A DNA stretch of 64,000 nt from Leisingera aquaemixtae (lineage in GTDB: Bacteria > Pseudomonadota > Alphaproteobacteria > Rhodobacterales > Rhodobacteraceae), in the NCBI RefSeq assembly GCF_001458395.1, contig NZ_CYSR01000032.1, positions 1-64,000 on the forward strand, in the 5' to 3' direction. This document shows positions 1 to 64,000 of the stretch, one piece after another. Each line of letters starts with the position of its first letter. Position 1 is the stretch's first letter. The notes under the pieces were generated by a model. That model did not search any database. It had not been told where the DNA came from and was given only the letters and a program-made list of their open reading frames with translations. The translations under genes were made by a program, and so were the position numbers.

Positions 1-833
1 ACGGTGACAACAACGCCGTTGGGGCTGTCGATGAACTCGCTGCCCGAAATGCGGATGTTGTGGTTCTGCTTGCTGGCGTCGAAATCCGACTTGCTTTTAT
101 ACAGGCTCTTGATGTCGATGCCGCTGACGCCGTTGTCGTAGAACACCGAATTCCGCACCTGGCCGTCCTTGAAGCCGCCCGCGGTATCCAGCCCGTCGCG
201 GGCGTTGCGTTCAAAGAAGCTGTCCGCCACCAGCATCCGCTCCGGCGCGTCGCCGTCCGGGGTGGCGGTGGTCTTGATGCCGTCGCCCAGCGATTTGCGG
301 AAATGGCTGCCGGTCACCTTGGCGTCATCGCCGCCGACGATGCGGACCTGGTAGAAGCCGCCCTCGAAAGAGCTCTTGTCCAGGCTGAACCGGTCGCCGT
401 TCAGCACGTCGATATGCATCGAGACATTGCCGGAAAACGCGCTGTTCTGGACAGTGACCCCATCGCCGTCGACCACCAGGATGCGCTTGGTGTGGTAATC
501 GGAACCCGACACCGGGTTGGCGCCGCTGTAGCCGGTTTTCGGCGCGTTCACCACGTCGAAGGTGACATTGTCCACCGTCACCCCGTTTGAGAGCAGGAAC
601 AGCGGCGAGGTGTCGGTGGCCGATGTGGTGCGCACATCCAGGCCTGCGCCCTTCTCGGCGGTGAGGGTGAAATTTTGCGGCAGCCGCAGGTGCGACCCCG
701 AGATCTTGTAGGTGTCCTCAAGAACCAGCGTGTCGCCGGCCTTGAATTTGTTGCTCGACAGCAGCGACGCAAACGCGCTGGAGACATCCTGACCCGCGGA
801 CCAGCCGAGGTCAGACGAATGCCAAACGGTCAT
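1..833 (-). CDS. Right-handed beta-helix repeat protein, 3' end outside window
   Basis: Reading the minus strand from the ATG at 831-833 gives an open frame of 277 codons running off position 1, so the C-terminus is missing. The protein begins MTVWHSSDLGWSAGQDVSSA and has no signal peptide. From about residue 80 it contains regularly spaced short strands with Asn/Asp/Gly turns, for example VTVQNSAFSGN, AKVTGSHFRKSLGDGI, VRNSVFYDNGVSGIDIK and IRISGSEFIDSPNGVVV. This is the coil pattern of parallel beta-helix proteins such as pectate lyases and alginate epimerases. No catalytic set can be assigned. Such roseobacter proteins often end in a type I secretion signal, so export by the ABC/HlyD pair at 31.7-34.9 kb is possible, but that is inference. 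It may be a polysaccharide-modifying or matrix protein. Confidence 0.8.
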   Translation of the reverse strand, partial: MTVWHSSDLGWSAGQDVSSAFASLLSSNKFKAGDTLVLEDTYKISGSHLRLPQNFTLTAEKGAGLDVRTTSATDTSPLFLLSNGVTVDNVTFDVVNAPKTGYSGANPVSGSDYHTKRILVVDGDGVTVQNSAFSGNVSMHIDVLNGDRFSLDKSSFEGGFYQVRIVGGDDAKVTGSHFRKSLGDGIKTTATPDGDAPERMLVADSFFERNARDGLDTAGGFKDGQVRNSVFYDNGVSGIDIKSLYKSKSDFDASKQNHNIRISGSEFIDSPNGVVVT

Positions 834-1657
834 GTGATTTCCTTTTAACTGCAATCAGCCGCCGAGTGGTGCGGCCGACCCTCATACCTTCTGAAACAGC
901 GCACACCGGAGACGGGCCCTGGAAACGGACCTGAAGCATCGGGACTGATCCCGGGTGCTGCAGATAGTTCTGTCCCTCGCCGCCGGAACGCCGGCGTGCT
1001 GCTGAATTTGCCGCGGCCTATCGCGCAAAAGGGTTAACAGGAAGCCGGGAGCAGTTTGATGTCAAAAAGCCGGCTTTTTTTGGCCAATTCCGCGTTTGCC
1101 GTCCGCAATGAACCGCGCAAAGGCCGAAAGCCGCCGAAAAAGGCAGGCCAAGGCATCGACAATTTGACCGCAATCGGAGACACTAATTGCCTTTCCCAAG
1201 GCGGCGGCGCCCAGAGGCGCGGGCATCAGCCCTGACACAGGTCGTCCGGGCCTGTCGTTCCCGGCCCCTTCACGGCACGCCAGCGGCGCCAATCCGGAAC
1301 CGGCTCCCCGCGCAGGGCCTCCGGCAATCCGCCGCCATGTTCCCCGGAATTGCCTAAGCCTGCGCATGGGACGCGCAAGGCTGGCCGACGGCCTGTCCCG
1401 ATGCGGCGCAGCCGTTGAAGCCCTGTGGCCGCGGCCCGGTTTGCCTGGCCTTGGAAACCGCCGGCTTTGCTGCATGATCATGGGGTGATGGCGTTTATGG
1501 CGCGCTCAGGGGGGGCAGCGGAGCGCGCGCTGAGCGGCCAGGCGTGATTGCGGTTAAGGGGGTTTGGTATCTGTGCGCAATCCGGCGCTTGGCTGGCGCT
1601 CTCCTCATGGCGCAGGCCCGGGAGTATCAGGGGCGGACATTTTAATAACCGATCTGA
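834..1657. other. Long intergenic region with promoter-leader copy A
   Basis: This 824-bp stretch lies between the start of the beta-helix gene (leftward) and the 3' end of a sulfotransferase (also leftward). No convincing gene is seen. It holds a 16-bp perfect palindrome, AAAAAGCCGGCTTTTT, at 1064-1079 that could be part of a terminator. At 1436-1580 it holds a diverged copy of the leader found before the tyrosine-kinase gene. The rest shows no recognisable structure. Confidence 0.6.
1436..1580 (+). repeat. Promoter-leader duplicate, copy A
   Basis: About 145 bp aligns at roughly 80% identity, nearly gap-free, with 2677-2820, the leader of the Wzc-type gene. Matching blocks include the promoter-like TTGGAA (1451-1456) with CATGAT (1473-1478), a GCGCGCTC/GAGCGCGC stem, and GAGCGCGCGCTGAGCGGCCA. 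The start codon that opens the kinase gene in copy B (ATGTAC) reads CTGTGC here, and no gene follows on the plus strand. It looks like a relict or a second regulatory copy. Confidence 0.75.
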
Positions 1658-2308
1658 TTAATAGCCGATCTGATCAAAGTCATCGGCATAGACGCGGCGT
1701 ATCGCCTGCCGGGCGGCCGGGCTGAGCTCTTCTCTGCCGCTTGTGGTGTTCTTGCGGGGCAGGGTCTCGGGCAGGCCGTATTGCCGGGCGAAGGGCTCCC
1801 ATTCATCCTCAAGGGCCTCCAGCCGGAGGATATGCGTAACCGCGCCATGAGCCCCGTTCAGGAACTCTGTTTGCGGCCGGAAGTGCATCCAATTCTGAAC
1901 CTCCGGCCGATGCAGGCGCTCCGTTGCAAAGGTGTTGTGATCGCCATGCAGGTTCTGATTTGCCCACGCGCGGTCAACCCCGTTGCCGCCACCGTTCCTG
2001 AGGTAGCGGTAGGCGGACAGATAGCGCGCATATGGATCCCGTGTAACGGCGAAGGTCGGCGGGATCTCCCGGCCCCGGGCCCATTTCTCATAGAATGCAT
2101 ATGTCTGATGGCCCCTTGTCCGCGCGACGCCAAGGCTCAAGATGCTGGAGCCGGCCGACTTTGGAATGTGAATGAAGATCAGCGGAGCCTGCCAAATGGT
2201 GTCCGGCGGACCGCGTCTCTTGGCCTTGGCCATATCCCAGCGCAGGCGCCAATCCCTGTACGTGCCGTGGAGACGCCCGCGCCAGCCATCAAGATCAATT
2301 ATACTCAT
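1658..2308 (-). CDS. Sulfotransferase family protein
   Basis: A 216-residue protein of the PAPS-dependent sulfotransferase fold. The 5'-phosphosulfate loop is IFIHIPKSAGSSIL near residue 45, and the 3'-phosphate site is VTRDPYARYLSAYRYL near residue 90. The ATG at 2308 is preferred over a TTG six bases upstream because GGGGG sits nine bases before it. It would transfer sulfate from PAPS to a hydroxyl group; a carbohydrate acceptor is inferred from the surrounding polysaccharide genes. It stands alone on the minus strand between the two copies of the duplicated leader, so it may have been inserted with or by that duplication. It is one of six sulfotransferases in the window. Confidence 0.8.
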   Translation of the reverse strand: MSIIDLDGWRGRLHGTYRDWRLRWDMAKAKRRGPPDTIWQAPLIFIHIPKSAGSSILSLGVARTRGHQTYAFYEKWARGREIPPTFAVTRDPYARYLSAYRYLRNGGGNGVDRAWANQNLHGDHNTFATERLHRPEVQNWMHFRPQTEFLNGAHGAVTHILRLEALEDEWEPFARQYGLPETLPRKNTTSGREELSPAARQAIRRVYADDFDQIGY

Positions 2309-2810
2309 AATCAATTTCCCCCGGAACTGGATTGACTACGGCAGAGGCTTCCGCGCCGGTCAAGGGGGCGATGGCCGGTCGCGCTCCGCGCTGTGGTGCA
2401 ACTCCTGCCCGGCCGCAAAACCGGTCATCCCGCGCAGCAAACCGGCATCTGCGCGCTTCGCCCCCGGTTCTCTCAGATCCATCATGGGCTTGGTCACCGG
2501 TGTCTTCCTCCGGCTCAGGCAGGAGGCGGCCAATGCCGAAAAAACGATTGGGCGATAAGCGGATAGCCTTGGCCCCCGGACGTGAAACCATCGGCCTGCG
2601 AGGCCCAAGCCGCATAGGTCAGAGCTTGGAGAAACACAGAGGCGGGACAGCTCCAGCGCAAACCAATGATAACAGCCCGGCCTGCCCGGACTTGGAAACC
2701 GTCGACTTTGCCACATAATTATGGATTGATGGCATTTATGGCGCTCTCAGGGATGTATTGGAGCGCGCGCTGAGCGGCCAAGTGTGATTGGGGTTAAGGG
2801 GTTTGGGTGC
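2309..2810. other. Intergenic region with leader copy B
   Basis: About 500 bp between the divergent sulfotransferase and Wzc-type genes. The left two thirds shows no recognisable gene; short frames on the minus strand have shadow-type composition. The right end (2677-2820) is copy B of the duplicated leader and carries the likely promoter of the rightward polysaccharide genes. Confidence 0.6.
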
Positions 2811-2820
2811 ATGTACGCAA
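2677..2820 (+). repeat. Promoter-leader duplicate, copy B
   Basis: Diverged copy of 1436-1580 that runs into the first codons of the Wzc-type gene. Shared elements are the TTGGAA/CATAAT hexamers, a stem-loop (GCGCTC pairing with GAGCGC, 2742-2768) and the GC-rich block GAGCGCGCGCTGAGCGGCC. In copy A the stem is longer, which hints at a conserved structure. Confidence 0.75.
2692..2719 (+). promoter_or_regulatory. Putative sigma70-type promoter of the wzc-like operon
   Basis: TTGGAA at 2692-2697 and CATAAT at 2714-2719 are separated by 16 bp. Both hexamers recur in copy A as TTGGAA and CATGAT with the same spacing. Transcription would begin near 2726 and give a leader of about 85 nt that includes the conserved stem. 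Assigned by consensus only. Confidence 0.4.
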
Positions 2821-5165
2821 GACGGTCAGAGTTTGGGGATCATGCCCGGCCCAAGGAATCCTTGCCAGACTACGAAGTCTACAGCCTGCCGCACGACGGC
2901 GAGGGCGACCAGACTTTGGATATCCGCAAGATGGCGCTTGCTCTCTGGCGCGGAAAGCTGCTTTTGGCGGCCTTTGCCGGTGCCGGGTTTCTGGCCGGAT
3001 TGGCGCATGTCAGCCAGCAGGAGCCGGCCTACCGCGCGGTGACCAGCATCCTCTATGAGCCCGAGCGGCTGCAGATCGTCGATATCTCAGAGGCGCTGGT
3101 AAAGCCGGACACCGGTGCCGGGATCGGCAACCAGGTTGAAATCCTCAACTCCACCACCCTCCTCGGCAATATTGTCAGCGCGCTTGGGGAAGACACCATC
3201 CTGCCAGCCAGGCCGGACAGCGGCGGGGCGCCGGACACCGGCAGGATCTGGGACGCCGCCGCGGCCTGGCTGCTGGATGCGCTGCCGGACTCCGTTTCCA
3301 GCCAGCTGGCGCAGCTGGGGTTTGCAGCGCAGACGGATGCCGCCGCAGGCGCAGCGCCCGCCCAGACAGCAGAGGACGCGCAAAAATCGGCCGCGCGGGA
3401 TGCCATCGGCTATTTGCGCGACAACCTGGAGATCGAGGTGATCAGCGGGTCCGGGGTGATCGAGCTGTTCTACTACTCTTCGGATCCGGACAAGGCCGCG
3501 CTGATCGCCAACACGATCAGCGAGCAATATATCGACTTTCAGAAAGTGTCGAAAAACCAGGACGTGCTTGCGGCCATCGACCTTGTGAACAACCGCATCA
3601 AGGAGCTCAGGCAAAGCGTCGTGGAATCCGAGCGGAACCTGGAAAACACGCGCCTGGACCTGGCCCGGCGGCGCGCGCAGAGCGCGGAAATGACCGGCAT
3701 TCAGCTTGCGGCGCACAATCAGGAGCTTGCGGCAGTCCGGCTGCGCCTGTCCGGATCCCGCGCCCGTTTTGAACGGGCCGAAGCCGCGCTGGCGGACGGA
3801 ACGGATCTCTGGAGCGTCACGGAATTCCGGGAATCCGAACTGATCACCGACTTCCGCAAGCGGGAGATGGATATCCGGGAAACCATTGCGCAAGAGCGCG
3901 CCATCAGCGGCAGTGTGGTGACACCGTCCAGCGTGCGCAGCGCGGCCTTGCTCGGGCAGGCCCAGCAGAGCATCCGCGAGGAGGCCGCCTATATCGTCGC
4001 CGCGCTTGAGTTCGAGGTCGAGTCCCTGGAACAGCGGGAGCAGCAGCTGGAGCAGATGGTCCGGGAGCTGGAAATCACCTCGATCGAACGGACCGCGGAC
4101 GAGCTTTTCATCTCCCGCCTCGAGCGCGAGGTGCTCGCCAACCAGACATTGCTGCAAACCTTCGTGGTGCGTCAGAAGGAAATTTCCGAACAGGCCAACC
4201 TGCAGTCGGCCGATGCCCGTGTCCTGTCGCGGGCCGAACCGCCTTCACACCCGGACCGGCAGGCCAGCAACCGCGTCCTGCTGGCGTCCAGCGCCGGCGC
4301 TCTGTTCCTCTGCGCGCTGTTCCTGCTGCTGCGCGAGCGGATGAACAATTCGGTTCGCGACCCGCACGACCTGGCTGAAATCACCCATTACCCCATTCTG
4401 ACGTCGCTGCCGCTGACCCGCAGGCGCAGGAGCCTGCAGAAACGCGCGCGGGAATTCGTGACCCGCCCGAAATGCCTGCTGGCCGAAAGCATCCGCAACC
4501 TGCGGACAAGCCTTCTGTACAGCGATCCGGACAACCAGCCGCAGGTTGTCATGCTGACCTCCTCGGTGCCCGGCGAAGGCAAAAGCGTCACCTCGTTTCT
4601 GACCGCCTTGGCCAGCCAGCACACGGAGCATGACACCATTCTGGTCAGCTGCGACCTGCGCGATTCCTCCAATGCCCGGATCTATTCGAAATTCCCGAGG
4701 CTGGTCCCGTCCAAGGCAGCAAGCACCGGCCTGGTCAGCTACCTGCGCAACGACTGCACCCTGGAAGAAGCGCTGGCGGTGCACCCGGAGTCCGGGCTGC
4801 ATATCCTGGCCGCCGGGAAAAAAGAGCACTTCCATGAAAGCCCGGCAGACATTTTGTCCTCGCCCCGGTTCTCCCAGATGATTGCCGAACTGCGCGAGCG
4901 GTACAAGCTGGTCATTCTTGATGCGCCGCCTGTGCTGGTGGCGGCGGATGCCCGGCTGCTGTCCAGGATGGCGGATTCCGTTGTCTATCTGGTGCATTGG
5001 AACCGCACCTCCAAAAACGCCGTGCGGGAGGGGCTGCGCGAGCTGCGCTCCGTGAACAGCCCCGTGGCCGGCTGCGTGCTGAGCATGGTGTCCCAATCCA
5101 AAGCCCGGAGATATGCGGACAATGAGTTCATCTACAAACAGCATTACGCGGGCTATTACAGCTAG
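2811..5165 (+). CDS. Wzc-type polysaccharide co-polymerase / tyrosine autokinase
   Basis: A 784-residue inner-membrane protein. There is an N-terminal membrane helix near residues 48-65, a Wzz-like periplasmic part, a long coiled coil (about 255-470), and a second membrane helix (RVLLASSAGALFLCALFLLL, about 485-505). A cytoplasmic BY-kinase domain follows, with Walker A VPGEGKS near 586, Walker A' ILVSCDLR and Walker B LVILDAPPVL. The last residues, YADNEFIYKQHYAGYYS, form the tyrosine cluster that is autophosphorylated in this family. It would control chain length and export together with Wza. The ATG at 2811 follows AAGGGG; a GTG at 2784 is an alternative start. It heads a rightward operon with two glycosyltransferases. 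Confidence 0.92.
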   Translation: MYARRSEFGDHARPKESLPDYEVYSLPHDGEGDQTLDIRKMALALWRGKLLLAAFAGAGFLAGLAHVSQQEPAYRAVTSILYEPERLQIVDISEALVKPDTGAGIGNQVEILNSTTLLGNIVSALGEDTILPARPDSGGAPDTGRIWDAAAAWLLDALPDSVSSQLAQLGFAAQTDAAAGAAPAQTAEDAQKSAARDAIGYLRDNLEIEVISGSGVIELFYYSSDPDKAALIANTISEQYIDFQKVSKNQDVLAAIDLVNNRIKELRQSVVESERNLENTRLDLARRRAQSAEMTGIQLAAHNQELAAVRLRLSGSRARFERAEAALADGTDLWSVTEFRESELITDFRKREMDIRETIAQERAISGSVVTPSSVRSAALLGQAQQSIREEAAYIVAALEFEVESLEQREQQLEQMVRELEITSIERTADELFISRLEREVLANQTLLQTFVVRQKEISEQANLQSADARVLSRAEPPSHPDRQASNRVLLASSAGALFLCALFLLLRERMNNSVRDPHDLAEITHYPILTSLPLTRRRRSLQKRAREFVTRPKCLLAESIRNLRTSLLYSDPDNQPQVVMLTSSVPGEGKSVTSFLTALASQHTEHDTILVSCDLRDSSNARIYSKFPRLVPSKAASTGLVSYLRNDCTLEEALAVHPESGLHILAAGKKEHFHESPADILSSPRFSQMIAELRERYKLVILDAPPVLVAADARLLSRMADSVVYLVHWNRTSKNAVREGLRELRSVNSPVAGCVLSMVSQSKARRYADNEFIYKQHYAGYYS

Positions 5166-5186
5166 CGGACCCGGCAGCCTGCGGTG

Positions 5187-6314
5187 ATGAAGATCTGCCA
5201 CATAGTGGACAATGCCCGCCCCGGTGTCGGCGTGACCCAGGTCGTCTATGATCTGATGACCGCGGACGGGATGGAGTGCCGCGGCATTTTCACCGGCCGG
5301 AGCGGCCTGGATGCGCGGTTTTCCGGGCTGGTCAGCCAGGGCACAATCACATTGGCGGCGTCGCCGGCTGAACTGGCGCGCGCGCTCAGCAGCCTCAAGC
5401 GGGACGGCTTCCGGCTGCTGCATGTCCACAGCCGCAAATCCGCCTGGCTTTGCATGCTGGCCCGGCTGTCCGGCTTCCGGATCGTGCGCACCCAGCATTT
5501 CGGAACCGCTGCCAGAGACCGGCCGAAGCGGCCGCAGGCCCTGACCCGGCTGCGCAACGTCCTGACCGGAAAATCCTGGTGGATTGACCGCTGGGCCGCT
5601 GTGAGCCGGACCTCAAAATGCTATATCCAGAGCCGCTGGGGGGTTCCGGACGCGCGCATTTCGATTGTCTGGAACGGTATCGACGTGGACAAGTTCACGC
5701 CGTGCCCGGCCGGCCGCCGGGCGGCGCTGCGGCAGCAGCTGGGCTTGGAGGACGGCTGGATCGTGCTGATCTCTGTCGGCTCTCTGGTGGCGCGCAAGCG
5801 CCACGGCAGCATCATCAAGGCCTTTGCGGACATCCCGGACCGGCCCGGCAATGCCAGGCTGGTCATTCTGGGCGAAGGCAGCGAGAGGCCCCGGCTGGAA
5901 CAGCTGGCGGCGGACTGCGGCCTGGACGGCAAGGTCATCCTGCCGGGCAGGCGGGACGATGTGGCCGCCTGGGCGGCGGTGTCCGACATCTATGTGCATG
6001 CGGCGCTGGACGAGGCATTCGGCCTGGCCGTTGCCGAGGCGATGGCCTGCGGCACCCCGGCAATTGCCGCAGGCACCATGGGGCCGGCCGAAATCGTGGA
6101 GGACGGGGAAAACGGCCTGCTGGTGGCGGATGGCAGCGCCGCAGGGCTGTCCGCAGCCATGGCGCGCCTGATCGCGGACAGCGCCTTGCGGGCCCGGCTG
6201 GGGCAGACGGCCCGGCGCCACGCGGTGCAGCGCTATTCCTTGACGGCCATGTGCCAGGGCTATGCCGCGCTCTATCAAAGCGTGCTCCCGGCCCCGGGGG
6301 CGGCGCATGGCTGA
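5187..6314 (+). CDS. Glycosyltransferase family 4
   Basis: A 375-residue GT-B enzyme. The N-terminal Rossmann half begins MKICHIVDNARPGVGVTQVV with a Gly-rich acceptor loop. The C-terminal half has ISVGSLVARKRH, VILGEGSERPRLEQL and the nucleotide-sugar E-x7-E motif in DEAFGLAVAEAMACGTP. It would add one sugar to a lipid-linked repeat unit at the cytoplasmic membrane; donor and acceptor are unknown. It lies 21 bp behind the Wzc-type gene and overlaps the next gene by 8 bp, so the three are probably co-transcribed. A GTG immediately before the chosen ATG is also possible. Confidence 0.88.
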   Translation: MKICHIVDNARPGVGVTQVVYDLMTADGMECRGIFTGRSGLDARFSGLVSQGTITLAASPAELARALSSLKRDGFRLLHVHSRKSAWLCMLARLSGFRIVRTQHFGTAARDRPKRPQALTRLRNVLTGKSWWIDRWAAVSRTSKCYIQSRWGVPDARISIVWNGIDVDKFTPCPAGRRAALRQQLGLEDGWIVLISVGSLVARKRHGSIIKAFADIPDRPGNARLVILGEGSERPRLEQLAADCGLDGKVILPGRRDDVAAWAAVSDIYVHAALDEAFGLAVAEAMACGTPAIAAGTMGPAEIVEDGENGLLVADGSAAGLSAAMARLIADSALRARLGQTARRHAVQRYSLTAMCQGYAALYQSVLPAPGAAHG

Positions 6315-7410
6315 CCGGCTGCGGGACACAGAGGCGCCGCAGGGGGCAGGGGCGCCGCAAGGGGCAGGGGCGGCAGGAGCAGATCTGCGCCCCCGGCCGG
6401 GGGCCGCGCTGAACATCCTCTGGGTTCTTCTGGGGCGGCAGGACAAGGCCAGTTCACGGGTCAGGGGCTACTGGGTCGCCGAAGCGCTGAAGGCCCGGGG
6501 CCATGCGGTCCGGATCCGGCACACGGAGCACCGTTTGCAGTATCTGTCCCTGCTGGCGGCCGCCCGCACCGCCGATGCGGTTATCTTCCAAAAGAAATAC
6601 GGCCGCTACGACCTGCTGGCCGCCCGCATGCTGCGGCGGCTGGGCAAGAAGGTGTTCTTTGACATCGACGATGCGCCAAGCCGCACCCGGGCCAGCGCCA
6701 CGATGCAGCGGGCCGGCAGGATGATGGCCCTGTCCAGCGGCGTGCTGGCGGGCAGCGGGGCGCTGGCCCGGCTTGCGCGGCCGCACCAAAGCGCCGTGCA
6801 CCTGCTGCCCTCCGGCGTGCTGCTGGAAAACTACCGCGTCAAAACCCACACGCCCGCAGACAGGATCTGTCTCGGCTGGATCGGCAACGGCGCGCATTAC
6901 GCCGGTGATTTGATCCGGATCCTGCGAGACCCGCTGCAGCGGATCGGCGCCCGGCGTCCCGTCACCTTCCGGATCGTGGGCGCCTGCGGGGTGCAGGAGC
7001 TGTATCAGGCCTTTGCGGGCATCGAGGGCGTGGCACTCGACTTCATCGACCAGATCCCCTGGTCGGACCCCGGTGCCGTGGCCGATGCAATCGCCCCCTT
7101 CGACATCGGCCTCTACCCGCTGTCGCAGGATCCCTTCAACGCATACAAATGCGCGTTCAAGGCCCTGGAGTATATGGCCAGCGGCCTGCCGGTTGTGGCC
7201 AGCGGGGTGGGCGCCAATGCCGAGACCGTCCTTGATGCAGAGACCGGGTTCCTGTGCCAGTCCGAAGAAGACTGGGTGCGCGCCATTGAGACCCTGGCCG
7301 GCGACGCGGACCTGAGAGCCCGGTTCGGGCAGGCCGGGCGGGCGCGTGCAGAACAGCATTACGACGTTGCCCGGCTGGCGGCCCGGCTCGAGGGCATCCT
7401 GCAGGCCTGA
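6307..7410 (+). CDS. Glycosyltransferase, GT-B (GT4-like)
   Basis: A 367-residue protein beginning MADRLRDTEAPQGAGAPQGA. The first 30 residues are low complexity, encoded by an 18-bp tandem repeat (6333-6368), and precede the true fold, which starts at LNILWVLLGRQDKASSRVRG. Later motifs, KYGRYDLLAARML, FDIDDAPSRT, LGWIGNGAHY and PFNAYKCAFKALEYMASGLP, match GT4-like enzymes in which an ALEYMASG segment binds the nucleotide sugar. The ATG at 6307 overlaps the upstream stop by 8 bp, which suggests translational coupling. Only 24 bp separate it from the convergent sulfotransferase. The sugar specificity cannot be read. Confidence 0.82.
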   Translation: MADRLRDTEAPQGAGAPQGAGAAGADLRPRPGAALNILWVLLGRQDKASSRVRGYWVAEALKARGHAVRIRHTEHRLQYLSLLAAARTADAVIFQKKYGRYDLLAARMLRRLGKKVFFDIDDAPSRTRASATMQRAGRMMALSSGVLAGSGALARLARPHQSAVHLLPSGVLLENYRVKTHTPADRICLGWIGNGAHYAGDLIRILRDPLQRIGARRPVTFRIVGACGVQELYQAFAGIEGVALDFIDQIPWSDPGAVADAIAPFDIGLYPLSQDPFNAYKCAFKALEYMASGLPVVASGVGANAETVLDAETGFLCQSEEDWVRAIETLAGDADLRARFGQAGRARAEQHYDVARLAARLEGILQA

Positions 7411-7434
7411 GCCGCGGGGCGGCAGCGGGACATG

Positions 7435-8337
7435 TCAGCTGCCGGGGGCAGCCCGCAGGGTCCAGGGCTGCAGATCCTGCCCGGTAAGCTCCTGCAGCTG
7501 GGCGATATCGGCAGCGTAGTAGCGGCGCAGCGCATGCCAGGTGCCGGGAGCGACTTTCGGGCTGTCCAGCACTTTGCTGTAGATCTGCGCCCGCAGCTTC
7601 TCGCGCAGGATCCGCGGAACGAAACGCCGGATCCGGGCCTTGGGCAGGTTCAGCAGCCGCATCAGCAGCGCGCTGCGCGGCACGCCGCCCCGCTGAGTAT
7701 GCACGATGGCCGGGCTGAACTCCGGATCCACCTCCAGGAAGCGGTAGATCTGCCGCGCAACCTCCGCAGGCCTGGACTTGAGGTCGTCGAAATTGATGAA
7801 GTGGAGACGCTCCATGCCGAACACATCTATCCAGCGTTGCAGCAGGCGGGCCTGCAGCCCCTTGCCCAGGCGCGACCGTTCCGACACTTCGGTAAACCCC
7901 TGTTCCGGATCAAGCCGGGCGTCCTGAGTGACGAACTCCTCAAAACTGCCGCTGAAATAGCCGCTGCGCACACGGAACAGATATTCGGAAAACATCCGTT
8001 CCGCCGGATCCCGGACGGCGATCAGGATACGGGCATCAGGGGAATGGCTTGCGATCAGGCCGGGGACCTCGGAATGGTAGATGTAGTGCGATGCTTCCCC
8101 GGCCCATTTGACCGCTCCGGCACCGGCAAAGAGCCCTTCATAGCGGCCGCGCGTCAGAAAGCGGCCATTCACCCTGCCTTCAAGCGGCGTCCCCTTCTGC
8201 CGCAGTGCCTCCGCATACCAGAACATCGGCTCCTTGATCTCAGCCATGAAGATTTCGGGGTGCTGGGACAGCAAAAGGTAGATCGTTGTCGACCCGCATC
8301 GCATTCCGCCGATAAAAAACAGGTTCGGCATTGTCAT
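7435..8337 (-). CDS. Sulfotransferase domain protein
   Basis: A 300-residue sulfotransferase of the type-1 domain. The PAPS 5'-loop is FFIGGMRCGSTTIYLLLSQH near residues 6-25 and the 3'-phosphate motif is IAVRDPAERMFSEYLFRVR near 106-124. EPMFWYAEA follows the usual K-EP substrate-entry segment. The start has GAGG seven bases upstream. It is the last gene of a long leftward series (epimerase, sugar transferase, CapD, YjbH, YjbF, small protein, ManC, barrel protein, sulfotransferase), which supports a polysaccharide substrate, but the acceptor is unknown. Confidence 0.88.
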   Translation of the reverse strand: MTMPNLFFIGGMRCGSTTIYLLLSQHPEIFMAEIKEPMFWYAEALRQKGTPLEGRVNGRFLTRGRYEGLFAGAGAVKWAGEASHYIYHSEVPGLIASHSPDARILIAVRDPAERMFSEYLFRVRSGYFSGSFEEFVTQDARLDPEQGFTEVSERSRLGKGLQARLLQRWIDVFGMERLHFINFDDLKSRPAEVARQIYRFLEVDPEFSPAIVHTQRGGVPRSALLMRLLNLPKARIRRFVPRILREKLRAQIYSKVLDSPKVAPGTWHALRRYYAADIAQLQELTGQDLQPWTLRAAPGS

Positions 8338-8504
8338 GATCTAGCCTCGCTTTCCACCGGCCATGTTTCGGGGGCTTGCAAGCAAAAGGGGCTGTAAGCC
8401 CCCAGCCGCCGAAGCTTGAATATGTTCCGGTTTTGCGGCCTGGCAAGCGGACGGGCGGCCGCGCCGCCGCGCTGAGGCTCTGGAAGGCGGGCAGGGGCGC
8501 GGGT

Positions 8505-9881
8505 TTAGCGCCGCACCCTGAACTCCCGCCCGATCGAGACAAAGACGGCATGCGACTGGGCCCGTGTGCCCGCAAGCTGTTCCCGCATGCGGTAGCGGTA
8601 TCCGGTGTCCAGCGACCAGTCTTCCGTCAGCGCATATTTATACTGGGCCGTGAAACTGGCCAGGTCGGTGCTGCCGCCGGCCTCGTCGGTGACCGTGTAA
8701 CCCGCCTTGAGGCCGATGCTGGAGAGGCCGTTGATCTCGTGGTTGTAGTCGAGCAGCAGCGCGGTCCGCAGCACATTGCCGTCGTCCTCGTCGAAATCGA
8801 CCCAGCGCTGCAGCTGCGCATTGATGCCGCCGCGGGGCAGCTCCTGGCTCCAGCTGAGCGAGCCGATGATTTCCGATTGGCCGGTGTCGGAATCCGCCGC
8901 CCCCAGCGTGGCTGACAGCGCGCCGCGGGGCAGCTCAAGGCTGCGGCCCGCGGTGAAGGTGCGGATGGTGCCGTCGTCGGTGACATACTGTTCCGCTTCC
9001 GCGGTCACGGTGCCGTTGGGCATATCCCGTTCAAGGCGCAAAAGCGCTTCCAGGCCGCTGCTTTTCTCGATGACGCCAAACTCCCGGGTGTCGATCGAGG
9101 CATAGCCGAGATCCGCATCCAGCCGCAGAACCGGGTTCACCTCCACACTCAGCCCGGCATAGCCGCGCGATGTGTCGCGCCGGGTCTGTTCGGCATCTTC
9201 CGCTTCATAAAGCCGGTAGCCCAGCCCCAGCCGGGCAACGGCCACCGGCGAAAGACGGAAGCGCACCTCGGACTCCGCCTCGCTCAGATCGTTGTCAGAC
9301 AGCTCCGGGTCGGTGGTGTCCGAGTACCGGAACGCCACGTAATCCGCGCTGAACGACGCGCCGACAGGCGCATCGCGGCCAAGCTCCAGCGCCACCCCCG
9401 CGGCATAGCGCTCGCGGTTGCCCGTGCCGCTGAGCTCGTCCAGGTCCGGCGGCAGGTCAATCTGGCCATCGTCATCGGTAATGTCGTCCAGCGGCTCCAG
9501 GAACTCGATGTTCGTCTGCAGGTAGCCGGCATTGGCCTCAAACGCCGCGTTTGCGCCCTCGCGGCCATAGCTCAGATCAAGGCTCTGATTGTCCAGCCCG
9601 GAGTCCGCGCCCGGCCCGCTCACGCCCCGCAGCACGCCCCCGGCGAGCAGCCCGAAGCGGTCCAGCCGGGTTTCCCGGGTCAGCCCGAAGGACAGCCCGG
9701 TCGAGGCAAAGGTCGTGCTGCCCTGGCTGACCGGGTCCAGATCGAGGTTGTCGCTGGTCTCAAGACCCTGGCTGAAGCCGAACACCATTTCCGTGCCGCC
9801 GTCCTGGGCCGCAACGGGCAGCATCCAGCAAACGTGAACCGCACCTGCCAGAATGCTGCGAGTGACCAAATGCCGTTTCAC
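8505..9881 (-). CDS. Predicted outer-membrane beta-barrel protein
   Basis: A 458-residue exported protein. A signal peptide (VKRHLVTRSILAGAVHVCWMLP, cleavage near VAAQ) precedes repeated amphipathic strands with aromatic ends and acidic loops, such as VARLGLGYRLYEAED, LRLDADLGYASIDT and WSLDTGYRYRMREQ, ending GREFRVRR. This resembles outer-membrane barrels found in alphaproteobacterial exopolysaccharide loci, but I cannot name the family securely. GTG at 9881 is the start, with GAGG five bases upstream. It may act as a secretin-like or anchoring partner for exported glycan, by analogy with other loci. The neighbours are ManC upstream and a sulfotransferase downstream on the same strand. Confidence 0.75.
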   Translation of the reverse strand: MKRHLVTRSILAGAVHVCWMLPVAAQDGGTEMVFGFSQGLETSDNLDLDPVSQGSTTFASTGLSFGLTRETRLDRFGLLAGGVLRGVSGPGADSGLDNQSLDLSYGREGANAAFEANAGYLQTNIEFLEPLDDITDDDGQIDLPPDLDELSGTGNRERYAAGVALELGRDAPVGASFSADYVAFRYSDTTDPELSDNDLSEAESEVRFRLSPVAVARLGLGYRLYEAEDAEQTRRDTSRGYAGLSVEVNPVLRLDADLGYASIDTREFGVIEKSSGLEALLRLERDMPNGTVTAEAEQYVTDDGTIRTFTAGRSLELPRGALSATLGAADSDTGQSEIIGSLSWSQELPRGGINAQLQRWVDFDEDDGNVLRTALLLDYNHEINGLSSIGLKAGYTVTDEAGGSTDLASFTAQYKYALTEDWSLDTGYRYRMREQLAGTRAQSHAVFVSIGREFRVRR

Positions 9882-10094
9882 CAGTGCCTCAACCTTGCTT
9901 TTGTCTTTGCCTTGCCGTCCCGGCCCGCCGCAGCTGCCGCCTGACCGGCCCTTCGGCCGGCCTTTCGGACTGTGTACCGCTTTGCGGGCTGCGGGCCGCA
10001 GAAAAGCAGCCCCCGGGCGGGATTAGTTTCCCCCTGTATTGGGATTGCAACATCCAGCGCCCCCGCCGTGCGCCCGCCGCCGGTCCGGCCGCGG

Positions 10095-11507
10095 CTAGTT
10101 CCGGTTATAGACGTCTTCATAGCGGACGATATCGTCTTCGCCCAGATAGGCGCCGGTCTGCACCTCAATCAGGTACATCGGGACTTTGCCGGTGTTTTCC
10201 ATCCGGTGGACAGCCCCCAGCGGCACATAGACAGACTGGTTCTCCGACAGCAGCTGAACCGTCTCGCCCACGGTCACCTGCGCGGTGCCGGCAACGACGA
10301 TCCAATGCTCCGAGCGGTGCACATGGCTTTGCAGGCTCAGGACGCCGCCCGGCTTGACCATGATCCGCTTGACCTGGAACCGCTCGCCCAGGCACAGGGT
10401 TTCATACCACCCCCACGGCCGGTGAAACCGGGGGTAGTCCTCGGCCTGCGGCACCCCGCTTTCCCGCAGCGCCGCCACCGCTGTCTTGACGTCCTGGGCG
10501 TGGTCCAGGCTGGCGACCAGAACCGCATCCCGCATGGCCACCGCCACAATGTTCTTCAGGCCCAGCCCGACCAGCCGGATATTGTCCTCTTCGCTCCGCA
10601 GCAGCGTGTTTTCGCAGCCGATCGCCGTCACCGGGCCCGTCTCCGACAGGCGGTCCGGCCCCTCTGCCGAGACCGCGTGCAGGGAATCCCAGCTGCCCAG
10701 GTCGGACCAGTCAGAGGCCAGCGGCACCGCCACGACGTTCTTGGCCTTGCTGATGATCGCATCATCAATCGAGACCGCCGCGATCTCCTCGTAAGGGGCG
10801 GCGCCCAGCCGGAAGAACCCCAGGTCTTCTTCCCCCTGCGCCACCGCCGCATCGCACAGCGCCAGCATATGCGGGGCGTGCAGCCTGTAGGCCTCAAGGA
10901 TATCGCAGACCCGGAACATGAACATCCCGGCGTTCCACAGGACGTTGTCCTGCTCCAGCAGCCCGGCGGCTGTCTGCCGGTCCGGCTTTTCCAGGAAGCC
11001 GGACAGCGCCACAGCCTGCCCGGCGGCGGCCGGCTCCGCCAGCTTGAGGTAGCCAAAGCCCGTCTCGGGGCGCTCCGGCGTCACCCCGAAGGTGACCAGC
11101 ACGCCCTCCTGCGCCGCCTTTGCCGCCACCGCCACCGAGGCGAGAAACGCGTCCGTGTCCCGGATCATGTGATCCGACGGCGCCACCAGCATCAGCGCCC
11201 CGGGCTGGTCCTTGAGGGTCAGCGCCGCCGTCAGCACCGCCGGGGCGGTGTTGCGCATGGCCGGCTCCAGGATGATGCGCCCGTCCAGCAGCCCCAGGGC
11301 CGCCGCCTGGTCTTCCACCAGAAAGCGGAACTCCTCGTTGGTGACAAACACCGGGGCATCGAACTCCGGGCCGCTCAGACGGGAGAGCGCATTCTGAAAA
11401 AGGCTTTGCTTGCCTGCAAAGGCGGCAAACTGCTTTGGAAAAGCCCGCCGCGAACTGGGCCAAAGCCGCGTCCCCGAACCGCCGCACAGAATAACAGGAT
11501 AAATCAT
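10095..11507 (-). CDS. manC: Mannose-1-phosphate guanylyltransferase / mannose-6-phosphate isomerase
   Basis: A 470-residue bifunctional enzyme making GDP-mannose. The guanylyltransferase half begins MIYPVILCGGSGTRLWPSSR with FPKQF following. The C-terminal cupin isomerase half has RPWGWYETLCLGERFQVKRI, LSLQSHVHRSEHWIVVAG and VYVPLGAVHRMENTG, which include the metal-binding His residues. The ATG at 11507 has GGAGAG seven bases upstream; an earlier in-frame codon lacks this. GDP-mannose feeds mannose, or after further steps fucose or rhamnose variants, into the glycan. No phosphomannomutase is present in the window, so ManB must be encoded elsewhere. Confidence 0.95.
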   Translation of the reverse strand: MIYPVILCGGSGTRLWPSSRRAFPKQFAAFAGKQSLFQNALSRLSGPEFDAPVFVTNEEFRFLVEDQAAALGLLDGRIILEPAMRNTAPAVLTAALTLKDQPGALMLVAPSDHMIRDTDAFLASVAVAAKAAQEGVLVTFGVTPERPETGFGYLKLAEPAAAGQAVALSGFLEKPDRQTAAGLLEQDNVLWNAGMFMFRVCDILEAYRLHAPHMLALCDAAVAQGEEDLGFFRLGAAPYEEIAAVSIDDAIISKAKNVVAVPLASDWSDLGSWDSLHAVSAEGPDRLSETGPVTAIGCENTLLRSEEDNIRLVGLGLKNIVAVAMRDAVLVASLDHAQDVKTAVAALRESGVPQAEDYPRFHRPWGWYETLCLGERFQVKRIMVKPGGVLSLQSHVHRSEHWIVVAGTAQVTVGETVQLLSENQSVYVPLGAVHRMENTGKVPMYLIEVQTGAYLGEDDIVRYEDVYNRN

Positions 11508-11579
11508 CAAGCGCTCTCCAAACACAGTGTTCAGCTATCTTGAAACTATCCATGATCAATCTTTCCCCGGCAAGAAAAG

Positions 11580-11597
11580 CCGCCGCTCCCGCGGCGG
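11580..11597 (-). terminator. Stem-loop, possible terminator
   Basis: CCGCCGC pairs with GCGGCGG around a four-base loop. Read on the minus strand it is followed by CTTTTCTTG. It lies 72 bp upstream of the manC start, so it could reduce read-through from the upstream small gene. Confidence 0.5.
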
Positions 11598-11754
11598 TTT
11601 CCGGACAGACGCCCCGTGGTTTGGCCCTGCCGGGGCGGCCGGGAGATGCAAAAAGCAACATAACCCCTATTACGTGATCAATTCGTGTGGCCGCGCATAT
11701 TCTATTCCGGGTTGCGAAAAGCCCCCGGTTTTGCCGGGACCCGCGGAAAACAGA

Positions 11755-11778
11755 AAACGGGCCCCGAAAGGCCCGTTT
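11755..11778 (-). terminator. Rho-independent-like terminator after small protein gene
   Basis: AAACGGGCC pairs with GGCCCGTTT, a nine-bp stem with a six-base loop, 40 bp past the stop codon of the 86-residue gene. On the minus strand the stem is followed by TCTGTTTTC. Confidence 0.65.
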
Positions 11779-11817
11779 CCGTAAAACCATGCCCGCGCCT
11801 GCGGCGCGGCAAAGCGC

Positions 11818-12078
11818 TTAGTTGGTGGTGGTGGTGGTGGTGGTGCCGACTTCGTCGTCGTCATTGGCAACCACGCCCAGCACAACCAGGCCAGCCACAA
11901 CGCCGGCCACGGCGCCTGCGCTCAGACCGCCCAGGGCAAAGCCGTTCTGCGCCGCGGTGCCTGCGCCCATGCTGTTGCCGGAGCCTGCGCCCGGTGCCGG
12001 GGAGGGAACCTGCTGAGCCGAAACGGCGGTGGCCGAAGCCAGCGCGGCCAGGGTCAGGGCAGTCAGAAGATTTTTCAT
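11818..12078 (-). CDS. Small exported protein with poly-Thr tail
   Basis: An 86-residue protein. A signal peptide (MKNLLTALTLAALASATAVS, cleavage after AQQ or just before) is followed by a Pro/Gly/Ser linker, a Gly/Ala-rich hydrophobic segment (LSAGAVAGVVAGLVVLGVVA) and an acidic tail NDDDEVG ending in seven threonines and Asn. The start is fixed by AAAGGAG seven bases upstream of the ATG at 12078. The Thr run is an ACC microsatellite of seven units. The gene has its own terminator and sits between YjbF and ManC, so it is probably part of the envelope/capsule set, perhaps a small membrane-inserted scaffold. I do not recognise a named family. Confidence 0.75.
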   Translation of the reverse strand: MKNLLTALTLAALASATAVSAQQVPSPAPGAGSGNSMGAGTAAQNGFALGGLSAGAVAGVVAGLVVLGVVANDDDEVGTTTTTTTN

Positions 12079-12252
12079 TTTCAAACTCCTTTGGAGAACT
12101 GTGGAAAGGTGCGTTGAGGCGACCTTATGGGAGGCGGGTGCCCATTTCAACGCATGGAATAGCTGCAAAACTCTTGAAATCCGGTTTGCGCCGCGAATTT
12201 TTTCCGCCCGTTGCCGCAAAGCCGCGGCAGCAGGGCGGAAAAGGGCGGCGGC

Positions 12253-12945
12253 TCAGCGCCGCAGCTGGCGGATTTTTACATAACCCGTCTCCGGCCCGGC
12301 CCATTGCCGCGACTGCCAGACCCGGGTGCTGCCGGGGCGGGAATCAACCCAGTAATCGTTGACCACCGCCCCGCCGCTGCCGTCGCAGCGCTCCTGCAGA
12401 TGGCGGGCGGGATGGGTGATTTCGACGATCTCCACCGGCTTCGGGCCCAGGTCGTGCAGGCTGCAGGCCATGTTCAGCACCGCCTGGCCGTTGCCGTTGG
12501 CCCGCACCGTATAGCGCCGGGCGCCGCCCTGCGCCGGGCCCGCCACCCCGTCTGCGGCCGGCACCTGCGCCGACAGCAGCCCGCCGCCCAGGCCGCGGGT
12601 GGCAATCACCATGCCCTGCCGGAAGGCAACCGACACGTTGTCCTGGGTGCGCCAGACCTCGATCTGCCCGGGATGGCTGTCGCGGCGCTCCAGGGCGCGG
12701 GTCAGATAGGCCGTGGCGCCGCGGTTCTCGATGGTGACCTCGATATAGGGCTGGGGCTGCTGGTCCAGCAGCGCCCGGGTCAGCCCGGCCGGCGGCGGCG
12801 GCGGCGTGCGGCGGCGGCCGATCAGATCCCCCACGGCCTGCACCACCTCCAGCTCTGCCGGGGCCTTTTCCGGCCCCCTGCTGCAGCCCGCCAGCAGCAG
12901 CGCGGCGGCGGCCAGGGCGGCGGCGGTGAAACGGATCATGCTCAT
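12253..12945 (-). CDS. YjbF/GfcB-family lipoprotein
   Basis: A 230-residue lipoprotein. The signal sequence ends in the lipobox LLLAGCSR (Cys near residue 22), followed by a Pro-rich linker (RRRTPPPPPAG) and a beta-rich domain with IEVTIENRGATAYLTRAL, VWRTQDNVSVAFRQGMVIAT and the closing ETGYVKIRQLRR. This is the architecture of YjbF, encoded beside YjbH in exopolysaccharide (group 4 capsule-like) operons. It overlaps the upstream YjbH gene by four bases (ATGA), so translation is likely coupled. It would sit on the periplasmic face of the outer membrane and help the secretion or assembly of the polymer. Its exact biochemical role is not established. Confidence 0.88.
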   Translation of the reverse strand: MSMIRFTAAALAAAALLLAGCSRGPEKAPAELEVVQAVGDLIGRRRTPPPPPAGLTRALLDQQPQPYIEVTIENRGATAYLTRALERRDSHPGQIEVWRTQDNVSVAFRQGMVIATRGLGGGLLSAQVPAADGVAGPAQGGARRYTVRANGNGQAVLNMACSLHDLGPKPVEIVEITHPARHLQERCDGSGGAVVNDYWVDSRPGSTRVWQSRQWAGPETGYVKIRQLRR

Positions 12946-15266
12946 TCCCAGAACCTCGCGCGCTGGTCTTCCAGGCTCTTGCGGTGGGCCTCGCGCACCG
13001 AGCCATAGAGCCGGTCCGGCACCGTCACCCGCTGGCCGCCGTCGCGCTGGGTCGGGCGGATGGTCAGCCCGAAACCCGAGCGGGACGGTTTGCCCAGCAG
13101 CCAGTCCACCGGGATGCGGAAGCGGAAGCCCTTGTCAAAGGAGCCCTCGCCGAAGTCCTCGGAGGAGACATTGGTGAGGGTAAAGAAGCCGCCGACCATG
13201 AAGCCGTTGTCGAACTCGCGGGTGAGGCTGAAGGTGCCGCCGTAATCGCCCGCCAGGTAGCGGCCGGCATCGACCTGCATCAGGTAGCCCTTGGGCAGCT
13301 CGTAATAGGCGGAGGCATGGCCGGTGAAGGTGCGGTAGTCGCGGAAGCCGAAGCGCTGGTCGAAATCGCGCTGCACCACGTAATTGGCCTCCAGCCCCAG
13401 GCCGAGGCGGCTGTTCACCGGCTTCCACAGCATCTCGCCCGAGACGCCGCCGTACATGCTTTCGAACAGGCCCGTGGTCGCGCGGGCATAGAGGTTGCGG
13501 CCCGGTTTCCACAGGCGGCTCACGTAGAGGTTTTCCAGGGTGGTGCCGAACTGCGCGTATTCCACCTGGTCGGTGCGCACATGCGGCAGCACCGAATTGG
13601 AGGCGCGGCCGTTCTTCACATTGCCCAGGACGCGCTGGCGGATGGTGCCGGCAATGCGCCAGCCCGGCGCGGGCGCGTAAGACGCGGCAAAATCAACCCC
13701 CGCATCCAGCCGGAACGGCTGCTCCGGGTCGAAATAGGCCGGTTTGGTATAGGGGCTGACGGAGGTGGCAAAGGCCGGGTACAGCTCGCCCGAGAAGATC
13801 GCGTCTTCCGGCAGCGGCCCGGCATCCTGCACCCCGGCCGCGGCAAACAGCGCATCCGCGGCCTCCGGATCGAACTCCAGCGCCTCCAGGTCCGAGCGGC
13901 GGATCTCGATCGCCGCAAGGCCGAGGCCGCGGCGCACCGGCACCAGGCGGAAGGTCTCCACCGAGGGCGGCAGCGTCTGCGCCAGGGCGCGGGCGGCGCG
14001 GCCGGCCGCCTGCCCCGCCGAGCGGTAGCGCGGGTTGCGGTAGCGCAGCTCGGCCCGGGTGCCCTCAAGGGTGATCGCCTCCAGCACCAGCCCGTCGGCC
14101 TTCAGCGCCGCAGCCGCCAGGTCGCGGATCTGGCGCTGCTTGCTTTGGCTGGCGGCCCAGTCCTGGCGCCAGTGGCTGTCCTGGGTGGCCCATTGGCTGC
14201 GCGGGATGACGGGGTGCGGCGCGGGCACCGCCATCGGGGTCGGCGGCTGGTTCGGGTTGAGCTGGATCTGCGCGGTAAAGCCGATCTCCGAGCCGTAGAG
14301 GTAATAGGCGCCCAGGCGCAGCCGGTCGGAATACTGGTACTCCACCCCGTAGTTGAGCGAAGATTTGCGCTCGAACACATCGGAGACCTCGGTTTCGGTC
14401 TCATAGGCATCGGTGGAATATTCCGCCTTCAGGCTCCAGCGCGCATCGGGCTGCCATTCAAAGCCGGCAAAGGGCGCCACATCGCCGCGGAACCACTGGT
14501 CGGTGGCCAGCTTGCCGCCGGTGCTGCCGCCGACAAAGGAGGGGCGGGTGCCGCCGGTCGCGCCGATGGCGCCGTGGCTGCCCAGCCGCCCCCAGCCAAG
14601 CCCCGCGGTGAGCTTTAGCCGCCCCGGCGCGCGGCCCCAGCCCAGGGCGGCGGCCTCGAACCGTTTGGTGGCGGCGAAATATTCCGCCGCATAAACCCCG
14701 GTGCCGGCAAAATCCTGCAGCCCCAGGGTGACCTCCGGCAGCCAGCGCCGCTCGCGCCACAGCCGGGCGCGCACGTCGAAGCCGCGGTCGTAATAGGTGT
14801 CAAAGCCGAACAGGCCGAGATCCTGGATGCCGTTGTAGCGGAACGAGGCGCTGAGCCAGGGCAGCGCCTGGAAGGTGATGTTGTAGCGCGAGGTGCCGCC
14901 GAACCAGGAATAGGTGACCGCATACTGGCCGTCGGGCAGCATTTCGGCGCTTGGCATGTCGATGAGGCCGGGGCTGCCATAGAAGTTGAGGCTGGGCGGC
15001 GGCAGCGGTTTCAGCCGCGGCGCCGCCGCCTCAGTACCCGGTGCGGCGCCATGGCCTGCGCGGGTGATCTCTGGCCCCAGCGCCAGGCCCGGCTGCGCCG
15101 CCAGGCACAGCAGCGCCGCCGCCGGGGCGGCCAGCGGTTTGGCCAGAGAGCCGGCCAGCGGCGCGGTCCTGCGCACGGTCCAGTGCAGAAGGGTCTTGAT
15201 CGCGCTCACGGGAAACCTGCCTTTTGGAACTGCCTGTGCCGGGTCTCGCTGCCCCGGCCTTCTCAT
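12942..15266 (-). CDS. YjbH/GfcD-family outer-membrane protein
   Basis: A 774-residue exported protein. After a signal peptide (hydrophobic APAAALLCLAAQPGLALG) come the family-typical LNFYGSPGLIDMPSAEMLPD, YSWFGGTSRYNITFQALPWL and long stretches of alternating beta strands. They end in a large C-terminal barrel that includes YYELPKGYLMQVDAGRYLAG and IPVDWLLGKPSRSGFG. YjbH proteins are very large outer-membrane barrels that act with YjbF in polysaccharide export. A GTG at 15209 would shorten the basic N-terminal extension and is a fair alternative start. It shares an ATGA overlap with the YjbF gene. The CapD gene ends 183 bp upstream on the same strand. Confidence 0.9.
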   Translation of the reverse strand: MRRPGQRDPAQAVPKGRFPVSAIKTLLHWTVRRTAPLAGSLAKPLAAPAAALLCLAAQPGLALGPEITRAGHGAAPGTEAAAPRLKPLPPPSLNFYGSPGLIDMPSAEMLPDGQYAVTYSWFGGTSRYNITFQALPWLSASFRYNGIQDLGLFGFDTYYDRGFDVRARLWRERRWLPEVTLGLQDFAGTGVYAAEYFAATKRFEAAALGWGRAPGRLKLTAGLGWGRLGSHGAIGATGGTRPSFVGGSTGGKLATDQWFRGDVAPFAGFEWQPDARWSLKAEYSTDAYETETEVSDVFERKSSLNYGVEYQYSDRLRLGAYYLYGSEIGFTAQIQLNPNQPPTPMAVPAPHPVIPRSQWATQDSHWRQDWAASQSKQRQIRDLAAAALKADGLVLEAITLEGTRAELRYRNPRYRSAGQAAGRAARALAQTLPPSVETFRLVPVRRGLGLAAIEIRRSDLEALEFDPEAADALFAAAGVQDAGPLPEDAIFSGELYPAFATSVSPYTKPAYFDPEQPFRLDAGVDFAASYAPAPGWRIAGTIRQRVLGNVKNGRASNSVLPHVRTDQVEYAQFGTTLENLYVSRLWKPGRNLYARATTGLFESMYGGVSGEMLWKPVNSRLGLGLEANYVVQRDFDQRFGFRDYRTFTGHASAYYELPKGYLMQVDAGRYLAGDYGGTFSLTREFDNGFMVGGFFTLTNVSSEDFGEGSFDKGFRFRIPVDWLLGKPSRSGFGLTIRPTQRDGGQRVTVPDRLYGSVREAHRKSLEDQRARFWE

Positions 15267-15449
15267 CTGCTGCCCCGCTTAGAGCATGGATGGCCGGGCC
15301 GGATCAATTGCCGCGTGCCCCGGCGGCAGCGGTTTCGCCGCCAGTGCAGCCGCAGGGCCGCACCGGAGCCGCACCAGAGCAGCATTGAGGCCGGGCCTGG
15401 GGCAGACCCCGGGCCGGATCTGCGGCTCTGTCCTTGGGGGTTTACAGGT

Positions 15450-17342
15450 TCAGGAGCTCTTGCGGCCCGCTTCCGGCGGCTGGCAGTAGCCCTCGACCCA
15501 GCGCTGGATCACCCGCCGCGCCGCCGCCTCGTCGCCCGCGGCCACCGCCTGGCGCAGGCTGCGCAGGAAGCCGGCCACCTCGATCTCCGACAGCACGGTT
15601 TCGCGGGCGCAGAAGATCTTCTGGTGGCGGGTGTGGACCAGCTCCTCGGTCAGGGTCAGCTCCTCCTCCATCTTCTCGCCGGGGCGCAGCCCGATGATCT
15701 CGATGGCGATATCGCCGTCCGGGTTGTCCGCGTCGCGCACGGAATGGCCGGCGCTTTCGATCACCTGGCGGGCCAGCTGCAGGATCGGCACCGGCGCGCC
15801 CATGTCGAGCACAAAGACCTCGCCGCCCTGGGCCATGTCGCCCGCCTGCAGGACCAACTGCACCGCCTCGCTGATGGTCATGAAGAAGCGCTTCACATTC
15901 GGGTCGGTCACGGTGACCGGGCCGCCGCGGCTGATCTGCTCCTGGAACAGGGGCACCACCGAGCCGCTGGAGCCCAGCACATTGCCGAAGCGCACCATGG
16001 TGAAGACGGTTTTCTGCCCGTGTTTCTGCCCGGGCCGGGTGGCCAGGTCCTGCACGATCAGCTCTGCCAGCCGCTTGGAGGCGCCCATCACATTGGCCGG
16101 GTTCACCGCCTTGTCCGACGAAATCAGGATAAAGCGCTCGACCCCGGCCCTGGCGGCGGCGCGCGCCAGGGTCTGGGTGCCGAAGACGTTGTTGGCCAGG
16201 CCCGGCAGCGGATTTGCCTCGACCAGCGGCACATGCTTGTAGGCGGCGGCATGCAGCAGCACCTGCACCCCGTGCCGGTTCAGCACCATCCGCACCTGGC
16301 GCGGGTCGGTGACCGAGCCCAGCACCGGCACCAGTTCGATGCCAGCTGCCTCGGCCAGCGGCCCAAGCTCCTGATGCACGGTGTAAAGCGCCAGTTCGCT
16401 CAGTTCGAACAGCACCAGTTTCGCGGGCCGGCAGGCCAGCACCTGGCGGCACAGTTCCGAGCCGATCGAGCCGCCGGCGCCGGAGACCAGCACCGATTTG
16501 CCCTGGTAGGAGCCCGCCGCCTCCTTCAGCGGCACATCGCGGGCGGCGCGGCCCAGGAAGGCCTGCGGCGCCACCGGCGTCAGCTTGTCGACCAGCGCCT
16601 CCTCGCCGATCAACTGGGCAAAGGAGGGCAGCGCCTGCACCTCCAGCCCCAGCTGCTGCAGCCGCTGGGTGATCTGCGCTTGGCGCGGCTGGCTTTGCGA
16701 CGGCATCGCCAGCAGCACCCGGCGGATCTGGCGCGCCTGCACGATCTCGGCGATCCGGGCCGGAGAAAACACCGGCAGCCCGACCAGGGTCAGCCCCTGC
16801 AGCGAGGAGTTGTCATCGGCAAAGGCGACCGGATCGATGCCGTCATGCGCCTTCAGCGCCTGCGCCAGCTGGGTGCCGGTATTGCCGGCCCCGTAGATCA
16901 GCACCCGGCAGCGCGGATTGGCGCGGCGGTAGATCATCAGCACCAGCTGCAGCATCGCCGCGCGGGCCACCACCATGGACAGGAAATAGCAGATCGCAAA
17001 CACCACATGGGTGCCGGGCGGCAGGGCCGGGCCGAAAAGGGCCGTCAGCAGCGCCAGCGCCAGCGCCGTGCCGCCCGCCAGAAGCGCGCTTTGCACCGCG
17101 GCGTGGCGCTCATAGGCGTTGAGCTGCACATGCGGCAGCCCCAGCCACAGCGCCATCCCGGCGGCGGCGGCCAGCACATAAGGCAGCACCGGCATCAGCG
17201 ACAGCAGGGTGGCAAGCGCCGGGTCCGGCAGCGGCTGCACCTGCAGGGTGAACAGCAGCGCCAGCGGCAGCAGTGCCAGGTCTGCCGCCAGGAAGACGTA
17301 GGATTTCTGCCGGCGCGACAGCGCACTGATCAGATTATACAT
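15450..17342 (-). CDS. Membrane-bound NDP-sugar 4,6-dehydratase (CapD/PglF/FlaA1 type)
   Basis: A 630-residue protein. Four or five N-terminal membrane helices (residues about 15-145) precede a CoA-binding-like Rossmann domain with IYGAGNTGTQLAQALK. The catalytic short-chain dehydrogenase domain follows, with VSGAGGSIGSELCRQVL near 288, AAAYKHVPLVEANP and SSDKAVNPANVMGASKR. PglF/WbpM enzymes of this length and order convert UDP-GlcNAc to a 4-keto-6-deoxy sugar, the first step to bacillosamine, QuiNAc or FucNAc. The product could be handed to the epimerase at 18265 and the PglC-type transferase at 17634, both upstream on the same strand. The start has AGGA before the ATG. Confidence 0.92.
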   Translation of the reverse strand: MYNLISALSRRQKSYVFLAADLALLPLALLFTLQVQPLPDPALATLLSLMPVLPYVLAAAAGMALWLGLPHVQLNAYERHAAVQSALLAGGTALALALLTALFGPALPPGTHVVFAICYFLSMVVARAAMLQLVLMIYRRANPRCRVLIYGAGNTGTQLAQALKAHDGIDPVAFADDNSSLQGLTLVGLPVFSPARIAEIVQARQIRRVLLAMPSQSQPRQAQITQRLQQLGLEVQALPSFAQLIGEEALVDKLTPVAPQAFLGRAARDVPLKEAAGSYQGKSVLVSGAGGSIGSELCRQVLACRPAKLVLFELSELALYTVHQELGPLAEAAGIELVPVLGSVTDPRQVRMVLNRHGVQVLLHAAAYKHVPLVEANPLPGLANNVFGTQTLARAAARAGVERFILISSDKAVNPANVMGASKRLAELIVQDLATRPGQKHGQKTVFTMVRFGNVLGSSGSVVPLFQEQISRGGPVTVTDPNVKRFFMTISEAVQLVLQAGDMAQGGEVFVLDMGAPVPILQLARQVIESAGHSVRDADNPDGDIAIEIIGLRPGEKMEEELTLTEELVHTRHQKIFCARETVLSEIEVAGFLRSLRQAVAAGDEAAARRVIQRWVEGYCQPPEAGRKSS

Positions 17343-17633
17343 GCTTTCCTGCCCTCGAATGCCCGCATTTTTGTCCTGTTGTATCCATTTGCCCGCCCGG
17401 GCAGCGCCTCCACTGCCGGATAGCAGAAAAACCCTGAATAAAATATGGCCGCAGGCGCTGAAAATCCTGTGCGCCGCCCATTAAACACAGTTCCTATCAT
17501 AACCGGTTTTCCCTGTGCCGCAAAACGGGCAGCGGCGGAAAACCGCCGGGCAGCCCCGGGTGTCCCGCCCGCCCGGCGCCGGTCCGCCACCGGTCCGGCC
17601 GCGCAGGCTATGCGGGAATCGTTCCACACGCAT

Positions 17634-18245
17634 CTACCCCCGGCGGAAGATATTGCCAATGGTCTGAAACACCAGATCGAAGTCGAAACACATGCTCTGG
17701 CGGCGCTGATAGATCAGATCCAACCGCGCCTTCGCCGGCACGCAGAGCCGGGAATAGACCGCATCGGTCTCCTCCGGCGTGCGGCAGCGCGCCAGCAGCG
17801 CCGCCTCATGCTTGTGATAGGTGATCGAGGCCAGGCCGGTGACGCCGGGGCGCGATTTCAGCACCTCGGCATAAAGCTCAGGGTTTGCCTCGACATACTG
17901 GCGCAGCGGCGGGCGCGGCCCGACAAAGGAGATGTCGCCCTTGAGGATGTTCCACAGCTGCGGGAACTCATCCAGCCGCTTGGAGCGCAGCCAGGCGCCG
18001 GTGCGGGTGATGCGGGCGGATTTGTCGCCGCCCGAGACGCCGGCATCGGTGTCCACCACATTCATGGTTCTCAGCTTCCAGAGGCTGAAGGGCTGGTCCA
18101 CCCCCTTCATCCGCTCCGCCACGTAGAACAAGGGCCGCCCCTCCTTCCACAAAAGCCAGCCCAGCAGCAGCAGCAGGACAGGCCCCAGCAGCAGGATCAG
18201 CAGGGTGGCAAAAAACAGGTCAAACAGCCGTTTGCGCCAGGTCAT
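17634..18245 (-). CDS. PglC-type initiating sugar-phosphate transferase
   Basis: A 203-residue monotopic phosphoglycosyl transferase. One N-terminal re-entrant hydrophobic segment (LFDLFFATLLILLLGPVLLL) is followed by FSLWKLRTM and the catalytic RLDEFPQLWNILKGDISFVG with the Asp-Glu dyad, then GPRPPLRQY and RPGVTGLASI. Enzymes of this small size move a sugar 1-phosphate from UDP-sugar to undecaprenyl phosphate and so start a repeat unit. The neighbouring CapD dehydratase and epimerase suggest an amino-deoxy sugar as substrate. It is the only initiating transferase seen in the window. Confidence 0.93.
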   Translation of the reverse strand: MTWRKRLFDLFFATLLILLLGPVLLLLLGWLLWKEGRPLFYVAERMKGVDQPFSLWKLRTMNVVDTDAGVSGGDKSARITRTGAWLRSKRLDEFPQLWNILKGDISFVGPRPPLRQYVEANPELYAEVLKSRPGVTGLASITYHKHEAALLARCRTPEETDAVYSRLCVPAKARLDLIYQRRQSMCFDFDLVFQTIGNIFRRG

Positions 18246-18264
18246 ATCGTTATGTGCTCCAAGG

Positions 18265-19119
18265 TTATCCGTCTGCCATATCAGGCTCTAACACGGCCCA
18301 TTCCGCGGCCATCCGTGCCGGGTCCGCCGCCGCCAGCGGCACCGGCAGCAGCGCCTGCAGGCGGGCAACGTCCAGCGCCACCTCCGGGATCGCGGCGGCC
18401 GGGGCCGGACGGACGGCAAAGGGCCGGCCCGCCGCCTGCAGGAGCGCCCCCATCTCCACCGCCCCCGGCTGCGCCAGGTTCAGCACCGGCGGCAGCGCCG
18501 GCGCCGCCAGCAGTGCCGCCAGCACCTCCGCCAGCGTGCGGGCGCCGATATAGCTGCGCCGCGGGGTGCCGCCACCGGCAAAGCGGTCCAGGGTGAACCC
18601 CGGCCGCCAGCCGCCCAGGGCAGCGTCCAGCCCGGCGATATTGCCGATCCGCAGGGCACAGACCGGCACCCCCAGCTGCGCGCCAAGCGCCGCCGCGCGC
18701 GCCTCCATCTCCGCCTTGGCAGCGCCATAGGCACTGGCGGGGCGCAGGGCTGCGTCCTCTGCCAGCAGGCCGCCCCGGGCGCCGTACACCGCCGCCGAAG
18801 ACGCCAGCAGCACCCGGGCGCCGGCGGACGCGCCGGCCCGCACCGCCGCTTCGGCGAGGCGGATATGATCTGCCATGTCTGCGTCCTTGCCGCCCCGGCC
18901 CGGCACCGGCCCGGCCAGGCAGAGAAGGACCGCCATTCCTTCCGCGGCGCGCGCCAGCGCCGCCGGCTCCGCCAGCGGATCGAAGATGTGCCAGTCTCCC
19001 GCCAGCCGTGGCATCCGCCGCGCCTGCAGCCGCATCGCCAGGCCTTCGGGCGGGCACAGCTGCAGCAGCCGGCCGATGCGCCCTGTTGCGCCCAGAACCA
19101 TTACGGCGGGATTTGCCAT
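18265..19119 (-). CDS. NAD-dependent sugar epimerase/dehydratase
   Basis: A 284-residue extended short-chain dehydrogenase. It begins MANPAVMVLGATGRIGRLL, the NAD(P)-binding glycine motif. It continues with LLCLAGPVPGRGG and LLASSAAVYGARGG, then YGAAKAEMEARAAAL as the Tyr-x3-Lys catalytic pair and RIGNIAGLDAALGG. The ATG at 19119 opens directly on the Rossmann motif, so longer upstream starts are unlikely. It is a likely 4-ketoreductase or epimerase partner of the CapD dehydratase, finishing the sugar that the PglC-type enzyme loads. That pairing is inferred from gene order. Confidence 0.82.
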   Translation of the reverse strand: MANPAVMVLGATGRIGRLLQLCPPEGLAMRLQARRMPRLAGDWHIFDPLAEPAALARAAEGMAVLLCLAGPVPGRGGKDADMADHIRLAEAAVRAGASAGARVLLASSAAVYGARGGLLAEDAALRPASAYGAAKAEMEARAAALGAQLGVPVCALRIGNIAGLDAALGGWRPGFTLDRFAGGGTPRRSYIGARTLAEVLAALLAAPALPPVLNLAQPGAVEMGALLQAAGRPFAVRPAPAAAIPEVALDVARLQALLPVPLAAADPARMAAEWAVLEPDMADG

Positions 19120-19243
19120 CGCTGCTGCCCGTTTCTGTTGAACCCTCTGGCTCAGCCCAGTATCCTTTGCCAGGACAAAAATCAAAGCGGTTCCCCCAAT
19201 CGAAACCAGGGCGGTTCCCAGAGCAGCTCAAGACAGGCTCCCA

Positions 19244-20362
19244 ATGCTGAAACTTCTTCCCTGGCTGGCGGCTGCCGGTCTGATCCTCCTGCCCGCAGCC
19301 TGTTCGCGCCTGCCCGGCGGCGCCCCGGCCAGCGAGGAGATCCTGAAAGAATCGGGAGAGGTCGATGCCAATTTCGCGCTCTACAAGGTGAACCGGGCCT
19401 TGCTGCCCACGGTGGCGGCCTGGCCGCCCACCGGCAAGCAGGAGCGCTTGGGCTGGCTGCACGCCCACCAGGGCGCCAAGACCCAGATCATCCAGCCCGG
19501 CGACCTGCTGTCGCTCAGCATCTGGGACAGCAACGACAATTCGCTGCTGACCTCCGCCGAGCAGAAGATGGTGCAGCTGCAGGACATGAAAGTGGCCGCC
19601 AACGGCTCCATCTTCATGCCCTATGTGGGCGATGTGAACGTCAACGGGCTGACCCCGGACCTGGCGCGGGCCAGGCTGCAGCAGGCGCTGGAGCCGGTGG
19701 TGCCATCGGCCCAGGTGCAGCTGACGATGGCCGAGGGGCGCGGCAATTCGGTTGATCTGGTCTCCGGCGTCGCCCAGCCCGGCACCTACCCGATGCCGGA
19801 CCGCAACTACACGGTGATGGGGCTGATCTCGGCGGGCGGCGGCATCAGCGCCAGCCTCAACAACCCGCAGATCCGGCTGGTGCGCGGCCAGTCGATCTAT
19901 GGCACCTCGGTCGACAACCTGTTGAACAACCCGCGCCTCGACACCCTCTTGCGCGGCGGCGACCGGGTGTTCGTCGAGGAGGACGAGCGCTATTTCCTCT
20001 CCTTCGGCGCCACCGGCGAGGAAGACCTGCACATCTTCACCAAGGACGAGATGTCGGCGATGGACGCGATGTCGGTGGCGGGCGGCTTCCAGGACGGCAA
20101 GGCCGATCCCAAGGGGCTCTTGATCCTGCGCGAGTACCCGTCTTCTGCGGTGGCCCCCGGCGTGCGCGGGCCGCGTCAGCAGCGGGTGGTGTTCTCGCTT
20201 GATCTCACCTCTGCCGACGGGCTGTTCTCGGCGCGTCAGTTCCAGATCAACCCGGGCGATCTGGTGATGGCCACCGAGTCGCCGATCAACGACGTGCTGA
20301 CCGTCTCCAACATCTTCGGCAATTTCTTCGGCGTCTTCAGCCGGGCGGGCGTGATCGAATGA
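19244..20362 (+). CDS. wza: Wza-type polysaccharide export lipoprotein
   Basis: A 372-residue outer-membrane lipoprotein. The signal sequence is MLKLLPWLAAAGLILLPAAC with the lipidated Cys at 20. The Poly_export domain includes IQPGDLLSLSIWDSND, MKVAANGSIFMPYVGDVNV and GLTPDLARARLQQAL. SLBB-like repeats follow (VDLVSGVAQPGTYPMPDRNY and LLRGGDRVFVEEDER). It would form the periplasm-spanning export channel docked on the Wzc-type kinase at 2811. It is transcribed divergently from the epimerase and convergently with rmlA. Confidence 0.92.
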   Translation: MLKLLPWLAAAGLILLPAACSRLPGGAPASEEILKESGEVDANFALYKVNRALLPTVAAWPPTGKQERLGWLHAHQGAKTQIIQPGDLLSLSIWDSNDNSLLTSAEQKMVQLQDMKVAANGSIFMPYVGDVNVNGLTPDLARARLQQALEPVVPSAQVQLTMAEGRGNSVDLVSGVAQPGTYPMPDRNYTVMGLISAGGGISASLNNPQIRLVRGQSIYGTSVDNLLNNPRLDTLLRGGDRVFVEEDERYFLSFGATGEEDLHIFTKDEMSAMDAMSVAGGFQDGKADPKGLLILREYPSSAVAPGVRGPRQQRVVFSLDLTSADGLFSARQFQINPGDLVMATESPINDVLTVSNIFGNFFGVFSRAGVIE

Positions 20363-20439
20363 TCCCGGCCTGAAACGGGTCTGAACCAGGGCCTGCACCA
20401 AGACTGAACCAGGGCCGCAACGGGGACCTCCCGCGCCTG

Positions 20440-20498
20440 TGCCGCGGCATCGCGGATGCCGCGGCAAGCCTTGGGCCCGGCGCCGCTGGCGCGGCGCC
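20440..20498. terminator. Two stem-loops between convergent wza and rmlA
   Basis: The first stem is TGCCGCGGCATC with GATGCCGCGGCA (12 bp, three-base loop, 20440-20466). The second is GGCGCCGC with GCGGCGCC around TGGC (20479-20498). They fill the convergent gap and lack T-tracts, so they would act as bidirectional blocks to RNA polymerase or as RNA-end stabilisers. Confidence 0.65.
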
Positions 20499-20519
20499 TG
20501 CCGTTTGCCGGCCGCCCGC

Positions 20520-21422
20520 TTACTTCAGCAGCCGCTCCAGATAGGCGCCATAGGCGTTCTTGGCATATTTCCCGGCCTGCGCCTGCAGCTGGGCGGCGGT
20601 GATCCAGCCGCGGCCATAGGCGACCTCCTCCGGGCAGCCGGCCTGCAGCCCCTGGCGCTCCTGCAGGGTGCGCACGAAATTGCCCGCATCCAGCAGCGAG
20701 CCATGGGTGCCGGTGTCAAGCCAGGCATAGCCGCGGCCCATGGTTTCCACCCGCAAGGCGCCCTCGTTCAGGTAGCTTTGCAGCAGGTCGGTGATCTCCA
20801 GCTCGCCGCGGAGCGAGGGCTGCACCCGGCGGGCCCGCTCAGGCGCCGATCCATCCAGGAAATACAGCCCCGTCACCGCATAGTTGGAGGGCGGAACGGG
20901 GGGCTTTTCGATGATGCCTTGCGCGGTGCCATCCGCGCCAAAGGCCACCACGCCATAGCGCTCCGGATCCGCCACGTGATAGCCGAAGACGGTGCCGCCC
21001 GCCGCATGGCTGTCCGCCGCCGCCAGCAGTTCCGGCAGCCCGTGGCCGAAAAAGATGTTGTCGCCCAGCACCAGCGCCGAGGGCGCGCCCGCCAGGAAGT
21101 CCTCGGCGAGGATAAACGCCTGCGCCAGCCCGTCGGGCGAAGGCTGCACCACATAGGTGAGGTCAATCCCCCACTGGCTGCCGTCGCCCAGGAGGCGGAT
21201 GAACTGGTCCTGGTCCTGCGGCGTGGTGATCACGCAGATCTCGCGGATGCCCGCCAGCATCAGGACACTCAGCGGGTAGTAGATCATCGGCTTGTCATAC
21301 AAGGGCAAGAGCTGCTTCGACACGGCCATGGTGATCGGATAGAGCCGTGTGCCGGAGCCGCCTGCCAGGATGATGCCCTTGCGGCCGGATGCAGTCCTCA
21401 TGCCGGGTTTGCCCTCTGTCAT
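20520..21422 (-). CDS. rmlA: Glucose-1-phosphate thymidylyltransferase
   Basis: A 300-residue enzyme making dTDP-glucose from glucose-1-phosphate and dTTP, the first step to dTDP-L-rhamnose. It shows [53 protein letters not shown] and GDNIFFGHG, all diagnostic of RmlA. The ATG at 21422 has GGAG seven bases upstream and overlaps the rmlD stop by four bases; an ATG seven codons later is an alternative. It is the last gene of the leftward order rmlC-rmlB-rmlD-rmlA. Confidence 0.97.
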
Positions 21423-22267
21423 GCCACTTCTCCCAAATCCTTCAGAATATCATCCAGCCCCAGCCGCCAGTCCGGCTGCGGGATGCCAAAAACAGACTCT
21501 AACGCGGCGCAATCGAGCCTGGAGTTCAGCGGCCGCGCCGCCGGCGTGGGGTAATCCGCGGTGGGGATGTCCTCCACCGCGCAGGCGATCCCGGCGCGGG
21601 CAAAGATCCCGCGCGCAAAGCCGGCCCAGCTGGTCTCGGGCCGGCCCGCAAAATGATAGGCGCCGGACTTGCCCGGATCCGTCATCAGCTGCCGCGCGAC
21701 CTCCAGGCAGGCCGCCGCAATGTCCCGCGCCGGCGTCGGCGCGCCAATCTGATCGGCAACGATGGTCAGCCGCTCCCGGTCCTTGCCTAATCGAAGCATG
21801 GTCTTGACGAAGTTGTTCCCATGGCACGACACCACCCAGGAGGTGCGCAGGATCGCGTAAGTTCCGCCCGCCGCGCGCACCGCGTCCTCGCCCGCCAGCT
21901 TGGAGCGGCCATAGGCGTTCACCGGCGCGGTGGCATCGCCGGGCTGCCAGGGGGCTTCGCCGCTACCGTCAAAGACGTAATCGGTGGAGACGGTGACAAA
22001 GGGAATGCCCATCTCCGCACAGGCTGCCGCCATCGCGCCGGGGGCCGCCCCGTTGATCACGGTGGCCAGCGCCTCTTCTTCTTCCGCCTTGTCGACGGCC
22101 GTGTAGGCGGCGGCATTGATCACGGCCCGCGGCTGCGCCTGCCGGATGGCCGCGGCGCAAGCCGCCGGATGGCTCAGATCCGCCTGCTCCCGGCCCAGGC
22201 AGGTGACACCCTCATGCGCCGCCAGTTCACGGGCCAGCTGGCCGGTTTTGCCGAAGACGAGGATCAT
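21419..22267 (-). CDS. rmlD: dTDP-4-dehydrorhamnose reductase
   Basis: A 282-residue reductase catalysing the last, NAD(P)H-dependent step to dTDP-L-rhamnose. [16 protein letters not shown] holds the glycine motif. [16 protein letters not shown] and VSTDYVFDG are followed by [12 protein letters not shown] with the Tyr-x3-Lys pair and ILRTSWVVS. The ATG at 22267 has GGAGAG upstream. A 118-bp gap with strong inverted repeats separates it from rmlB, while its 3' end overlaps rmlA. Confidence 0.96.
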
Positions 22268-22288
22268 ATGCGCTCTCCAATATGTTCC

Positions 22289-22367
22289 GCCCGGCGGCAC
22301 CGCCGGGCAGCGCCCGACCCTCCCCACGGGAGGGCGCTTCGCACCCGCCCAGGGTCGGGCGCTGCCC
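22289..22367. repeat. REP-like inverted repeat inside the rml operon
   Basis: GGGCAGCGCCCGACCCT (22305-22321) is exactly complementary to AGGGTCGGGCGCTGCCC (22351-22367), a 17-bp stem. A second hairpin, GCCCGGCG/CGCCGGGC (22289-22308), shares the GGGC, so the two structures exclude each other. It lies between rmlB and rmlD and looks like a dispersed intergenic palindromic element. Confidence 0.7.
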
Positions 22368-22385
22368 TTTGTGGCCTATCTGCCG

Positions 22386-23438
22386 TCACTTGCCGGTGCC
22401 CAGCCGCCGGCCGACACCGTCGCGGTCCTGCAGCGCGCGCCACCAGGCCTCATTGCCGAGATACCATTCCACTGTCTTCTCCAGCCCCTCCTCCACCGTC
22501 ACCGAGGGCCGCCAGCCCAGCTCCTGCCGGATGCGGCTGGGGTCGATGGCATAGCGCGCGTCATGGCCCGGGCGGTCCGTCACAAAGGTGATCTGCTCCT
22601 GGTAAGACTTGCCGTCTTCGCGCGGGCGCTTTTCATCCAGAATGGCGCAGAGCGTCTGCACCAGCTCCAGGTTCGACCGCTCATTCTCGCCGCCGATATT
22701 GTAGGACCGCCCCAGCGCGCCCTTTTGCACCACCAAGAGCAGCGCATCGGCATGATCCTCCACATAAAGCCAGTCGCGCACGTTGGAGCCGTCGCCGTAG
22801 ATCGGCAGCGGCTTGCCCGCCAGCGCATTGAGGATCACCACCGGAATGAGCTTCTCCGGAAAATGATAGGGCCCGTAATTGTTGGAGCAATTGGTCAGCA
22901 CCACCGGCAAGCCATAGGTCTCGTGCCAGGCCCGGACCAGGTGGTCGCTGGCCGCCTTGGAGGCCGAATAGGGCGAGCGCGGATCGTACGCCGTCTCCTC
23001 AGTAAACATCACCGCCGGGTCGGCAGGCAGGCTGCCATAAACCTCATCGGTTGAGATGTGATGGAAACGGAACCCCTCCGGCTTGCCCGCCTGCCCCCAG
23101 TATTTCCGCGCCGCCTCCAGCATCTGATAGGTGCCGGTGATATTGGTCTCGATGAAATCGCCCGGCCCGTCGATCGAGCGGTCCACATGGCTTTCGGCGG
23201 CCAGATGCATCACCGCATCCGGGCGGTGGCGGGCAAAAACAGTGTCTAATGCGGCGCGGTCGCGGATGTCGGCCCGCTCAAAGGCATAACCCGGGCTCTC
23301 CGCCACGCTGGCCACATTGTCCAGGCAGGCGGCATAGGTCAGCGCATCGAGGTTCACCACCTGATGGCCGCGGGCAATTGCCAGCCGCACCACCGCAGAG
23401 CCGATGAAGCCGGCACCGCCGGTCACAAGAAGCTTCAT
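22386..23438 (-). CDS. rmlB: dTDP-glucose 4,6-dehydratase
   Basis: A 350-residue extended SDR enzyme converting dTDP-glucose to the 4-keto-6-deoxy intermediate. It shows [18 protein letters not shown] at the start, [27 protein letters not shown], the catalytic [15 protein letters not shown] and [17 protein letters not shown]. Length and motifs are standard for RmlB. AAGGA sits six bases before the ATG, and only three bases separate it from the rmlC stop. Confidence 0.97.
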
Positions 23439-23441
23439 GGC

Positions 23442-23996
23442 TTATCCTTCCCAGACAAAGGGGCTGTCAAAATCCGCCAGCCGCGGCGCCGCGGCGTCCT
23501 TTTCGCTCAAGAGCGGCCTGCCCTCAAAGCCCCAGTCAATGCCGCAGCTGTTCCAGGCCACCGCGCCGTCGCACTCCGGCGCATAATAATCGGTGCATTT
23601 ATAGATCACCTCGGTCTCCGCCACCCTTGTGAGGAAACCGTGCAGGAACCCCTTGGGCACCAGAAGCTGCTTGCCGTTTTCCGCGGTCAGCTCGATCCCG
23701 AACCACTGCCCGTAGGCGGGCGAGCCCTTGCGGATATCCACCGCCACATCGAACAGCGCGCCGCGGCCGCAGCGCACCAGCTTGTCCTGGGCGTGCGGCG
23801 GCGCCTGGAAATGCAGGCCCCGCAGGGTGCCCGCCTGCACCGACAGCGAATGGTTGTCCTGCACGAACTCCAGATCGATCCCCTGCTCCTGCAGCCGCCG
23901 CTTGTTCCAGCTTTCGCTGAAAAAGCCGCGCGCATCGCCAAAGCGGGCAGGCGTCAGCACCTTCAGCCCCGGCAGTCCGGTTTCCTCTATCTGCAT
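23442..23996 (-). CDS. rmlC: dTDP-4-dehydrorhamnose 3,5-epimerase
   Basis: A 184-residue cupin epimerase. MQIEETGLPGLKVLTPARFG opens the protein, followed by RGFFSESWNKR, QDNHSLSVQAGTLRGLHFQ (containing the catalytic His), KLVRCGRGALFDVAVDIRKG and PKGFLHGFLT. The ATG at 23996 matches the family's usual N-terminus; an upstream in-frame extension is Gly/Ser/Arg low complexity and is not believed. It is the first gene of the operon and is transcribed away from the GT4 gene at 24213. Confidence 0.96.
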   Translation of the reverse strand: MQIEETGLPGLKVLTPARFGDARGFFSESWNKRRLQEQGIDLEFVQDNHSLSVQAGTLRGLHFQAPPHAQDKLVRCGRGALFDVAVDIRKGSPAYGQWFGIELTAENGKQLLVPKGFLHGFLTRVAETEVIYKCTDYYAPECDGAVAWNSCGIDWGFEGRPLLSEKDAAAPRLADFDSPFVWEG

Positions 23997-24212
23997 CGCC
24001 TCTGCCCCGCTGGCTGCTCCGCTCTCTGGCCCGGTTCCGGTCCGGTCTCTGTCCGGCCCCAGGCCCAAGCCCCTGATTGCCTCCGTTTGATTATATCTAG
24101 CCGCTAGGAGGGCATAGCGCCAGCATCAGGCGCCGGCAGGGCTGCAACAGGCGCGGGCCAAGCGGACAGCCTGCGCTTGCATCGCGGCCCGCGGCCCGGC
24201 AAGCATAAGCCC

Positions 24213-25454
24213 ATGAAGATTTTGTTTGTGCATCAGAACATGCCCGGCCAGTACCGGGAGCTGGCGCCTTGGCTGGCGGCGCAAGGCGGTCATGAGATCG
24301 TGTTCCTGACCCAGCGGCGGGACGTGCAGCTGCCGGGGATCAGGACGGTCACCTACAAACCCTTCCGCACCCCGGACAAGGATGCCTTCGGCCTGTCCCG
24401 GGACTGGGAGGCGGCCTCCGGCGCGGGGCTTGGCGCGGCGCTGGCGGCGCGGCAGCTGAAGGATGCGGGCTTTACCCCCGACATCATCATCGGCCACACC
24501 GGCTGGGGCGAGCTGTTGTTCATGAAGGACCCCTACCCCGATGTCCCCATCATCGGCTTTTTCGAGTATTTCTACCGCACCTCCGGCGGGCTGGTCGGCT
24601 TTGACCCGGAAAACCCGCCCAACGACCAGGCCTATTTCTTTGCCGAGGCGCGCAACACCGTGCCTTACGCCAGCATTGAGCTGGTGGACCAGGGCCATGT
24701 GCCCACCGCCTGGCAGCGCGACCGGTTTCCGGCCAGTTTCCATGACCGCATGTATCTGTGCCATGACGGCATCCGCACAGACAAGCTGGGCCCCGATCCG
24801 GACGCCTCGGTCAGCCTCGGGCGGCTGGAGACGCCGCTCACCCGCAACGATGAGGTGGTCACCTATATCGCCCGCAACATGGAGCGCGCCCGCGGCTTCC
24901 ACATCATGATGCGCGCCCTGCCCCGGATCCAGGCGCAGCGCCCCAAGGCGCGGGTGCTGATGATCGGCGGCAGCGAGACCTCCTATGGCGCCGAGAGCAA
25001 GCATCCGGGTGGTTTGCGCGGCGAGATGGAGGATGAGCTGGGCAGCAGCGTCGACTGGAGCCGGGTGCATTTCCTCGGCAAGGTGCCGTATGACGACCTC
25101 ACCCGGATCATCCAGATCAGCCGCTGCCACATCTATCTGACCATGCCGTTTGTGCTCAGCTGGTCGCTCTTGGAAGCGATGGCGATGCAGGCCACGGTGG
25201 TGGCCGCGGACGTGGCGCCGGTGCGCGAGGCGATCACCCATGGCGAGACCGGGCTGCTGGTGGATTTCTTCAGCCCGGAGAAGCTGGCCGATCAGGTGGC
25301 GGACGTGCTGGCCAGCCCCGGCGCGTACGCCCATATCGGCCCCGCCGCCCGCGCCCATGCGGTGGAGAAATACGATTTCCTGAGCCGCTGCCTGCCGGAG
25401 CATATCGCGCAGATCAATGCCCTCGTGCCGGAGGCACGGAAAATCAAGATCTAG
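24213..25454 (+). CDS. Glycosyltransferase family 4
   Basis: A 413-residue GT-B enzyme starting MKILFVHQNMPGQYRELAPW. The N-terminal half has IIIGHTGWGELLFMKDPYPD and IGFFEYFYRTSG. The C-terminal half has ARNMERARGFHIMMRALPRI, VLMIGGSETSYG, VHFLGKVPYDDL and SWSLLEAMAMQATVVAADVA, then GLLVDFFSPEKLADQV. This combination is typical of GT4 enzymes from capsule and LPS loci. It is divergent from the rml operon, so a rhamnosyl transfer role is possible but unproven. The last nine codons are repeated in tandem after the stop. Confidence 0.88.
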   Translation: MKILFVHQNMPGQYRELAPWLAAQGGHEIVFLTQRRDVQLPGIRTVTYKPFRTPDKDAFGLSRDWEAASGAGLGAALAARQLKDAGFTPDIIIGHTGWGELLFMKDPYPDVPIIGFFEYFYRTSGGLVGFDPENPPNDQAYFFAEARNTVPYASIELVDQGHVPTAWQRDRFPASFHDRMYLCHDGIRTDKLGPDPDASVSLGRLETPLTRNDEVVTYIARNMERARGFHIMMRALPRIQAQRPKARVLMIGGSETSYGAESKHPGGLRGEMEDELGSSVDWSRVHFLGKVPYDDLTRIIQISRCHIYLTMPFVLSWSLLEAMAMQATVVAADVAPVREAITHGETGLLVDFFSPEKLADQVADVLASPGAYAHIGPAARAHAVEKYDFLSRCLPEHIAQINALVPEARKIKI

Positions 25455-25530
25455 CCGGAGGCACGGAGGATCAAGATCCAGCCGGAGGCACGGAGACTTA
25501 AAATCTGAGCCGGAGGCGCGGAAAAACAGG
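25428..25530 (+). repeat. Tandem repeat of the glycosyltransferase 3' end
   Basis: Units starting CCGGAGGCACGGA lie at 25428, 25455, 25482 and 25510, a 27-28 bp period, with about 3.7 copies. The first unit encodes the gene's final PEARKIKI and stop; the others lie beyond the stop and are progressively diverged. Confidence 0.85.
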
Positions 25531-25919
25531 CTCTGACACTGCCCGTCCCGCGCCGGATCCGGGTCAAGGCCGGCGCAGCCGCCGCGCAGCGGCTTGGCTT
25601 TGAGGCGGATCCGGCGTGCCCCAAAATGGACAAGGCGTCTTGAGAGGCAGACCTGCCTCTCAAGCGCTTCTCAGCAAATATAGCGCCGCGCAGCGGCGCC
25701 TTGGCACCGCCCGGCCGCAAGCGGAACGCTTGCCCTTCAGCAAAGCCCCGGAAAAAGGGTTCAAGAGACTTTGCGCCCCGTTTCACGCACACCGTTTCAC
25801 GCCCCCGGTATCACGCACCCGCCGGATGCGGCGGCCCCCGGTTCCGCGCGCATCCGGCCAGCGGCGTCCCGGCCTTTACGGCCGGGCACACCTGTTGCGG
25901 CGCCCGCCAGCGCCCCCTG
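25531..25919. other. Intergenic region with two hairpins
   Basis: About 390 bp between the GT4 gene and the leftward regulator. It holds a 12-bp stem CTTGAGAGGCAG/CTGCCTCTCAAG (25639-25664) and a 7-bp stem GCGCCGC/GCGGCGC (25683-25699). Open frames here have the composition of shadows; no gene is supported. Confidence 0.5.
25639..25664. terminator. Perfect 12-bp stem-loop, possible bidirectional terminator
   Basis: CTTGAGAGGCAG and CTGCCTCTCAAG are separated by two bases. It lies in the convergent interval between the glycosyltransferase and the LuxR-type regulator. No T-tract follows on either strand, so it is a weak terminator at best. Confidence 0.5.
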
Positions 25920-26570
25920 TCAGTGCGGCCGCGGCGCCGCCGTCTGCGGCGGCAGCCGCTCGGAGGCCCAGAGTGCGGCCTGGGTGCGGTTCTTGGCACC
26001 GATCTTGCGGAAGCAGGTGCGCAGATGCACCTTCACCGTGGCTTCGCAGATGCCCAGCTCATTGGCGATGCTCTTGTTGGTGGCGCCTTCGGTCAGCTTG
26101 GCCAGGATCAGCTGCTCGCGGTCCGACAGCCCGTGCCCGGCCCGGCCGTCCGGCGGGCACGGCACAACCGCAGGCAGCGCCGCCTCCGCGGCGTCTGCGG
26201 CCTCCGGCAGCACGATCCGGTAGCCGTTCTGCACCACCTGCAGCGCCGCGATCAGCGCATCCGCCGACTGGCGCTCCGGGATCACCGCCTCGGCATAGGT
26301 GCTGAGACGGACCTGGGCGTCTGGCGGGCAGTCATCGCCGGTGACCAGGATCAGATGCGCGCCGCCCTTGCGGGCGCGGAAGCTGCGCAGCTCCGCCTCC
26401 AGCGCCGCGCCGGTGCAGTGGCTGTAAAACAGCACCAGGTCCCTGGCCGGCAGCGGCGGCAGCTCTGCCAGGCTGCTGCAGCAGCCGCCGGTCTCGTAAT
26501 CATGTGCTTCACAGATGTTCAGAAACATGTCCCTGAGAAGCCTGCTTTCCCCCACAATGTGCACAGGCAT
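25920..26570 (-). CDS. LuxR-type (CsgD/VpsT-like) transcriptional regulator
   Basis: A 216-residue regulator. Residues 1-115 look like a receiver fold, but the phospho-acceptor strand reads RDLVLFYSHCTG, with Tyr at the expected Asp position. Residues about 147-205 form a LuxR helix-turn-helix: LSDREQLILAKLTEGATNKS, IANELGICEATVKVHLR and KIGAKNRTQAALWASERL. The KNRTQA-x2-WA segment is close to the end of CsgD, the curli/biofilm regulator, which also has a non-canonical receiver; a biofilm role is inference. GGAG precedes the ATG by about six bases. It is divergent from the second LuxR-type gene, with 681 bp between. Confidence 0.82.
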   Translation of the reverse strand: MPVHIVGESRLLRDMFLNICEAHDYETGGCCSSLAELPPLPARDLVLFYSHCTGAALEAELRSFRARKGGAHLILVTGDDCPPDAQVRLSTYAEAVIPERQSADALIAALQVVQNGYRIVLPEAADAAEAALPAVVPCPPDGRAGHGLSDREQLILAKLTEGATNKSIANELGICEATVKVHLRTCFRKIGAKNRTQAALWASERLPPQTAAPRPH

Positions 26571-27251
26571 CGAAAACTCCTTTACTCGTAACCAGAACCG
26601 GATCCTGCGTCCGGCCCGTCCCTCCAGGAGCGCCCTTTTTTAAACCGCCTGCCCCCGCAGGCGGCCGGTGCTGCAATGCGCGGCCGCTCCCTGAAACACA
26701 ATTCACCCGCCTGCTGCCGTCTTGGCCCCGGCAGCGCTTCTGCGCTGCCGTTTCCGGATCGTGATAAATACAGAACATGACCGGACAAAAACATCCTGGG
26801 CCTGGCAGCGCACACGGGCAGTCAAACACTTCTGATGCGCATTGCTGTGGATAAACCGTAGCGAATCTATCCTTTATTGTTAAGAAACTTCCCCGCCCGG
26901 GGCAGCGCTTTTTGGGCGGGCGGGCAGGCCCTGCGCCCCGGTTTCCGCCTTACCCGGCTGTTTTTCCACGCGATCTGGCCAGGGCGCCTTACCCCGTTGG
27001 CAGTGTATCCAATGGGGAAACGGTTTGTTTCCAGGGTGGATCCTGCAATTTTAAGAAACTTAATATTAGGCACCAATCAACCCTGGGTTTCTTCGATTCG
27101 CCTGGTGCGCCGCCCGCCGCTACTCCCATGGTAGTATCCGGCGCCGCCGGGCCGCGCCGCGCCGGCCTTTGGCGTACCCCCTCTGCCCGGTTTGACGCTG
27201 CGGGCACTGTGCTACCTTCATGGCATTCATAATGTCATGCCGGGGGGCAAC
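26571..27251. other. Long divergent regulatory region between two LuxR-type genes
   Basis: A 681-bp region without a credible gene. It contains TGTGGATAA at 26846-26854, the perfect complement of the DnaA box. TTAAGAAACTT occurs as a direct repeat at 26880-26890 and 27051-27061. GGAAAC and GTTTCC form an inverted repeat (27016-27032). The AT content rises around 26840-26890 and 27040-27070. Both regulator promoters must lie here. Confidence 0.6.
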
Positions 27252-28322
27252 ATGGTTGTGTTGAGTGCGTCCGCTGCGCAAGCGGGCAGGTTGGTATTTT
27301 CACGGTCTCTTCAAAGGCAAATCTCTTCTCTGACAACGCTGGCCCTGGTGCAGCCGGGGCACCGGCACGCCCCGGTTCTGACCAGTTCCGGGGCGCTTGG
27401 CGAGGCCTGCCCGGACACTGCCGCGGCGGCGCTGCGGCGCCAGCTGCAGCCCGGCGCCGTCACCAGCTTCCGCAGCCGCCGCCCGGGCCGGGCAGCCGCG
27501 CGGGCGCTGGCGGCACAGCTGCCCGCAGAGCTGGCGGCGGACCTCGCCGCGGGCCGCGGCTGGACGCTGTTTTCCTGCGGCTTCGAGGACGGCAGCGAGG
27601 ATCTGATCGCCCTGAAGCTCGAAGGCGGCCCGCATGATGCCCATTGCGGCGACATCCTGCAGGCGATCTGGCCGGTGCTGCGCGAGGACAGCTTGCGCGA
27701 GCTGGCGGGCGAGACCCAGGCGGCGGTGACCAGCGCGCTGTTGTGGACCATTTCCAAGAAGACCGACTCTGCGGTGCTGGTGCTCGACGGCGAGGGCCGC
27801 CTGCTGCATTGCAATGAATCGGGGCGCGACATGCTCGACGGCGGCGACCTGCTCAGCGACCAGGGCGGCCGCCTCAGCTGCGCCCGCCCGGGCGAGACCG
27901 CGGGGTTTTATGCGGCGGTGGCCGAATGCGCCCGCGCGCGCCGCGGCAGCGCCCGCGGCCCGCGCGAGCTGATCCTGTTCCTGGAGGACCGCCAAAGCGG
28001 CATGCGGCTGCCGGTGTCGCTGACCCGCTACCGCTGCGCCGGCGCCGATCAGCCGCTGGTGGTGGCGATCCTGCCGCGCCAGCCCGACCGCACCCGCATC
28101 GAGATGCTGGCCCAGAAGATGGGGCTGTCGCCGGCTGAGGCGCGGGTGGCGGCGCTCATTCAGCTGGGGCTGTCCAACCGCGAGGCGGCGCATATCGCGG
28201 GCCTCAAGGAGCAGACCTTCAACACCTATGCCAAGCGGGTGCTGGCCAAGCTGCAGTCGGCGGGCCGCGCCGAGATGGCGCAGCGGCTGACCTGGCAGGC
28301 CTCGCTGGGGAGGGCGTCATGA
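27252..28322 (+). CDS. LuxR-type helix-turn-helix regulator with sensor-like N-terminus
   Basis: A 356-residue protein beginning MVVLSASAAQAGRL. The middle (about residues 170-280) resembles a PAS-like sensor: SKKTDSAVLVLDGEGRLLHC and NESGRDMLDGGDLL. The C-terminus is a LuxR DNA-binding domain: LSPAEARVAALIQLGLSNRE, AAHIAGLKEQTFNTYAKRVL and AKLQ. The ATG at 27252 follows GGGGGG; earlier codons lack a ribosome site. The gene overlaps the next by four bases and lies upstream of the RTX protein and its secretion system, so it is a candidate regulator of them. No ligand can be inferred. Confidence 0.82.
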   Translation: MVVLSASAAQAGRLVFSRSLQRQISSLTTLALVQPGHRHAPVLTSSGALGEACPDTAAAALRRQLQPGAVTSFRSRRPGRAAARALAAQLPAELAADLAAGRGWTLFSCGFEDGSEDLIALKLEGGPHDAHCGDILQAIWPVLREDSLRELAGETQAAVTSALLWTISKKTDSAVLVLDGEGRLLHCNESGRDMLDGGDLLSDQGGRLSCARPGETAGFYAAVAECARARRGSARGPRELILFLEDRQSGMRLPVSLTRYRCAGADQPLVVAILPRQPDRTRIEMLAQKMGLSPAEARVAALIQLGLSNREAAHIAGLKEQTFNTYAKRVLAKLQSAGRAEMAQRLTWQASLGRAS

Positions 28323-28951
28323 ACAAGCTGACGCTGGAAGCGCCGGTGCAGGGCCCGCCCGCCCCGGCCGGCAGCCCCGCCCGCCCGGCCCAGGCCTCTT
28401 CTGAACAGGCCCCTTCTGGACAGGCCGCCCCGGCACAGGCCGCCTCTGAACCGGCGCAGGCGCAGGCCGCTCCGGACAAGCCGGCGCCGCCGCCGCGGCT
28501 GAGCGCTGCGGTGCTGGCGCAGATCGCCAAGGCCCTGCGCCAGGGCGGGCCGGACGCGCCGCCGCTGGCGGCGCAGGCCGACCTGGTGGCGCTGCACAAG
28601 CGCATCGCGGAGATGTTCACCACCCTGAACGACGGGCTCGGCGCGCAGGCGGCGCAGAAGGCGGCCGCCGACCGCGCCGCGCTGAGCGCCCGCATCGACC
28701 AGCTGGAGACGGCGGTGAACCGGATGGAAGGCGCGCTCAGGATCGAGCTGGAGCCGGTGCTGAAGGCTGCGGTGGCCGAGGCGCTGGCCCAAGCCGCCCC
28801 CAAGCCGCGCCGCCGCTGGCCGCGGGGGGTGGCGGCGGCGCTGGCGCTGGCGGCCGCGCTGGCGGCGGGCGCCTGGTGGCACACGCCGCTGCTGGCGCTG
28901 GCGGACAGCGCCGCGCCGGCCCTGGCCGGCTGGCTGGGCCGCGGCGGCTAA
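28319..28951 (+). CDS. Pro/Ala-rich coiled-coil protein with C-terminal membrane segment
   Basis: A 210-residue protein of unknown function. Residues 1-60 are Pro/Ala/Gln low complexity with repeated QAAPAQAASEPAQ-like units. Residues about 85-145 are predicted coiled coil (LVALHKRIAEMFTTLNDGL, LSARIDQLETAVNRMEGAL). After a basic stretch KPRRRWPRG a single hydrophobic helix (VAAALALAAALAAGAWW) leads to the C-terminus. The ATGA overlap with the LuxR-type gene indicates co-translation, so it may modulate that regulator or tether it to the membrane. No homologous family is recognised. Confidence 0.7.
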   Translation: MNKLTLEAPVQGPPAPAGSPARPAQASSEQAPSGQAAPAQAASEPAQAQAAPDKPAPPPRLSAAVLAQIAKALRQGGPDAPPLAAQADLVALHKRIAEMFTTLNDGLGAQAAQKAAADRAALSARIDQLETAVNRMEGALRIELEPVLKAAVAEALAQAAPKPRRRWPRGVAAALALAAALAAGAWWHTPLLALADSAAPALAGWLGRGG

Positions 28952-28962
28952 AGCGCTGATTT

Positions 28963-28980
28963 TGTCCCCATTTGGGGGCA
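28963..28980 (+). terminator. Short stem-loop after the membrane protein gene
   Basis: TGTCCCC pairs with GGGGGCA around ATTT, 12 bp past the stop codon. It is a weak terminator or processing hairpin that separates the regulator pair from the RTX gene. Confidence 0.4.
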
Positions 28981-29151
28981 TCGGCAGCGGCGCGGATGCG
29001 CTGCAATACCAGCGGAAGGCATCACGGCGCCTTTGTCACAGCGCCGCCGCAGCAGCCGCACCCGCGGCAGACCGCGCGGCAGGGGCAACGACCCGGGCGG
29101 CACAGGCTGCCCTGCCCCGCACAGTTACAGTTAACGAGGAGGACGTTTACC

Positions 29152-31590
29152 ATGGGTATCAAGGACAGAACCTCAGATTGGGAAGTCTGTAATCCGGATT
29201 GCGAGATCATCTTCAGCGACAACAAATTCGATCCGAATTACAACGACGGCACCACCGAGCGCGGCGGCACCGACGGCAATGTGATCGACCTGAACGACCA
29301 CGACGCCGGCGACAATGCCAAGGCCGGGGCCGGCGATGACGCGGTCTACGGCAACGAGCGCAACAACCGGCTCGATGGCGAAGCCGGCCAGGATTACATC
29401 GAAGGCCAGGATGGCGACGATGCGATCGAAGGCGGCACCGGCAATGACTACCTGTTCGGCGGCAATGCCGACGGCAAGGGCCATTACGTGCAGGTGATCA
29501 CCGGCTATGAAACCAAGGTCAATCCCGACACCTGGGAAGAATACCAGGTGCCGATCTACGGCCAGAAATACATCGATGACGGCGACGACTGGATCGACGG
29601 CGAGGAAGGCTGCGATTACATCGACGGCGAAACCGGCAACGACACCCTCTTGGGCGGCGAGGAAAGCGACACCGTCTTCGGCGGCAAGGGCGATGACCAC
29701 ATCTTCGGCGATGACGCGGACGGCAACTACAGCTATGCCGACGGCGACCGCGGCGACTACCTCTATGGCGAGCTCGGCGACGACTGCATGGACGGTGAAG
29801 GCGGCGACGACTGGATGTGGGGCGACATGGGCCAGTCCGGCGAAACCGCCAAGGACGGCGACGACACCATGTACGGCCGCGACGGCAACGACCGGATGAA
29901 CGGCCAAGGCGGCAATGACCGCATGGCAGGCGGCCTCGGCGACGACCTGGTGATCGGCGGCAGCGGCGATGACGAGATGTTCGGCGACGAGCGCCAGTCG
30001 CAGAATGACGACCTTGATTTCGGCGCCGACAGCGGCACCGGCAACAAGGACGAGCAGGTCGACGGCGACGACTGCATGCTGGGCGGCAGCGGCAACGACA
30101 CCATGGACGGCCAGGGCGGCGACGACACCATGTTCGGTGAAGACGACGACGACCTGATGCAGGGCGGCCGCGGCGACGACCTGATGGATGGCGGCGCAGG
30201 CCGCGATGACGTCAACGGCGGCGCCGGCCACGACACCATGCGCGGCGGCTCCAACAACGACGTGCTGGAAGGCGGCGCCCAGGGCGACCTGATCTTCGGC
30301 GACAGCGGCACCAACCTCGGCGCCGACGTCAACGGCTACAAGATCGACTGGGATTGCTGCGACGACGATGAGCAGGCCACCGCAGCCGACAGCAACCATG
30401 CCCCGACGGATGAAGGGCTGAAAGAAGTCGACTGCCCGGACTGCTACACCCCGATCGACGAAGGCCCGGACGGCAATGACCGGATCCGCGGCGGCGGCGG
30501 CGACGACACCATGTTCGGCGAAGGCGGCAATGACGTTATCATCGGCGGCCGCGGCGACGACGAAGGCTATGGCGGCGACGGCAATGACCGGCTCTATGGC
30601 CGCAAGGGCAACGATCTGCTGCACGGCAACGATGGCGACGATTGCGTCCACGGCAATGAAGGCCATGACCGTCTGTATGGCGACGCCGGCAATGACACCA
30701 TCCGCGGCGGCGAAGATTCCGACAAAGCCTGGGGCGGCACCGGCAACGACAAGATCTACGGCGATGAAGGCGATGACTTCCTCTACGGCGAGGAAGGCAA
30801 CGACAAGATCAAAGGCGGAGACGGCAATGACGTGGCCCATGGCGGCGACGGCAGGGACACTGTCAAAGGCAACGATGGCAATGACTTCCTCGACGGCAAC
30901 GACGGCGACGACAAGGTGCTTGGCGGCAGCGGCAAGGACGTGCTGCAGGGCGGCAATGGCGACGACTACCTGAACGGCGGCGCCGACCGCGACTGCCTCT
31001 ATGGCGAAGCCGGCAACGACCGTCTGGACGGCGGCACCGGCGGCGACTTCCTCGACGGCGGTTTCGGCAACGACACCCTGTTCGGCGGCGCCGGCGACTA
31101 CAACGACTTCCTGAAAGGCGGCGAGGGCCGTGACCGGCTGTACGGCGGCGACGGCAAGGATGTCTTCATCATCGATCTCGAATGGGATGGCGCCATGTTC
31201 TCGTCCAGCGACGGCACCGACACCATCCACGACTTCGACATCGATCAGGACCACGACGTGCTGCTGTTCCGTGTCACCAACGTGGGCGGCGGTCTCGGCA
31301 CCTCGGCGCAGGATGCCTTTGGGGCGCTCGACGGCGGCGGCGCCACCGTCACCGACAATGGCACCGACACCCAGATCAGCGCGGGCGGCGCCACGGTGAA
31401 CATCCTCGGCCTGACCGGCCGCGAGGCGCCGTTCTCCTCGCTCGGCCAGGACGCCATCCCGATCGGCGGCGTCGGCATCAACGCGGTGACCACCGGCGAT
31501 GCGGGCTCTTACGAGGCGATCCGGGTGCTGACCTCAGACACCGGCTTTGACGACAGCTACGACAACATCTGGGGTCCCACTGCCGTCTGA
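29152..31590 (+). CDS. RTX calcium-binding repeat protein, type I secreted
   Basis: An 812-residue acidic protein with no signal peptide, start fixed by GAGGAGG before the ATG at 29152. From about residue 50 to 680 it is almost entirely nonapeptide RTX repeats of the GGxGxDxLx type, such as GGDGNDRLYG and GEAGNDRLDG. A C-terminal block has DVFIIDLEWDGAMF and DTIHDFDIDQDHDVLLF, typical of type I secretion targets. Calcium would fold the repeats outside the cell. It contains eleven cysteines, including VCNPDCE, WDCCDDD and VDCPDCY, which is unusual because RTX exoproteins normally avoid Cys. No catalytic domain is seen, so a structural matrix or adhesion role is likely. The next two genes encode its probable exporter. 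Confidence 0.92.
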   Translation: MGIKDRTSDWEVCNPDCEIIFSDNKFDPNYNDGTTERGGTDGNVIDLNDHDAGDNAKAGAGDDAVYGNERNNRLDGEAGQDYIEGQDGDDAIEGGTGNDYLFGGNADGKGHYVQVITGYETKVNPDTWEEYQVPIYGQKYIDDGDDWIDGEEGCDYIDGETGNDTLLGGEESDTVFGGKGDDHIFGDDADGNYSYADGDRGDYLYGELGDDCMDGEGGDDWMWGDMGQSGETAKDGDDTMYGRDGNDRMNGQGGNDRMAGGLGDDLVIGGSGDDEMFGDERQSQNDDLDFGADSGTGNKDEQVDGDDCMLGGSGNDTMDGQGGDDTMFGEDDDDLMQGGRGDDLMDGGAGRDDVNGGAGHDTMRGGSNNDVLEGGAQGDLIFGDSGTNLGADVNGYKIDWDCCDDDEQATAADSNHAPTDEGLKEVDCPDCYTPIDEGPDGNDRIRGGGGDDTMFGEGGNDVIIGGRGDDEGYGGDGNDRLYGRKGNDLLHGNDGDDCVHGNEGHDRLYGDAGNDTIRGGEDSDKAWGGTGNDKIYGDEGDDFLYGEEGNDKIKGGDGNDVAHGGDGRDTVKGNDGNDFLDGNDGDDKVLGGSGKDVLQGGNGDDYLNGGADRDCLYGEAGNDRLDGGTGGDFLDGGFGNDTLFGGAGDYNDFLKGGEGRDRLYGGDGKDVFIIDLEWDGAMFSSSDGTDTIHDFDIDQDHDVLLFRVTNVGGGLGTSAQDAFGALDGGGATVTDNGTDTQISAGGATVNILGLTGREAPFSSLGQDAIPIGGVGINAVTTGDAGSYEAIRVLTSDTGFDDSYDNIWGPTAV

Positions 31591-31603
31591 GCCTTAGGAA
31601 CGG

Positions 31604-31629
31604 CGGGCCCGGGGGAAACCCCGGGCCCG
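31604..31629 (+). terminator. Strong stem-loop between RTX gene and its transporter
   Basis: CGGGCCCGGGG and CCCCGGGCCCG form an 11-bp stem closed by a GAAA tetraloop, 13 bp past the stop codon. No T-run follows. It would stabilise the RTX mRNA and attenuate expression of the transporter genes. Confidence 0.7.
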
Positions 31630-31744
31630 TCCAGCCCTGGTTCAGGACAGCGATTTGGTCCCCGGCCAAGGATTGCATCCTTGGACCAGGGCGCTGTTCT
31701 CCAGATTTCATAACTTCACTTCGTGCAGCCGGGGGGCTACGACA

Positions 31745-33523
31745 ATGAAGGTAAGACGGGTATTTGATGGTCAGCGGGGCGTGCTTGCCGCCATCTTCAT
31801 GGCAAGCATCTTTGTGAACCTCCTTGTCCTGACAGCGCCGCTCTACATGCTGCAACTGTTTGCCCGGGTCATGGCCTCGGGCAGCATTCCAACCTTGATT
31901 GCTCTGACCACCGGCGCAGCGATTGCGCTGGTGTTCTTTTTTCTGTTCGACATGATCCGCCAGCGCCTGGTGGCGCGGCTTGGGTCGCGGCTGGAGGCGC
32001 GGCTCAGCCCGGTGGTGCTGGACGGCATGATCAGCGGCCGCCTGCCGCCGCACCTGGCCCGCGCCGAACCCATCCGCGACATCCAGGAGCTGCGCGGCTT
32101 TGTCACCAGCCCGGTGTTCCTGGCGCTTCTGGACGCGCCCTGGTCGGTGATCTTCCTGGCGCTGATCTTCATGTTCAGCCCGGTCCTGGGCGCGGTGGCG
32201 CTGGTCGGCATCGCGCTGCTGTTCAGCCTCGGGCTGCTCAGCGAGATGATGGCCCGCAAACCCTTGGAGACGGCCGGCAAACAGGCCGCCGAGACCAATG
32301 CCGCAGTGGCGGAGATGATGGCCAATGCCGGGCTGATCCACGCCATGGGCAAGACCGCGCCGCTGATCCGGCGCTGGCAGCTCAAGGCGTTCTCCGCCCT
32401 GGTCTTCAACACCCTGGCCACCGACCGGGTGGCGCTGATGACCTCGCTGGCCAAGGCGGTGCGGATGGGGCTGCAGATCGCGGTGCTGGGCGTGGGCGTG
32501 GTGCTGGTGATCAACAGCCAGCTGACACCGGGGCTGATGATTGCCTCCTCGATCCTGCTGGGCCGCGCCGCGGCACCGGTGGAGCAGTCGATCGCCGGCT
32601 GGCGCGGCTTTTTGAAGGCGCGCGGCGCGCACGGGCGGCTGAATGACTTCCTGGCCCATCTCGGCGCCGCGCCGGAGCGGCTGGAGCTGCCCGCGCCCGA
32701 GGGCCGGCTGTCGGTGGAAAATGCCACCGTGGTGCTGCCCGGGCGGCCGGATCCGGTCCTGCTGGACATCACGCTGGAGCTGAAGCCGGGCCAGTCGCTG
32801 GGCCTCATCGGCCCCTCCGGCGCGGGCAAGACCACATTGGCCCATGCGCTGGCCGGGCTGCAGCCCTTGGTGCGCGGCCATATCCGCATTGACGATGCCG
32901 CGCTCACCGACTGGGATCCGGCGCAGATCGGCCAGCATATCGGCTTCCTGCCGCAGCGGGTGGAGCTGTTCCAGGGCACGGTGGCGGAAAACATCGCCCT
33001 GATGGACCCGGACGCCAAACCCTCCGATGTGGTGGCAGCCGCCAAGCTGGCGCAGGTGCATGAGATGATCCTGGCGCTGCCCGGCGGCTACAACGCCGAG
33101 GTCGGCCCGCGCGGCGAGTTCCTGTCGGCAGGCCAGCGCCAGCGCATCGGCCTGGCGCGCGCCTTCTTCGGCGACCGCAAGCTGATCGTGCTGGATGAGC
33201 CGAACGCCAATCTCGACCCCGAGGGCGAGGAGGCGCTGGCCACCGCCATCGAAGAAGCCTGCGCCCGCGGCGCCGCGGTGGTGGCGGTGACCCACCGGCT
33301 CAGCCTGCTGCGCCGGGTCAGCCATGCGGCGCTCTTGCAGCAGGGCCGCATCGCCCGCTTCGGCGAGGCCCGCCAGGTGATCGAGGCGGCCGCCCAGCCG
33401 ATGGCCGCCGCCCGGACGCATCAGGACGATCCCAAAATAGCCCCCTTCCGCCACCGCAACGCGGAAGGGGGCGGCACCGGGCCCACCGCGGACGCGCCCG
33501 GCCATAAAGGAGCAAGCGCATGA
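31745..33523 (+). CDS. Type I secretion ABC transporter (permease-ATPase)
   Basis: A 592-residue half-transporter of the PrtD/HlyB class without a peptidase domain. Membrane helices span about residues 15-290 (AIFMASIFVNLLVLTAPLYM, SVIFLALIFMFSPVLGAVAL). The ATPase has Walker A GPSGAGKTT near 357, signature LSAGQRQRIGLARAFF, Walker B LIVLDEPNANLD and the H-loop VTHR. The C-terminal tail after QVIEAAAQPM is disordered. It would export the RTX protein encoded just upstream, using the HlyD protein encoded immediately downstream with a four-base overlap. The ATG at 31745 follows a GGGGGG tract; longer upstream starts lack this. Confidence 0.93.
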   Translation: MKVRRVFDGQRGVLAAIFMASIFVNLLVLTAPLYMLQLFARVMASGSIPTLIALTTGAAIALVFFFLFDMIRQRLVARLGSRLEARLSPVVLDGMISGRLPPHLARAEPIRDIQELRGFVTSPVFLALLDAPWSVIFLALIFMFSPVLGAVALVGIALLFSLGLLSEMMARKPLETAGKQAAETNAAVAEMMANAGLIHAMGKTAPLIRRWQLKAFSALVFNTLATDRVALMTSLAKAVRMGLQIAVLGVGVVLVINSQLTPGLMIASSILLGRAAAPVEQSIAGWRGFLKARGAHGRLNDFLAHLGAAPERLELPAPEGRLSVENATVVLPGRPDPVLLDITLELKPGQSLGLIGPSGAGKTTLAHALAGLQPLVRGHIRIDDAALTDWDPAQIGQHIGFLPQRVELFQGTVAENIALMDPDAKPSDVVAAAKLAQVHEMILALPGGYNAEVGPRGEFLSAGQRQRIGLARAFFGDRKLIVLDEPNANLDPEGEEALATAIEEACARGAAVVAVTHRLSLLRRVSHAALLQQGRIARFGEARQVIEAAAQPMAAARTHQDDPKIAPFRHRNAEGGGTGPTADAPGHKGASA

Positions 33524-34935
33524 GTCTGGTGGAACATGACAGCCGCAGCCCGGCAGAGACCGGCCGCGCCGCGGCCAAGGGCGGCTTCCGCGACCTGATG
33601 CCCGCCGGCAGCAGCCCGGATGTGCCGCTGCCCGGGCGGCCGCCGACCCGGGTGCGCCAGCTGGTGCTGTGGATGGTGGTCTGCGGCTTCGGCCTGTTCG
33701 GCGGGCTGGTGTTCTGGGCCACCCAGGCCGAGCTGACCAGCGCGGTGGTGGCGCCGGGCGCCTTCAACGTGGCCGGCGACCGGCTGGCGGTGCAGCATCT
33801 GGAAGGCGGCATCCTGCGCGAGCTGAACATCACCGAGGGCAGCCGGGTCGCCAAGGGCCAGGTGGTCGCCCGGCTCGACGGCCGCCGCATCCAGGCGCAG
33901 CTGGCGATCCTGAACGGCCAGCGGGCCAGCCTGCTGGCGCAGCAGGCCCGGCTGGACGCGGAGCTGAAGGGCACGGACAGCCTGCAGCCCGGCGCCGGGC
34001 TGCAGCAGCTCATCGCCCGGATGCCGGAACTGGCGCAGCTGGTGGCGGTGCAGCGCGACCTGCTCAGCTCCAACCGGGCGCTCTACCAGGGCCAGATGGA
34101 AATCCTCCAGGGCCGCATCACCCAGCTCAACGACCAGCTCAAGGGCCGCGATGCCCGCATCCGGGCCACCGAGGAGCAGCTGGCGCTGGTGCAGGCGGAG
34201 CTGGCCGACCTGGCCGGGCTGTTCGAAAAGGGGCTGGTGCCGAAAACCCGCATCAGCCAGCGGCAGATGCAGCAGAGCGGCCTCCTCGGCACCCTTGGCG
34301 CGATGGAAAGCGACCGCGGCAACGTGCTGGAGCAGATCGGCGAGATGGAGGAGCGGCGGCTGCAGGCCGGCCGCGACCGGGCGGCGCGGATCGCCGCCGA
34401 AAGCCAGGACGTGCAGGAGCAGCTGCTGGATCTGCACCAGCGGCTGGATGCCACCCGCGACGTGGCCGAACGGCTGACCATCCGCGCGCCGCGCGACGGC
34501 CGGGTGGTCGGGCTGGCGATCAACACCCTGGGCCAGGTGGTGGATCCCGGCCAGACCATCCTGGAGCTGATGCCCGAGGATACGGGCCTGCTGGTGGAAA
34601 CCCAGGTGGCGGTGGCCGATATCGACGAGGTTGCGATGGGCAGCCTGGCGCGGGTGCAATTGACCGCCTACAGCTTCCGCTCCACCCCGCCAGTGACCGG
34701 CGAGGTGGTGATGGTGGCCGCGGGCAGCAGCATCGACCAGATGACCGGCCAGCCCTATTACCCGGTGCATATCCGCATCGATGAGGCGGATCTGGCCGCC
34801 CTGCCCAATGTGAAGGCGCTGCCCGGCATGCCGGCCCAGGCGATGATCGAAACCGGCCGCCAGACGCTGGCCGATTACTTGATCAGCCCGGTGCTCTCCA
34901 GCATGTCGCAGGCCTTGAAGGAAGGCAGCGGCTGA
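33520..34935 (+). CDS. HlyD-family membrane fusion protein of type I secretion
   Basis: A 471-residue periplasmic adaptor. A cytoplasmic N-tail is followed by one membrane helix near residues 50-68 (LVLWMVVCGFGLFGGLVFWA) and the lipoyl-like half motifs LAVQHLEGGILRELNITEGS and GQVVARLDGRRIQ. A long coiled-coil hairpin (about 120-310) leads to the beta-barrel part with IRAPRDGRVVGLAINTLGQV. It links the ABC protein to an outer-membrane TolC, which is not present in the window. The ATGA overlap ties it to the ABC gene. A strong terminator follows. Confidence 0.93.
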   Translation: MSLVEHDSRSPAETGRAAAKGGFRDLMPAGSSPDVPLPGRPPTRVRQLVLWMVVCGFGLFGGLVFWATQAELTSAVVAPGAFNVAGDRLAVQHLEGGILRELNITEGSRVAKGQVVARLDGRRIQAQLAILNGQRASLLAQQARLDAELKGTDSLQPGAGLQQLIARMPELAQLVAVQRDLLSSNRALYQGQMEILQGRITQLNDQLKGRDARIRATEEQLALVQAELADLAGLFEKGLVPKTRISQRQMQQSGLLGTLGAMESDRGNVLEQIGEMEERRLQAGRDRAARIAAESQDVQEQLLDLHQRLDATRDVAERLTIRAPRDGRVVGLAINTLGQVVDPGQTILELMPEDTGLLVETQVAVADIDEVAMGSLARVQLTAYSFRSTPPVTGEVVMVAAGSSIDQMTGQPYYPVHIRIDEADLAALPNVKALPGMPAQAMIETGRQTLADYLISPVLSSMSQALKEGSG

Positions 34936-35268
34936 CGCCGCCCAGTCAGGAGGGCCGCGGTTCCGGGGGGAGGGCCGCAGCCTGTCCGGGCCCGCCTCAG
35001 CCGACAGGGCTGAGGCGGGCCTGTTATCTTTCCGGGGTGTCCGCCCTCCCGCCGCGTCCCCCCATGCCTGCCCCCTGCCGCCGGGCAGGCGCCTGGAAAA
35101 GGCGGGGCCGCCTGACCCATGGCGGGCACAGGATAGCCCTCAGCACCCCCGCCCTATCCTTTGGTGCAGCAGCGCCGCCGGTGCCGCCGTGCTAGAAAGG
35201 GTTCAACAGGCAGACACAGCCAGCTGCCGCCCAGACACACAGACACACAGACCGCAGGAGACACCCCC
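34936..35268. other. Intergenic region with terminator and upstream of a small gene
   Basis: About 330 bp. The left part holds the terminator at 34989-35028. The right part includes short CAGACACA-type direct repeats at 35209-35251, just before the ribosome site of the 71-residue gene. No other gene is seen. Confidence 0.5.
34989..35028 (+). terminator. Rho-independent terminator of the RTX/T1SS operon
   Basis: GGCCCGCCTCAGCC pairs perfectly with GGCTGAGGCGGGCC, a 14-bp stem with a five-base loop, followed by TGTTATCTTT. Confidence 0.85.
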
Positions 35269-35484
35269 ATGACCCTGATCAGCACCCTCACCGGCGTTAC
35301 CGCAAGCCTGGCAGCCGTGGCCGCGGGCTTTCTCCTGGGCCTGCCGCTGCTGGCCCTGGCCCTGATCTACCCCATCGCCGGGGTGCTGGGCTGCACCGCC
35401 TGCCAGTGGGCGCTGGAACAGCGCGAGCGCCTGGCCGCCGGACCGCAGCTGGCCTATTACTCGCCGCGCGCCTATTTCGGCTGA
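35269..35484 (+). CDS. Small hydrophobic membrane protein
   Basis: A 71-residue protein, start fixed by AGGAG eight bases before the ATG at 35269. A nearly continuous hydrophobic region (VTASLAAVAAGFLLGLPLLA then LALIYPIAGVLGCTACQW) probably makes two membrane helices. It is followed by a short charged tail (LEQRERLAAG) ending AYYSPRAYFG. The function is unknown. It lies between the secretion operon terminator and the replication cassette. Confidence 0.6.
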   Translation: MTLISTLTGVTASLAAVAAGFLLGLPLLALALIYPIAGVLGCTACQWALEQRERLAAGPQLAYYSPRAYFG

Positions 35485-35852
35485 CCCCGGCCGCCGCATT
35501 CCCCCCCGCGCTTCATCCCGAGGCGCAAGGCCTGGCCCGCACCTCCCCCCCTCCCCGTGCCGCCCGGCCACCTGCAGCCCCCGGCGTCCCTCCTCTCCTC
35601 CCCCCCTGATGAGGACGGACGCCGGGGCCCGCGCTCTCTCACATCCCGCACAATCCGCGCCCTGCCGGAAATAGGTCCGGTCCGGACCAAATGTTTCGCG
35701 CGCGAAACATTTGGTCAATCATGCTGACCTTTTTTGGAGAGATGTAAGCTCCGCCTTTGCCCGCAAAGGCGGAGGCCTTCGGCCTGGGAGTACAGCCTGT
35801 GAGTATTTGGGGAAAGATGAAGGGTGCGCCCGCGGGGGGCGCCTGTTGCGTC
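35485..35852. other. Gap before repA with partition-type palindrome
   Basis: About 370 bp of GC-rich DNA with no supported gene. It contains the first extended palindrome (35665-35730). The repA gene ends at 35853 on the minus strand. Confidence 0.55.
35665..35730 (+). repeat. Palindromic parS-like site 1, left arm of 66-bp inverted repeat
   Basis: The core at 35685-35716 is GACCAAATGTTTCGCG followed directly by its exact reverse complement, a 32-bp perfect palindrome. Its flanks, CCGGAAATAGGTCCGGTCCG on the left and AATCATGCTGACCT on the right, recur in reverse orientation at site 2 with one mismatch each. This resembles the perfect palindromes that serve as centromere sites near parAB on roseobacter plasmids. 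Confidence 0.8.
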
Positions 35853-36860
35853 TTATTCCGCGGCGCGTTTGCGGACCCAGCCCAGAAACGCCGCATCGGG
35901 CATCCTGAGCCGCGGGCTGCCGGTGCGCACCCACATGGCGCGCCACTCCGCCTCCAGCGCATAGGCATCGGCGCCGGGGATCAGCGCGCGCGCCTCCTCC
36001 AGCGTTGCGGGCTTCAGGCTGGGCGCGTTCAGCACCGCCTCGGTCACCGCGGCCTTCTGGCTGAACCGGATCACATCGCCCTCCAGCTCCTCCAGCGCGT
36101 AATCGGGCAAGGGCTGCGCGTCGATCATGTCGCGGATCATCTTGCGGAACACCCGGCGCGGGCTGGCCGAGCCGGATTTTTTCAAGAGGGTCTCGACCGA
36201 GACCTGCCAGCTGTTCTGCCGCCCGCAATGCTTGCGCGCCAGCTCATAGATCCGCCGCTCCAAGGGTTTCCTCAGCCGGAAGTAATCGCGGCTGAGCGTC
36301 AGCACCGATTTCGACAAGACCGCCCGGTAGAGCCAGTCCGACAGCGTCACCGCCACGCTGACCATCTTGCCGCCGCGGGCCTTGCGCACGATCTCCCATT
36401 TCTCAATGAGGCCGAAGCCGGTGGTCACCTCCTGGCCGCCGGTCACGATATTGGTGGTGATGCGGGTGCCCGCCAGCCGCTCGAACGCCTCGCGCAAACG
36501 CCGGTAGGCATCGCCGGAGGTTTCGCGGTTGCAGGCCACCAGCAGGTCATGCGCCTTCAGGTGCAGGGTGCGGCTCACCTGGCGGCCGGCATTCAGCGCC
36601 GCCATCAGCTGGCTGATGCAGAAGATCAGGATGTCCTTGTCGTGGATCGTCGCCAGCCCCTTGACCGAGGGGGTCACGGTGATCTCGGCGCCGTTGTGCT
36701 GGTAGCTCAGGATGCGCCGGTCCGGCCGGGTGCCCAAGCTGAACAGCGGATGCTCCATCGACGCCAGGTCGTTCTTGGGGATCGCCCCGAAGATATCGCA
36801 GAGGAAGAAATCCCCCTGCCCTTCTGGCGGAATCGCTCCCGCCGTCAGCTCTGCTGCCAT
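35853..36860 (-). CDS. repA: Plasmid replication initiator, RepA type
   Basis: A 335-residue initiator of the replication initiator protein A family. It has FFLCDIFGAIPKNDLASMEH, MEHPLFSLGTRPDRRILSY, IHDKDILIFCISQLMAAL and CNRETSGDAYRRLREAFERL. The winged-helix part includes LSRDYFRLRKPLERRIYELA and WQVSVETLLKKSGSASPRRV. These are diagnostic of the RepA initiators of alphaproteobacterial plasmids. It would bind the iterons just upstream of its own start and open the origin. It is transcribed away from parAB. AGGCAG precedes the ATG, and the copy-control mechanism is not visible beyond the iterons. Confidence 0.92.
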   Translation of the reverse strand: MAAELTAGAIPPEGQGDFFLCDIFGAIPKNDLASMEHPLFSLGTRPDRRILSYQHNGAEITVTPSVKGLATIHDKDILIFCISQLMAALNAGRQVSRTLHLKAHDLLVACNRETSGDAYRRLREAFERLAGTRITTNIVTGGQEVTTGFGLIEKWEIVRKARGGKMVSVAVTLSDWLYRAVLSKSVLTLSRDYFRLRKPLERRIYELARKHCGRQNSWQVSVETLLKKSGSASPRRVFRKMIRDMIDAQPLPDYALEELEGDVIRFSQKAAVTEAVLNAPSLKPATLEEARALIPGADAYALEAEWRAMWVRTGSPRLRMPDAAFLGWVRKRAAE

Positions 36861-36955
36861 CTGCCTGTCCGCCGTCTGCTCTGCCGCCCGCCGGGATCTG
36901 CTGCCCCTGTTTGGCGACTCGTTTTATCGTGGTTTTGATTACGCCCACCCTAGGG

Positions 36956-36964
36956 TTATCCACA
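36956..36964 (+). promoter_or_regulatory. DnaA box
   Basis: TTATCCACA, a perfect match to the DnaA consensus, 12 bp before the first iteron and inside the repA-parA gap. Confidence 0.8.
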
Positions 36965-36975
36965 TGTCCCGGCAA

Positions 36976-37040
36976 CGGGGGTTCGGAATCGTTTCGTCGG
37001 GGGTTTGGAGTCATTTGATCGGGGTTTCAGAGTCACTGCC
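36976..37040 (+). repeat. Iterons of the replication origin
   Basis: Three direct repeats with a 22-bp period begin at 36976, 36998 and 37020. The first two agree with CGGGGGTTYGGARTCRTTT; the third is one base shorter and more diverged (CGGGGTTTCAGAGTCACTG). They are likely RepA binding sites. Confidence 0.8.
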
Positions 37041-37345
37041 CGCGGAAAATCCGCCCCGATCGCCAATGAAAAAAGGGCTTTGCGTGCGCCCCCTTCCGCC
37101 TGTAACTAATAAATAACTCATTTATAACAGAGCAGATTTTTTTGAACGCTCTGAAACACCCCCGCTCTCCCCTGCCGCAACTGCCGGATTTGCTTAGAAA
37201 AACCAGGGGGATGCGCATTTTGCTTCCATGTGCGGCGTTTTTGCGTATTCTGTTCAAAAGGCAGCACATCAGGCTGCGGAGCAGCAGAACAGCAGCCTTC
37301 CACACGGGCAGGGCCGCAACGGCCCAAGGACAGCAGGCAGACCTC

Positions 37346-38746
37346 ATGGCGCGAGATATCCACAAGGCAGGCAGCAGCCTTCCCCCCTATTTCAGCATCG
37401 ACCCCGACGCCGCTTTGGCCGAGCTTGATGCCCCCACCGGCACCGCGGGCTTTGCCGGGATCGCCGCCGCCTGCGCCGCGGGCCGGACCGATCTGGCCAG
37501 CCGCGGCATGAACGAGGAAGGCAAGAAGGAGCTGCGCCTGTTCTCCACCTGGGAGATCACCCGCTACCTGATCCCGGTCGCCCAGGCCCATTTCCGCCGG
37601 GTGCTGAAGGCCAACCCCGATCTGCCGCAGGGCCGCAGCGAGACCGAAGGCGGCGCCAAGTGGTTCACGCTGGAGGAGGTGCTGCGGCTGCGCGCCTTCT
37701 TCGCGGCGCAAGGCTCCAAGGCCAAGGACTACCAGCCCTACCGCCCCGAAGGCCTGCCCGCCAAGATGGTCGCCGTCGCCAACTTCAAGGGCGGCGTCGG
37801 CAAGACCTCTACCGCGGCGCATCTGGCGATGTCGGCAGCGCTGGACGGCTACAAGGTGCTGGTGATCGATCTCGACAGCCAGGGCTCGATGACCTCGATC
37901 TTCGGCGGCAAGGTGGAGGATGAATGGCAGACCGCCTTCCCGCTCCTGGCGCGCCACTACGGCGAGCACCTGCGGCTGGAGAACCAGCGCCGGCTCGACC
38001 GCGGCGACGCCCCGCAGCCGCTGGACGAGGCGCTGGATGCGGCGATGGAGATGACCGCGCAGGACGTCATTCAGAACACCCACTGGCCCAACATCGACCT
38101 CATCGGCGCGCAGCTGAACCTGTACTGGGCGGAATTCCAGATCCCGGTCTGGCGGATGGCGGCGCGGTCCTGGAAGCTGTGGGATGCGCTCACCGAACGG
38201 CTGGAGGCGGACGGGGTGCTGGACCAGTACGACGTGATCTTCATCGACACGCCGCCCGCCCTTGGCTACCTCACCATCAACGGGCTGTCTGCGGCCGACA
38301 TCCTGCTGGTGCCGATGGGCGCGTCCTTCCTGGAGTTCGATTCGACGGGGCGCTTCTTCGATATGCTGCATTCCACCTTCGCCTCGATCGAGGAGGGCGA
38401 GAACCTCGCCGCCCGCGCCCTGGGCCGCCCCGGGCTGGCGTTTGAATGGGATGCGGTGCGCACCGTGATCACCCGCTATGACAGCGCCCAGCAGGGCGAG
38501 CTGGCGGCGCTGATGCAGGCCTATATGGGCCGGGTGCTCTCCCCCCACAAACAGGATTTCACTGCGCTGATCGGCCAGGCCGGCGAGCAGGTGAGCGGCA
38601 TCTACGAGGCCGACTACCGCGATTTCAACCGCGAGACCTATGCCCGCGGGCGGGAGACCTTCGACGAGACCTATGCCGCCTTCAAGAAGCTCCTGATCGG
38701 GGTCTGGCGGCGCGAGGCGTTGCAGGAGCAGCGCGCGGCCGAATAA
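37346..38746 (+). CDS. parA: Plasmid partition ATPase ParA
   Basis: A 466-residue ParA of the large type Ia class. The N-terminal part has a helix-turn-helix-like segment (FSTWEITRYLIPVAQAHF, KWFTLEEVLRLRAFF). The ATPase domain has the deviant Walker A NFKGGVGKTSTAAHLA near residue 148, DLDSQGSMTSIFGG, and Walker B DVIFIDTPPALGYL. It would form dynamic filaments or gradients that move ParB-parS complexes and may repress its own promoter. The ATG at 37346 is preferred because upstream codons run through the origin region and are basic, unlike the family. ParB follows 81 bp downstream. Confidence 0.93.
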   Translation: MARDIHKAGSSLPPYFSIDPDAALAELDAPTGTAGFAGIAAACAAGRTDLASRGMNEEGKKELRLFSTWEITRYLIPVAQAHFRRVLKANPDLPQGRSETEGGAKWFTLEEVLRLRAFFAAQGSKAKDYQPYRPEGLPAKMVAVANFKGGVGKTSTAAHLAMSAALDGYKVLVIDLDSQGSMTSIFGGKVEDEWQTAFPLLARHYGEHLRLENQRRLDRGDAPQPLDEALDAAMEMTAQDVIQNTHWPNIDLIGAQLNLYWAEFQIPVWRMAARSWKLWDALTERLEADGVLDQYDVIFIDTPPALGYLTINGLSAADILLVPMGASFLEFDSTGRFFDMLHSTFASIEEGENLAARALGRPGLAFEWDAVRTVITRYDSAQQGELAALMQAYMGRVLSPHKQDFTALIGQAGEQVSGIYEADYRDFNRETYARGRETFDETYAAFKKLLIGVWRREALQEQRAAE

Positions 38747-38827
38747 GGCCCCGGCAAGACATTTGGGGCAGGATGCGGCCCCGACCAAGAGAGACGCATC
38801 CTGCAACTGAGGCACGAAGGACAGGAC

Positions 38828-39997
38828 ATGGCAAAACGCAAACGGCTTTCCCCGGCACAGGCCGGTTACCTGACGGCGGCGCCCGCGGCCAAACCGGCGC
38901 TTGGCGGCCCGTCCAGTGTGGGGGCTGCGCCGATTGCCCAGGTGGCGTCCGATGCCTCTGCCCAGGCGGCGCTGCAGGAATTGTCCGGCGTGCTGGAAAC
39001 CGCCCGCGCCAGGGGGCTGATGATCGAAGAACTGCCGCTGGCGCAGATCGACGAGAACCACCTGGTGCGCGACCGCATCGAACAGGACGAGGAAGAGCTG
39101 CAGTCGCTGATCGCCTCGATCCGCGCCCGCGGCCAGCAGAGCCCGGCCGAAGTGGTGCCGCTGGAGGACAGCTTCGGCGGCCGCACCCATGGCCTCATTT
39201 CCGGCTGGCGCCGCCTGACCGCGCTGAAGCGGCTCTACGCCGAGACTTCAGACCCGAAATTTGCCACCCTCAAGGCGCTGGTGATCAAGCCGGACAGCGC
39301 CGAAGACTCTTATGTGGCGATGGTCGAGGAAAACGAGATCCGGGTGAACCTCTCCCATTACGAGCGCGCCCGGATCGCGGTGCGGGCGTATAAGGAAGGC
39401 GTCTTCACCCGCCGCAAATACGCGCTGCAGGCGCTGTTCGGCAACGCCACCCGCGCCAAGCGCTCCAAGATCGGCAGCTTCGTCACCCTGGTCGAGGCGC
39501 TGGATGCGGTGCTGGTCTACCCCACCGCGATCAGCGAGAAGCTGGGCCTGGCCCTGGTGCGCGAGATCGAGGCGGATGAGGGCTTTGCGGAGCGTGCGAA
39601 ACAGGCGCTGCAGGCCGCCGACCGCTCCAGCCCGGAGGCAGAGCTGGAGGTGCTGACCCGTCTGGTGGAGGCGCCAGCGGAGAAAACGCCCAGGTTAGAG
39701 CCTGATCTCCCCCCTGCCCCGCCGTCCCTGGAACAACTGGCGGCACAGGCCAAGGAGCGGAATGCAGGCCGGGATGCGGACCAGCCCCTGCCCCCGGTGG
39801 CGCCGCTGGTCAAGGGCCCGCGGGTGCGCGGCGCCGGGGACTGGGACGCGGCGATGCCCGGCGAGCGGATCGTTCTGAACGCGCCCCGCGGTGTGCGGCT
39901 GACCTATACGCCCAGCGAAAAGAAGATCGAAATCAGCGGCGAGGCTGTTGACGCCAGCCTCGCCAAGACGCTGGAGGCCTGGCTGAAAAAGCTCTGA
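38828..39997 (+). CDS. parB: Plasmid partition protein ParB
   Basis: A 389-residue centromere-binding protein. The CTP-binding ParB/Srx domain covers about residues 65-165 (LPLAQIDENHLVRDRIEQDE, IRARGQQSPAEVVPLED, GLISGWRRLTALKRLY, MVEENEIRVNLSHYERARIA). The helix-turn-helix region follows (RRKYALQALFGNATRAKRSK, IGSFVTLVEALDAVL). A Pro-rich linker precedes a C-terminal dimer-like part. It is co-transcribed with parA and would bind the palindromes at 35.7, 40.1 and 41.7 kb. That assignment is inference. Confidence 0.93.
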   Translation: MAKRKRLSPAQAGYLTAAPAAKPALGGPSSVGAAPIAQVASDASAQAALQELSGVLETARARGLMIEELPLAQIDENHLVRDRIEQDEEELQSLIASIRARGQQSPAEVVPLEDSFGGRTHGLISGWRRLTALKRLYAETSDPKFATLKALVIKPDSAEDSYVAMVEENEIRVNLSHYERARIAVRAYKEGVFTRRKYALQALFGNATRAKRSKIGSFVTLVEALDAVLVYPTAISEKLGLALVREIEADEGFAERAKQALQAADRSSPEAELEVLTRLVEAPAEKTPRLEPDLPPAPPSLEQLAAQAKERNAGRDADQPLPPVAPLVKGPRVRGAGDWDAAMPGERIVLNAPRGVRLTYTPSEKKIEISGEAVDASLAKTLEAWLKKL

Positions 39998-40045
39998 TCA
40001 GAGCCTGCCGCCTTTCATCTTTCCCCAAATACTCCCGCCGGAGGC

Positions 40046-40075
40046 AAAGGGCTTTTCCCCGGAAAAGCCCTTTTT
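40046..40075 (+). terminator. Rho-independent terminator of parAB
   Basis: AAAGGGCTTTTCC pairs with GGAAAAGCCCTTT around CC, a 13-bp stem followed by a T-tract. It lies 49 bp past the parB stop. Confidence 0.85.
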
Positions 40076-40111
40076 AGTGCCTGATATCTGCCTCCGCGGG
40101 AGAGTCTGATT

Positions 40112-40177
40112 AGGTCAGTATGATTGACCAAATGTTTCGCGCGCGAAACATTTGGTCCGAACCGGACCTATTTCCGG
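40112..40177 (-). repeat. Palindromic parS-like site 2, right arm of 66-bp inverted repeat
   Basis: The same 32-bp palindromic core as site 1 lies at 40126-40157. The full 66-bp element is the reverse complement of 35665-35730 with two mismatches, so the repA-parA-parB cassette is bracketed by inverted copies. Site 2 lies between the parAB terminator and the ugd stop codon. Confidence 0.85.
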
Positions 40178-40185
40178 GCGGCCGC

Positions 40186-41496
40186 TCAGGCGCCCCGCCC
40201 CACCGCCACATAGGTCCGGAAGCCGGCCCGTTTGGCGGTTTTGGGCGAGTAGATGTTGCGCAGGTCCGCCATCCGCGGCACCTCCATCCCGCGCGCCAGT
40301 TTCTTCAGGTCCAGGGCGCGGAACTCGTTCCATTCCGTCAGCAGCACCACCAGGTCGGCGTTCTGCGCCGCCTCGTAAGGGTCCTCCATCCAGGCGACCC
40401 CGGGCAACAGCGCCTCGCCCTCGGCCTGCCCCTGCGGGTCCACCACCCGCACCCGGGCGCCGCCGCCGACCAGCGCCGGCACGATGGTCAGGCTGGGTGC
40501 TTCGCGCATGTCATCGGTGTTGGGCTTGAAGGTGACGCCCAGCACCGCGACGGTCTTGCCGTTGAACGATCCCTCGCAGGCATCGCGCAGCTTCTCCACC
40601 ATCCGGTGCTTCACCTCGTCATTCACGCGCATCACGGTCTCGGTGATGCGCAAGGGGAAGGCATGGTCCTGGCCGATCCGCGCCAGCGCCGCGGTGTCCT
40701 TGGGGAAGCACGACCCGCCGTAGCCGGGGCCTGCGTGCAGGAACTTGTTGCCGATCCGCCCGTCAAAGCCGATGCCGCGGGCGACCTCCTTGACGTCCGC
40801 GCCGACCCGCTCGCACAGACCCGCGATTTCATTGATGAAGGTGATCTTGGCGGCCAGAAACGCATTGGCCGCGTATTTGATCAGCTCGGCCGATTCCAGG
40901 TCGGTGGTCAGGATCGGGAAGTCGCGCAGGTAAAGCGGGCGGTAGATCTCCGCCATCACCTCCGCCGCGCGCTCGTTCTGCACGCCGACCACCACCCGGT
41001 CGGGTTTCATGAAATCCTCGATCGCGGCGCCTTCGCGCAGGAATTCCGGGTTGGAGGCGACGTCGAAGTCTGCCTGCGGATTGGCCCTGGCGATCACCTG
41101 CTGCACCTGCCGGTTGGTGCCCACCGGCACGGTGGATTTGGTCACCACCACCGCGTAGTCCGTCAGCGCTGCGGCGATCTCCTCCGCCGCGGCCATCACA
41201 TAGGTGAGGTCGGCATGGCCGTCGCCGCGCCGGGTCGGGGTGCCGACGGCGATGAACACCGCCTCCGCCCCGTCCACCGCCGCCGCCAGATCACCGGTAA
41301 AGCTGAGGCGGCCCGCCTTCACGTTCTTTTCCATCAGCTGATCGAGGCCCGGCTCGTAGATCGGCACCTCCCCCGCCTGCAGCCGGGCGATCTTGCGCGC
41401 GTCCTTGTCGACGCAGACCACGTCATGGCCGAAATCCGAAAAACAGACGCCGGACACCAGACCGACATAGCCGGTGCCAATCATCGCAATGCGCAT
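40186..41496 (-). CDS. ugd: UDP-glucose 6-dehydrogenase
   Basis: A 436-residue enzyme oxidising UDP-glucose to UDP-glucuronate. It starts MRIAMIGTGYVGLVSGVCFS, the NAD-binding motif. It continues with VFIAVGTPTRRGDGHADLTY, STVPVGTNRQV, NPEFLREGAAIEDFM and the catalytic Cys in GPGYGGSCFPKD. The UDP-binding end has LGVTFKPNTDDMREAPS. The ATG at 41496 has AAGGG eight bases upstream; longer frames run into the palindrome and are rejected. Glucuronate would give the capsule negative charge. It is transcribed toward parB. Confidence 0.97.
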   Translation of the reverse strand: MRIAMIGTGYVGLVSGVCFSDFGHDVVCVDKDARKIARLQAGEVPIYEPGLDQLMEKNVKAGRLSFTGDLAAAVDGAEAVFIAVGTPTRRGDGHADLTYVMAAAEEIAAALTDYAVVVTKSTVPVGTNRQVQQVIARANPQADFDVASNPEFLREGAAIEDFMKPDRVVVGVQNERAAEVMAEIYRPLYLRDFPILTTDLESAELIKYAANAFLAAKITFINEIAGLCERVGADVKEVARGIGFDGRIGNKFLHAGPGYGGSCFPKDTAALARIGQDHAFPLRITETVMRVNDEVKHRMVEKLRDACEGSFNGKTVAVLGVTFKPNTDDMREAPSLTIVPALVGGGARVRVVDPQGQAEGEALLPGVAWMEDPYEAAQNADLVVLLTEWNEFRALDLKKLARGMEVPRMADLRNIYSPKTAKRAGFRTYVAVGRGA

Positions 41497-41828
41497 GGAA
41501 TACCCTTTTCTCAATCCCCGGTGCGGCGGCTTGGCTGCCGCCATTGTCTTGAGACTAGAAGGATATACGCCGCCGGACAGGGCGGGAACCGGTTTTTTGC
41601 GCCCGCCCGGCCCGGGGCGCAGCTGCGGGAGAAGATAGGTCCGCTTCGGACCAAATGTTTCGCGCGCGAAACATTTGGTCCGAAGCGGACCTAAATAGCG
41701 CGGCGCGGCCCGCCCGGCCAGGCGCCGCCGCACCGGGCGCAAAGGGTTTGACAGCGCCGGCGATTTATGTGCTTTCGGGGCCGCAGCAGACGACAGGGCC
41801 AGGCCCGCAAGCAGACAGGAGCACCCCG
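41497..41828. other. Divergent region between ugd and a glycosyltransferase with palindrome 3
   Basis: A 332-bp intergenic interval containing the 58-bp palindrome at 41636-41693. An exact TTGACA hexamer follows at 41748-41753, without a convincing -10 partner. No gene is seen here. Confidence 0.5.
41636..41693. repeat. 58-bp perfect palindrome, parS-like site 3
   Basis: The 32-bp core (41649-41680) is identical to sites 1 and 2. Here the 13-bp arm TAGGTCCGCTTCG is present on both sides, so the perfect palindrome extends to 58 bp. The arm resembles the TAGGTCCGG flank of sites 1 and 2. It sits 1.5 kb from site 2 in the ugd-glycosyltransferase gap. Confidence 0.9.
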
Positions 41829-42908
41829 GTGAGCACAGCAGAGGCGCGCAGCACAGACATTCCGGCAGCGGCCCCGGCCAGGGCAGCGGCCGGGCGGCTG
41901 GTGGCGGTGGTGGTGACCCACAACCGGCTGGACAAGCTGAAGGCGACGCTGGCGCGGCTGCTGGAGAGCCCGGAGACGGAGCTGGCGGCGGTGGTGGTGG
42001 CCGACAATGCCTCCTCGGACGGAACCGGCGCATGGCTGGCGGCGCAGGACGACCCCAGGCTGGACATTTGCAGCAGCGCCACCAACCGCGGCGGCGCCGG
42101 CGGCTTCGAGATGGGGATGCGCCGGGCGATGGAGCATCACGCCCCCGATTGGCTGGCGGTGATGGATGACGACGGGCGGCCCGCCCCCGGCGGGCTGGCG
42201 GCGTTTCACGCGCTGGCGATGCACCGCCAGCCGGCAGCTGCGGCAGAGGGGGGCGGCTGGGACGCGGTGGCGGCGGCGGTCTATTTCCCGGACGGCCGCA
42301 TCTGCGAGATGAACCGCCCCTCGCGCAACCCGTTCTGGCACGGGCGCGAGTTCCTGCGCACCCTGTTCGGCGGCGGCCGCTCCGGCTTTCACGTGCAGCC
42401 CTCGGATTACGAGGGGGCGGGGATGCAGATCGACGTCACCTCTTTTGTGGGCTTCTTCATCTCGGCAGATGCGGTGCGGCGGATCGGCTATCCGGATCCG
42501 GAGCTGTTCATCTATGGCGATGACGGGCTTTACACGCTGGGGCTGACCAAATCGGGCGGCCGGATCGGCTTTGAGCCTTCGGTGCGCTTCGAGCATGACC
42601 TGTCGACCTTCCAGGCCGGGGGCGCGGATGCGCAAAAGGCGGAGGCGGCGCAGCGCGGCCGCTTCGTGCCGCTGTGGAAGGCCTATTACTACCACCGCAA
42701 CCTGCTGCTTCTGTACCGGATGGCGGCGGGCTGGCTGTTCTGGCCGGTGCTTCTGGTGATCGTGCCGAAGTGGCTGATGAAGCTGCGCCACCACCGCGGC
42801 GGCCGCCGCGCCTTTGCCCGGCTGATGGGCCATGCCCTGCGCGACGGGCTGCTGCGGCGCACCAGAGTGCCCCATGCCAGGGTGCTGGAGCTGGCAGGCG
42901 ACGGCTGA
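41829..42908 (+). CDS. Glycosyltransferase family 2, GlfT1-like
   Basis: A 359-residue GT-A enzyme. RLVAVVVTHNRLDKLKATLA and VVVADNASSDGTGAWL open the fold, followed by TNRGGAGGFEMGMRRA, the metal-binding MDDDGRPAPGG near residue 114, FIYGDDGLYTLGL and the likely base region RFEHDLSTF. Basic C-terminal helices may lie on the membrane. The NRGGAGGF and DDD layout is that of galactofuranosyl- and rhamnosyltransferases related to GlfT1. It lies next to an ABC exporter and a GlfT2-like gene, as in mycobacterial galactan loci. The GTG start at 41829 has AGGAG upstream; a longer frame would begin inside the palindrome. Confidence 0.82.
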   Translation: MSTAEARSTDIPAAAPARAAAGRLVAVVVTHNRLDKLKATLARLLESPETELAAVVVADNASSDGTGAWLAAQDDPRLDICSSATNRGGAGGFEMGMRRAMEHHAPDWLAVMDDDGRPAPGGLAAFHALAMHRQPAAAAEGGGWDAVAAAVYFPDGRICEMNRPSRNPFWHGREFLRTLFGGGRSGFHVQPSDYEGAGMQIDVTSFVGFFISADAVRRIGYPDPELFIYGDDGLYTLGLTKSGGRIGFEPSVRFEHDLSTFQAGGADAQKAEAAQRGRFVPLWKAYYYHRNLLLLYRMAAGWLFWPVLLVIVPKWLMKLRHHRGGRRAFARLMGHALRDGLLRRTRVPHARVLELAGDG

Positions 42909-42932
42909 GCCGGCGGCGGTCCCGCGCCGCGC

Positions 42933-43778
42933 TCAGCGGTTCAGGATCACCCGGTGGTAGCGGCCCATCAGCAGCAGCCCCAGCGCCAGCAGGGCCAGGC
43001 TGGTGAGCAGCACGTAGGTCACGCTGGCATAGGCGGCGGTATAAGTGGGGTAGAAGCCGGTGCGCATCAGCCCGGTGATATGCATCAGCGGGTTGTACCA
43101 CAGGATCTCCTGCGCCAGCGGCGGCAGGTCCTCATAGAGAAAGAGGACGCCGGAGGCGAGGAACAGCGGCCGGGTGATCACCGACCAGGCCACCTCCCAC
43201 AAGGGATAAAGCCCCATCAGCACGCAGTTCAGCGTGCCCACCCCAAGGCCCAGCACCATCGCCAGCGCCATCGCCAGCACCGCCGGCGGCAGGTCCAGCA
43301 CCGTGCGGCTGTCGATCACCATCAGCGTGCCGGAGAGCAGCAGCAGCGCCATCAGGCTGCCGGTCAGGCTGTTGAGGGCAAACCGCGCCAGAATCGCGTC
43401 CACCCAGGTCACCGCCGGGAACTGCAGCAGCGGCTTGGAGAAGTTCAGCGCCCGGGCGGTGGTATTGGCAATTGTGTTGTAGAGGTCGAACGCCAGATAG
43501 CCGGTGGCGTAAAACAACAGGAAGCTGGTGCCCAGCGACGGGCTGCGGATCACCAGCGAGAAGCCGAGGCTGAGGAACAGAATGGCCGCCAGCGGCTCAA
43601 GAATGGCCCAGAGATAGCCGCCGGGGGTGCGGCCGTAGCGGGTCGACATCTCGCGCAGCACCAGCGCCGCGATTGTGCGCAGGCTGGCAAAGCGGCGCGC
43701 GCGGGCGGCGGCGGGCGGCAGGGCGGGCATCTGGGCGGGAGGCAGGGCAGGGGCCGCTGCGGGCGGGGTGCTGGTCAT
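42933..43778 (-). CDS. kpsM: Capsule ABC transporter permease
   Basis: A 281-residue ABC-2 type permease. A Pro/Ala-rich N-tail is followed by LRTIAALVLREMSTRYGRTP, the conserved cytoplasmic segment of KpsM/Wzm. Six hydrophobic helices follow (LWAILEPLAAILFLSLGFSL through VLLTSLALLALGLLLMGRYH). YNPLMHITGLMRTGFYPTY is also typical. With KpsT it would flip a completed lipid-linked polysaccharide. The ATG at 43778 excludes a basic upstream extension. It is divergent from kpsE with only 91 bp between them, so expression is probably coordinated. Confidence 0.92.
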   Translation of the reverse strand: MTSTPPAAAPALPPAQMPALPPAAARARRFASLRTIAALVLREMSTRYGRTPGGYLWAILEPLAAILFLSLGFSLVIRSPSLGTSFLLFYATGYLAFDLYNTIANTTARALNFSKPLLQFPAVTWVDAILARFALNSLTGSLMALLLLSGTLMVIDSRTVLDLPPAVLAMALAMVLGLGVGTLNCVLMGLYPLWEVAWSVITRPLFLASGVLFLYEDLPPLAQEILWYNPLMHITGLMRTGFYPTYTAAYASVTYVLLTSLALLALGLLLMGRYHRVILNR

Positions 43779-43787
43779 GAATACCCA

Positions 43788-43816
43788 TTGTGAATATGCG
43801 CTGTGCAGGCGATAAT
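43788..43816 (+). promoter_or_regulatory. Putative sigma70 promoter of kpsE-kpsT
   Basis: TTGTGA (43788-43793) and GATAAT (43811-43816) are separated by 17 bp in the AT-rich 91-bp gap between kpsM and kpsE. The distance to the kpsE ATG is about 54 bp. Confidence 0.5.
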
Positions 43817-43869
43817 ATGAAAGAAAGACGAGGCAATTACAAACGGCTGCAGGCCGGGATAAGCAGATT

Positions 43870-45297
43870 ATGACACAGGATCGCCCGGCGGCGCGCCGGA
43901 AGGCTGCCGCCCACTTCCGCACCGGCCGCAAAAGCTCTGACACATCCGGCCCGGCAGAGGCGGAGGGCAGCGGCCCGGACCGGCCCGCCGCGCCCGGCCG
44001 GGAGGCCGCCAATGTGAAACAGCTGCCCGGCGCGCCGGACCATCAGGACGGTCCGGGCGGCAAGGACGCAGGCAAGAAGCTCCGGAAACTGCGCCGCAAG
44101 GTGCAGAAGGCCGAGGCGGCCCAAGCGGCGCTGGAGGCGCAGATGGCCGGGACCCCGGCCTATCCGGTGGCCCGGCCCGCGCATCTGAAGGGGCGCCATC
44201 GCGGGCTGATCGCCAGTTTCGCAGCCCTGGTGCTGCTGCCGCTGGCGGCGGCGGTGTTTTATCTGTTTGCGGTGGCCGAGGATCAGTTTGCCTCCACCAC
44301 CGGCTTCACCGTGCGCAGCCAGGAAAGCTCCAGCGCCAACGACCTCTTGGGCGGGCTGGCCAGTTTCGCCGGCAATTCCACCGCCTCGGACAGCGACATC
44401 CTCTATGAGTTCATCCAGAGCAAGGAGATGGCCGCGGCGGTCAGCAAGCGGGTGGACCTGCGCGCCCATTACAGCCAGCACTGGCCCGGCGACTGGGCAT
44501 TCTCGATCTGGCCCGATGCCACCCTGGAGGAACTAGTCTGGTTCTGGCAGCGCATCGCCCGCATCTCCTATGACAGCGGCTCGGGGCTGACCGAGGTGCA
44601 GGTCACCGCCTTTGATCCGCAGACCGCCCAGGCCATTGCCCAGGCCATCATCGAGGAAAGCCAGATCCGCATCAATGCGCTCAACGATCAGGCCCGCGCC
44701 GATGCGATGCGCTATGCCGAAACCGATCTGGAAGAGGCGGTGGAGCGGCTGAAAGCCGCCCGCGAGGAGCTGACCCGGTTCCGCACCCGCACCCGCATCG
44801 TCGACCCGGAGGCCGATATCCAGGGCCGCATGGGGGTGATGAACAACCTGCAGCAGCAGCTGGCCGAGGCCTTGATCGAATACGACCTGCTGGCCGGCAC
44901 GGTGGCGCCGGGCGACGTGCGGCTGAAGCAGGCGCAGCAGCAGATCGGCGTGATCCGCGAGCGCATCAACATCGAGCGCCAGACCTTTGCCTCCAGCAAC
45001 ACCGACACCGGCGGCGTCGGCGAGGATTACCCGACGCTGATCTCGGAGTTCGAGCGGCTGACGGTGGACCGGGAGTTTGCCGAGGAAACCTACCGCGCGG
45101 CGCTGACGGCGCTGGAGGCGGCGCGCGACGATGCCGCCCGCCAGAGCCGCTACCTGGCCACCTATATCAATCCGGCCCTGGCCGAGGAGGCGGAATACCC
45201 GCGCCGCTTCGTGCTCAGCGCGCTGGCCGGGCTGTTCCTGCTGCTCACCTGGTCGATCCTGGTGCTGATCTATTACTCGATCCGCGACCGCAGCTGA
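43870..45297 (+). CDS. kpsE: Capsule export inner-membrane protein
   Basis: A 475-residue polysaccharide co-polymerase of the KpsE class. A charged cytoplasmic N-tail of about 110 residues carries a coiled coil (KLRKLRRKVQKAEAAQAALE). A first membrane helix (LIASFAALVLLPLAAAVFYL) is followed by a periplasmic domain starting FASTTGFTVRSQESSSANDL. Long coiled coils run at about 270-390, and the second helix (FVLSALAGLFLLLTWSILVL) lies close to the C-terminus. It bridges the KpsMT transporter to the outer-membrane channel. KpsT is encoded 10 bp downstream. Confidence 0.92.
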   Translation: MTQDRPAARRKAAAHFRTGRKSSDTSGPAEAEGSGPDRPAAPGREAANVKQLPGAPDHQDGPGGKDAGKKLRKLRRKVQKAEAAQAALEAQMAGTPAYPVARPAHLKGRHRGLIASFAALVLLPLAAAVFYLFAVAEDQFASTTGFTVRSQESSSANDLLGGLASFAGNSTASDSDILYEFIQSKEMAAAVSKRVDLRAHYSQHWPGDWAFSIWPDATLEELVWFWQRIARISYDSGSGLTEVQVTAFDPQTAQAIAQAIIEESQIRINALNDQARADAMRYAETDLEEAVERLKAAREELTRFRTRTRIVDPEADIQGRMGVMNNLQQQLAEALIEYDLLAGTVAPGDVRLKQAQQQIGVIRERINIERQTFASSNTDTGGVGEDYPTLISEFERLTVDREFAEETYRAALTALEAARDDAARQSRYLATYINPALAEEAEYPRRFVLSALAGLFLLLTWSILVLIYYSIRDRS

Positions 45298-45307
45298 GGA
45301 GCGGGCC

Positions 45308-45961
45308 ATGATCCGGTTCGAGAACCTGACCAAGAGCTTCCGGCTCAAGGGCGAGCGCAAGGTGGTGATCGACAACCTGACCCTGACGCTGCCCGCGGGC
45401 AAGTCGCTGGCGCTTCTGGGCCGCAACGGCGCCGGCAAGTCGACGCTGTTGCAGATCATCGCGGGCACCATGCGCCCCGACTGCGGCCGGGTGGTCAGCG
45501 ATGGCACCATCTCCTGGCCGGTGGGGCTGGGCGGCTCCTTCCACCGCGAGCTGACCGGGGCGGAGAACGTCCGCTTCATCGCCCGGATCTATGGCGTCGA
45601 TACCGATGACCTGGTGAATTTCGTCGAGGAGTTTGCCGAGCTGGGCAAATTCTACCACATGCCGGTGCGCAGCTATTCCTCCGGCATGAAGTCGCGGCTG
45701 ACCTTCGGCGCTTCGATGGGGATCCGTTTCGACACCTATCTGGTCGACGAGGTGACCGCGGTGGGCGACCGCGCCTTCCGCCGCAAGAGCCGCGCGGTCT
45801 TTGCCGACCGGATGAAGCATTCCAGCGCCATTATGGTCAACCACTCGATGAACCAGGTGCGCCAGTTCTGCAATGCGGGCCTGGTGCTGGAACACGGCAG
45901 GATCCGCTATTTCGAGGACCTCGATGAGGCGATCGAGGTGCATGAGGCGATGCTGGACTAG
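45308..45961 (+). CDS. kpsT: Capsule ABC transporter ATP-binding protein
   Basis: A 217-residue ATPase of the KpsT/Wzt class without a carbohydrate-binding C-terminal domain. IRFENLTKSFRLKGERKVVI opens the protein, Walker A is LLGRNGAGKSTLLQI near 38, GTISWPVGLGGSFHRELTGA is family-typical, and the signature is RSYSSGMKSRLTF with YLVDEVTAVGD as Walker B and VNHS at the H-loop. The sensor-free length fits KpsT of lipid-anchored capsules. GAGGAG precedes the ATG. Confidence 0.95.
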   Translation: MIRFENLTKSFRLKGERKVVIDNLTLTLPAGKSLALLGRNGAGKSTLLQIIAGTMRPDCGRVVSDGTISWPVGLGGSFHRELTGAENVRFIARIYGVDTDDLVNFVEEFAELGKFYHMPVRSYSSGMKSRLTFGASMGIRFDTYLVDEVTAVGDRAFRRKSRAVFADRMKHSSAIMVNHSMNQVRQFCNAGLVLEHGRIRYFEDLDEAIEVHEAMLD

Positions 45962-46084
45962 CGCTCAGGCGGCGCGGGCGCGGGAATCTGAAGCGGGGCG
46001 GCAAAGAGGAATTTATTTCCGCTGCCAGCTCCAGTATGCAGCCCCCAGTGATGATTGCAGGTGCCGGGCAAAGGAGTTTTACCG

Positions 46085-47914
46085 ATGACAAAGGATGTGG
46101 GGGCTGCGGGCAGCGCAACGGCGCTGCAGAGTCTGATGTGGCCGGAATTCGGCATCTGCACCGAACGCGACCTCTATCTGCGGGCGCAGGGGCCGGTGGC
46201 GGTGTCGCCGGAGCAGCGCGAGCTGCGCTTTGCGGCGGGCGGCCATGTGTCCTTCGGCAGCTGGTTCAATCTGTTCAACCTGGAAAAATGGCAGCGCGAA
46301 TGCGGGCTGCAGAGCCTGCAGCTGCAGCTTGAGGGCGAGGGCGCTTTTGAGGTGTCGGTGGTTCTGGCGCCGCGCGGCCGGTCCTGGGACCGGGTGGTGA
46401 GCCGCTATGCGGAATTCCCCGCGGACGGGCGGCTGGAGATCAGCCTGGACCAGATCCTGCAGCCGGGCGTCATGCCCGGGGTGCTGTTCTTCGAGCTGCG
46501 CGCGCTGGGGGCAGGGCGGCTGACCGGGGCCAGCTGGCAGACGCTGGACGCGCCGCGGCGGGCGCCGCAGCTGGCGCTGGCGGTGACCACCTTCAAGCGC
46601 GAGGCGGCGGTGGCGCGCACGGTGGAGCGGTTCTGCGCCTTCCGCGAAAGCTCCTGGATGAAGCCGCATGTGCAGATGATCGTCACCGACAACGGCCAGT
46701 CGGTGGAGCTGGCGCCGCAGGAAGGCGTCACCCTGGTGCCGAACGAGAACCTGGGCGGGGCAGGCGGCTTTACCCGCGGCCTGCTGGAGGCCCGCGCCCG
46801 CGGTGCCACGCACTGCCTGTTCATGGATGATGACGCCTCGATCCACATGGAGAGCCTGGAGCGCACCTGGATGATGCTGGCCTATGCCAGGGATCCCAGG
46901 ACCGCAGTGGCCGGCGCGATGATCAGCGAGCAGCACCGCTGGGCGATCTGGGAGAACGGCGCCCGTTTCTTCACCCGCTGCCAGCCGCTGCACATGGGCA
47001 CCGATCTGCGCGACGTGACCCGGATGCTGGCAATGGAGCATGAAGCGGCGCAGCCGGTGCCGGAGGATTTCTACGGCGGCTGGTGGTATTTCGCCTTCCC
47101 GGTGGCGCAGGCAGAGCACCTGGCCTTCCCGTTCTTCGTGCGCGGCGACGATGTCAGCTTCTCGCTGGCCAATGATTTCAACATCCTCACCCTCAACGGC
47201 GTGGTCTCCTTTCAGGAAAGCTTCACCGAGAAGGAAAGCCCGCAGACCTGGTACCTGGACCTGCGCAGCCACATGGCGCATCACCTGAGCCTGCCGCAGC
47301 TGGAGGTGGGCGCGCGCGGCGTGCTGAAGATCGCCGCCTGGTTCTTCCTGCGCAACCTGCCGCGGATGCATTACGACACCCTGGCCGCGATCAACCTGGC
47401 GGTCGAGGATGTGATGAAGGGGCCGGAGTTCTTTGACGAGCACGCCGATATGGCCGGGCGCCGGGCTGATATCAAGGCGCTGACCAGCACCGAGGCCTGG
47501 CAGGATCTGCACCCGCGCCAGGCGCTGCCGCCGGTGCGTGAGCAGCCCCCCGCGGCCTGGAAGCGGCATCTGATGAAGCTCAGCCTCAACGGGCTGCTGA
47601 TCCCGGGCTATGCCCGTTTGGGCCGCAAGATCACCCTGGAGGCGCAGCACCGCAGCCACATCGGCTATGCCTGGGGCGCGGCAGAGATCACCTGCCTGAA
47701 TGCGGAGCGCACGAAATTCTATACCGTGCGCCATTCCAAGGCCGCCGCCTGGCGCGAGCTGAAGCGGTTTGCCAAAAACGCCCGCGCCTTTTTGAAAGAT
47801 TACGACCGGCTGTCCGCCGCCTACCGCAGCCGCTACGGGCAGCTGACCAGCGAAGCCTACTGGCAGGACAAGCTGGGGTTTGCCGCATCGCAGGAGCGCC
47901 AGGCGGCGGAGTAA
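46085..47914 (+). CDS. GlfT2-like galactofuranosyltransferase
   Basis: A 609-residue multidomain enzyme close in size and order to mycobacterial GlfT2. Residues about 1-160 form a beta-sandwich (FGSWFNLFNLEKWQREC, DRVVSRYAEFPADGRLEISL). The GT-A domain follows (ALAVTTFKREAAVARTVERF, TDNGQSVELA, ENLGGAGGFTRGLLEARARG) with the metal-binding FMDDDASI at 248-250 and FVRGDDVSFSLAND near 355 holding the catalytic Asp. Residues about 420-609 are helical. GlfT2 builds alternating beta-1,5/1,6 galactofuranan from UDP-Galf; glf at 53185 supplies that donor. AAGGAG precedes the ATG by nine bases. It follows kpsT by 123 bp. Confidence 0.85.
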   Translation: MTKDVGAAGSATALQSLMWPEFGICTERDLYLRAQGPVAVSPEQRELRFAAGGHVSFGSWFNLFNLEKWQRECGLQSLQLQLEGEGAFEVSVVLAPRGRSWDRVVSRYAEFPADGRLEISLDQILQPGVMPGVLFFELRALGAGRLTGASWQTLDAPRRAPQLALAVTTFKREAAVARTVERFCAFRESSWMKPHVQMIVTDNGQSVELAPQEGVTLVPNENLGGAGGFTRGLLEARARGATHCLFMDDDASIHMESLERTWMMLAYARDPRTAVAGAMISEQHRWAIWENGARFFTRCQPLHMGTDLRDVTRMLAMEHEAAQPVPEDFYGGWWYFAFPVAQAEHLAFPFFVRGDDVSFSLANDFNILTLNGVVSFQESFTEKESPQTWYLDLRSHMAHHLSLPQLEVGARGVLKIAAWFFLRNLPRMHYDTLAAINLAVEDVMKGPEFFDEHADMAGRRADIKALTSTEAWQDLHPRQALPPVREQPPAAWKRHLMKLSLNGLLIPGYARLGRKITLEAQHRSHIGYAWGAAEITCLNAERTKFYTVRHSKAAAWRELKRFAKNARAFLKDYDRLSAAYRSRYGQLTSEAYWQDKLGFAASQERQAAE

Positions 47915-47943
47915 TTCCGGGAACGGCGGGGCTGATGCAAAGG

Positions 47944-47979
47944 CCCCTGCGCCTGGCTTGGCGTCAGGCGCAGGGGCTT
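47944..47979. terminator. Bidirectional terminator between convergent genes
   Basis: CCCCTGCGCCTG pairs with CAGGCGCAGGGG (12 bp, nine-base loop), flanked by AAAGG and CTTT. It sits in the 72-bp gap between the GlfT2-like gene and a leftward sulfotransferase. Confidence 0.75.
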
Positions 47980-47986
47980 TGAGCGC

Positions 47987-48982
47987 TTACTGTTTCTTTT
48001 CTGCCGCCTGGTGGGCAATCACCGCCTGCAGCAGCGGCGTGACCAGATCGCGCATCAGAGCATAGCTGTCGGCGGGCAGCTCCATCCGGGCCAGCGGAGC
48101 ATCGGCAGCCGGCAGGGGATCAAAGAACAGTTCCTCCCGGTTGAAATAGCGCCGCGCGACGGCACGGTTGCCGGCGGCATAGTCTGCCATCACTGCCGCG
48201 CGCTGCTCCGGCGGCATCAGCCGTTCGGACTGTTTCTTGCCGCCGCCAGGCCTGGCCCTGTCGATCCGGGCACAGGCCGTGGTCAGCATGCCGCGGTAGT
48301 CGGGGCCGGCTTCATCCAGCGGCAGGCAGCGCATGAACTCGGACATCGCGGGCGAATAGCTTTCGTTGATATGGCTTGGGGCGCTGAAGCCGCTGCGGTC
48401 GGTCAGGCCGATGCTGTCGCAGAAGGCTTCGATCGGGCCGTCCTTCATCTGGTCCCGCTCATGCACATTCACGATGATGTTCTCCTGCCCGAACAGGGTT
48501 TCCAGGTGGTGCAGATACCGGTCGTAGTGGATCCAGTGGAAATCCTCGCGCATCGCCATGAACTCATCGAAGGTGCAATGGCTCAGTTTGCGGTTCCATT
48601 GCCATTTGATGTTCTGGAAGAACCAGCTCTCCAGCCAGCTGTCCTGGCGGCGCAGGGTGAAGACCACCTTGACGTCGAACCATTCCCGGAACGCGGCCAG
48701 CACGCCCAGATCGCGGCGCATGCAGATATCCTCGTCGCTGAGGATCACCGTGTGGATCCGCTGCGGCCGCTTGTCCGCCCGCTCTGTGATGTTCTGGGCG
48801 ACCTCGGCCGGGGTGCGCCCGCCGCTGAAAAGGTTGTTCACCAGCTTCAGGTGACGGCGCACCTTGAACGGGTAGAAGAAGCCTTTTTCCTGAAGCTTTT
48901 CGAAATTGGAGTGCAGATAGTCCTGGAGGGCAGAGGTCGCTGTCCGGTGGGCGCCAATGTGAAGGATGAGTGTGCGTTTCAA
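47987..48982 (-). CDS. Sulfotransferase family protein
   Basis: A 331-residue sulfotransferase. It begins LKRTLILHIGAHRTATSALQ, the PAPS 5'-loop, read from a TTG at 48982 preceded by AGGTACCCAGG; upstream codons overlap a noncoding gap and are not typical protein. The 3'-phosphate site is FTLRRQDSWLESWFFQNIKW and a further motif is HTVILSDEDICM. The acceptor is unknown. It is the last gene of a leftward block of four sulfotransferases (51853 to 47987). Confidence 0.8.
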   Translation of the reverse strand: MKRTLILHIGAHRTATSALQDYLHSNFEKLQEKGFFYPFKVRRHLKLVNNLFSGGRTPAEVAQNITERADKRPQRIHTVILSDEDICMRRDLGVLAAFREWFDVKVVFTLRRQDSWLESWFFQNIKWQWNRKLSHCTFDEFMAMREDFHWIHYDRYLHHLETLFGQENIIVNVHERDQMKDGPIEAFCDSIGLTDRSGFSAPSHINESYSPAMSEFMRCLPLDEAGPDYRGMLTTACARIDRARPGGGKKQSERLMPPEQRAAVMADYAAGNRAVARRYFNREELFFDPLPAADAPLARMELPADSYALMRDLVTPLLQAVIAHQAAEKKQ

Positions 48983-49079
48983 CCTGGGTACCTGTGATGT
49001 TCTGCGGCCGGTCGGCCTGTGTTTATTCTGCGTGGTGCTTAACGGGTTTCGCCGCCAAGTGCCAAAAGATATTCCTGCT

Positions 49080-50228
49080 TTATGCAGCCTGCGGCCGTGC
49101 CAGGATGGCGGTGATTTCGTCCAGGCTTTCCCAGACCGCCTTGGCGTTCCTTCGCTGGGCCGGGGTATGGTCCTCGATGTCCGTGGCATCGCGCTGTGAC
49201 ACGGAGACCTGGTATTCCCGGCGCCAGGCTTTGGGCATTTTCCCGATCAAAGCCGCTATCCGGGCCGCGGCCTTGTCCAGGCGGGCCCTTTTGGGGGGCG
49301 AAAAATGAGCTTCGGGGGAGAAGTCCTGCCCGGTCCGGGACGCAGTGCCGTGGCTGCGCAGCAGCTCCTCTTCCAGAACGGGCTTGCCGAAGAACTGGCT
49401 GTCCAGAGCCTGGGCATCGGCCCGGAAGGCCGTCAGAAGATGGCTGGCGCTGACGTGGTCGAGCACCGGTTTTTCGCCGCTGCGCCCGGCGGCGGCGGAC
49501 AGTTTGCGCTGCAGCGCGCCGCCAACGGCCAGCCTGTGGTGGTCTGCCAGCTCCTGGCCGCGCAGGACCTGCTGGACAAGGCGCAGGCCTGACAGCTCCG
49601 CCACGGAGAGCGCTTCGTTGACGGTGTCCAGAGGCAGCAGCTCGAAATCGCCGGTGCCCAGGGCATGATAGAGAAAATCGGACACCGCATCGCCGTCGCG
49701 CAGCTCGCTGCGCACGAAGGGGCGCAGGATCATGCCGCTGCCGAAGACCTGGCGCCAGGCCGGGAAGCGCTTGGCGTAATACAGGGTGGGCACGCTGCTG
49801 ATGAAGCGGCAGAATTCCGGCAGCGAGCCGTCGAAGGTGCCGGTCTTCAGCCGCTGGCCATAGGCGGAGACGGCGCGCGAGGCATGCGGCCGCACGTAGG
49901 AGATCGTGCGCACGGGCAGGCCGGGAAAATACTCTGTCAGCACCGCCCGCAGCCGGTGCGGGTCGCGCCGGGACAGGAATTCGGTGGAGATCACGCCGGT
50001 GCCGCCGCCGCGGGAGGCGAACCAGTCGCGCAGCCCGCCGAACTGCGCCTGCACAAAGGCGGGGCCGGCGTCTGCCTTCAGCGCATTGGCCAGGGGCGCG
50101 TTGTTGAGGTGCCTTTGCGGCACCAGCCGCGATGTGCTGCAGCGCCAGGCCCCGGCGTTCAGCACCGACTGGATCGAGCTGGTGCCGGTTTTAGGGTCTC
50201 CTGTGTGGATGAGCAGATCCTGTATCAT
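49080..50228 (-). CDS. Sulfotransferase-like protein
   Basis: A 382-residue protein with a sulfotransferase-type P-loop, MIQDLLIHTGDPKTGTSSIQ, and the segment TISYVRPHASRAVSAYGQRL that fits the 3'-phosphate site. GVISTEFLSRRD sits between them. The C-terminal 200 residues are less conserved and may carry the acceptor specificity. GGAG precedes the ATG at 50228. It lies 13 bp behind the next sulfotransferase gene (50242) and is likely co-transcribed. The activity is inferred from motifs only. Confidence 0.72.
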   Translation of the reverse strand: MIQDLLIHTGDPKTGTSSIQSVLNAGAWRCSTSRLVPQRHLNNAPLANALKADAGPAFVQAQFGGLRDWFASRGGGTGVISTEFLSRRDPHRLRAVLTEYFPGLPVRTISYVRPHASRAVSAYGQRLKTGTFDGSLPEFCRFISSVPTLYYAKRFPAWRQVFGSGMILRPFVRSELRDGDAVSDFLYHALGTGDFELLPLDTVNEALSVAELSGLRLVQQVLRGQELADHHRLAVGGALQRKLSAAAGRSGEKPVLDHVSASHLLTAFRADAQALDSQFFGKPVLEEELLRSHGTASRTGQDFSPEAHFSPPKRARLDKAAARIAALIGKMPKAWRREYQVSVSQRDATDIEDHTPAQRRNAKAVWESLDEITAILARPQAA

Positions 50229-50241
50229 TGGCGGCTCCGCA

Positions 50242-50928
50242 TCAGGTGCCGAAGCGGGCGAAATCAAAGCTGCTCCAGCGGTCCTCTTCCTGCTGCGCCC
50301 AGCTTTTGTCGCTGGTCTTGTGGGCGTGGCCCCAATGGACCGGGTCAAGCTGAAAGTGCGGAGCGAAGAAATCCGTGATTTTGCTGATGGGGTCAGCAGC
50401 GATGTCGAAGTCCACCAGGCGGCCGGGCTTGTCTGCGAAATAGGTGCGGACATTGGCGTGATGGCTATCGAAATCCTGCGCCCAGCGGGCAATCACCTGC
50501 TCTTCGCTCTCGTTGTAGAGCGCCATGTTCTTGGACAGGTAGAGCCCGTTCGTATGGCGGGCGCGGCTGCGCAGCCACTTGGCCTTGTCCCGGGTGTTGA
50601 GGATGAACTTCGCCTGCGGGTAGGCCTCGGCAATGGCCCGGAACTGCTTGAAGTTCTCGTAATGGCGCTTGGGGCGGATCAGCTCCAGATCGAAGAAGCC
50701 GGAGAAATGCTCAAGCCCTTCGAAAGCGGGCCTTCCGGCTTTCAGGTTGCGGTGGATCCTGGCCTGGTAGAGCGGTTTTTCCTGCCGTCCCTTGCCCTTG
50801 GACCAGTTGCAGTGCAGCGAGTTGACGCCGCTGCGGTTGAACAGCCGGGTCAGGGACAGGGTGGCGCATTTGTTGAAGCCGATCTGGACGGCGATGGGGC
50901 GCTCTTGCAGCGCGGCGGCGTCAGTCAT
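50242..50928 (-). CDS. Sulfotransferase family protein
   Basis: A 228-residue sulfotransferase. AVQIGFNKCATLSLTRLFNR is the PAPS 5'-loop near residues 13-32, and FILNTRDKAKWLRSRARHT carries the 3'-phosphate binding Arg near 112. The closing part PGRLVDFDIAADPISKITDF is typical of the single-domain family. It overlaps the upstream sulfotransferase by eight bases, so the two are translationally coupled. The substrate is probably a nascent or finished glycan. Confidence 0.85.
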   Translation of the reverse strand: MTDAAALQERPIAVQIGFNKCATLSLTRLFNRSGVNSLHCNWSKGKGRQEKPLYQARIHRNLKAGRPAFEGLEHFSGFFDLELIRPKRHYENFKQFRAIAEAYPQAKFILNTRDKAKWLRSRARHTNGLYLSKNMALYNESEEQVIARWAQDFDSHHANVRTYFADKPGRLVDFDIAADPISKITDFFAPHFQLDPVHWGHAHKTSDKSWAQQEEDRWSSFDFARFGT

Positions 50929-51853
50929 TGGAAGCGGTTCCGGTATCGTTGGAGAGGGAGTAGCCGAAATATTCCCAGGCCCGGACCAGATTGCGCGTCC
51001 GGTAGGTCTCCGGGAAATCGGCGGTGTATTTGGCGTTGGAGTTCTTCACTTCGCTGAAGCGCTCTGCCAGCGGCAGCGGGGCGGGGCGCTTTTCGAGGCC
51101 GCAGAAGGCCGCAATCCGCTCTGCCGTGCCGGCCGGGTCCGCGCAGAAATCCTCGTAGCGGGCCAGGATGCAATCTTCGCCAAGATCCTGAAACGCCTTC
51201 ATGTAGGCGGTATTCCAATGCGCCATGAGCTGCGGCACCGGCAGCTTGTGCCACTTGCGGGTGGACAGAGAGACGGCCCGCGGGTCTCTGGTCCAGACGA
51301 TGAAGCGGGCCTCCGGGAACAGGCTGCGGAAATAGGGGATCCGGATGATGTTGGGCGGCGATTTCTCCAGCAGCACCGGGGACTCCCCGCTGACCCAGCT
51401 GTCCCATTGGGCAAGCAGCCGGCTGGCAGCCTTGCGGGCGCGCTCCGGTTTTTTCACCGGAGCAAACTGCATCTGCGGGTAGAAGGCAAAGGCGCCAGGC
51501 CCGCCGAACGGGCGCTCTGCCATGTAGACATCCTGCAGGAACTGGCCTTCGTTCTCCGGCACCTTGGCCGATTGAAAGAAGCTGACGCTGTAATGGGCGC
51601 AAAGATAGTCATGCAGCAGCGTCGTGCCGCTGCGGTGCAGGCCGCAAATAAACACCGGGCGCTTGATCCGCACGTCTTCGGCGGGCTGGGTCCGGACCCG
51701 GCGCCGTTTCACTTGGAGGTCGGATTTCCCCAGAGTTTCCAGCGCCTTGCGCGCCTGGCTGAAGTGCCCTTCCTGCAGCAGGCCGTGGATCTCCTGAGCA
51801 GTCTTCCGGGCTTCTGCCGCAGCCGCCTGAGGTGAGTATGCCGGCTTTTTCAT
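50921..51853 (-). CDS. Sulfotransferase family protein
   Basis: A 310-residue sulfotransferase. After a helical 60-residue N-terminus (QEIHGLLQEGHFSQARKALE) comes the PAPS loop VFICGLHRSGTTLLHDYLCA. LEKSPPNIIRIPYFRSLFPE and RFIVWTRDPRAVSLSTRKWH follow, the latter being the 3'-phosphate site, with ILARYEDFCADP near the end. It is the first gene of the four-gene sulfotransferase block and is transcribed away from the rhamnosyltransferase gene. Confidence 0.88.
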   Translation of the reverse strand: MKKPAYSPQAAAAEARKTAQEIHGLLQEGHFSQARKALETLGKSDLQVKRRRVRTQPAEDVRIKRPVFICGLHRSGTTLLHDYLCAHYSVSFFQSAKVPENEGQFLQDVYMAERPFGGPGAFAFYPQMQFAPVKKPERARKAASRLLAQWDSWVSGESPVLLEKSPPNIIRIPYFRSLFPEARFIVWTRDPRAVSLSTRKWHKLPVPQLMAHWNTAYMKAFQDLGEDCILARYEDFCADPAGTAERIAAFCGLEKRPAPLPLAERFSEVKNSNAKYTADFPETYRTRNLVRAWEYFGYSLSNDTGTASND

Positions 51854-52039
51854 CGTTCCCTCTCGTTCCCTCGCTGCCGGTCGGGCCGCGGCGCGCAGAT
51901 GGGCTTCTCATAACGGGTTGCAGGCGGCGGCTCCAGCAGAATGTGGCGGGGTGCGGCGGCGGCCTATAGCGCCGCGGCAACACCCGGCCGGCCGGGGATA
52001 TTGCTCTTGATGCGCTGGGGAGGGGCGGGTAGTCAGGGC

Positions 52040-52927
52040 ATGGCTATCACTTCTTTGATGCAGGATCGCGCGGCCTTGAAAAACCAGATCATCGGGATTG
52101 TTCCTTTCTCCTATGCGGCCACCGACCGGTTCCAGGCGGCCCGGGATCATCAGGACGAAGCACAGCTCCTGCGGGCGCTGTTCGACGAAACCCGGATCGC
52201 GTTCCGCTTCCGCATGCTGGAGCTGCTCAATGCGCATTCATTTAAGGCGCAAGGCGACCGCAATTTCTCGATGATCTACCTCGTGTCCGAACGGATGCCG
52301 CCGGAGCACCGCCGCCGGCTGGAGGAGATTGTCTCGGGTGTGCCCGGGGTGCGGATCATTGCGCTGCCGCAGATGCCGCTGGCCGACGCTGTGCGCCGGG
52401 CTTTCGAGCAGGTCATCGATCCGGATGCCGGGCACGTAAGCCTGTTCCGGCTGGATGATGACGATGCGCTGGCAGTGGACTTCATCGCCAGCCTGCGCCG
52501 CCGCGCCCGGCGCCTGATCACTGCCGGGCTGATCCAGAAACCCACGGTGCTGAGCGCCACCCGCGGCATTTACTGGAAAAACGACGGGACCGGGCGCTCG
52601 CAGTTGATCGACATCTGCGACCGGGTGCCGCTGTCGATGGGCTACACCATTGTCAGCCCGCGTGAGGACATCGGCCACCACTACCTGAAAGGGCACCGGG
52701 ACGCGGCGATGTTCTACCCGTGTTTCATGGACCCCTCGCGGATCATGTATGTGCGCTCGGTGCATGGGGATAATGACGGCGGTATTTCGAACCTGAACCG
52801 GGGCCGGGTTTTGGAAGCCGGGCGGGCCCGTGAGGTCATGCGCCGCCGGTTCGATCTGGATGCTGATTTGCTTCTGGCCCCGGAGGGGGCGCTGGCGGGC
52901 AAAACCTTCAGCCAGCGGACATCATAG
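52040..52927 (+). CDS. Putative rhamnosyltransferase
   Basis: A 295-residue GT-A-like protein of the putative rhamnosyl transferase family. IIGIVPFSYAATDRFQAARD, ARIAFRFRMLEL-like segments, MIYLVSERMPPEHRRRLEEI and the metal-binding FRLDDDDALAVDFIASLRRR near residue 136 are family features. GIYWKNDGTGR and CFMDPSRIMYVRSVHGDND follow. With dTDP-rhamnose made by the rml operon a rhamnosyl donor is reasonable, but the family name is not proof. The ATG at 52040 has a GGGAGGGG tract upstream. It is followed by glf after 257 bp. Confidence 0.78.
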   Translation: MAITSLMQDRAALKNQIIGIVPFSYAATDRFQAARDHQDEAQLLRALFDETRIAFRFRMLELLNAHSFKAQGDRNFSMIYLVSERMPPEHRRRLEEIVSGVPGVRIIALPQMPLADAVRRAFEQVIDPDAGHVSLFRLDDDDALAVDFIASLRRRARRLITAGLIQKPTVLSATRGIYWKNDGTGRSQLIDICDRVPLSMGYTIVSPREDIGHHYLKGHRDAAMFYPCFMDPSRIMYVRSVHGDNDGGISNLNRGRVLEAGRAREVMRRRFDLDADLLLAPEGALAGKTFSQRTS

Positions 52928-53106
52928 TTTTCTCACTCCTGAGGGCGGTCAACGGGACCGGCAGACAGCATGGCTTTGCTCAAAGCGGCGCACCGGAAAC
53001 AGGTCTGGTTCAAGCCCGCCCGCGCTTTCGGAGCTGGCAGGGCCGCGCGGCCGGGAGAATACCGCCGCCAGGGCAATGAACGTTTCCGGTCCGGGCAGTT
53101 TCATGA

Positions 53107-54348
<1,242 letters not shown>

Positions 54349-54382
54349 CGGGATATCAGGGTACCGGCCGGAGCTGAGGCGA

Positions 54383-55117
54383 ATGTCTGTGTCACCAATC
54401 GAAATACAGATGGACCGGAACGCGCGGCGGGCGCTGCTTGAGCTCGGGTTCCGCCCGCCTGCAGGGCCCGTGCTCCGGCTGCATCCGGACAGCCGGTTCG
54501 AAGCGCCAACCAATCTGTCCGGCGTTCTGCATGCCGCGACGCCGGTGGCCATCGGGGCCTTTACCTTGGTAAACGGCTCGTCGCTGGCGTATTGCTCGAT
54601 CGGCCGGTACTGTTCCCTGGCGCCGAATGTGACCATCGGCGCGGCCGAGCATCCGATTGATTACCTGACAACCAGCACGGCTGGCTGGCAGCGGAATTTC
54701 ATGAACTGGAAGGAACAGACCGGAGGGGGCGCGCTCCAGCCTGTTCCCTTCGCGGACCGCCCCCATACTGAAATTGGAAATGACGTATGGATCGGGGCCG
54801 GGGCGTTCCTGAGGGCAGGGGTGCGCATCGGCGATGGCGCGGTTATCGCGGCAGGAGCCGTCGTCACCCGGGACGTGGACCCCTACACGGTGGTTGGCGG
54901 CGTGCCCGCCCGCAAGCTGCGGCTCCGGTTCAGCGAGGACATCATAGCGCGGCTGATGAAGGCAGAATGGTGGAAATACCGGCTGTTCGACTTCGGCTGC
55001 CGGGTGGACCGTGTGGAGGAGTGCCTGGAGTGGCTGGAGGAGAATATCTCTAGCCTCCCCCTTCATCAGCCCGAGATCTACAGCCCGGAGGCGCTGAAGC
55101 GGGCTGCTGGGCAATAG
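54383..55117 (+). CDS. Hexapeptide-repeat (CatB-like) acyltransferase
   Basis: A 244-residue left-handed beta-helix transferase. Hexapeptide coils are visible in [20 protein letters not shown], then [40 protein letters not shown] and [15 protein letters not shown]. The catalytic His is probably in [11 protein letters not shown]. The family transfers acetyl or related groups from acyl-CoA to sugars or xenobiotics. Its place behind glf supports O-acetylation of the glycan. GAGG lies just before the ATG at 54383; longer starts overlap glf. Confidence 0.85.
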
Positions 55118-55145
55118 GGGCCGGCAGCGCGGCCCCGGGCGGGGA

Positions 55146-56669
55146 TCACCCCAGTGCGTTGTCCAGAAATTGCTTGATCCGGCCTTTCAAAAGCCCGTGC
55201 CTTTGCAGCCATGCCCAGCAGGCATGCATGTTATGGTCATCATAAAACGCGCGGACGGAGTCCGCCTGTTCAAACCGCGGGCGGAAGTTTGCGTCGAAAA
55301 CCGAACCGGCGCCGGCATGGTTCTCGATGTAGAGGCTGTTTGGGGCGCTGAGACTGGGCCGCAGATCCATAACGACCTGATGCGGGGCAGTGATCAGCCG
55401 GTTGTAGAAATACCAGATTGCCTTGCTGCTCAGGCCCTGTTTGATGGTTCCATAGTCCGGGTAGTACAGGATCGTGCTGAGCCCCATGGCACCAGACGCG
55501 GAAATTTTCTGGCCGAAATAGACCGCACTGATCGCCGCAGCACTCAGCCCGGCAGTGACTGAGCGGTTGTAGCCATGCTGTGCCAGGAAGGCGGCAAGAT
55601 TGGCTGCGCTTTGGGCGGGATTTCCGGCTGACGCGCCGAAGCCGGCAGTCGCCCCCAGGCCGGATGCGTCCCGGATCATCAGGAATCCCATGCCGTTTTG
55701 CAAAGCAAGTTCTGCAAAATCCTGGAAAACTTCCAGGCTGTTTTCCTGGCCCATTGAATCGAAAAAGATCATGCAGACGCCGCTGCTGCCTTTGATATGC
55801 ACGGCGTCCAGCACAGGGATGTGCTCGAAGGGGAGGGCCGCAAAAGAGCCGTGGATCTGCTCCCGGCCACTGAACAGCAGGCACCAGTCCGCCAAGCGCT
55901 TGAACCGGTCTGACAGCTGCAGCCTGCCGCTTCGCAACCGGCTCAGGGCGTCCGCGGCAGCCTCCTCCTGGCCGGATCGCAGCGCGGTTTCCAGCCGGGC
56001 CGCCAGCGCGGCTTCTTCAAACCGGGTGCCGTCCAGCACCTGATGCAGCGGGCTGAGGCAATGCTCGGCGAAGCGGCCGGCAAGATACAGGTTGGCCAGA
56101 AATTCGAAGATGACCGCCGGCGGCGCCCGTCTCAGGCTGCCGTCGTCCTGAAGGGAGCACAGGAAGTTGTGGGCGGCGCCCCATCGCTGGTCCGCCTCCA
56201 GAACGCGGTGCCAGGACCGGATGGTATCGGCCTGGCTGCATGCCAGCCGCCCGGCCTTTTCGAACCAGGCCCGGGCCTCGCAGAAGCGCCCTTCCCGCTC
56301 GCAGATCAGCCCCCGCAGCACGGGCATGATCCCCTGCGCCTGCGGAGCGCTTTCGATCAGGCGGTTCACAGCTTCCTCTGCCAGGCCCGGGTCCGCCTCC
56401 GCCAGGCATTTGACGAGCAAATGGGTCATGCCGAGCTGGCGCTGCGCCGCCGCCGCCTGAAAGGCTTCCAGAGCGGCAGAGGGGTCCGGCAGCTCCGGCC
56501 GGGTGTCCCTGCCGGCCTGCAAGGCCGCCTGCACAGCCCCCGCCAGATCCTGCGCCCCGAGCAGGCAAAGAGTGGTCACGGCATCCTGGACGGCCGGCGT
56601 CTTCCGCTGCCGGAACCGGTCCAGGATTTGCGCTTCGTGCGGCCGGAGCCGGGCCTGCAGATCCTGCAT
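55146..56669 (-). CDS. Unrecognised protein: TPR-like N-terminus, hydrolase-like C-terminus
   Basis: A 507-residue protein I cannot name. Residues 1-260 are helical with Ala/Leu repeats that look like degenerate TPR units (CEREGRFCEARAWFEKAGRL). Residues about 280-507 have alternating strands and helices: GVCMIFFDSMGQENSLEVF, GFLMIRDASGLGATAGFGAS, SVTAGLSAAAISAVYFGQKI and LSTILYYPDYGTIKQGLSS. The G-L-S-A-A segment sits where an alpha/beta hydrolase nucleophile elbow would be, but the second Gly is missing. It is the last gene of the leftward glycan-modification operon, so a deacylase or lyase-like role on the polymer is possible but speculative. Confidence 0.7.
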   Translation of the reverse strand: MQDLQARLRPHEAQILDRFRQRKTPAVQDAVTTLCLLGAQDLAGAVQAALQAGRDTRPELPDPSAALEAFQAAAAQRQLGMTHLLVKCLAEADPGLAEEAVNRLIESAPQAQGIMPVLRGLICEREGRFCEARAWFEKAGRLACSQADTIRSWHRVLEADQRWGAAHNFLCSLQDDGSLRRAPPAVIFEFLANLYLAGRFAEHCLSPLHQVLDGTRFEEAALAARLETALRSGQEEAAADALSRLRSGRLQLSDRFKRLADWCLLFSGREQIHGSFAALPFEHIPVLDAVHIKGSSGVCMIFFDSMGQENSLEVFQDFAELALQNGMGFLMIRDASGLGATAGFGASAGNPAQSAANLAAFLAQHGYNRSVTAGLSAAAISAVYFGQKISASGAMGLSTILYYPDYGTIKQGLSSKAIWYFYNRLITAPHQVVMDLRPSLSAPNSLYIENHAGAGSVFDANFRPRFEQADSVRAFYDDHNMHACWAWLQRHGLLKGRIKQFLDNALG

Positions 56670-56719
56670 GGCGATTGTCCCTTGTGCATGTAAAACCGGA
56701 TCAGGCGGATCCTTCCGCC

Positions 56720-57943
56720 TCAGCCGGTCTGTTCGATTGTCTTCCGGGCCCGCTGGATGTCGCCGCTGCTGATCAGCGTGGCCTCCAGCGTGCCGCCGGC
56801 AGGCAGGTCCGGCAGCCGTGCCGAAAATGTCCAGCTGCCGGATCCCGCATACCGCGCTGCCACGTCCGGCCGGGGCGGGCCAAGCACCGGGATGCCGGCC
56901 AGCCCGGCTGCGGAGGTGGAAATCACCAGGCTGGGCGGGGTTGCCCCGGAGGGGGCCACGTACCAGCCGCTGGCCTGCAGCAGACGGCTGCCGCGGTCAT
57001 AGCTGGCCGAGGAGATTGCCAGCCGGAGGCCTTGGCTGTTGCGCTGGCAGGCGTTGTCGAACACATCCTGGGCCGTGGCCTGGAAGGAGGGGGCGACCGA
57101 GCGGAAGTCTTTCCAGGCGCCGCCGCCGAAATGCACGATCTTGGGGGCTGTGCCGGTCAGGCGGTTGATGAAATGGCCGGGCCGGCGCTCTTCAGCCAGC
57201 GCCATGCCGCCGCCGCACAGATGCAGGATGCTGTCTTCGGGGAATTCGCAAAACAGCTCCGGCCGGGTTGCGCGGACCACCCGGGCCAGGTCCTGGTCAT
57301 GCCAGTTGTGGTCGCGGATCAGGCTGGGCGGGAGTTCCGGGAAACGGGTGCGGATCTCTTCGAACAAATCCTTCATCACATCCGGCTGCGCGGTGATGAA
57401 GCCGATATTCACCTCGTGCAGGCCGCCGTCATAGGCCCAGTCGCCCGTCAGCTGGCGGTAGCGCAGATCCTTCTTCCACAAGCTGGTGCCGGGGTACATC
57501 GGATTGGCCTCGGCCGTATAATTGATGCAGCCGTTGGAGGCCTGCTCGAACAGGCCGCGGACATCGTCCTGGAAGTACAGATCATTGTCGCAAACCGCGA
57601 CAGCGTCATAGTCCTGCCCGTGGAGAGCGTGCCATTCGAGGTAGATCAGCTTGCTCATCCGCTTGTTGCGGTAGGCGTGAAAGGCGGCCAGCGCTTCGGC
57701 ATCGGTTTTCCCGGGGAACAGCCGCCGCCATTTCATTTTCCCGTCAGCCCAGGCCATCGGGCTGACATGGGCGCGGATGCCTTCCGCTTTCAGATAGTCC
57801 CGGGCATCGCTGCTGAGCTGGGTCGACAGCACCCAGATATCCTGGTCATAGGCGCCGCGCCCGGGCGCGCGCAGGGTCTGCGTCATCAGGCTGGAGGCTG
57901 CCAGTTGAGGCGTGTTTGCGGTGAATAAAAGAGCGGTCTTCAT
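56720..57943 (-). CDS. GT-A-fold glycosyltransferase (GT8-like)
   Basis: A 407-residue protein. The N-terminal two thirds resembles nucleotide-diphospho-sugar transferases: MKTALLFTANTPQLAASSLM, KRMSKLIYLEWHALHGQDYD, the metal-binding AVAVCDNDLYFQDDV near residue 117, YDGGLHEVNIGFITAQPDVM and IVHFGGGAWKDFRSVAPSF. The HFGGGAWK segment corresponds to the terminal His motif of GT8 enzymes. The last 100 residues look like an unrelated beta-sandwich. Donor and acceptor are unknown. It lies between the methyltransferase and the TPR-like gene on the same strand, with 27 and 50 bp gaps. Confidence 0.72.
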   Translation of the reverse strand: MKTALLFTANTPQLAASSLMTQTLRAPGRGAYDQDIWVLSTQLSSDARDYLKAEGIRAHVSPMAWADGKMKWRRLFPGKTDAEALAAFHAYRNKRMSKLIYLEWHALHGQDYDAVAVCDNDLYFQDDVRGLFEQASNGCINYTAEANPMYPGTSLWKKDLRYRQLTGDWAYDGGLHEVNIGFITAQPDVMKDLFEEIRTRFPELPPSLIRDHNWHDQDLARVVRATRPELFCEFPEDSILHLCGGGMALAEERRPGHFINRLTGTAPKIVHFGGGAWKDFRSVAPSFQATAQDVFDNACQRNSQGLRLAISSASYDRGSRLLQASGWYVAPSGATPPSLVISTSAAGLAGIPVLGPPRPDVAARYAGSGSWTFSARLPDLPAGGTLEATLISSGDIQRARKTIEQTG

Positions 57944-57970
57944 GGGAACCCCAAAGGTTTGCTGGTGCCG

Positions 57971-58699
57971 TTACCGGATTTCGCAGGCGGCGCGCTGGCC
58001 GCAGACGGCAATCCAATGCGCCTTCAGCCGGGTGCGGTCAAGAAACTCGGCAAACGCCCGGCGCTCGTGCTGCTCGAAGTTGGGATAGCAGAAGTATTCA
58101 TCGAACAGCAGGATGCAGCCGGGGCGGATCTTGTCTTCCAGCGCCTGCAGCACGGTCGCCGTGGAGCTGTAGATGTCGCAGTCCACATGCATGAAGCTGA
58201 CGTGGTCAATGCTGTCCGCATAGGCGGGCAGGGTGTCCTCGAACCAGCCCGGATGCAGCCGCACATTGGCCGCGACGGCCGGCGGCTCGCCCTGGCGGTC
58301 GAAATCGAACGGCTGCCAGCCGCGCCATTCCTCGGGCAGTCCGGTGAAACTGTCGAAGCCGTCAAAGATGGTGCCGGGCCGGGCCCGGGCCATCAGGTTG
58401 AGGGTGCGGCCGGAGTAGACACCGAACTCCGCATGGGCGCCGCTGCGCCCGGCCTTGGACAGCGCATAAAGCAGGATGTCGTCGGAGCGCTCGAACAGCA
58501 TTGCTTCGGGCATCTCGCTCTGAACGATTTCCACCGTGCGCTCCAGCGCCTTGTCGGACAGCGCCCGGAACAGCGCATGATTGCTGTTGGGGCGGGTGTC
58601 GAGCCAGGCGCTTACCTCGGGATAAGGCCTGGCTGAATGTTCTGCGATCTGGTCCAGCCGCTGCAGGATCTGGCCCAGCTTTTCATCGAGGTTCGTCAT
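57971..58699 (-). CDS. TylF/MycF-type O-methyltransferase
   Basis: A 242-residue SAM-dependent methyltransferase. HAEFGVYSGRTLNLMARAR is the SAM-binding motif I near residue 90. IFDGFDSFTGLPEEWRGW, FMHVDCDIYSSTATVLQALE with the metal-binding Asp residues, and CILLFDEYFCYPNFEQHE complete the pattern of macrocin-type O-methyltransferases. These methylate sugar hydroxyls, so it may cap or decorate the glycan. GGAG sits eight bases before the ATG. The upstream GT/DUF115 gene ends 63 bp away. Confidence 0.92.
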   Translation of the reverse strand: MTNLDEKLGQILQRLDQIAEHSARPYPEVSAWLDTRPNSNHALFRALSDKALERTVEIVQSEMPEAMLFERSDDILLYALSKAGRSGAHAEFGVYSGRTLNLMARARPGTIFDGFDSFTGLPEEWRGWQPFDFDRQGEPPAVAANVRLHPGWFEDTLPAYADSIDHVSFMHVDCDIYSSTATVLQALEDKIRPGCILLFDEYFCYPNFEQHERRAFAEFLDRTRLKAHWIAVCGQRAACEIR

Positions 58700-58762
58700 G
58701 CGGCAGGCTCCTGACCGGAAGGGAGGGGGCGGCTGCCCCCTGGGTTCAAAAGATTCATGCGC

Positions 58763-61375
58763 CTATTTGCGTCCCAGCACCGCATCCAGATCCGCCCGCG
58801 GGAAGATCTCCAGCTTGGAAAACCGGCTGGCGTTATAGACCTGCACACCGATTGAATCGCAGTAGTCCTTGGCAAACTGGTAGGAATGCTCCAGCCGGTC
58901 CAGCACCGGGTAATGCCATTTCTCGCCGGGCTTGCGGTAGTCCGGGTGGAAATGGTTCACCTCGCCTTCCGACACCAGCGCCCCGTCCTGCTTGGTCTTG
59001 GGTTCCACGTAGGAATGGTCCAGGCCGAGGATGTAGATCTCCCGGAACCCCATATGCACCGCCATCTGCAGCATGGAATAGGTGATCGTTGACCCCCAGC
59101 AGATGCCCTTGGTGAGATCGGCGGAGAACTCCCGGAAGGGCGAGCGGTTGTCGGCCGGCGGCAGCCAGCGGGCATAATGGTGGTTGGCCTGGCGCGGCAG
59201 GAAGGGCAGCATGTGATGCGGGAAGATCTTGGTGGTGCGGTCCACCGCCAGGATCTCGGAGCGGCAGTTCCGCGCCACCAGCAGATCCTCAACCGAGTAG
59301 AAGGTCGGCCGCCAGTCCGTCTCGTCAAAGCAGAGATAGATCTTGTTGGCGGCAAAGGTGACCTCGTTCTTCAGCAGCTCGAGGTCGCTGACCGTGAGGC
59401 TGGGGCCGTTGCCCAGCACAAAGCAGCGCTGGCCCAGGTAGCGGTTGCGCATGGCGTTCAAGAAGGCGTTGTCTTCATCGGTGACCGGGGCGCGGGCGCG
59501 GCCAGCAGCCCCGGCCTGGGCCTGCTGCAGCGCTGCCATCGCCCGGCGCATGTCGCGCAGCGCAGTGCTTTCCTGTGCGGCGGCGGCCAGGCGCGGCGCT
59601 TCGCCGGGCTTGCCGTAGGTGGCCCAAAACGCCTGCGAGGTCAGATGCGCCCGGGCGGCCTGGTAGCACGGCCCCAAGGCCGGCAGCCGGGCGGGAATCC
59701 GGCGGCGCAGGCTGCGCAGGGCCAGCATCTGACGCAGGGCCCGGCGCGAGTCGCGGGTCACGGTGAAACCGACGCCTTTTTCCGGATTCCAGTAGCTCAC
59801 CTGCTTGCCGCGGCGGCAGTCGGCGGGCTTGGAGGGACGGGTGGTGTCGATGGCCACCTGCTCCTTCAGCGGCAGGAAATGGTTGTTCCAGCTGCGCCCG
59901 TTCAGCCAGCGGGTGCGCTCCGAGGCGGGCGGCTCAAGACCGTTCACCACGGGGGCGCCGCCGGGCGGCTCTGGCATCGGGCTGTTCTTTTCCTGCGCCA
60001 CAATGCGGAAAATCCCGGCCAGAATGGCATCCTCGTTGCGGACCAGGTAGTCCGGCCCCTGCAGGAAATGCGTCATCGCATCCAGCAGCAGCTGGGCGTG
60101 CTCGTATTTGCGGGCTCCGACAAAGCCGCGCACCAAGCGGTCGAATTCTGCCGCGAAACCGTCCGGATCGTCCAGCCGCCCCTGCTGCGCCAGCAGCACC
60201 CAGCGGTTGCGGAAGCGGAAGTACTGCATGGCGGCGGAATATTTCTCTTCGAAATCGTCGTGCAGCACCCAGAAGGAGAAGGGGATCACCAGTTCCACCC
60301 CGGCATCGCGCAGCCGCAGCCCGTATTCCACATCATCCATCTTGATGAAGAACGGATAGGGCAGGCCGATGCGGTGGATATCCGCCACGGCCACGCAGCT
60401 CCACCACCAGCCGGTGCTGTCGGGGCGGCGGTCCATGCGGATGAAGGCCGGAATGTCGGCCGTGTCCAGCCCGGCGCCGAGGGCGCTGTCGCTGGGATGC
60501 ACCGAGCCGCGGTACTTGTGGCCGAAGCAGGCGCTGCGGCGCGGGATCCTGTTCTGCGAGGAGGCCGGGTACATCGGCGCGCCCACGTGAAAGCCCGGCT
60601 TCAGGAAGCGCATGAACGCGGTGTTGCGGGCAAACATTTCGGGATGCAGGTAGATATCGTCGTCCAGAAGGCAGACGTGGGTGAAGCCCTGTTCCGCTTG
60701 CGCCCCGTAGCAGCTTTCATAAATGCCGCGGCCGAACCCGCCGGCGCCGCCGGTATTGCCGTTGGCAAAGACGGACACATTGGCGTCCGGCTGCACCCCG
60801 CAGGCGCTGTCCTCGCTGCCGCTGCCATTGTCGACAACCGTCAGATGCGCTTCGTTCCCGGCCTGGCGGCGGCGGATGTAGTCGCGGAAGACATCGGCGT
60901 TGTGCTGAACATATTCCGCCCGCTTGAAGGTGCAGAAGATGTAGTTGATGCGCAGATGCGGGCTGACGGGCTGGTCATCGGTGACAAAATCGATGTCATA
61001 GCTGGAGCCCGGGGCGGCATGCTCGACCTCAGGCAGCAGGGCGCCGTCCAGATCCGCCAGCCGCAGCGGCGGGAAAACCTGGGTGCCGGGGCCGCTCTGC
61101 TGCAGCCGCGCCAGAACGGTGACGGTGCCGTCGCCCGCGATATGGCGCAGCGCCACCCGGACCTCGCCCGAGCGGACCACCAGCCGGGTGCCGAGCCAGT
61201 TCAGGGTGGTGGCATGGCGCCAGGCATCCAGGTCAAAGGCGTTGACAGCGCTGGCTCCGAACTCCCGGACATGGCGCTGCAGCGGGTAAATTCCCCGGAT
61301 CGGAGAAAACCGCTCCTGTTCCGGGTGTTTCCGGGACGCTGCATTTGCGGGTGAAACGGAGGGGGCAATATTCAT
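58763..61375 (-). CDS. GlfT2-like glycosyltransferase fused to DUF115 domain
   Basis: An 870-residue two-part enzyme. Residues about 20-160 form a GlfT2-like beta-sandwich (FDLDAWRHATTLNWLGTRLV). Residues about 165-440 are a GT-A domain: YIFCTFKRAEYVQHNADVFR, VVDNGSGSEDS, NTGGAGGFGRGIYESCYG, the metal-binding VCLLDDDIYLHPEMF near 236, FFIKMDDVEYGLRLRDAG and VLHDDFEEKYSAAMQYF. Residues about 640-860 are a DUF115 (MptE/MAF-like) domain: CFVLGNGPSLTVSDLELLKN, NKIYLCFDETDWRPTFYSVE, CWGSTITYSMLQMAVHMGF and LGLDHSYVEPKTKQ. DUF115 proteins are thought to transfer nonulosonic or other sugars. The fusion suggests two successive transfers. It overlaps the SMP-30 gene by four bases. Confidence 0.85.
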   Translation of the reverse strand: MNIAPSVSPANAASRKHPEQERFSPIRGIYPLQRHVREFGASAVNAFDLDAWRHATTLNWLGTRLVVRSGEVRVALRHIAGDGTVTVLARLQQSGPGTQVFPPLRLADLDGALLPEVEHAAPGSSYDIDFVTDDQPVSPHLRINYIFCTFKRAEYVQHNADVFRDYIRRRQAGNEAHLTVVDNGSGSEDSACGVQPDANVSVFANGNTGGAGGFGRGIYESCYGAQAEQGFTHVCLLDDDIYLHPEMFARNTAFMRFLKPGFHVGAPMYPASSQNRIPRRSACFGHKYRGSVHPSDSALGAGLDTADIPAFIRMDRRPDSTGWWWSCVAVADIHRIGLPYPFFIKMDDVEYGLRLRDAGVELVIPFSFWVLHDDFEEKYSAAMQYFRFRNRWVLLAQQGRLDDPDGFAAEFDRLVRGFVGARKYEHAQLLLDAMTHFLQGPDYLVRNEDAILAGIFRIVAQEKNSPMPEPPGGAPVVNGLEPPASERTRWLNGRSWNNHFLPLKEQVAIDTTRPSKPADCRRGKQVSYWNPEKGVGFTVTRDSRRALRQMLALRSLRRRIPARLPALGPCYQAARAHLTSQAFWATYGKPGEAPRLAAAAQESTALRDMRRAMAALQQAQAGAAGRARAPVTDEDNAFLNAMRNRYLGQRCFVLGNGPSLTVSDLELLKNEVTFAANKIYLCFDETDWRPTFYSVEDLLVARNCRSEILAVDRTTKIFPHHMLPFLPRQANHHYARWLPPADNRSPFREFSADLTKGICWGSTITYSMLQMAVHMGFREIYILGLDHSYVEPKTKQDGALVSEGEVNHFHPDYRKPGEKWHYPVLDRLEHSYQFAKDYCDSIGVQVYNASRFSKLEIFPRADLDAVLGRK

Positions 61376-62277
61376 GATGGCACTCGGGGCTTTACAGAAG
61401 GGTCAGGCTGGATGCGGGGTTCGGGGCGGCCACGCGCGGGAGTTGTCACGGCAAAGGTCCGGCCGGCGGTTTGCTGCCAGCCTGCCGGGTCCGGCGGCAG
61501 CTTCTGGGTGGCGGTGGTGACGTAGAGGGTGGTGAGATCCGCCCCGCCGAAGGCCGGGCAGGAGGTGTGGCCGGTGGGCAGCTCCACGGCGCTCAGGAAG
61601 GCGCCCTCGGGGCTGTAGCGGGCCACCCGCGCCGCGCCCCATTGCGCGTTCCACAGGCAGCCCTCGGCATCCACCACGGCCCCGTCCGGCTTGTGCTCCG
61701 GTGTGCTGTCCGTGGCGCGCAGGTCAATAAAGACGGTCTTGTCCCCGGCCGGCCAGCCGGTGTCCGGGTCGACCGGCTGGCGCCAGATGATCCGGGACCG
61801 GGTGTCGCTGTAATAGGCGCAGGCGCGCGCCTGGTCGAAACAGATCGCATTCGGGGTGGTCAGGCCGCTGTCCAGCACCCGCAGCTCGCCCCGGGCCCAG
61901 CGGTACAGCCTGCCCAGGCCCGGCTCGCCCGCCTTGCCCATGGTGCCCATCCAGAAGCCGCCCCAGGGGTCGGCGCGCCCGTCATTGGAGCGGGTTTCCG
62001 GCCGGTCCGCCTCGATTTCGCACAGCATTTCCTCGCGCCCGGTCTCCAGGCCGAACCGGCTGAGCCCGGTTTCGCTGGCGATCAGCAGGTGGGTTTCATC
62101 GATCCAGCCCGCGGCGCTCACATGGCGGTCGAATTGCCATTCCAGCGGCCGGGAGCCCAGGCGCGACAGCAGCTTGCAGCTCATGATGTCGAACCAGAAC
62201 AATTGCTGGCGCTGCGGATGCCAGAGCGGGCCCTCGCCCAGAACGCAGCTGCGGCTGTCAAAGACGGTGGCGGTCAT
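61372..62277 (-). CDS. SMP-30/gluconolactonase-like protein
   Basis: A 301-residue six-bladed propeller protein. VLGEGPLWHPQRQQLFWFDI contains the metal-binding Glu of the family, and RSNDGRADPWGGFWMGTMGK carries the Asn-Asp metal-site segment. NAICFDQARACAYYSDTRSR and HKPDGAVVDAEGCLWNAQWG provide the remaining ligands. Family members hydrolyse sugar lactones. Both ends overlap neighbours by ATGA, so it is tightly embedded between two GT/DUF115 genes. That is an unusual place for a lactonase, unless an aldonolactone is part of the glycan pathway. Confidence 0.88.
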   Translation of the reverse strand: MTATVFDSRSCVLGEGPLWHPQRQQLFWFDIMSCKLLSRLGSRPLEWQFDRHVSAAGWIDETHLLIASETGLSRFGLETGREEMLCEIEADRPETRSNDGRADPWGGFWMGTMGKAGEPGLGRLYRWARGELRVLDSGLTTPNAICFDQARACAYYSDTRSRIIWRQPVDPDTGWPAGDKTVFIDLRATDSTPEHKPDGAVVDAEGCLWNAQWGAARVARYSPEGAFLSAVELPTGHTSCPAFGGADLTTLYVTTATQKLPPDPAGWQQTAGRTFAVTTPARGRPEPRIQPDPSVKPRVPS

Positions 62278-64000
62278 GCGGTTTCCTTTGCCGGGGTTCC
62301 CGGCGGGAACAGGGTGTCGAAAGCGGCCCGTTCGAAAACCTCGAGCCGGGTCTGGCGCGAGGCATTCAGAACCCGCACGCCGCGGGCTTCGCACCGCGCG
62401 CGGGCGCGGGCATAGGAGACCTCGAGCACCTCCAGGTTCGGCTGGTGCCAGCGCTCGCCGGTCTCCCGGTAGCCGGGGTGGAAATGGTTCTGCTCGCCCG
62501 CATGCAGATACGTATTGCCCTGTTTGACCTTGGGCAGCACGTAGCTGTGGTCGAGCCCGATCAGGACGATCTCGGCGCAGCCCATGAACAGCGCCATCTG
62601 GATCTGGCTGTAGACGATGGTCGAGCCCCAGCAGATGCCGTGGCTCAGATCCTCGCTGAACGCCGGGAAGTCCGGGTCCGACAGCGGGTCTTCAAAGGAG
62701 CGCGGCGGCCGGAAGGGCACAAAGACGGTGTCGGCGGCGTGATAGCCGAAGTCGCGCACATTTGCCGGAAAGATCTTCAGGCTGCCTTCCAGCCCGGCAA
62801 TCCGCTCCCAGTTGTTCTGAATCACCAGGTGGTCTTCGACCGAGTAATAATCGGGGCGCCAGCAGGTGTCTTCGTAGGCCAGGTAGATCTTGTTGGATGC
62901 AAAGGTGACGCTGTTGTGCAGCCTGTCCAGATCGGAAACCCGCAGGCTGGGCCCATTGCCGACGATCACGGCCCGGGCGCCCTTGTGGCGGTTGCGCAGA
63001 ACGCTCAGCAGGATCTGGCTGGCCCGGTCCTGGTCCGCATGGGCCCGGGCGGTATCCAGCAGCCGGTTGTGCGCCAGCTGGTCCTCAAGCTGGCGCAGCT
63101 GCCGCGACCTGGCGTTCTGTTCGGCCCGGTGAAACGTGTCGGCCTTGAGGTGCAGCGCTGCCAGTTCGCGCTGCCGCTGCAGGGCCGTCTCCGCCCGGCC
63201 GGGGCGGACCAGGGCGGGATCTGCCGCGGGCTGGTTGCCGGCCATCTGCGCCCAGCAGGCAATCGTGGCCAGGCGCGCCCGGGCGGCTGAGCAGCGCTGG
63301 ACCAGCTGCGGCAGGCGGCTGAGCGCCCGCAGCTGCCGGCGCAGGCGGCGCTGCAGCCGCCAGGAGCGGAACGGCGGCCGCAGGGGCGGGCGCGGCGGCC
63401 GGGCGGCAGGCAGGACCATTGCTTCCGGCCCGGCCAGGAAGGCATCCATCTCATTCATCAGCGCCCAGGCGCCGCCGGCGCCGCCGGCGCCGCCGGCGCC
63501 GCCGGCAGCGGCGCGGCTGCGCACCGCGGCAGAGAATTCGGCCCGCAGCGCGTCCGGATCCGCCAGCTCTCCCTGCAAGGCCCTGAGGGTCAGCTGCGCG
63601 CCATAGCCGGGCGGGGCCTGATCCGCGGCCGGCTGGAAAGACAGCGGAGCGGCCAGCTGCAGCCCCGCGCGCTGCAGGCGGGCGCTGTATTCGCGTTCTG
63701 CGGCCGGGACCGGGAACGGGCAGGGCAGCCCGTGGCGGTGAATGCTGCGCGCATCCAGGCAGCACCAGTCCCAGGGCGCTGTTGCGGCGGTTTGTGCCCT
63801 GCGCATCAGCGCCGCCGGATCCGCGCCATCCGCGCTGCCGTCCGCGGGCGGCGCACAAAGAAAGGCTTCGGGCCGCAGGAAGCGCATGAAGGCGGCCGCA
63901 TGGGCGAACATTCCAGCCTGCGGCCGCCGCCCCGCGCGCAGCAGGCAGAGATGGGTGAAGCCTTCTGCCGCCAGGCTGCCGTAGCAGGCCTCGTAGAGGC
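62274..64000 (-). CDS. GT/DUF115 fusion paralogue with degenerate GT domain, 5' end outside window
   Basis: The open frame continues past position 64000, so the N-terminus is missing; 575 codons are present. It aligns with the protein at 58763-61375: LYEACYGSLAAEGFTHLCLL matches IYESCYGAQAEQGFTHVCLL. The metal motif DDD is RAG here, KMDDVEYG is PAAEREYS and the HDDFEEKY block is absent. The DUF115 part is well kept: AVIVGNGPSLRVSDLDRL, NKIYLAYEDTCWRPDYYSVE, ICWGSTIVYSQIQMALFMG and LGLDHSYVLPKVKQ. Thus the GT-A domain is probably inactive while DUF115 may work. A four-copy GCCGCCGGC tandem repeat (63471-63506) encodes a Gly/Ala linker. It overlaps the SMP-30 gene by four bases. Confidence 0.85.
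   Translation of the reverse strand, partial: LYEACYGSLAAEGFTHLCLLRAGRRPQAGMFAHAAAFMRFLRPEAFLCAPPADGSADGADPAALMRRAQTAATAPWDWCCLDARSIHRHGLPCPFPVPAAEREYSARLQRAGLQLAAPLSFQPAADQAPPGYGAQLTLRALQGELADPDALRAEFSAAVRSRAAAGGAGGAGGAGGAWALMNEMDAFLAGPEAMVLPAARPPRPPLRPPFRSWRLQRRLRRQLRALSRLPQLVQRCSAARARLATIACWAQMAGNQPAADPALVRPGRAETALQRQRELAALHLKADTFHRAEQNARSRQLRQLEDQLAHNRLLDTARAHADQDRASQILLSVLRNRHKGARAVIVGNGPSLRVSDLDRLHNSVTFASNKIYLAYEDTCWRPDYYSVEDHLVIQNNWERIAGLEGSLKIFPANVRDFGYHAADTVFVPFRPPRSFEDPLSDPDFPAFSEDLSHGICWGSTIVYSQIQMALFMGCAEIVLIGLDHSYVLPKVKQGNTYLHAGEQNHFHPGYRETGERWHQPNLEVLEVSYARARARCEARGVRVLNASRQTRLEVFERAAFDTLFPPGTPAKETA
63471..63506 (+). repeat. Nine-bp tandem repeat in coding sequence
   Basis: GCCGCCGGC occurs four times exactly. 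On the coding (minus) strand it gives a Gly/Ala repeat in the degenerate GT part of the fusion protein. Copy number may vary without a frame change. Confidence 0.9.

Follow-up and report, generated by a model that had tools for sequence, protein, structure and literature searches.

The Leisingera aquaemixtae gene at contig positions 62274-64589 (minus strand) encodes a 771-aa protein in which a glycosyltransferase (GT) module that is catalytically dead, judging from its motifs, is fused to a functional-looking DUF115 domain. The GlfT2-like galactofuranosyltransferase module that makes up its N-terminal half has none of the motifs DxD, DD, GGxGG and WW intact. Since this galactofuranose (Galf)-adding half is without its motifs and the sialic-acid-transferase-like half is well preserved, a working enzyme with one activity is suggested, with the dead module kept as a handle or a relic. 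Based on motif losses, conservation, selection, fold similarity and gene neighbourhood, the explanation that we regard as probable as a whole is a one-activity glycosyltransferase with the DUF115 domain as its working part and a dead GT half of which a fold or docking module is kept. Polysaccharide polymerases with two modules are already known, and animals have dead glycosyltransferase partners such as the chondroitin polymerizing factor. In the present case, a two-headed enzyme whose motifs are intact is encoded two genes away from its one-headed derivative, and the orthologues of the latter are trimmed to differing degrees. This system makes it testable how a polymerase becomes a starter or finisher enzyme and what purpose the keeping of a dead glycosyltransferase module serves.

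The window (the whole stretch analysed, 64,000 nucleotides) is the first 64 kb of contig C32, which counts 94,002 bases and belongs to a 4.6 Mb genome of the same genus as Leisingera sp. ANG-M7. C32 is probably a plasmid, because a plasmid record of L. aquaemixtae M602 (NZ_CP081063.1, 92,969 bases) is 97-99% identical to it over long stretches and because the window encodes a RepA-type initiator and a ParA-type ATPase. Within the window, the fusion gene occupies 62274..64000, as supported by the open frame and the orthologues; the window-internal frame itself (62274-63998) is open at its 5' end, with 574 codons visible. The missing 5' end, which the earlier note had wished to see, was obtained from the contig, where the frame extends to 64589. 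The codon at this position is a GTG, with an ATG three codons further in, and a near-identical plasmid gene is annotated with a start 43 codons later, so the start of the fusion gene is unsure.

From the N-terminus onwards, the protein consists of a beta-domain (contig approximately 64224-64556, beyond the window), the dead GT-A module (residues 123-340; 63570..64000 in the window, extending to contig 64223), a helical domain (63249..63569), a linker (63009..63248) and the DUF115/MAF_flag10 (PF01973) domain (62277..63008), the latter with a GNGPS motif at 62946-62960. The boundaries of the beta-domain and the GT-A module were set by us on the alignments. According to the orthologue alignment and the comparison with M602, the helical domain, which is GlfT2 domain-3-like in the paralogue, is shortened and carries a GGA repeat of variable length. 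The linker exceeds that of the paralogue in length and, in the structure predicted for the ANG-M7 orthologue, forms a single long helix.

Three bases separate the fusion gene from the end of the 2-hydroxyacid dehydrogenase gene upstream of it, and the fusion stop overlaps (ATGA) with the ATG of an SMP-30/gluconolactonase-like gene (61372..62277, minus), which in turn overlaps in the same manner with the start of the 870-aa paralogue (58763..61375, minus). The paralogue has intact GT-A motifs and an intact DUF115 domain (approximately 58766-59473), and is followed downstream by a TylF-like methyltransferase gene (57971..58699, minus). Farther upstream of the fusion lie the cytidylyltransferase gene of its operon (contig 65533-66198; PF02348, distantly PseF-like with 81.9 bits against a cut-off of 205.7), an inositol-monophosphatase-like gene, a GmhA-like SIS gene, a weak methyltransferase match and, by the M602 annotation, a Gfo/Idh-type gene. 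The surrounding polysaccharide cluster also encodes a UDP-galactopyranose mutase as UDP-Galf source (53185..54348, plus; PF03275, E 2.3e-80), a stand-alone GlfT2-like galactofuranosyltransferase without DUF115 (46055..47914, plus; PF17994 and PF00535), an ABC-2 type exporter membrane protein (42933..44012, minus; PF01061) and a rhamnosyltransferase-like protein. Two further cluster proteins (55146-56669, 507 aa, and 56720-57943, 407 aa) have no Pfam match at E 0.001.

The 771-aa protein and the paralogue share 34% identity in a BLAST alignment. As the earlier note had read them, the GT-A motifs of the paralogue are LLDDDIYLHPEMF, KMDDVEYG and VLHDDFEEKY, and the corresponding positions in the fusion read LLRAGRRPQAGMF and PAAEREYS. 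The His after DD, also reported as lost, is indeed absent in all four orthologues, but it constitutes weak evidence: several stand-alone relatives also lack it and have a Gln. The DxD site (63930..63938) reads RAG, where the paralogue has DDD (60656-60664), and the catalytic DD site (63696..63701) reads AE, where the paralogue has DD (60332-60337). The role of DD is taken from the available part of PMC12269835, in which mutating DxD or DD abolishes the activity of PamC1 and PamC2, members of the same GlfT2-type group. D256 and D372 are counted among the GlfT2 active-site residues in the accessible portion of a docking paper (PMC6863818).

The six fusions were aligned with 25 stand-alone GlfT2-like proteins. 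Across the four orthologues the DxD site reads RAG, PAG, AAG and HDA, against DDD in 25/25 stand-alone relatives and both intact fusions, and the DD site reads AE, AR, QD and AA, with one Asp kept next to a gap in genome G112. Twenty GT-A columns show no variation among the 25 stand-alone proteins and are also conserved in both intact fusions; of these, 12 are lost and 3 are kept in all four orthologues. With the threshold at 80% conservation or more in the stand-alone proteins, 18 of the 32 GT-A columns are lost and 5 are kept in all four. The motif loss exceeds chance. By the same 80% criterion, the helical domain has 7 columns (2 kept in all, 2 lost in all) and the beta-domain 8, 7 of which are kept in all four and none lost in all. 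The damage is thus limited to the GT-A module and the helical domain behind it; the beta-domain, outside the window, is kept. Deletions shorten the end of the GT-A module and the helical domain, most severely in the G374 orthologue, where the last part of the GT-A module and nearly the whole helical domain are absent.

Fusion orthologues were found in Leisingera ANG-M7 (genome G010, 63% identity in the matched stretches), G112 (54%) and G374 (68% and 51% in two stretches). At genus level, 2/21 genomes contain the gene, and at family level 3/394 do when the match has to reach from the N-terminal part into DUF115, the own genome included in both counts. The order dehydrogenase - fusion - SMP-30-like gene is the same in 4/4 genomes, the flanking genes outside the own genome having been identified from translations. 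As the same GT motifs are lost in the orthologues, in a different way in each and with the frames open, this loss is probably an old one that the clade has in common. None of the orthologues restores the DxD motif (0/4). Neither is the gene decaying as a whole: no stops or frameshifts occur in the five sequences (four genomes and NZ_CP081063.1), omega is well below 1 and it does not qualify as a pseudogene.

In trees of the DUF115 domain (20 rows) and the N-terminal half (31 rows), the four dead-GT proteins cluster together, with supports of 99/99 and 100/99, respectively. This group adjoins the two intact fusions at a joint fork with 90/92 (DUF115) and 100/100 (N-terminal half), in trees that are both midpoint-rooted and contain flagged long branches. 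Most simply, this history can be read as a single fusion event, a duplication and, before these genera diverged, a single loss of the Galf active site; alternatively, the cluster may have spread from genus to genus, or the site may have been lost independently. Between the two intact fusions (58763-61375 versus L018 7008-9614), dS is uneven, with 1.73 for the beta-domain, 0.59 for GT-A, 0.31 for the helical domain and 1.06 for DUF115, which could indicate recombination.

The comparison of selection on the GT and DUF115 parts, suggested by the earlier note, was made by pairwise codon likelihood. Between L. aquaemixtae and ANG-M7, omega is 0.105 for the beta-domain, 0.18 for GT-A, 0.29 for the helical domain, 0.13 for the linker and 0.056 for DUF115, the last indicating strong constraint; these values are rough since dS is near saturation (approximately 2; up to 21 in two more distant pairs). 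The paralogue pair gives 0.052, 0.057, 0.18, 0.11 and 0.036 for the same five parts. The sole unsaturated comparison is that with the 98.6% identical M602 orthologue, showing 10 synonymous and 2 nonsynonymous changes besides a six-residue length difference in the GGA repeat (window approximately 63486-63506).

Two views of the dead half have to be weighed against these data. According to the first, taken from the earlier note, it acts as a scaffold, allosteric or acceptor-binding partner for an active transferase and, in the strong form, as a heterodimer with the paralogue. We consider such a role possible, yet rather unlikely. It fits the beta-domain, in which 34 of the 40 cells at 10 conserved columns of the four dead-GT proteins keep the GlfT2-family consensus and in which omega is low. 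It also fits a GT-A remnant that is changing under constraint, as the GT-A and helical parts together show 7 synonymous and 1 nonsynonymous changes against M602 (P 0.001-0.002 under neutrality, with small counts). A dead module could conceivably have an effect because, in the available part of PMC11666461, an inactive Cps7A mutant still stimulates its polymerase in another capsule system. However, segments of the remnant are lost, with large deletions in G374, and the helical remnant in the ANG-M7/G374 pair (32 codons) has an omega of 0.73, indistinguishable from neutral. Moreover, the remnant gained almost no conserved residues: clade-specific conserved residues occupy only 4/161 columns in GT-A. 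In the linker, they occupy 11/58.

The strong form fares worse. The intact paralogue is seen in two of the four genomes with the gene, both Leisingera, and an intact-motif fusion was not found in G112 and G374, both draft genomes of 30-40 contigs. Therefore, an obligate heterodimer with the paralogue is unsupported and was rejected as a general role; what stands of the earlier proposal is the dead module. In G112 and G374, the contig with the dead-GT gene also encodes a stand-alone GlfT2-like protein, which could supply the Galf activity there. These two genomes also have, a few kb away, a second DUF115 gene of 313-331 aa that is unfused to GlfT2 (L040 5856-6851, L041 2851-3792).

The second view, to which we give slightly less credit still, holds that the N-terminal half is a pure relic, its fold kept just enough against aggregation and heading for deletion. 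The differing extent of the deletions across the four orthologues, a GT-A omega that is roughly threefold the value in the intact paralogue and the near-absence of clade-specific conserved GT-A residues are all in line with this. It is harder to reconcile with a beta-domain that retains the consensus of active relatives and a frame that is still open in three genera. Both views address the dead half, and each can be compatible with a working DUF115 domain in the other half.

As for this other half, the earlier statement that the DUF115 motifs are kept holds: 18 columns are invariant over 14 sampled domains, that of the fusion included. Its PF01973 match scores 32.3 bits with hmmscan, just below the cut-off of 34.6, and 35.5 bits, above the cut-off, in the genome search. 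The domain resembles CstII and Maf both by sequence and by model. A sequence profile matches CstII, Cst-I and Maf with E-values of 4e-7, 3e-5 and 0.0025, respectively, followed by an archaeal pterin pyrophosphokinase with 0.12. CstII uses a catalytic His, and DUF115 has an invariant NHF-type His, the profile alignment to CstII ending before the catalytic-His region of the latter. Another nucleotide-dependent activity, as in this pyrophosphokinase, in place of sugar transfer is very unlikely: the three transferases outscore the pyrophosphokinase, and the gene sits in a polysaccharide cluster. A cytidylyltransferase gene lies at most 17 kb away in 13/15 genomes, with weak DUF115 calls in three genomes. 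For DUF115 domains in clusters of this kind, the system suggests CMP-sugars as the likely class of donor.

The least credible proposal, that the GT-A half is not dead but changed into a metal-independent transferase with a different donor, can draw on the model of the ANG-M7 orthologue, which keeps a GT-A-like core (best Foldseek match GlfT2 4fiy, E 3.9e-11, with a whole-chain TM-score of 0.20) and has the metal-independent GT-A enzyme 4ayl among its structural matches, but the remnant is poorly modelled (pLDDT block means 31-79) from an alignment that held the intact paralogue and pulled the model towards GT-A, almost no new residues are common to the orthologues, and DD, GGxGG and WW are lost.

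In the one-activity explanation, the C-terminal DUF115/MAF_flag10 domain, with its CstII/Maf-type fold, would be the working part, probably transferring a sugar from a CMP-activated donor that, as the gene neighbourhood suggests, the cytidylyltransferase encoded in its operon would produce. The N-terminal half would descend from a GlfT2-type UDP-Galf transferase, having lost the GT-A active site ahead of the diversification of the sampled clade. The beta-domain and some of the GT-A shell would be retained as a fold or docking module, with the remainder being trimmed. The paralogue, with both motif sets, may alternate Galf and CMP-sugar addition as a polymerase, and the dead-GT copy would add the CMP-sugar only, most plausibly starting or ending chains. 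We infer the donor and the enzymatic activity, as well as these two roles. More tentatively, the dead head may after duplication have become a chain-binding or oligomerisation handle kept by selection, with the sialyltransferase-like head priming, capping or timing a Galf-containing polysaccharide.

The fusion shares the layout of beta-domain, GT-A and helical domain with the GlfT2-type UDP-Galf transferases (GT2), including Kingella PamC1/PamC2. By sequence, the paralogue matches GlfT2 of Nocardia (E 2.9e-21) and M. tuberculosis (1.4e-16), and the 771-aa protein has no GlfT2 match at E 1 or better. In contrast to these transferases, it lacks DxD and DD and has an added DUF115 domain. With the Maf flagellin glycosyltransferases and the CstII/Cst-I sialyltransferases, it shares the DUF115/MAF_flag10 fold and GNGPS; however, its accompanying domains are different and a flagellin context was not seen. 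According to the available part of PMC7387560, ORF4 of the E. coli K15 capsule is a predicted Kdo transferase with a Maf-like fold; it resembles the fusion in being a Maf/CstII-like protein in a polysaccharide cluster with proposed CMP-sugar use, but is described there as a separate ORF without a GlfT2-like module joined to it. As described in the accessible text of PMC12269835, WbbM is a two-module polymerase of which the two transferase domains in one chain jointly build a Galf-containing repeat. WbbM is a likely model for the paralogue, although the domain families differ and the fusion has one module dead. In the part of PMC11666461 at hand, the transition transferases CpsA/CpsC of A. pleuropneumoniae are one-activity enzymes that prime chains for the two-activity polymerase CpsD encoded nearby. 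Their families are unrelated to the fusion, which would be a one-activity enzyme derived from a two-headed architecture by active-site loss. By analogy with such transition transferases, which place the first residue on the lipid linker for a polymerase, the fusion may start or end chains beside a polymerase with both heads. Among the matches listed in a literature search for GlfT2 or galactofuranosyltransferase with DUF115, DUF115 did not occur, which is not to claim that the fusion is unpublished; the term 'pseudoglycosyltransferase' is used in the literature with another meaning.

The paralogue was also not found in the M602 plasmid record NZ_CP081063.1. Both ends of this circular record cut through genes, the SMP-30-like gene at its end (window 61845) and another frame at its beginning (window 43964), and the 17.9 kb absent between these points reflect an assembly break or a deletion. 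We dropped the interpretation that this plasmid lost the paralogue naturally, since an assembly break could well account for the missing segment.

In other genera of the family, DUF115 occurs in proteins of 788-1180 aa with different partners (L042-L046), 2/5 of which give weak Pfam glycosyltransferase-family matches. DUF115-like domains were also found on uncultivated viral contigs, with 48 loci from one scan (L092-L139) being added for alignment depth.
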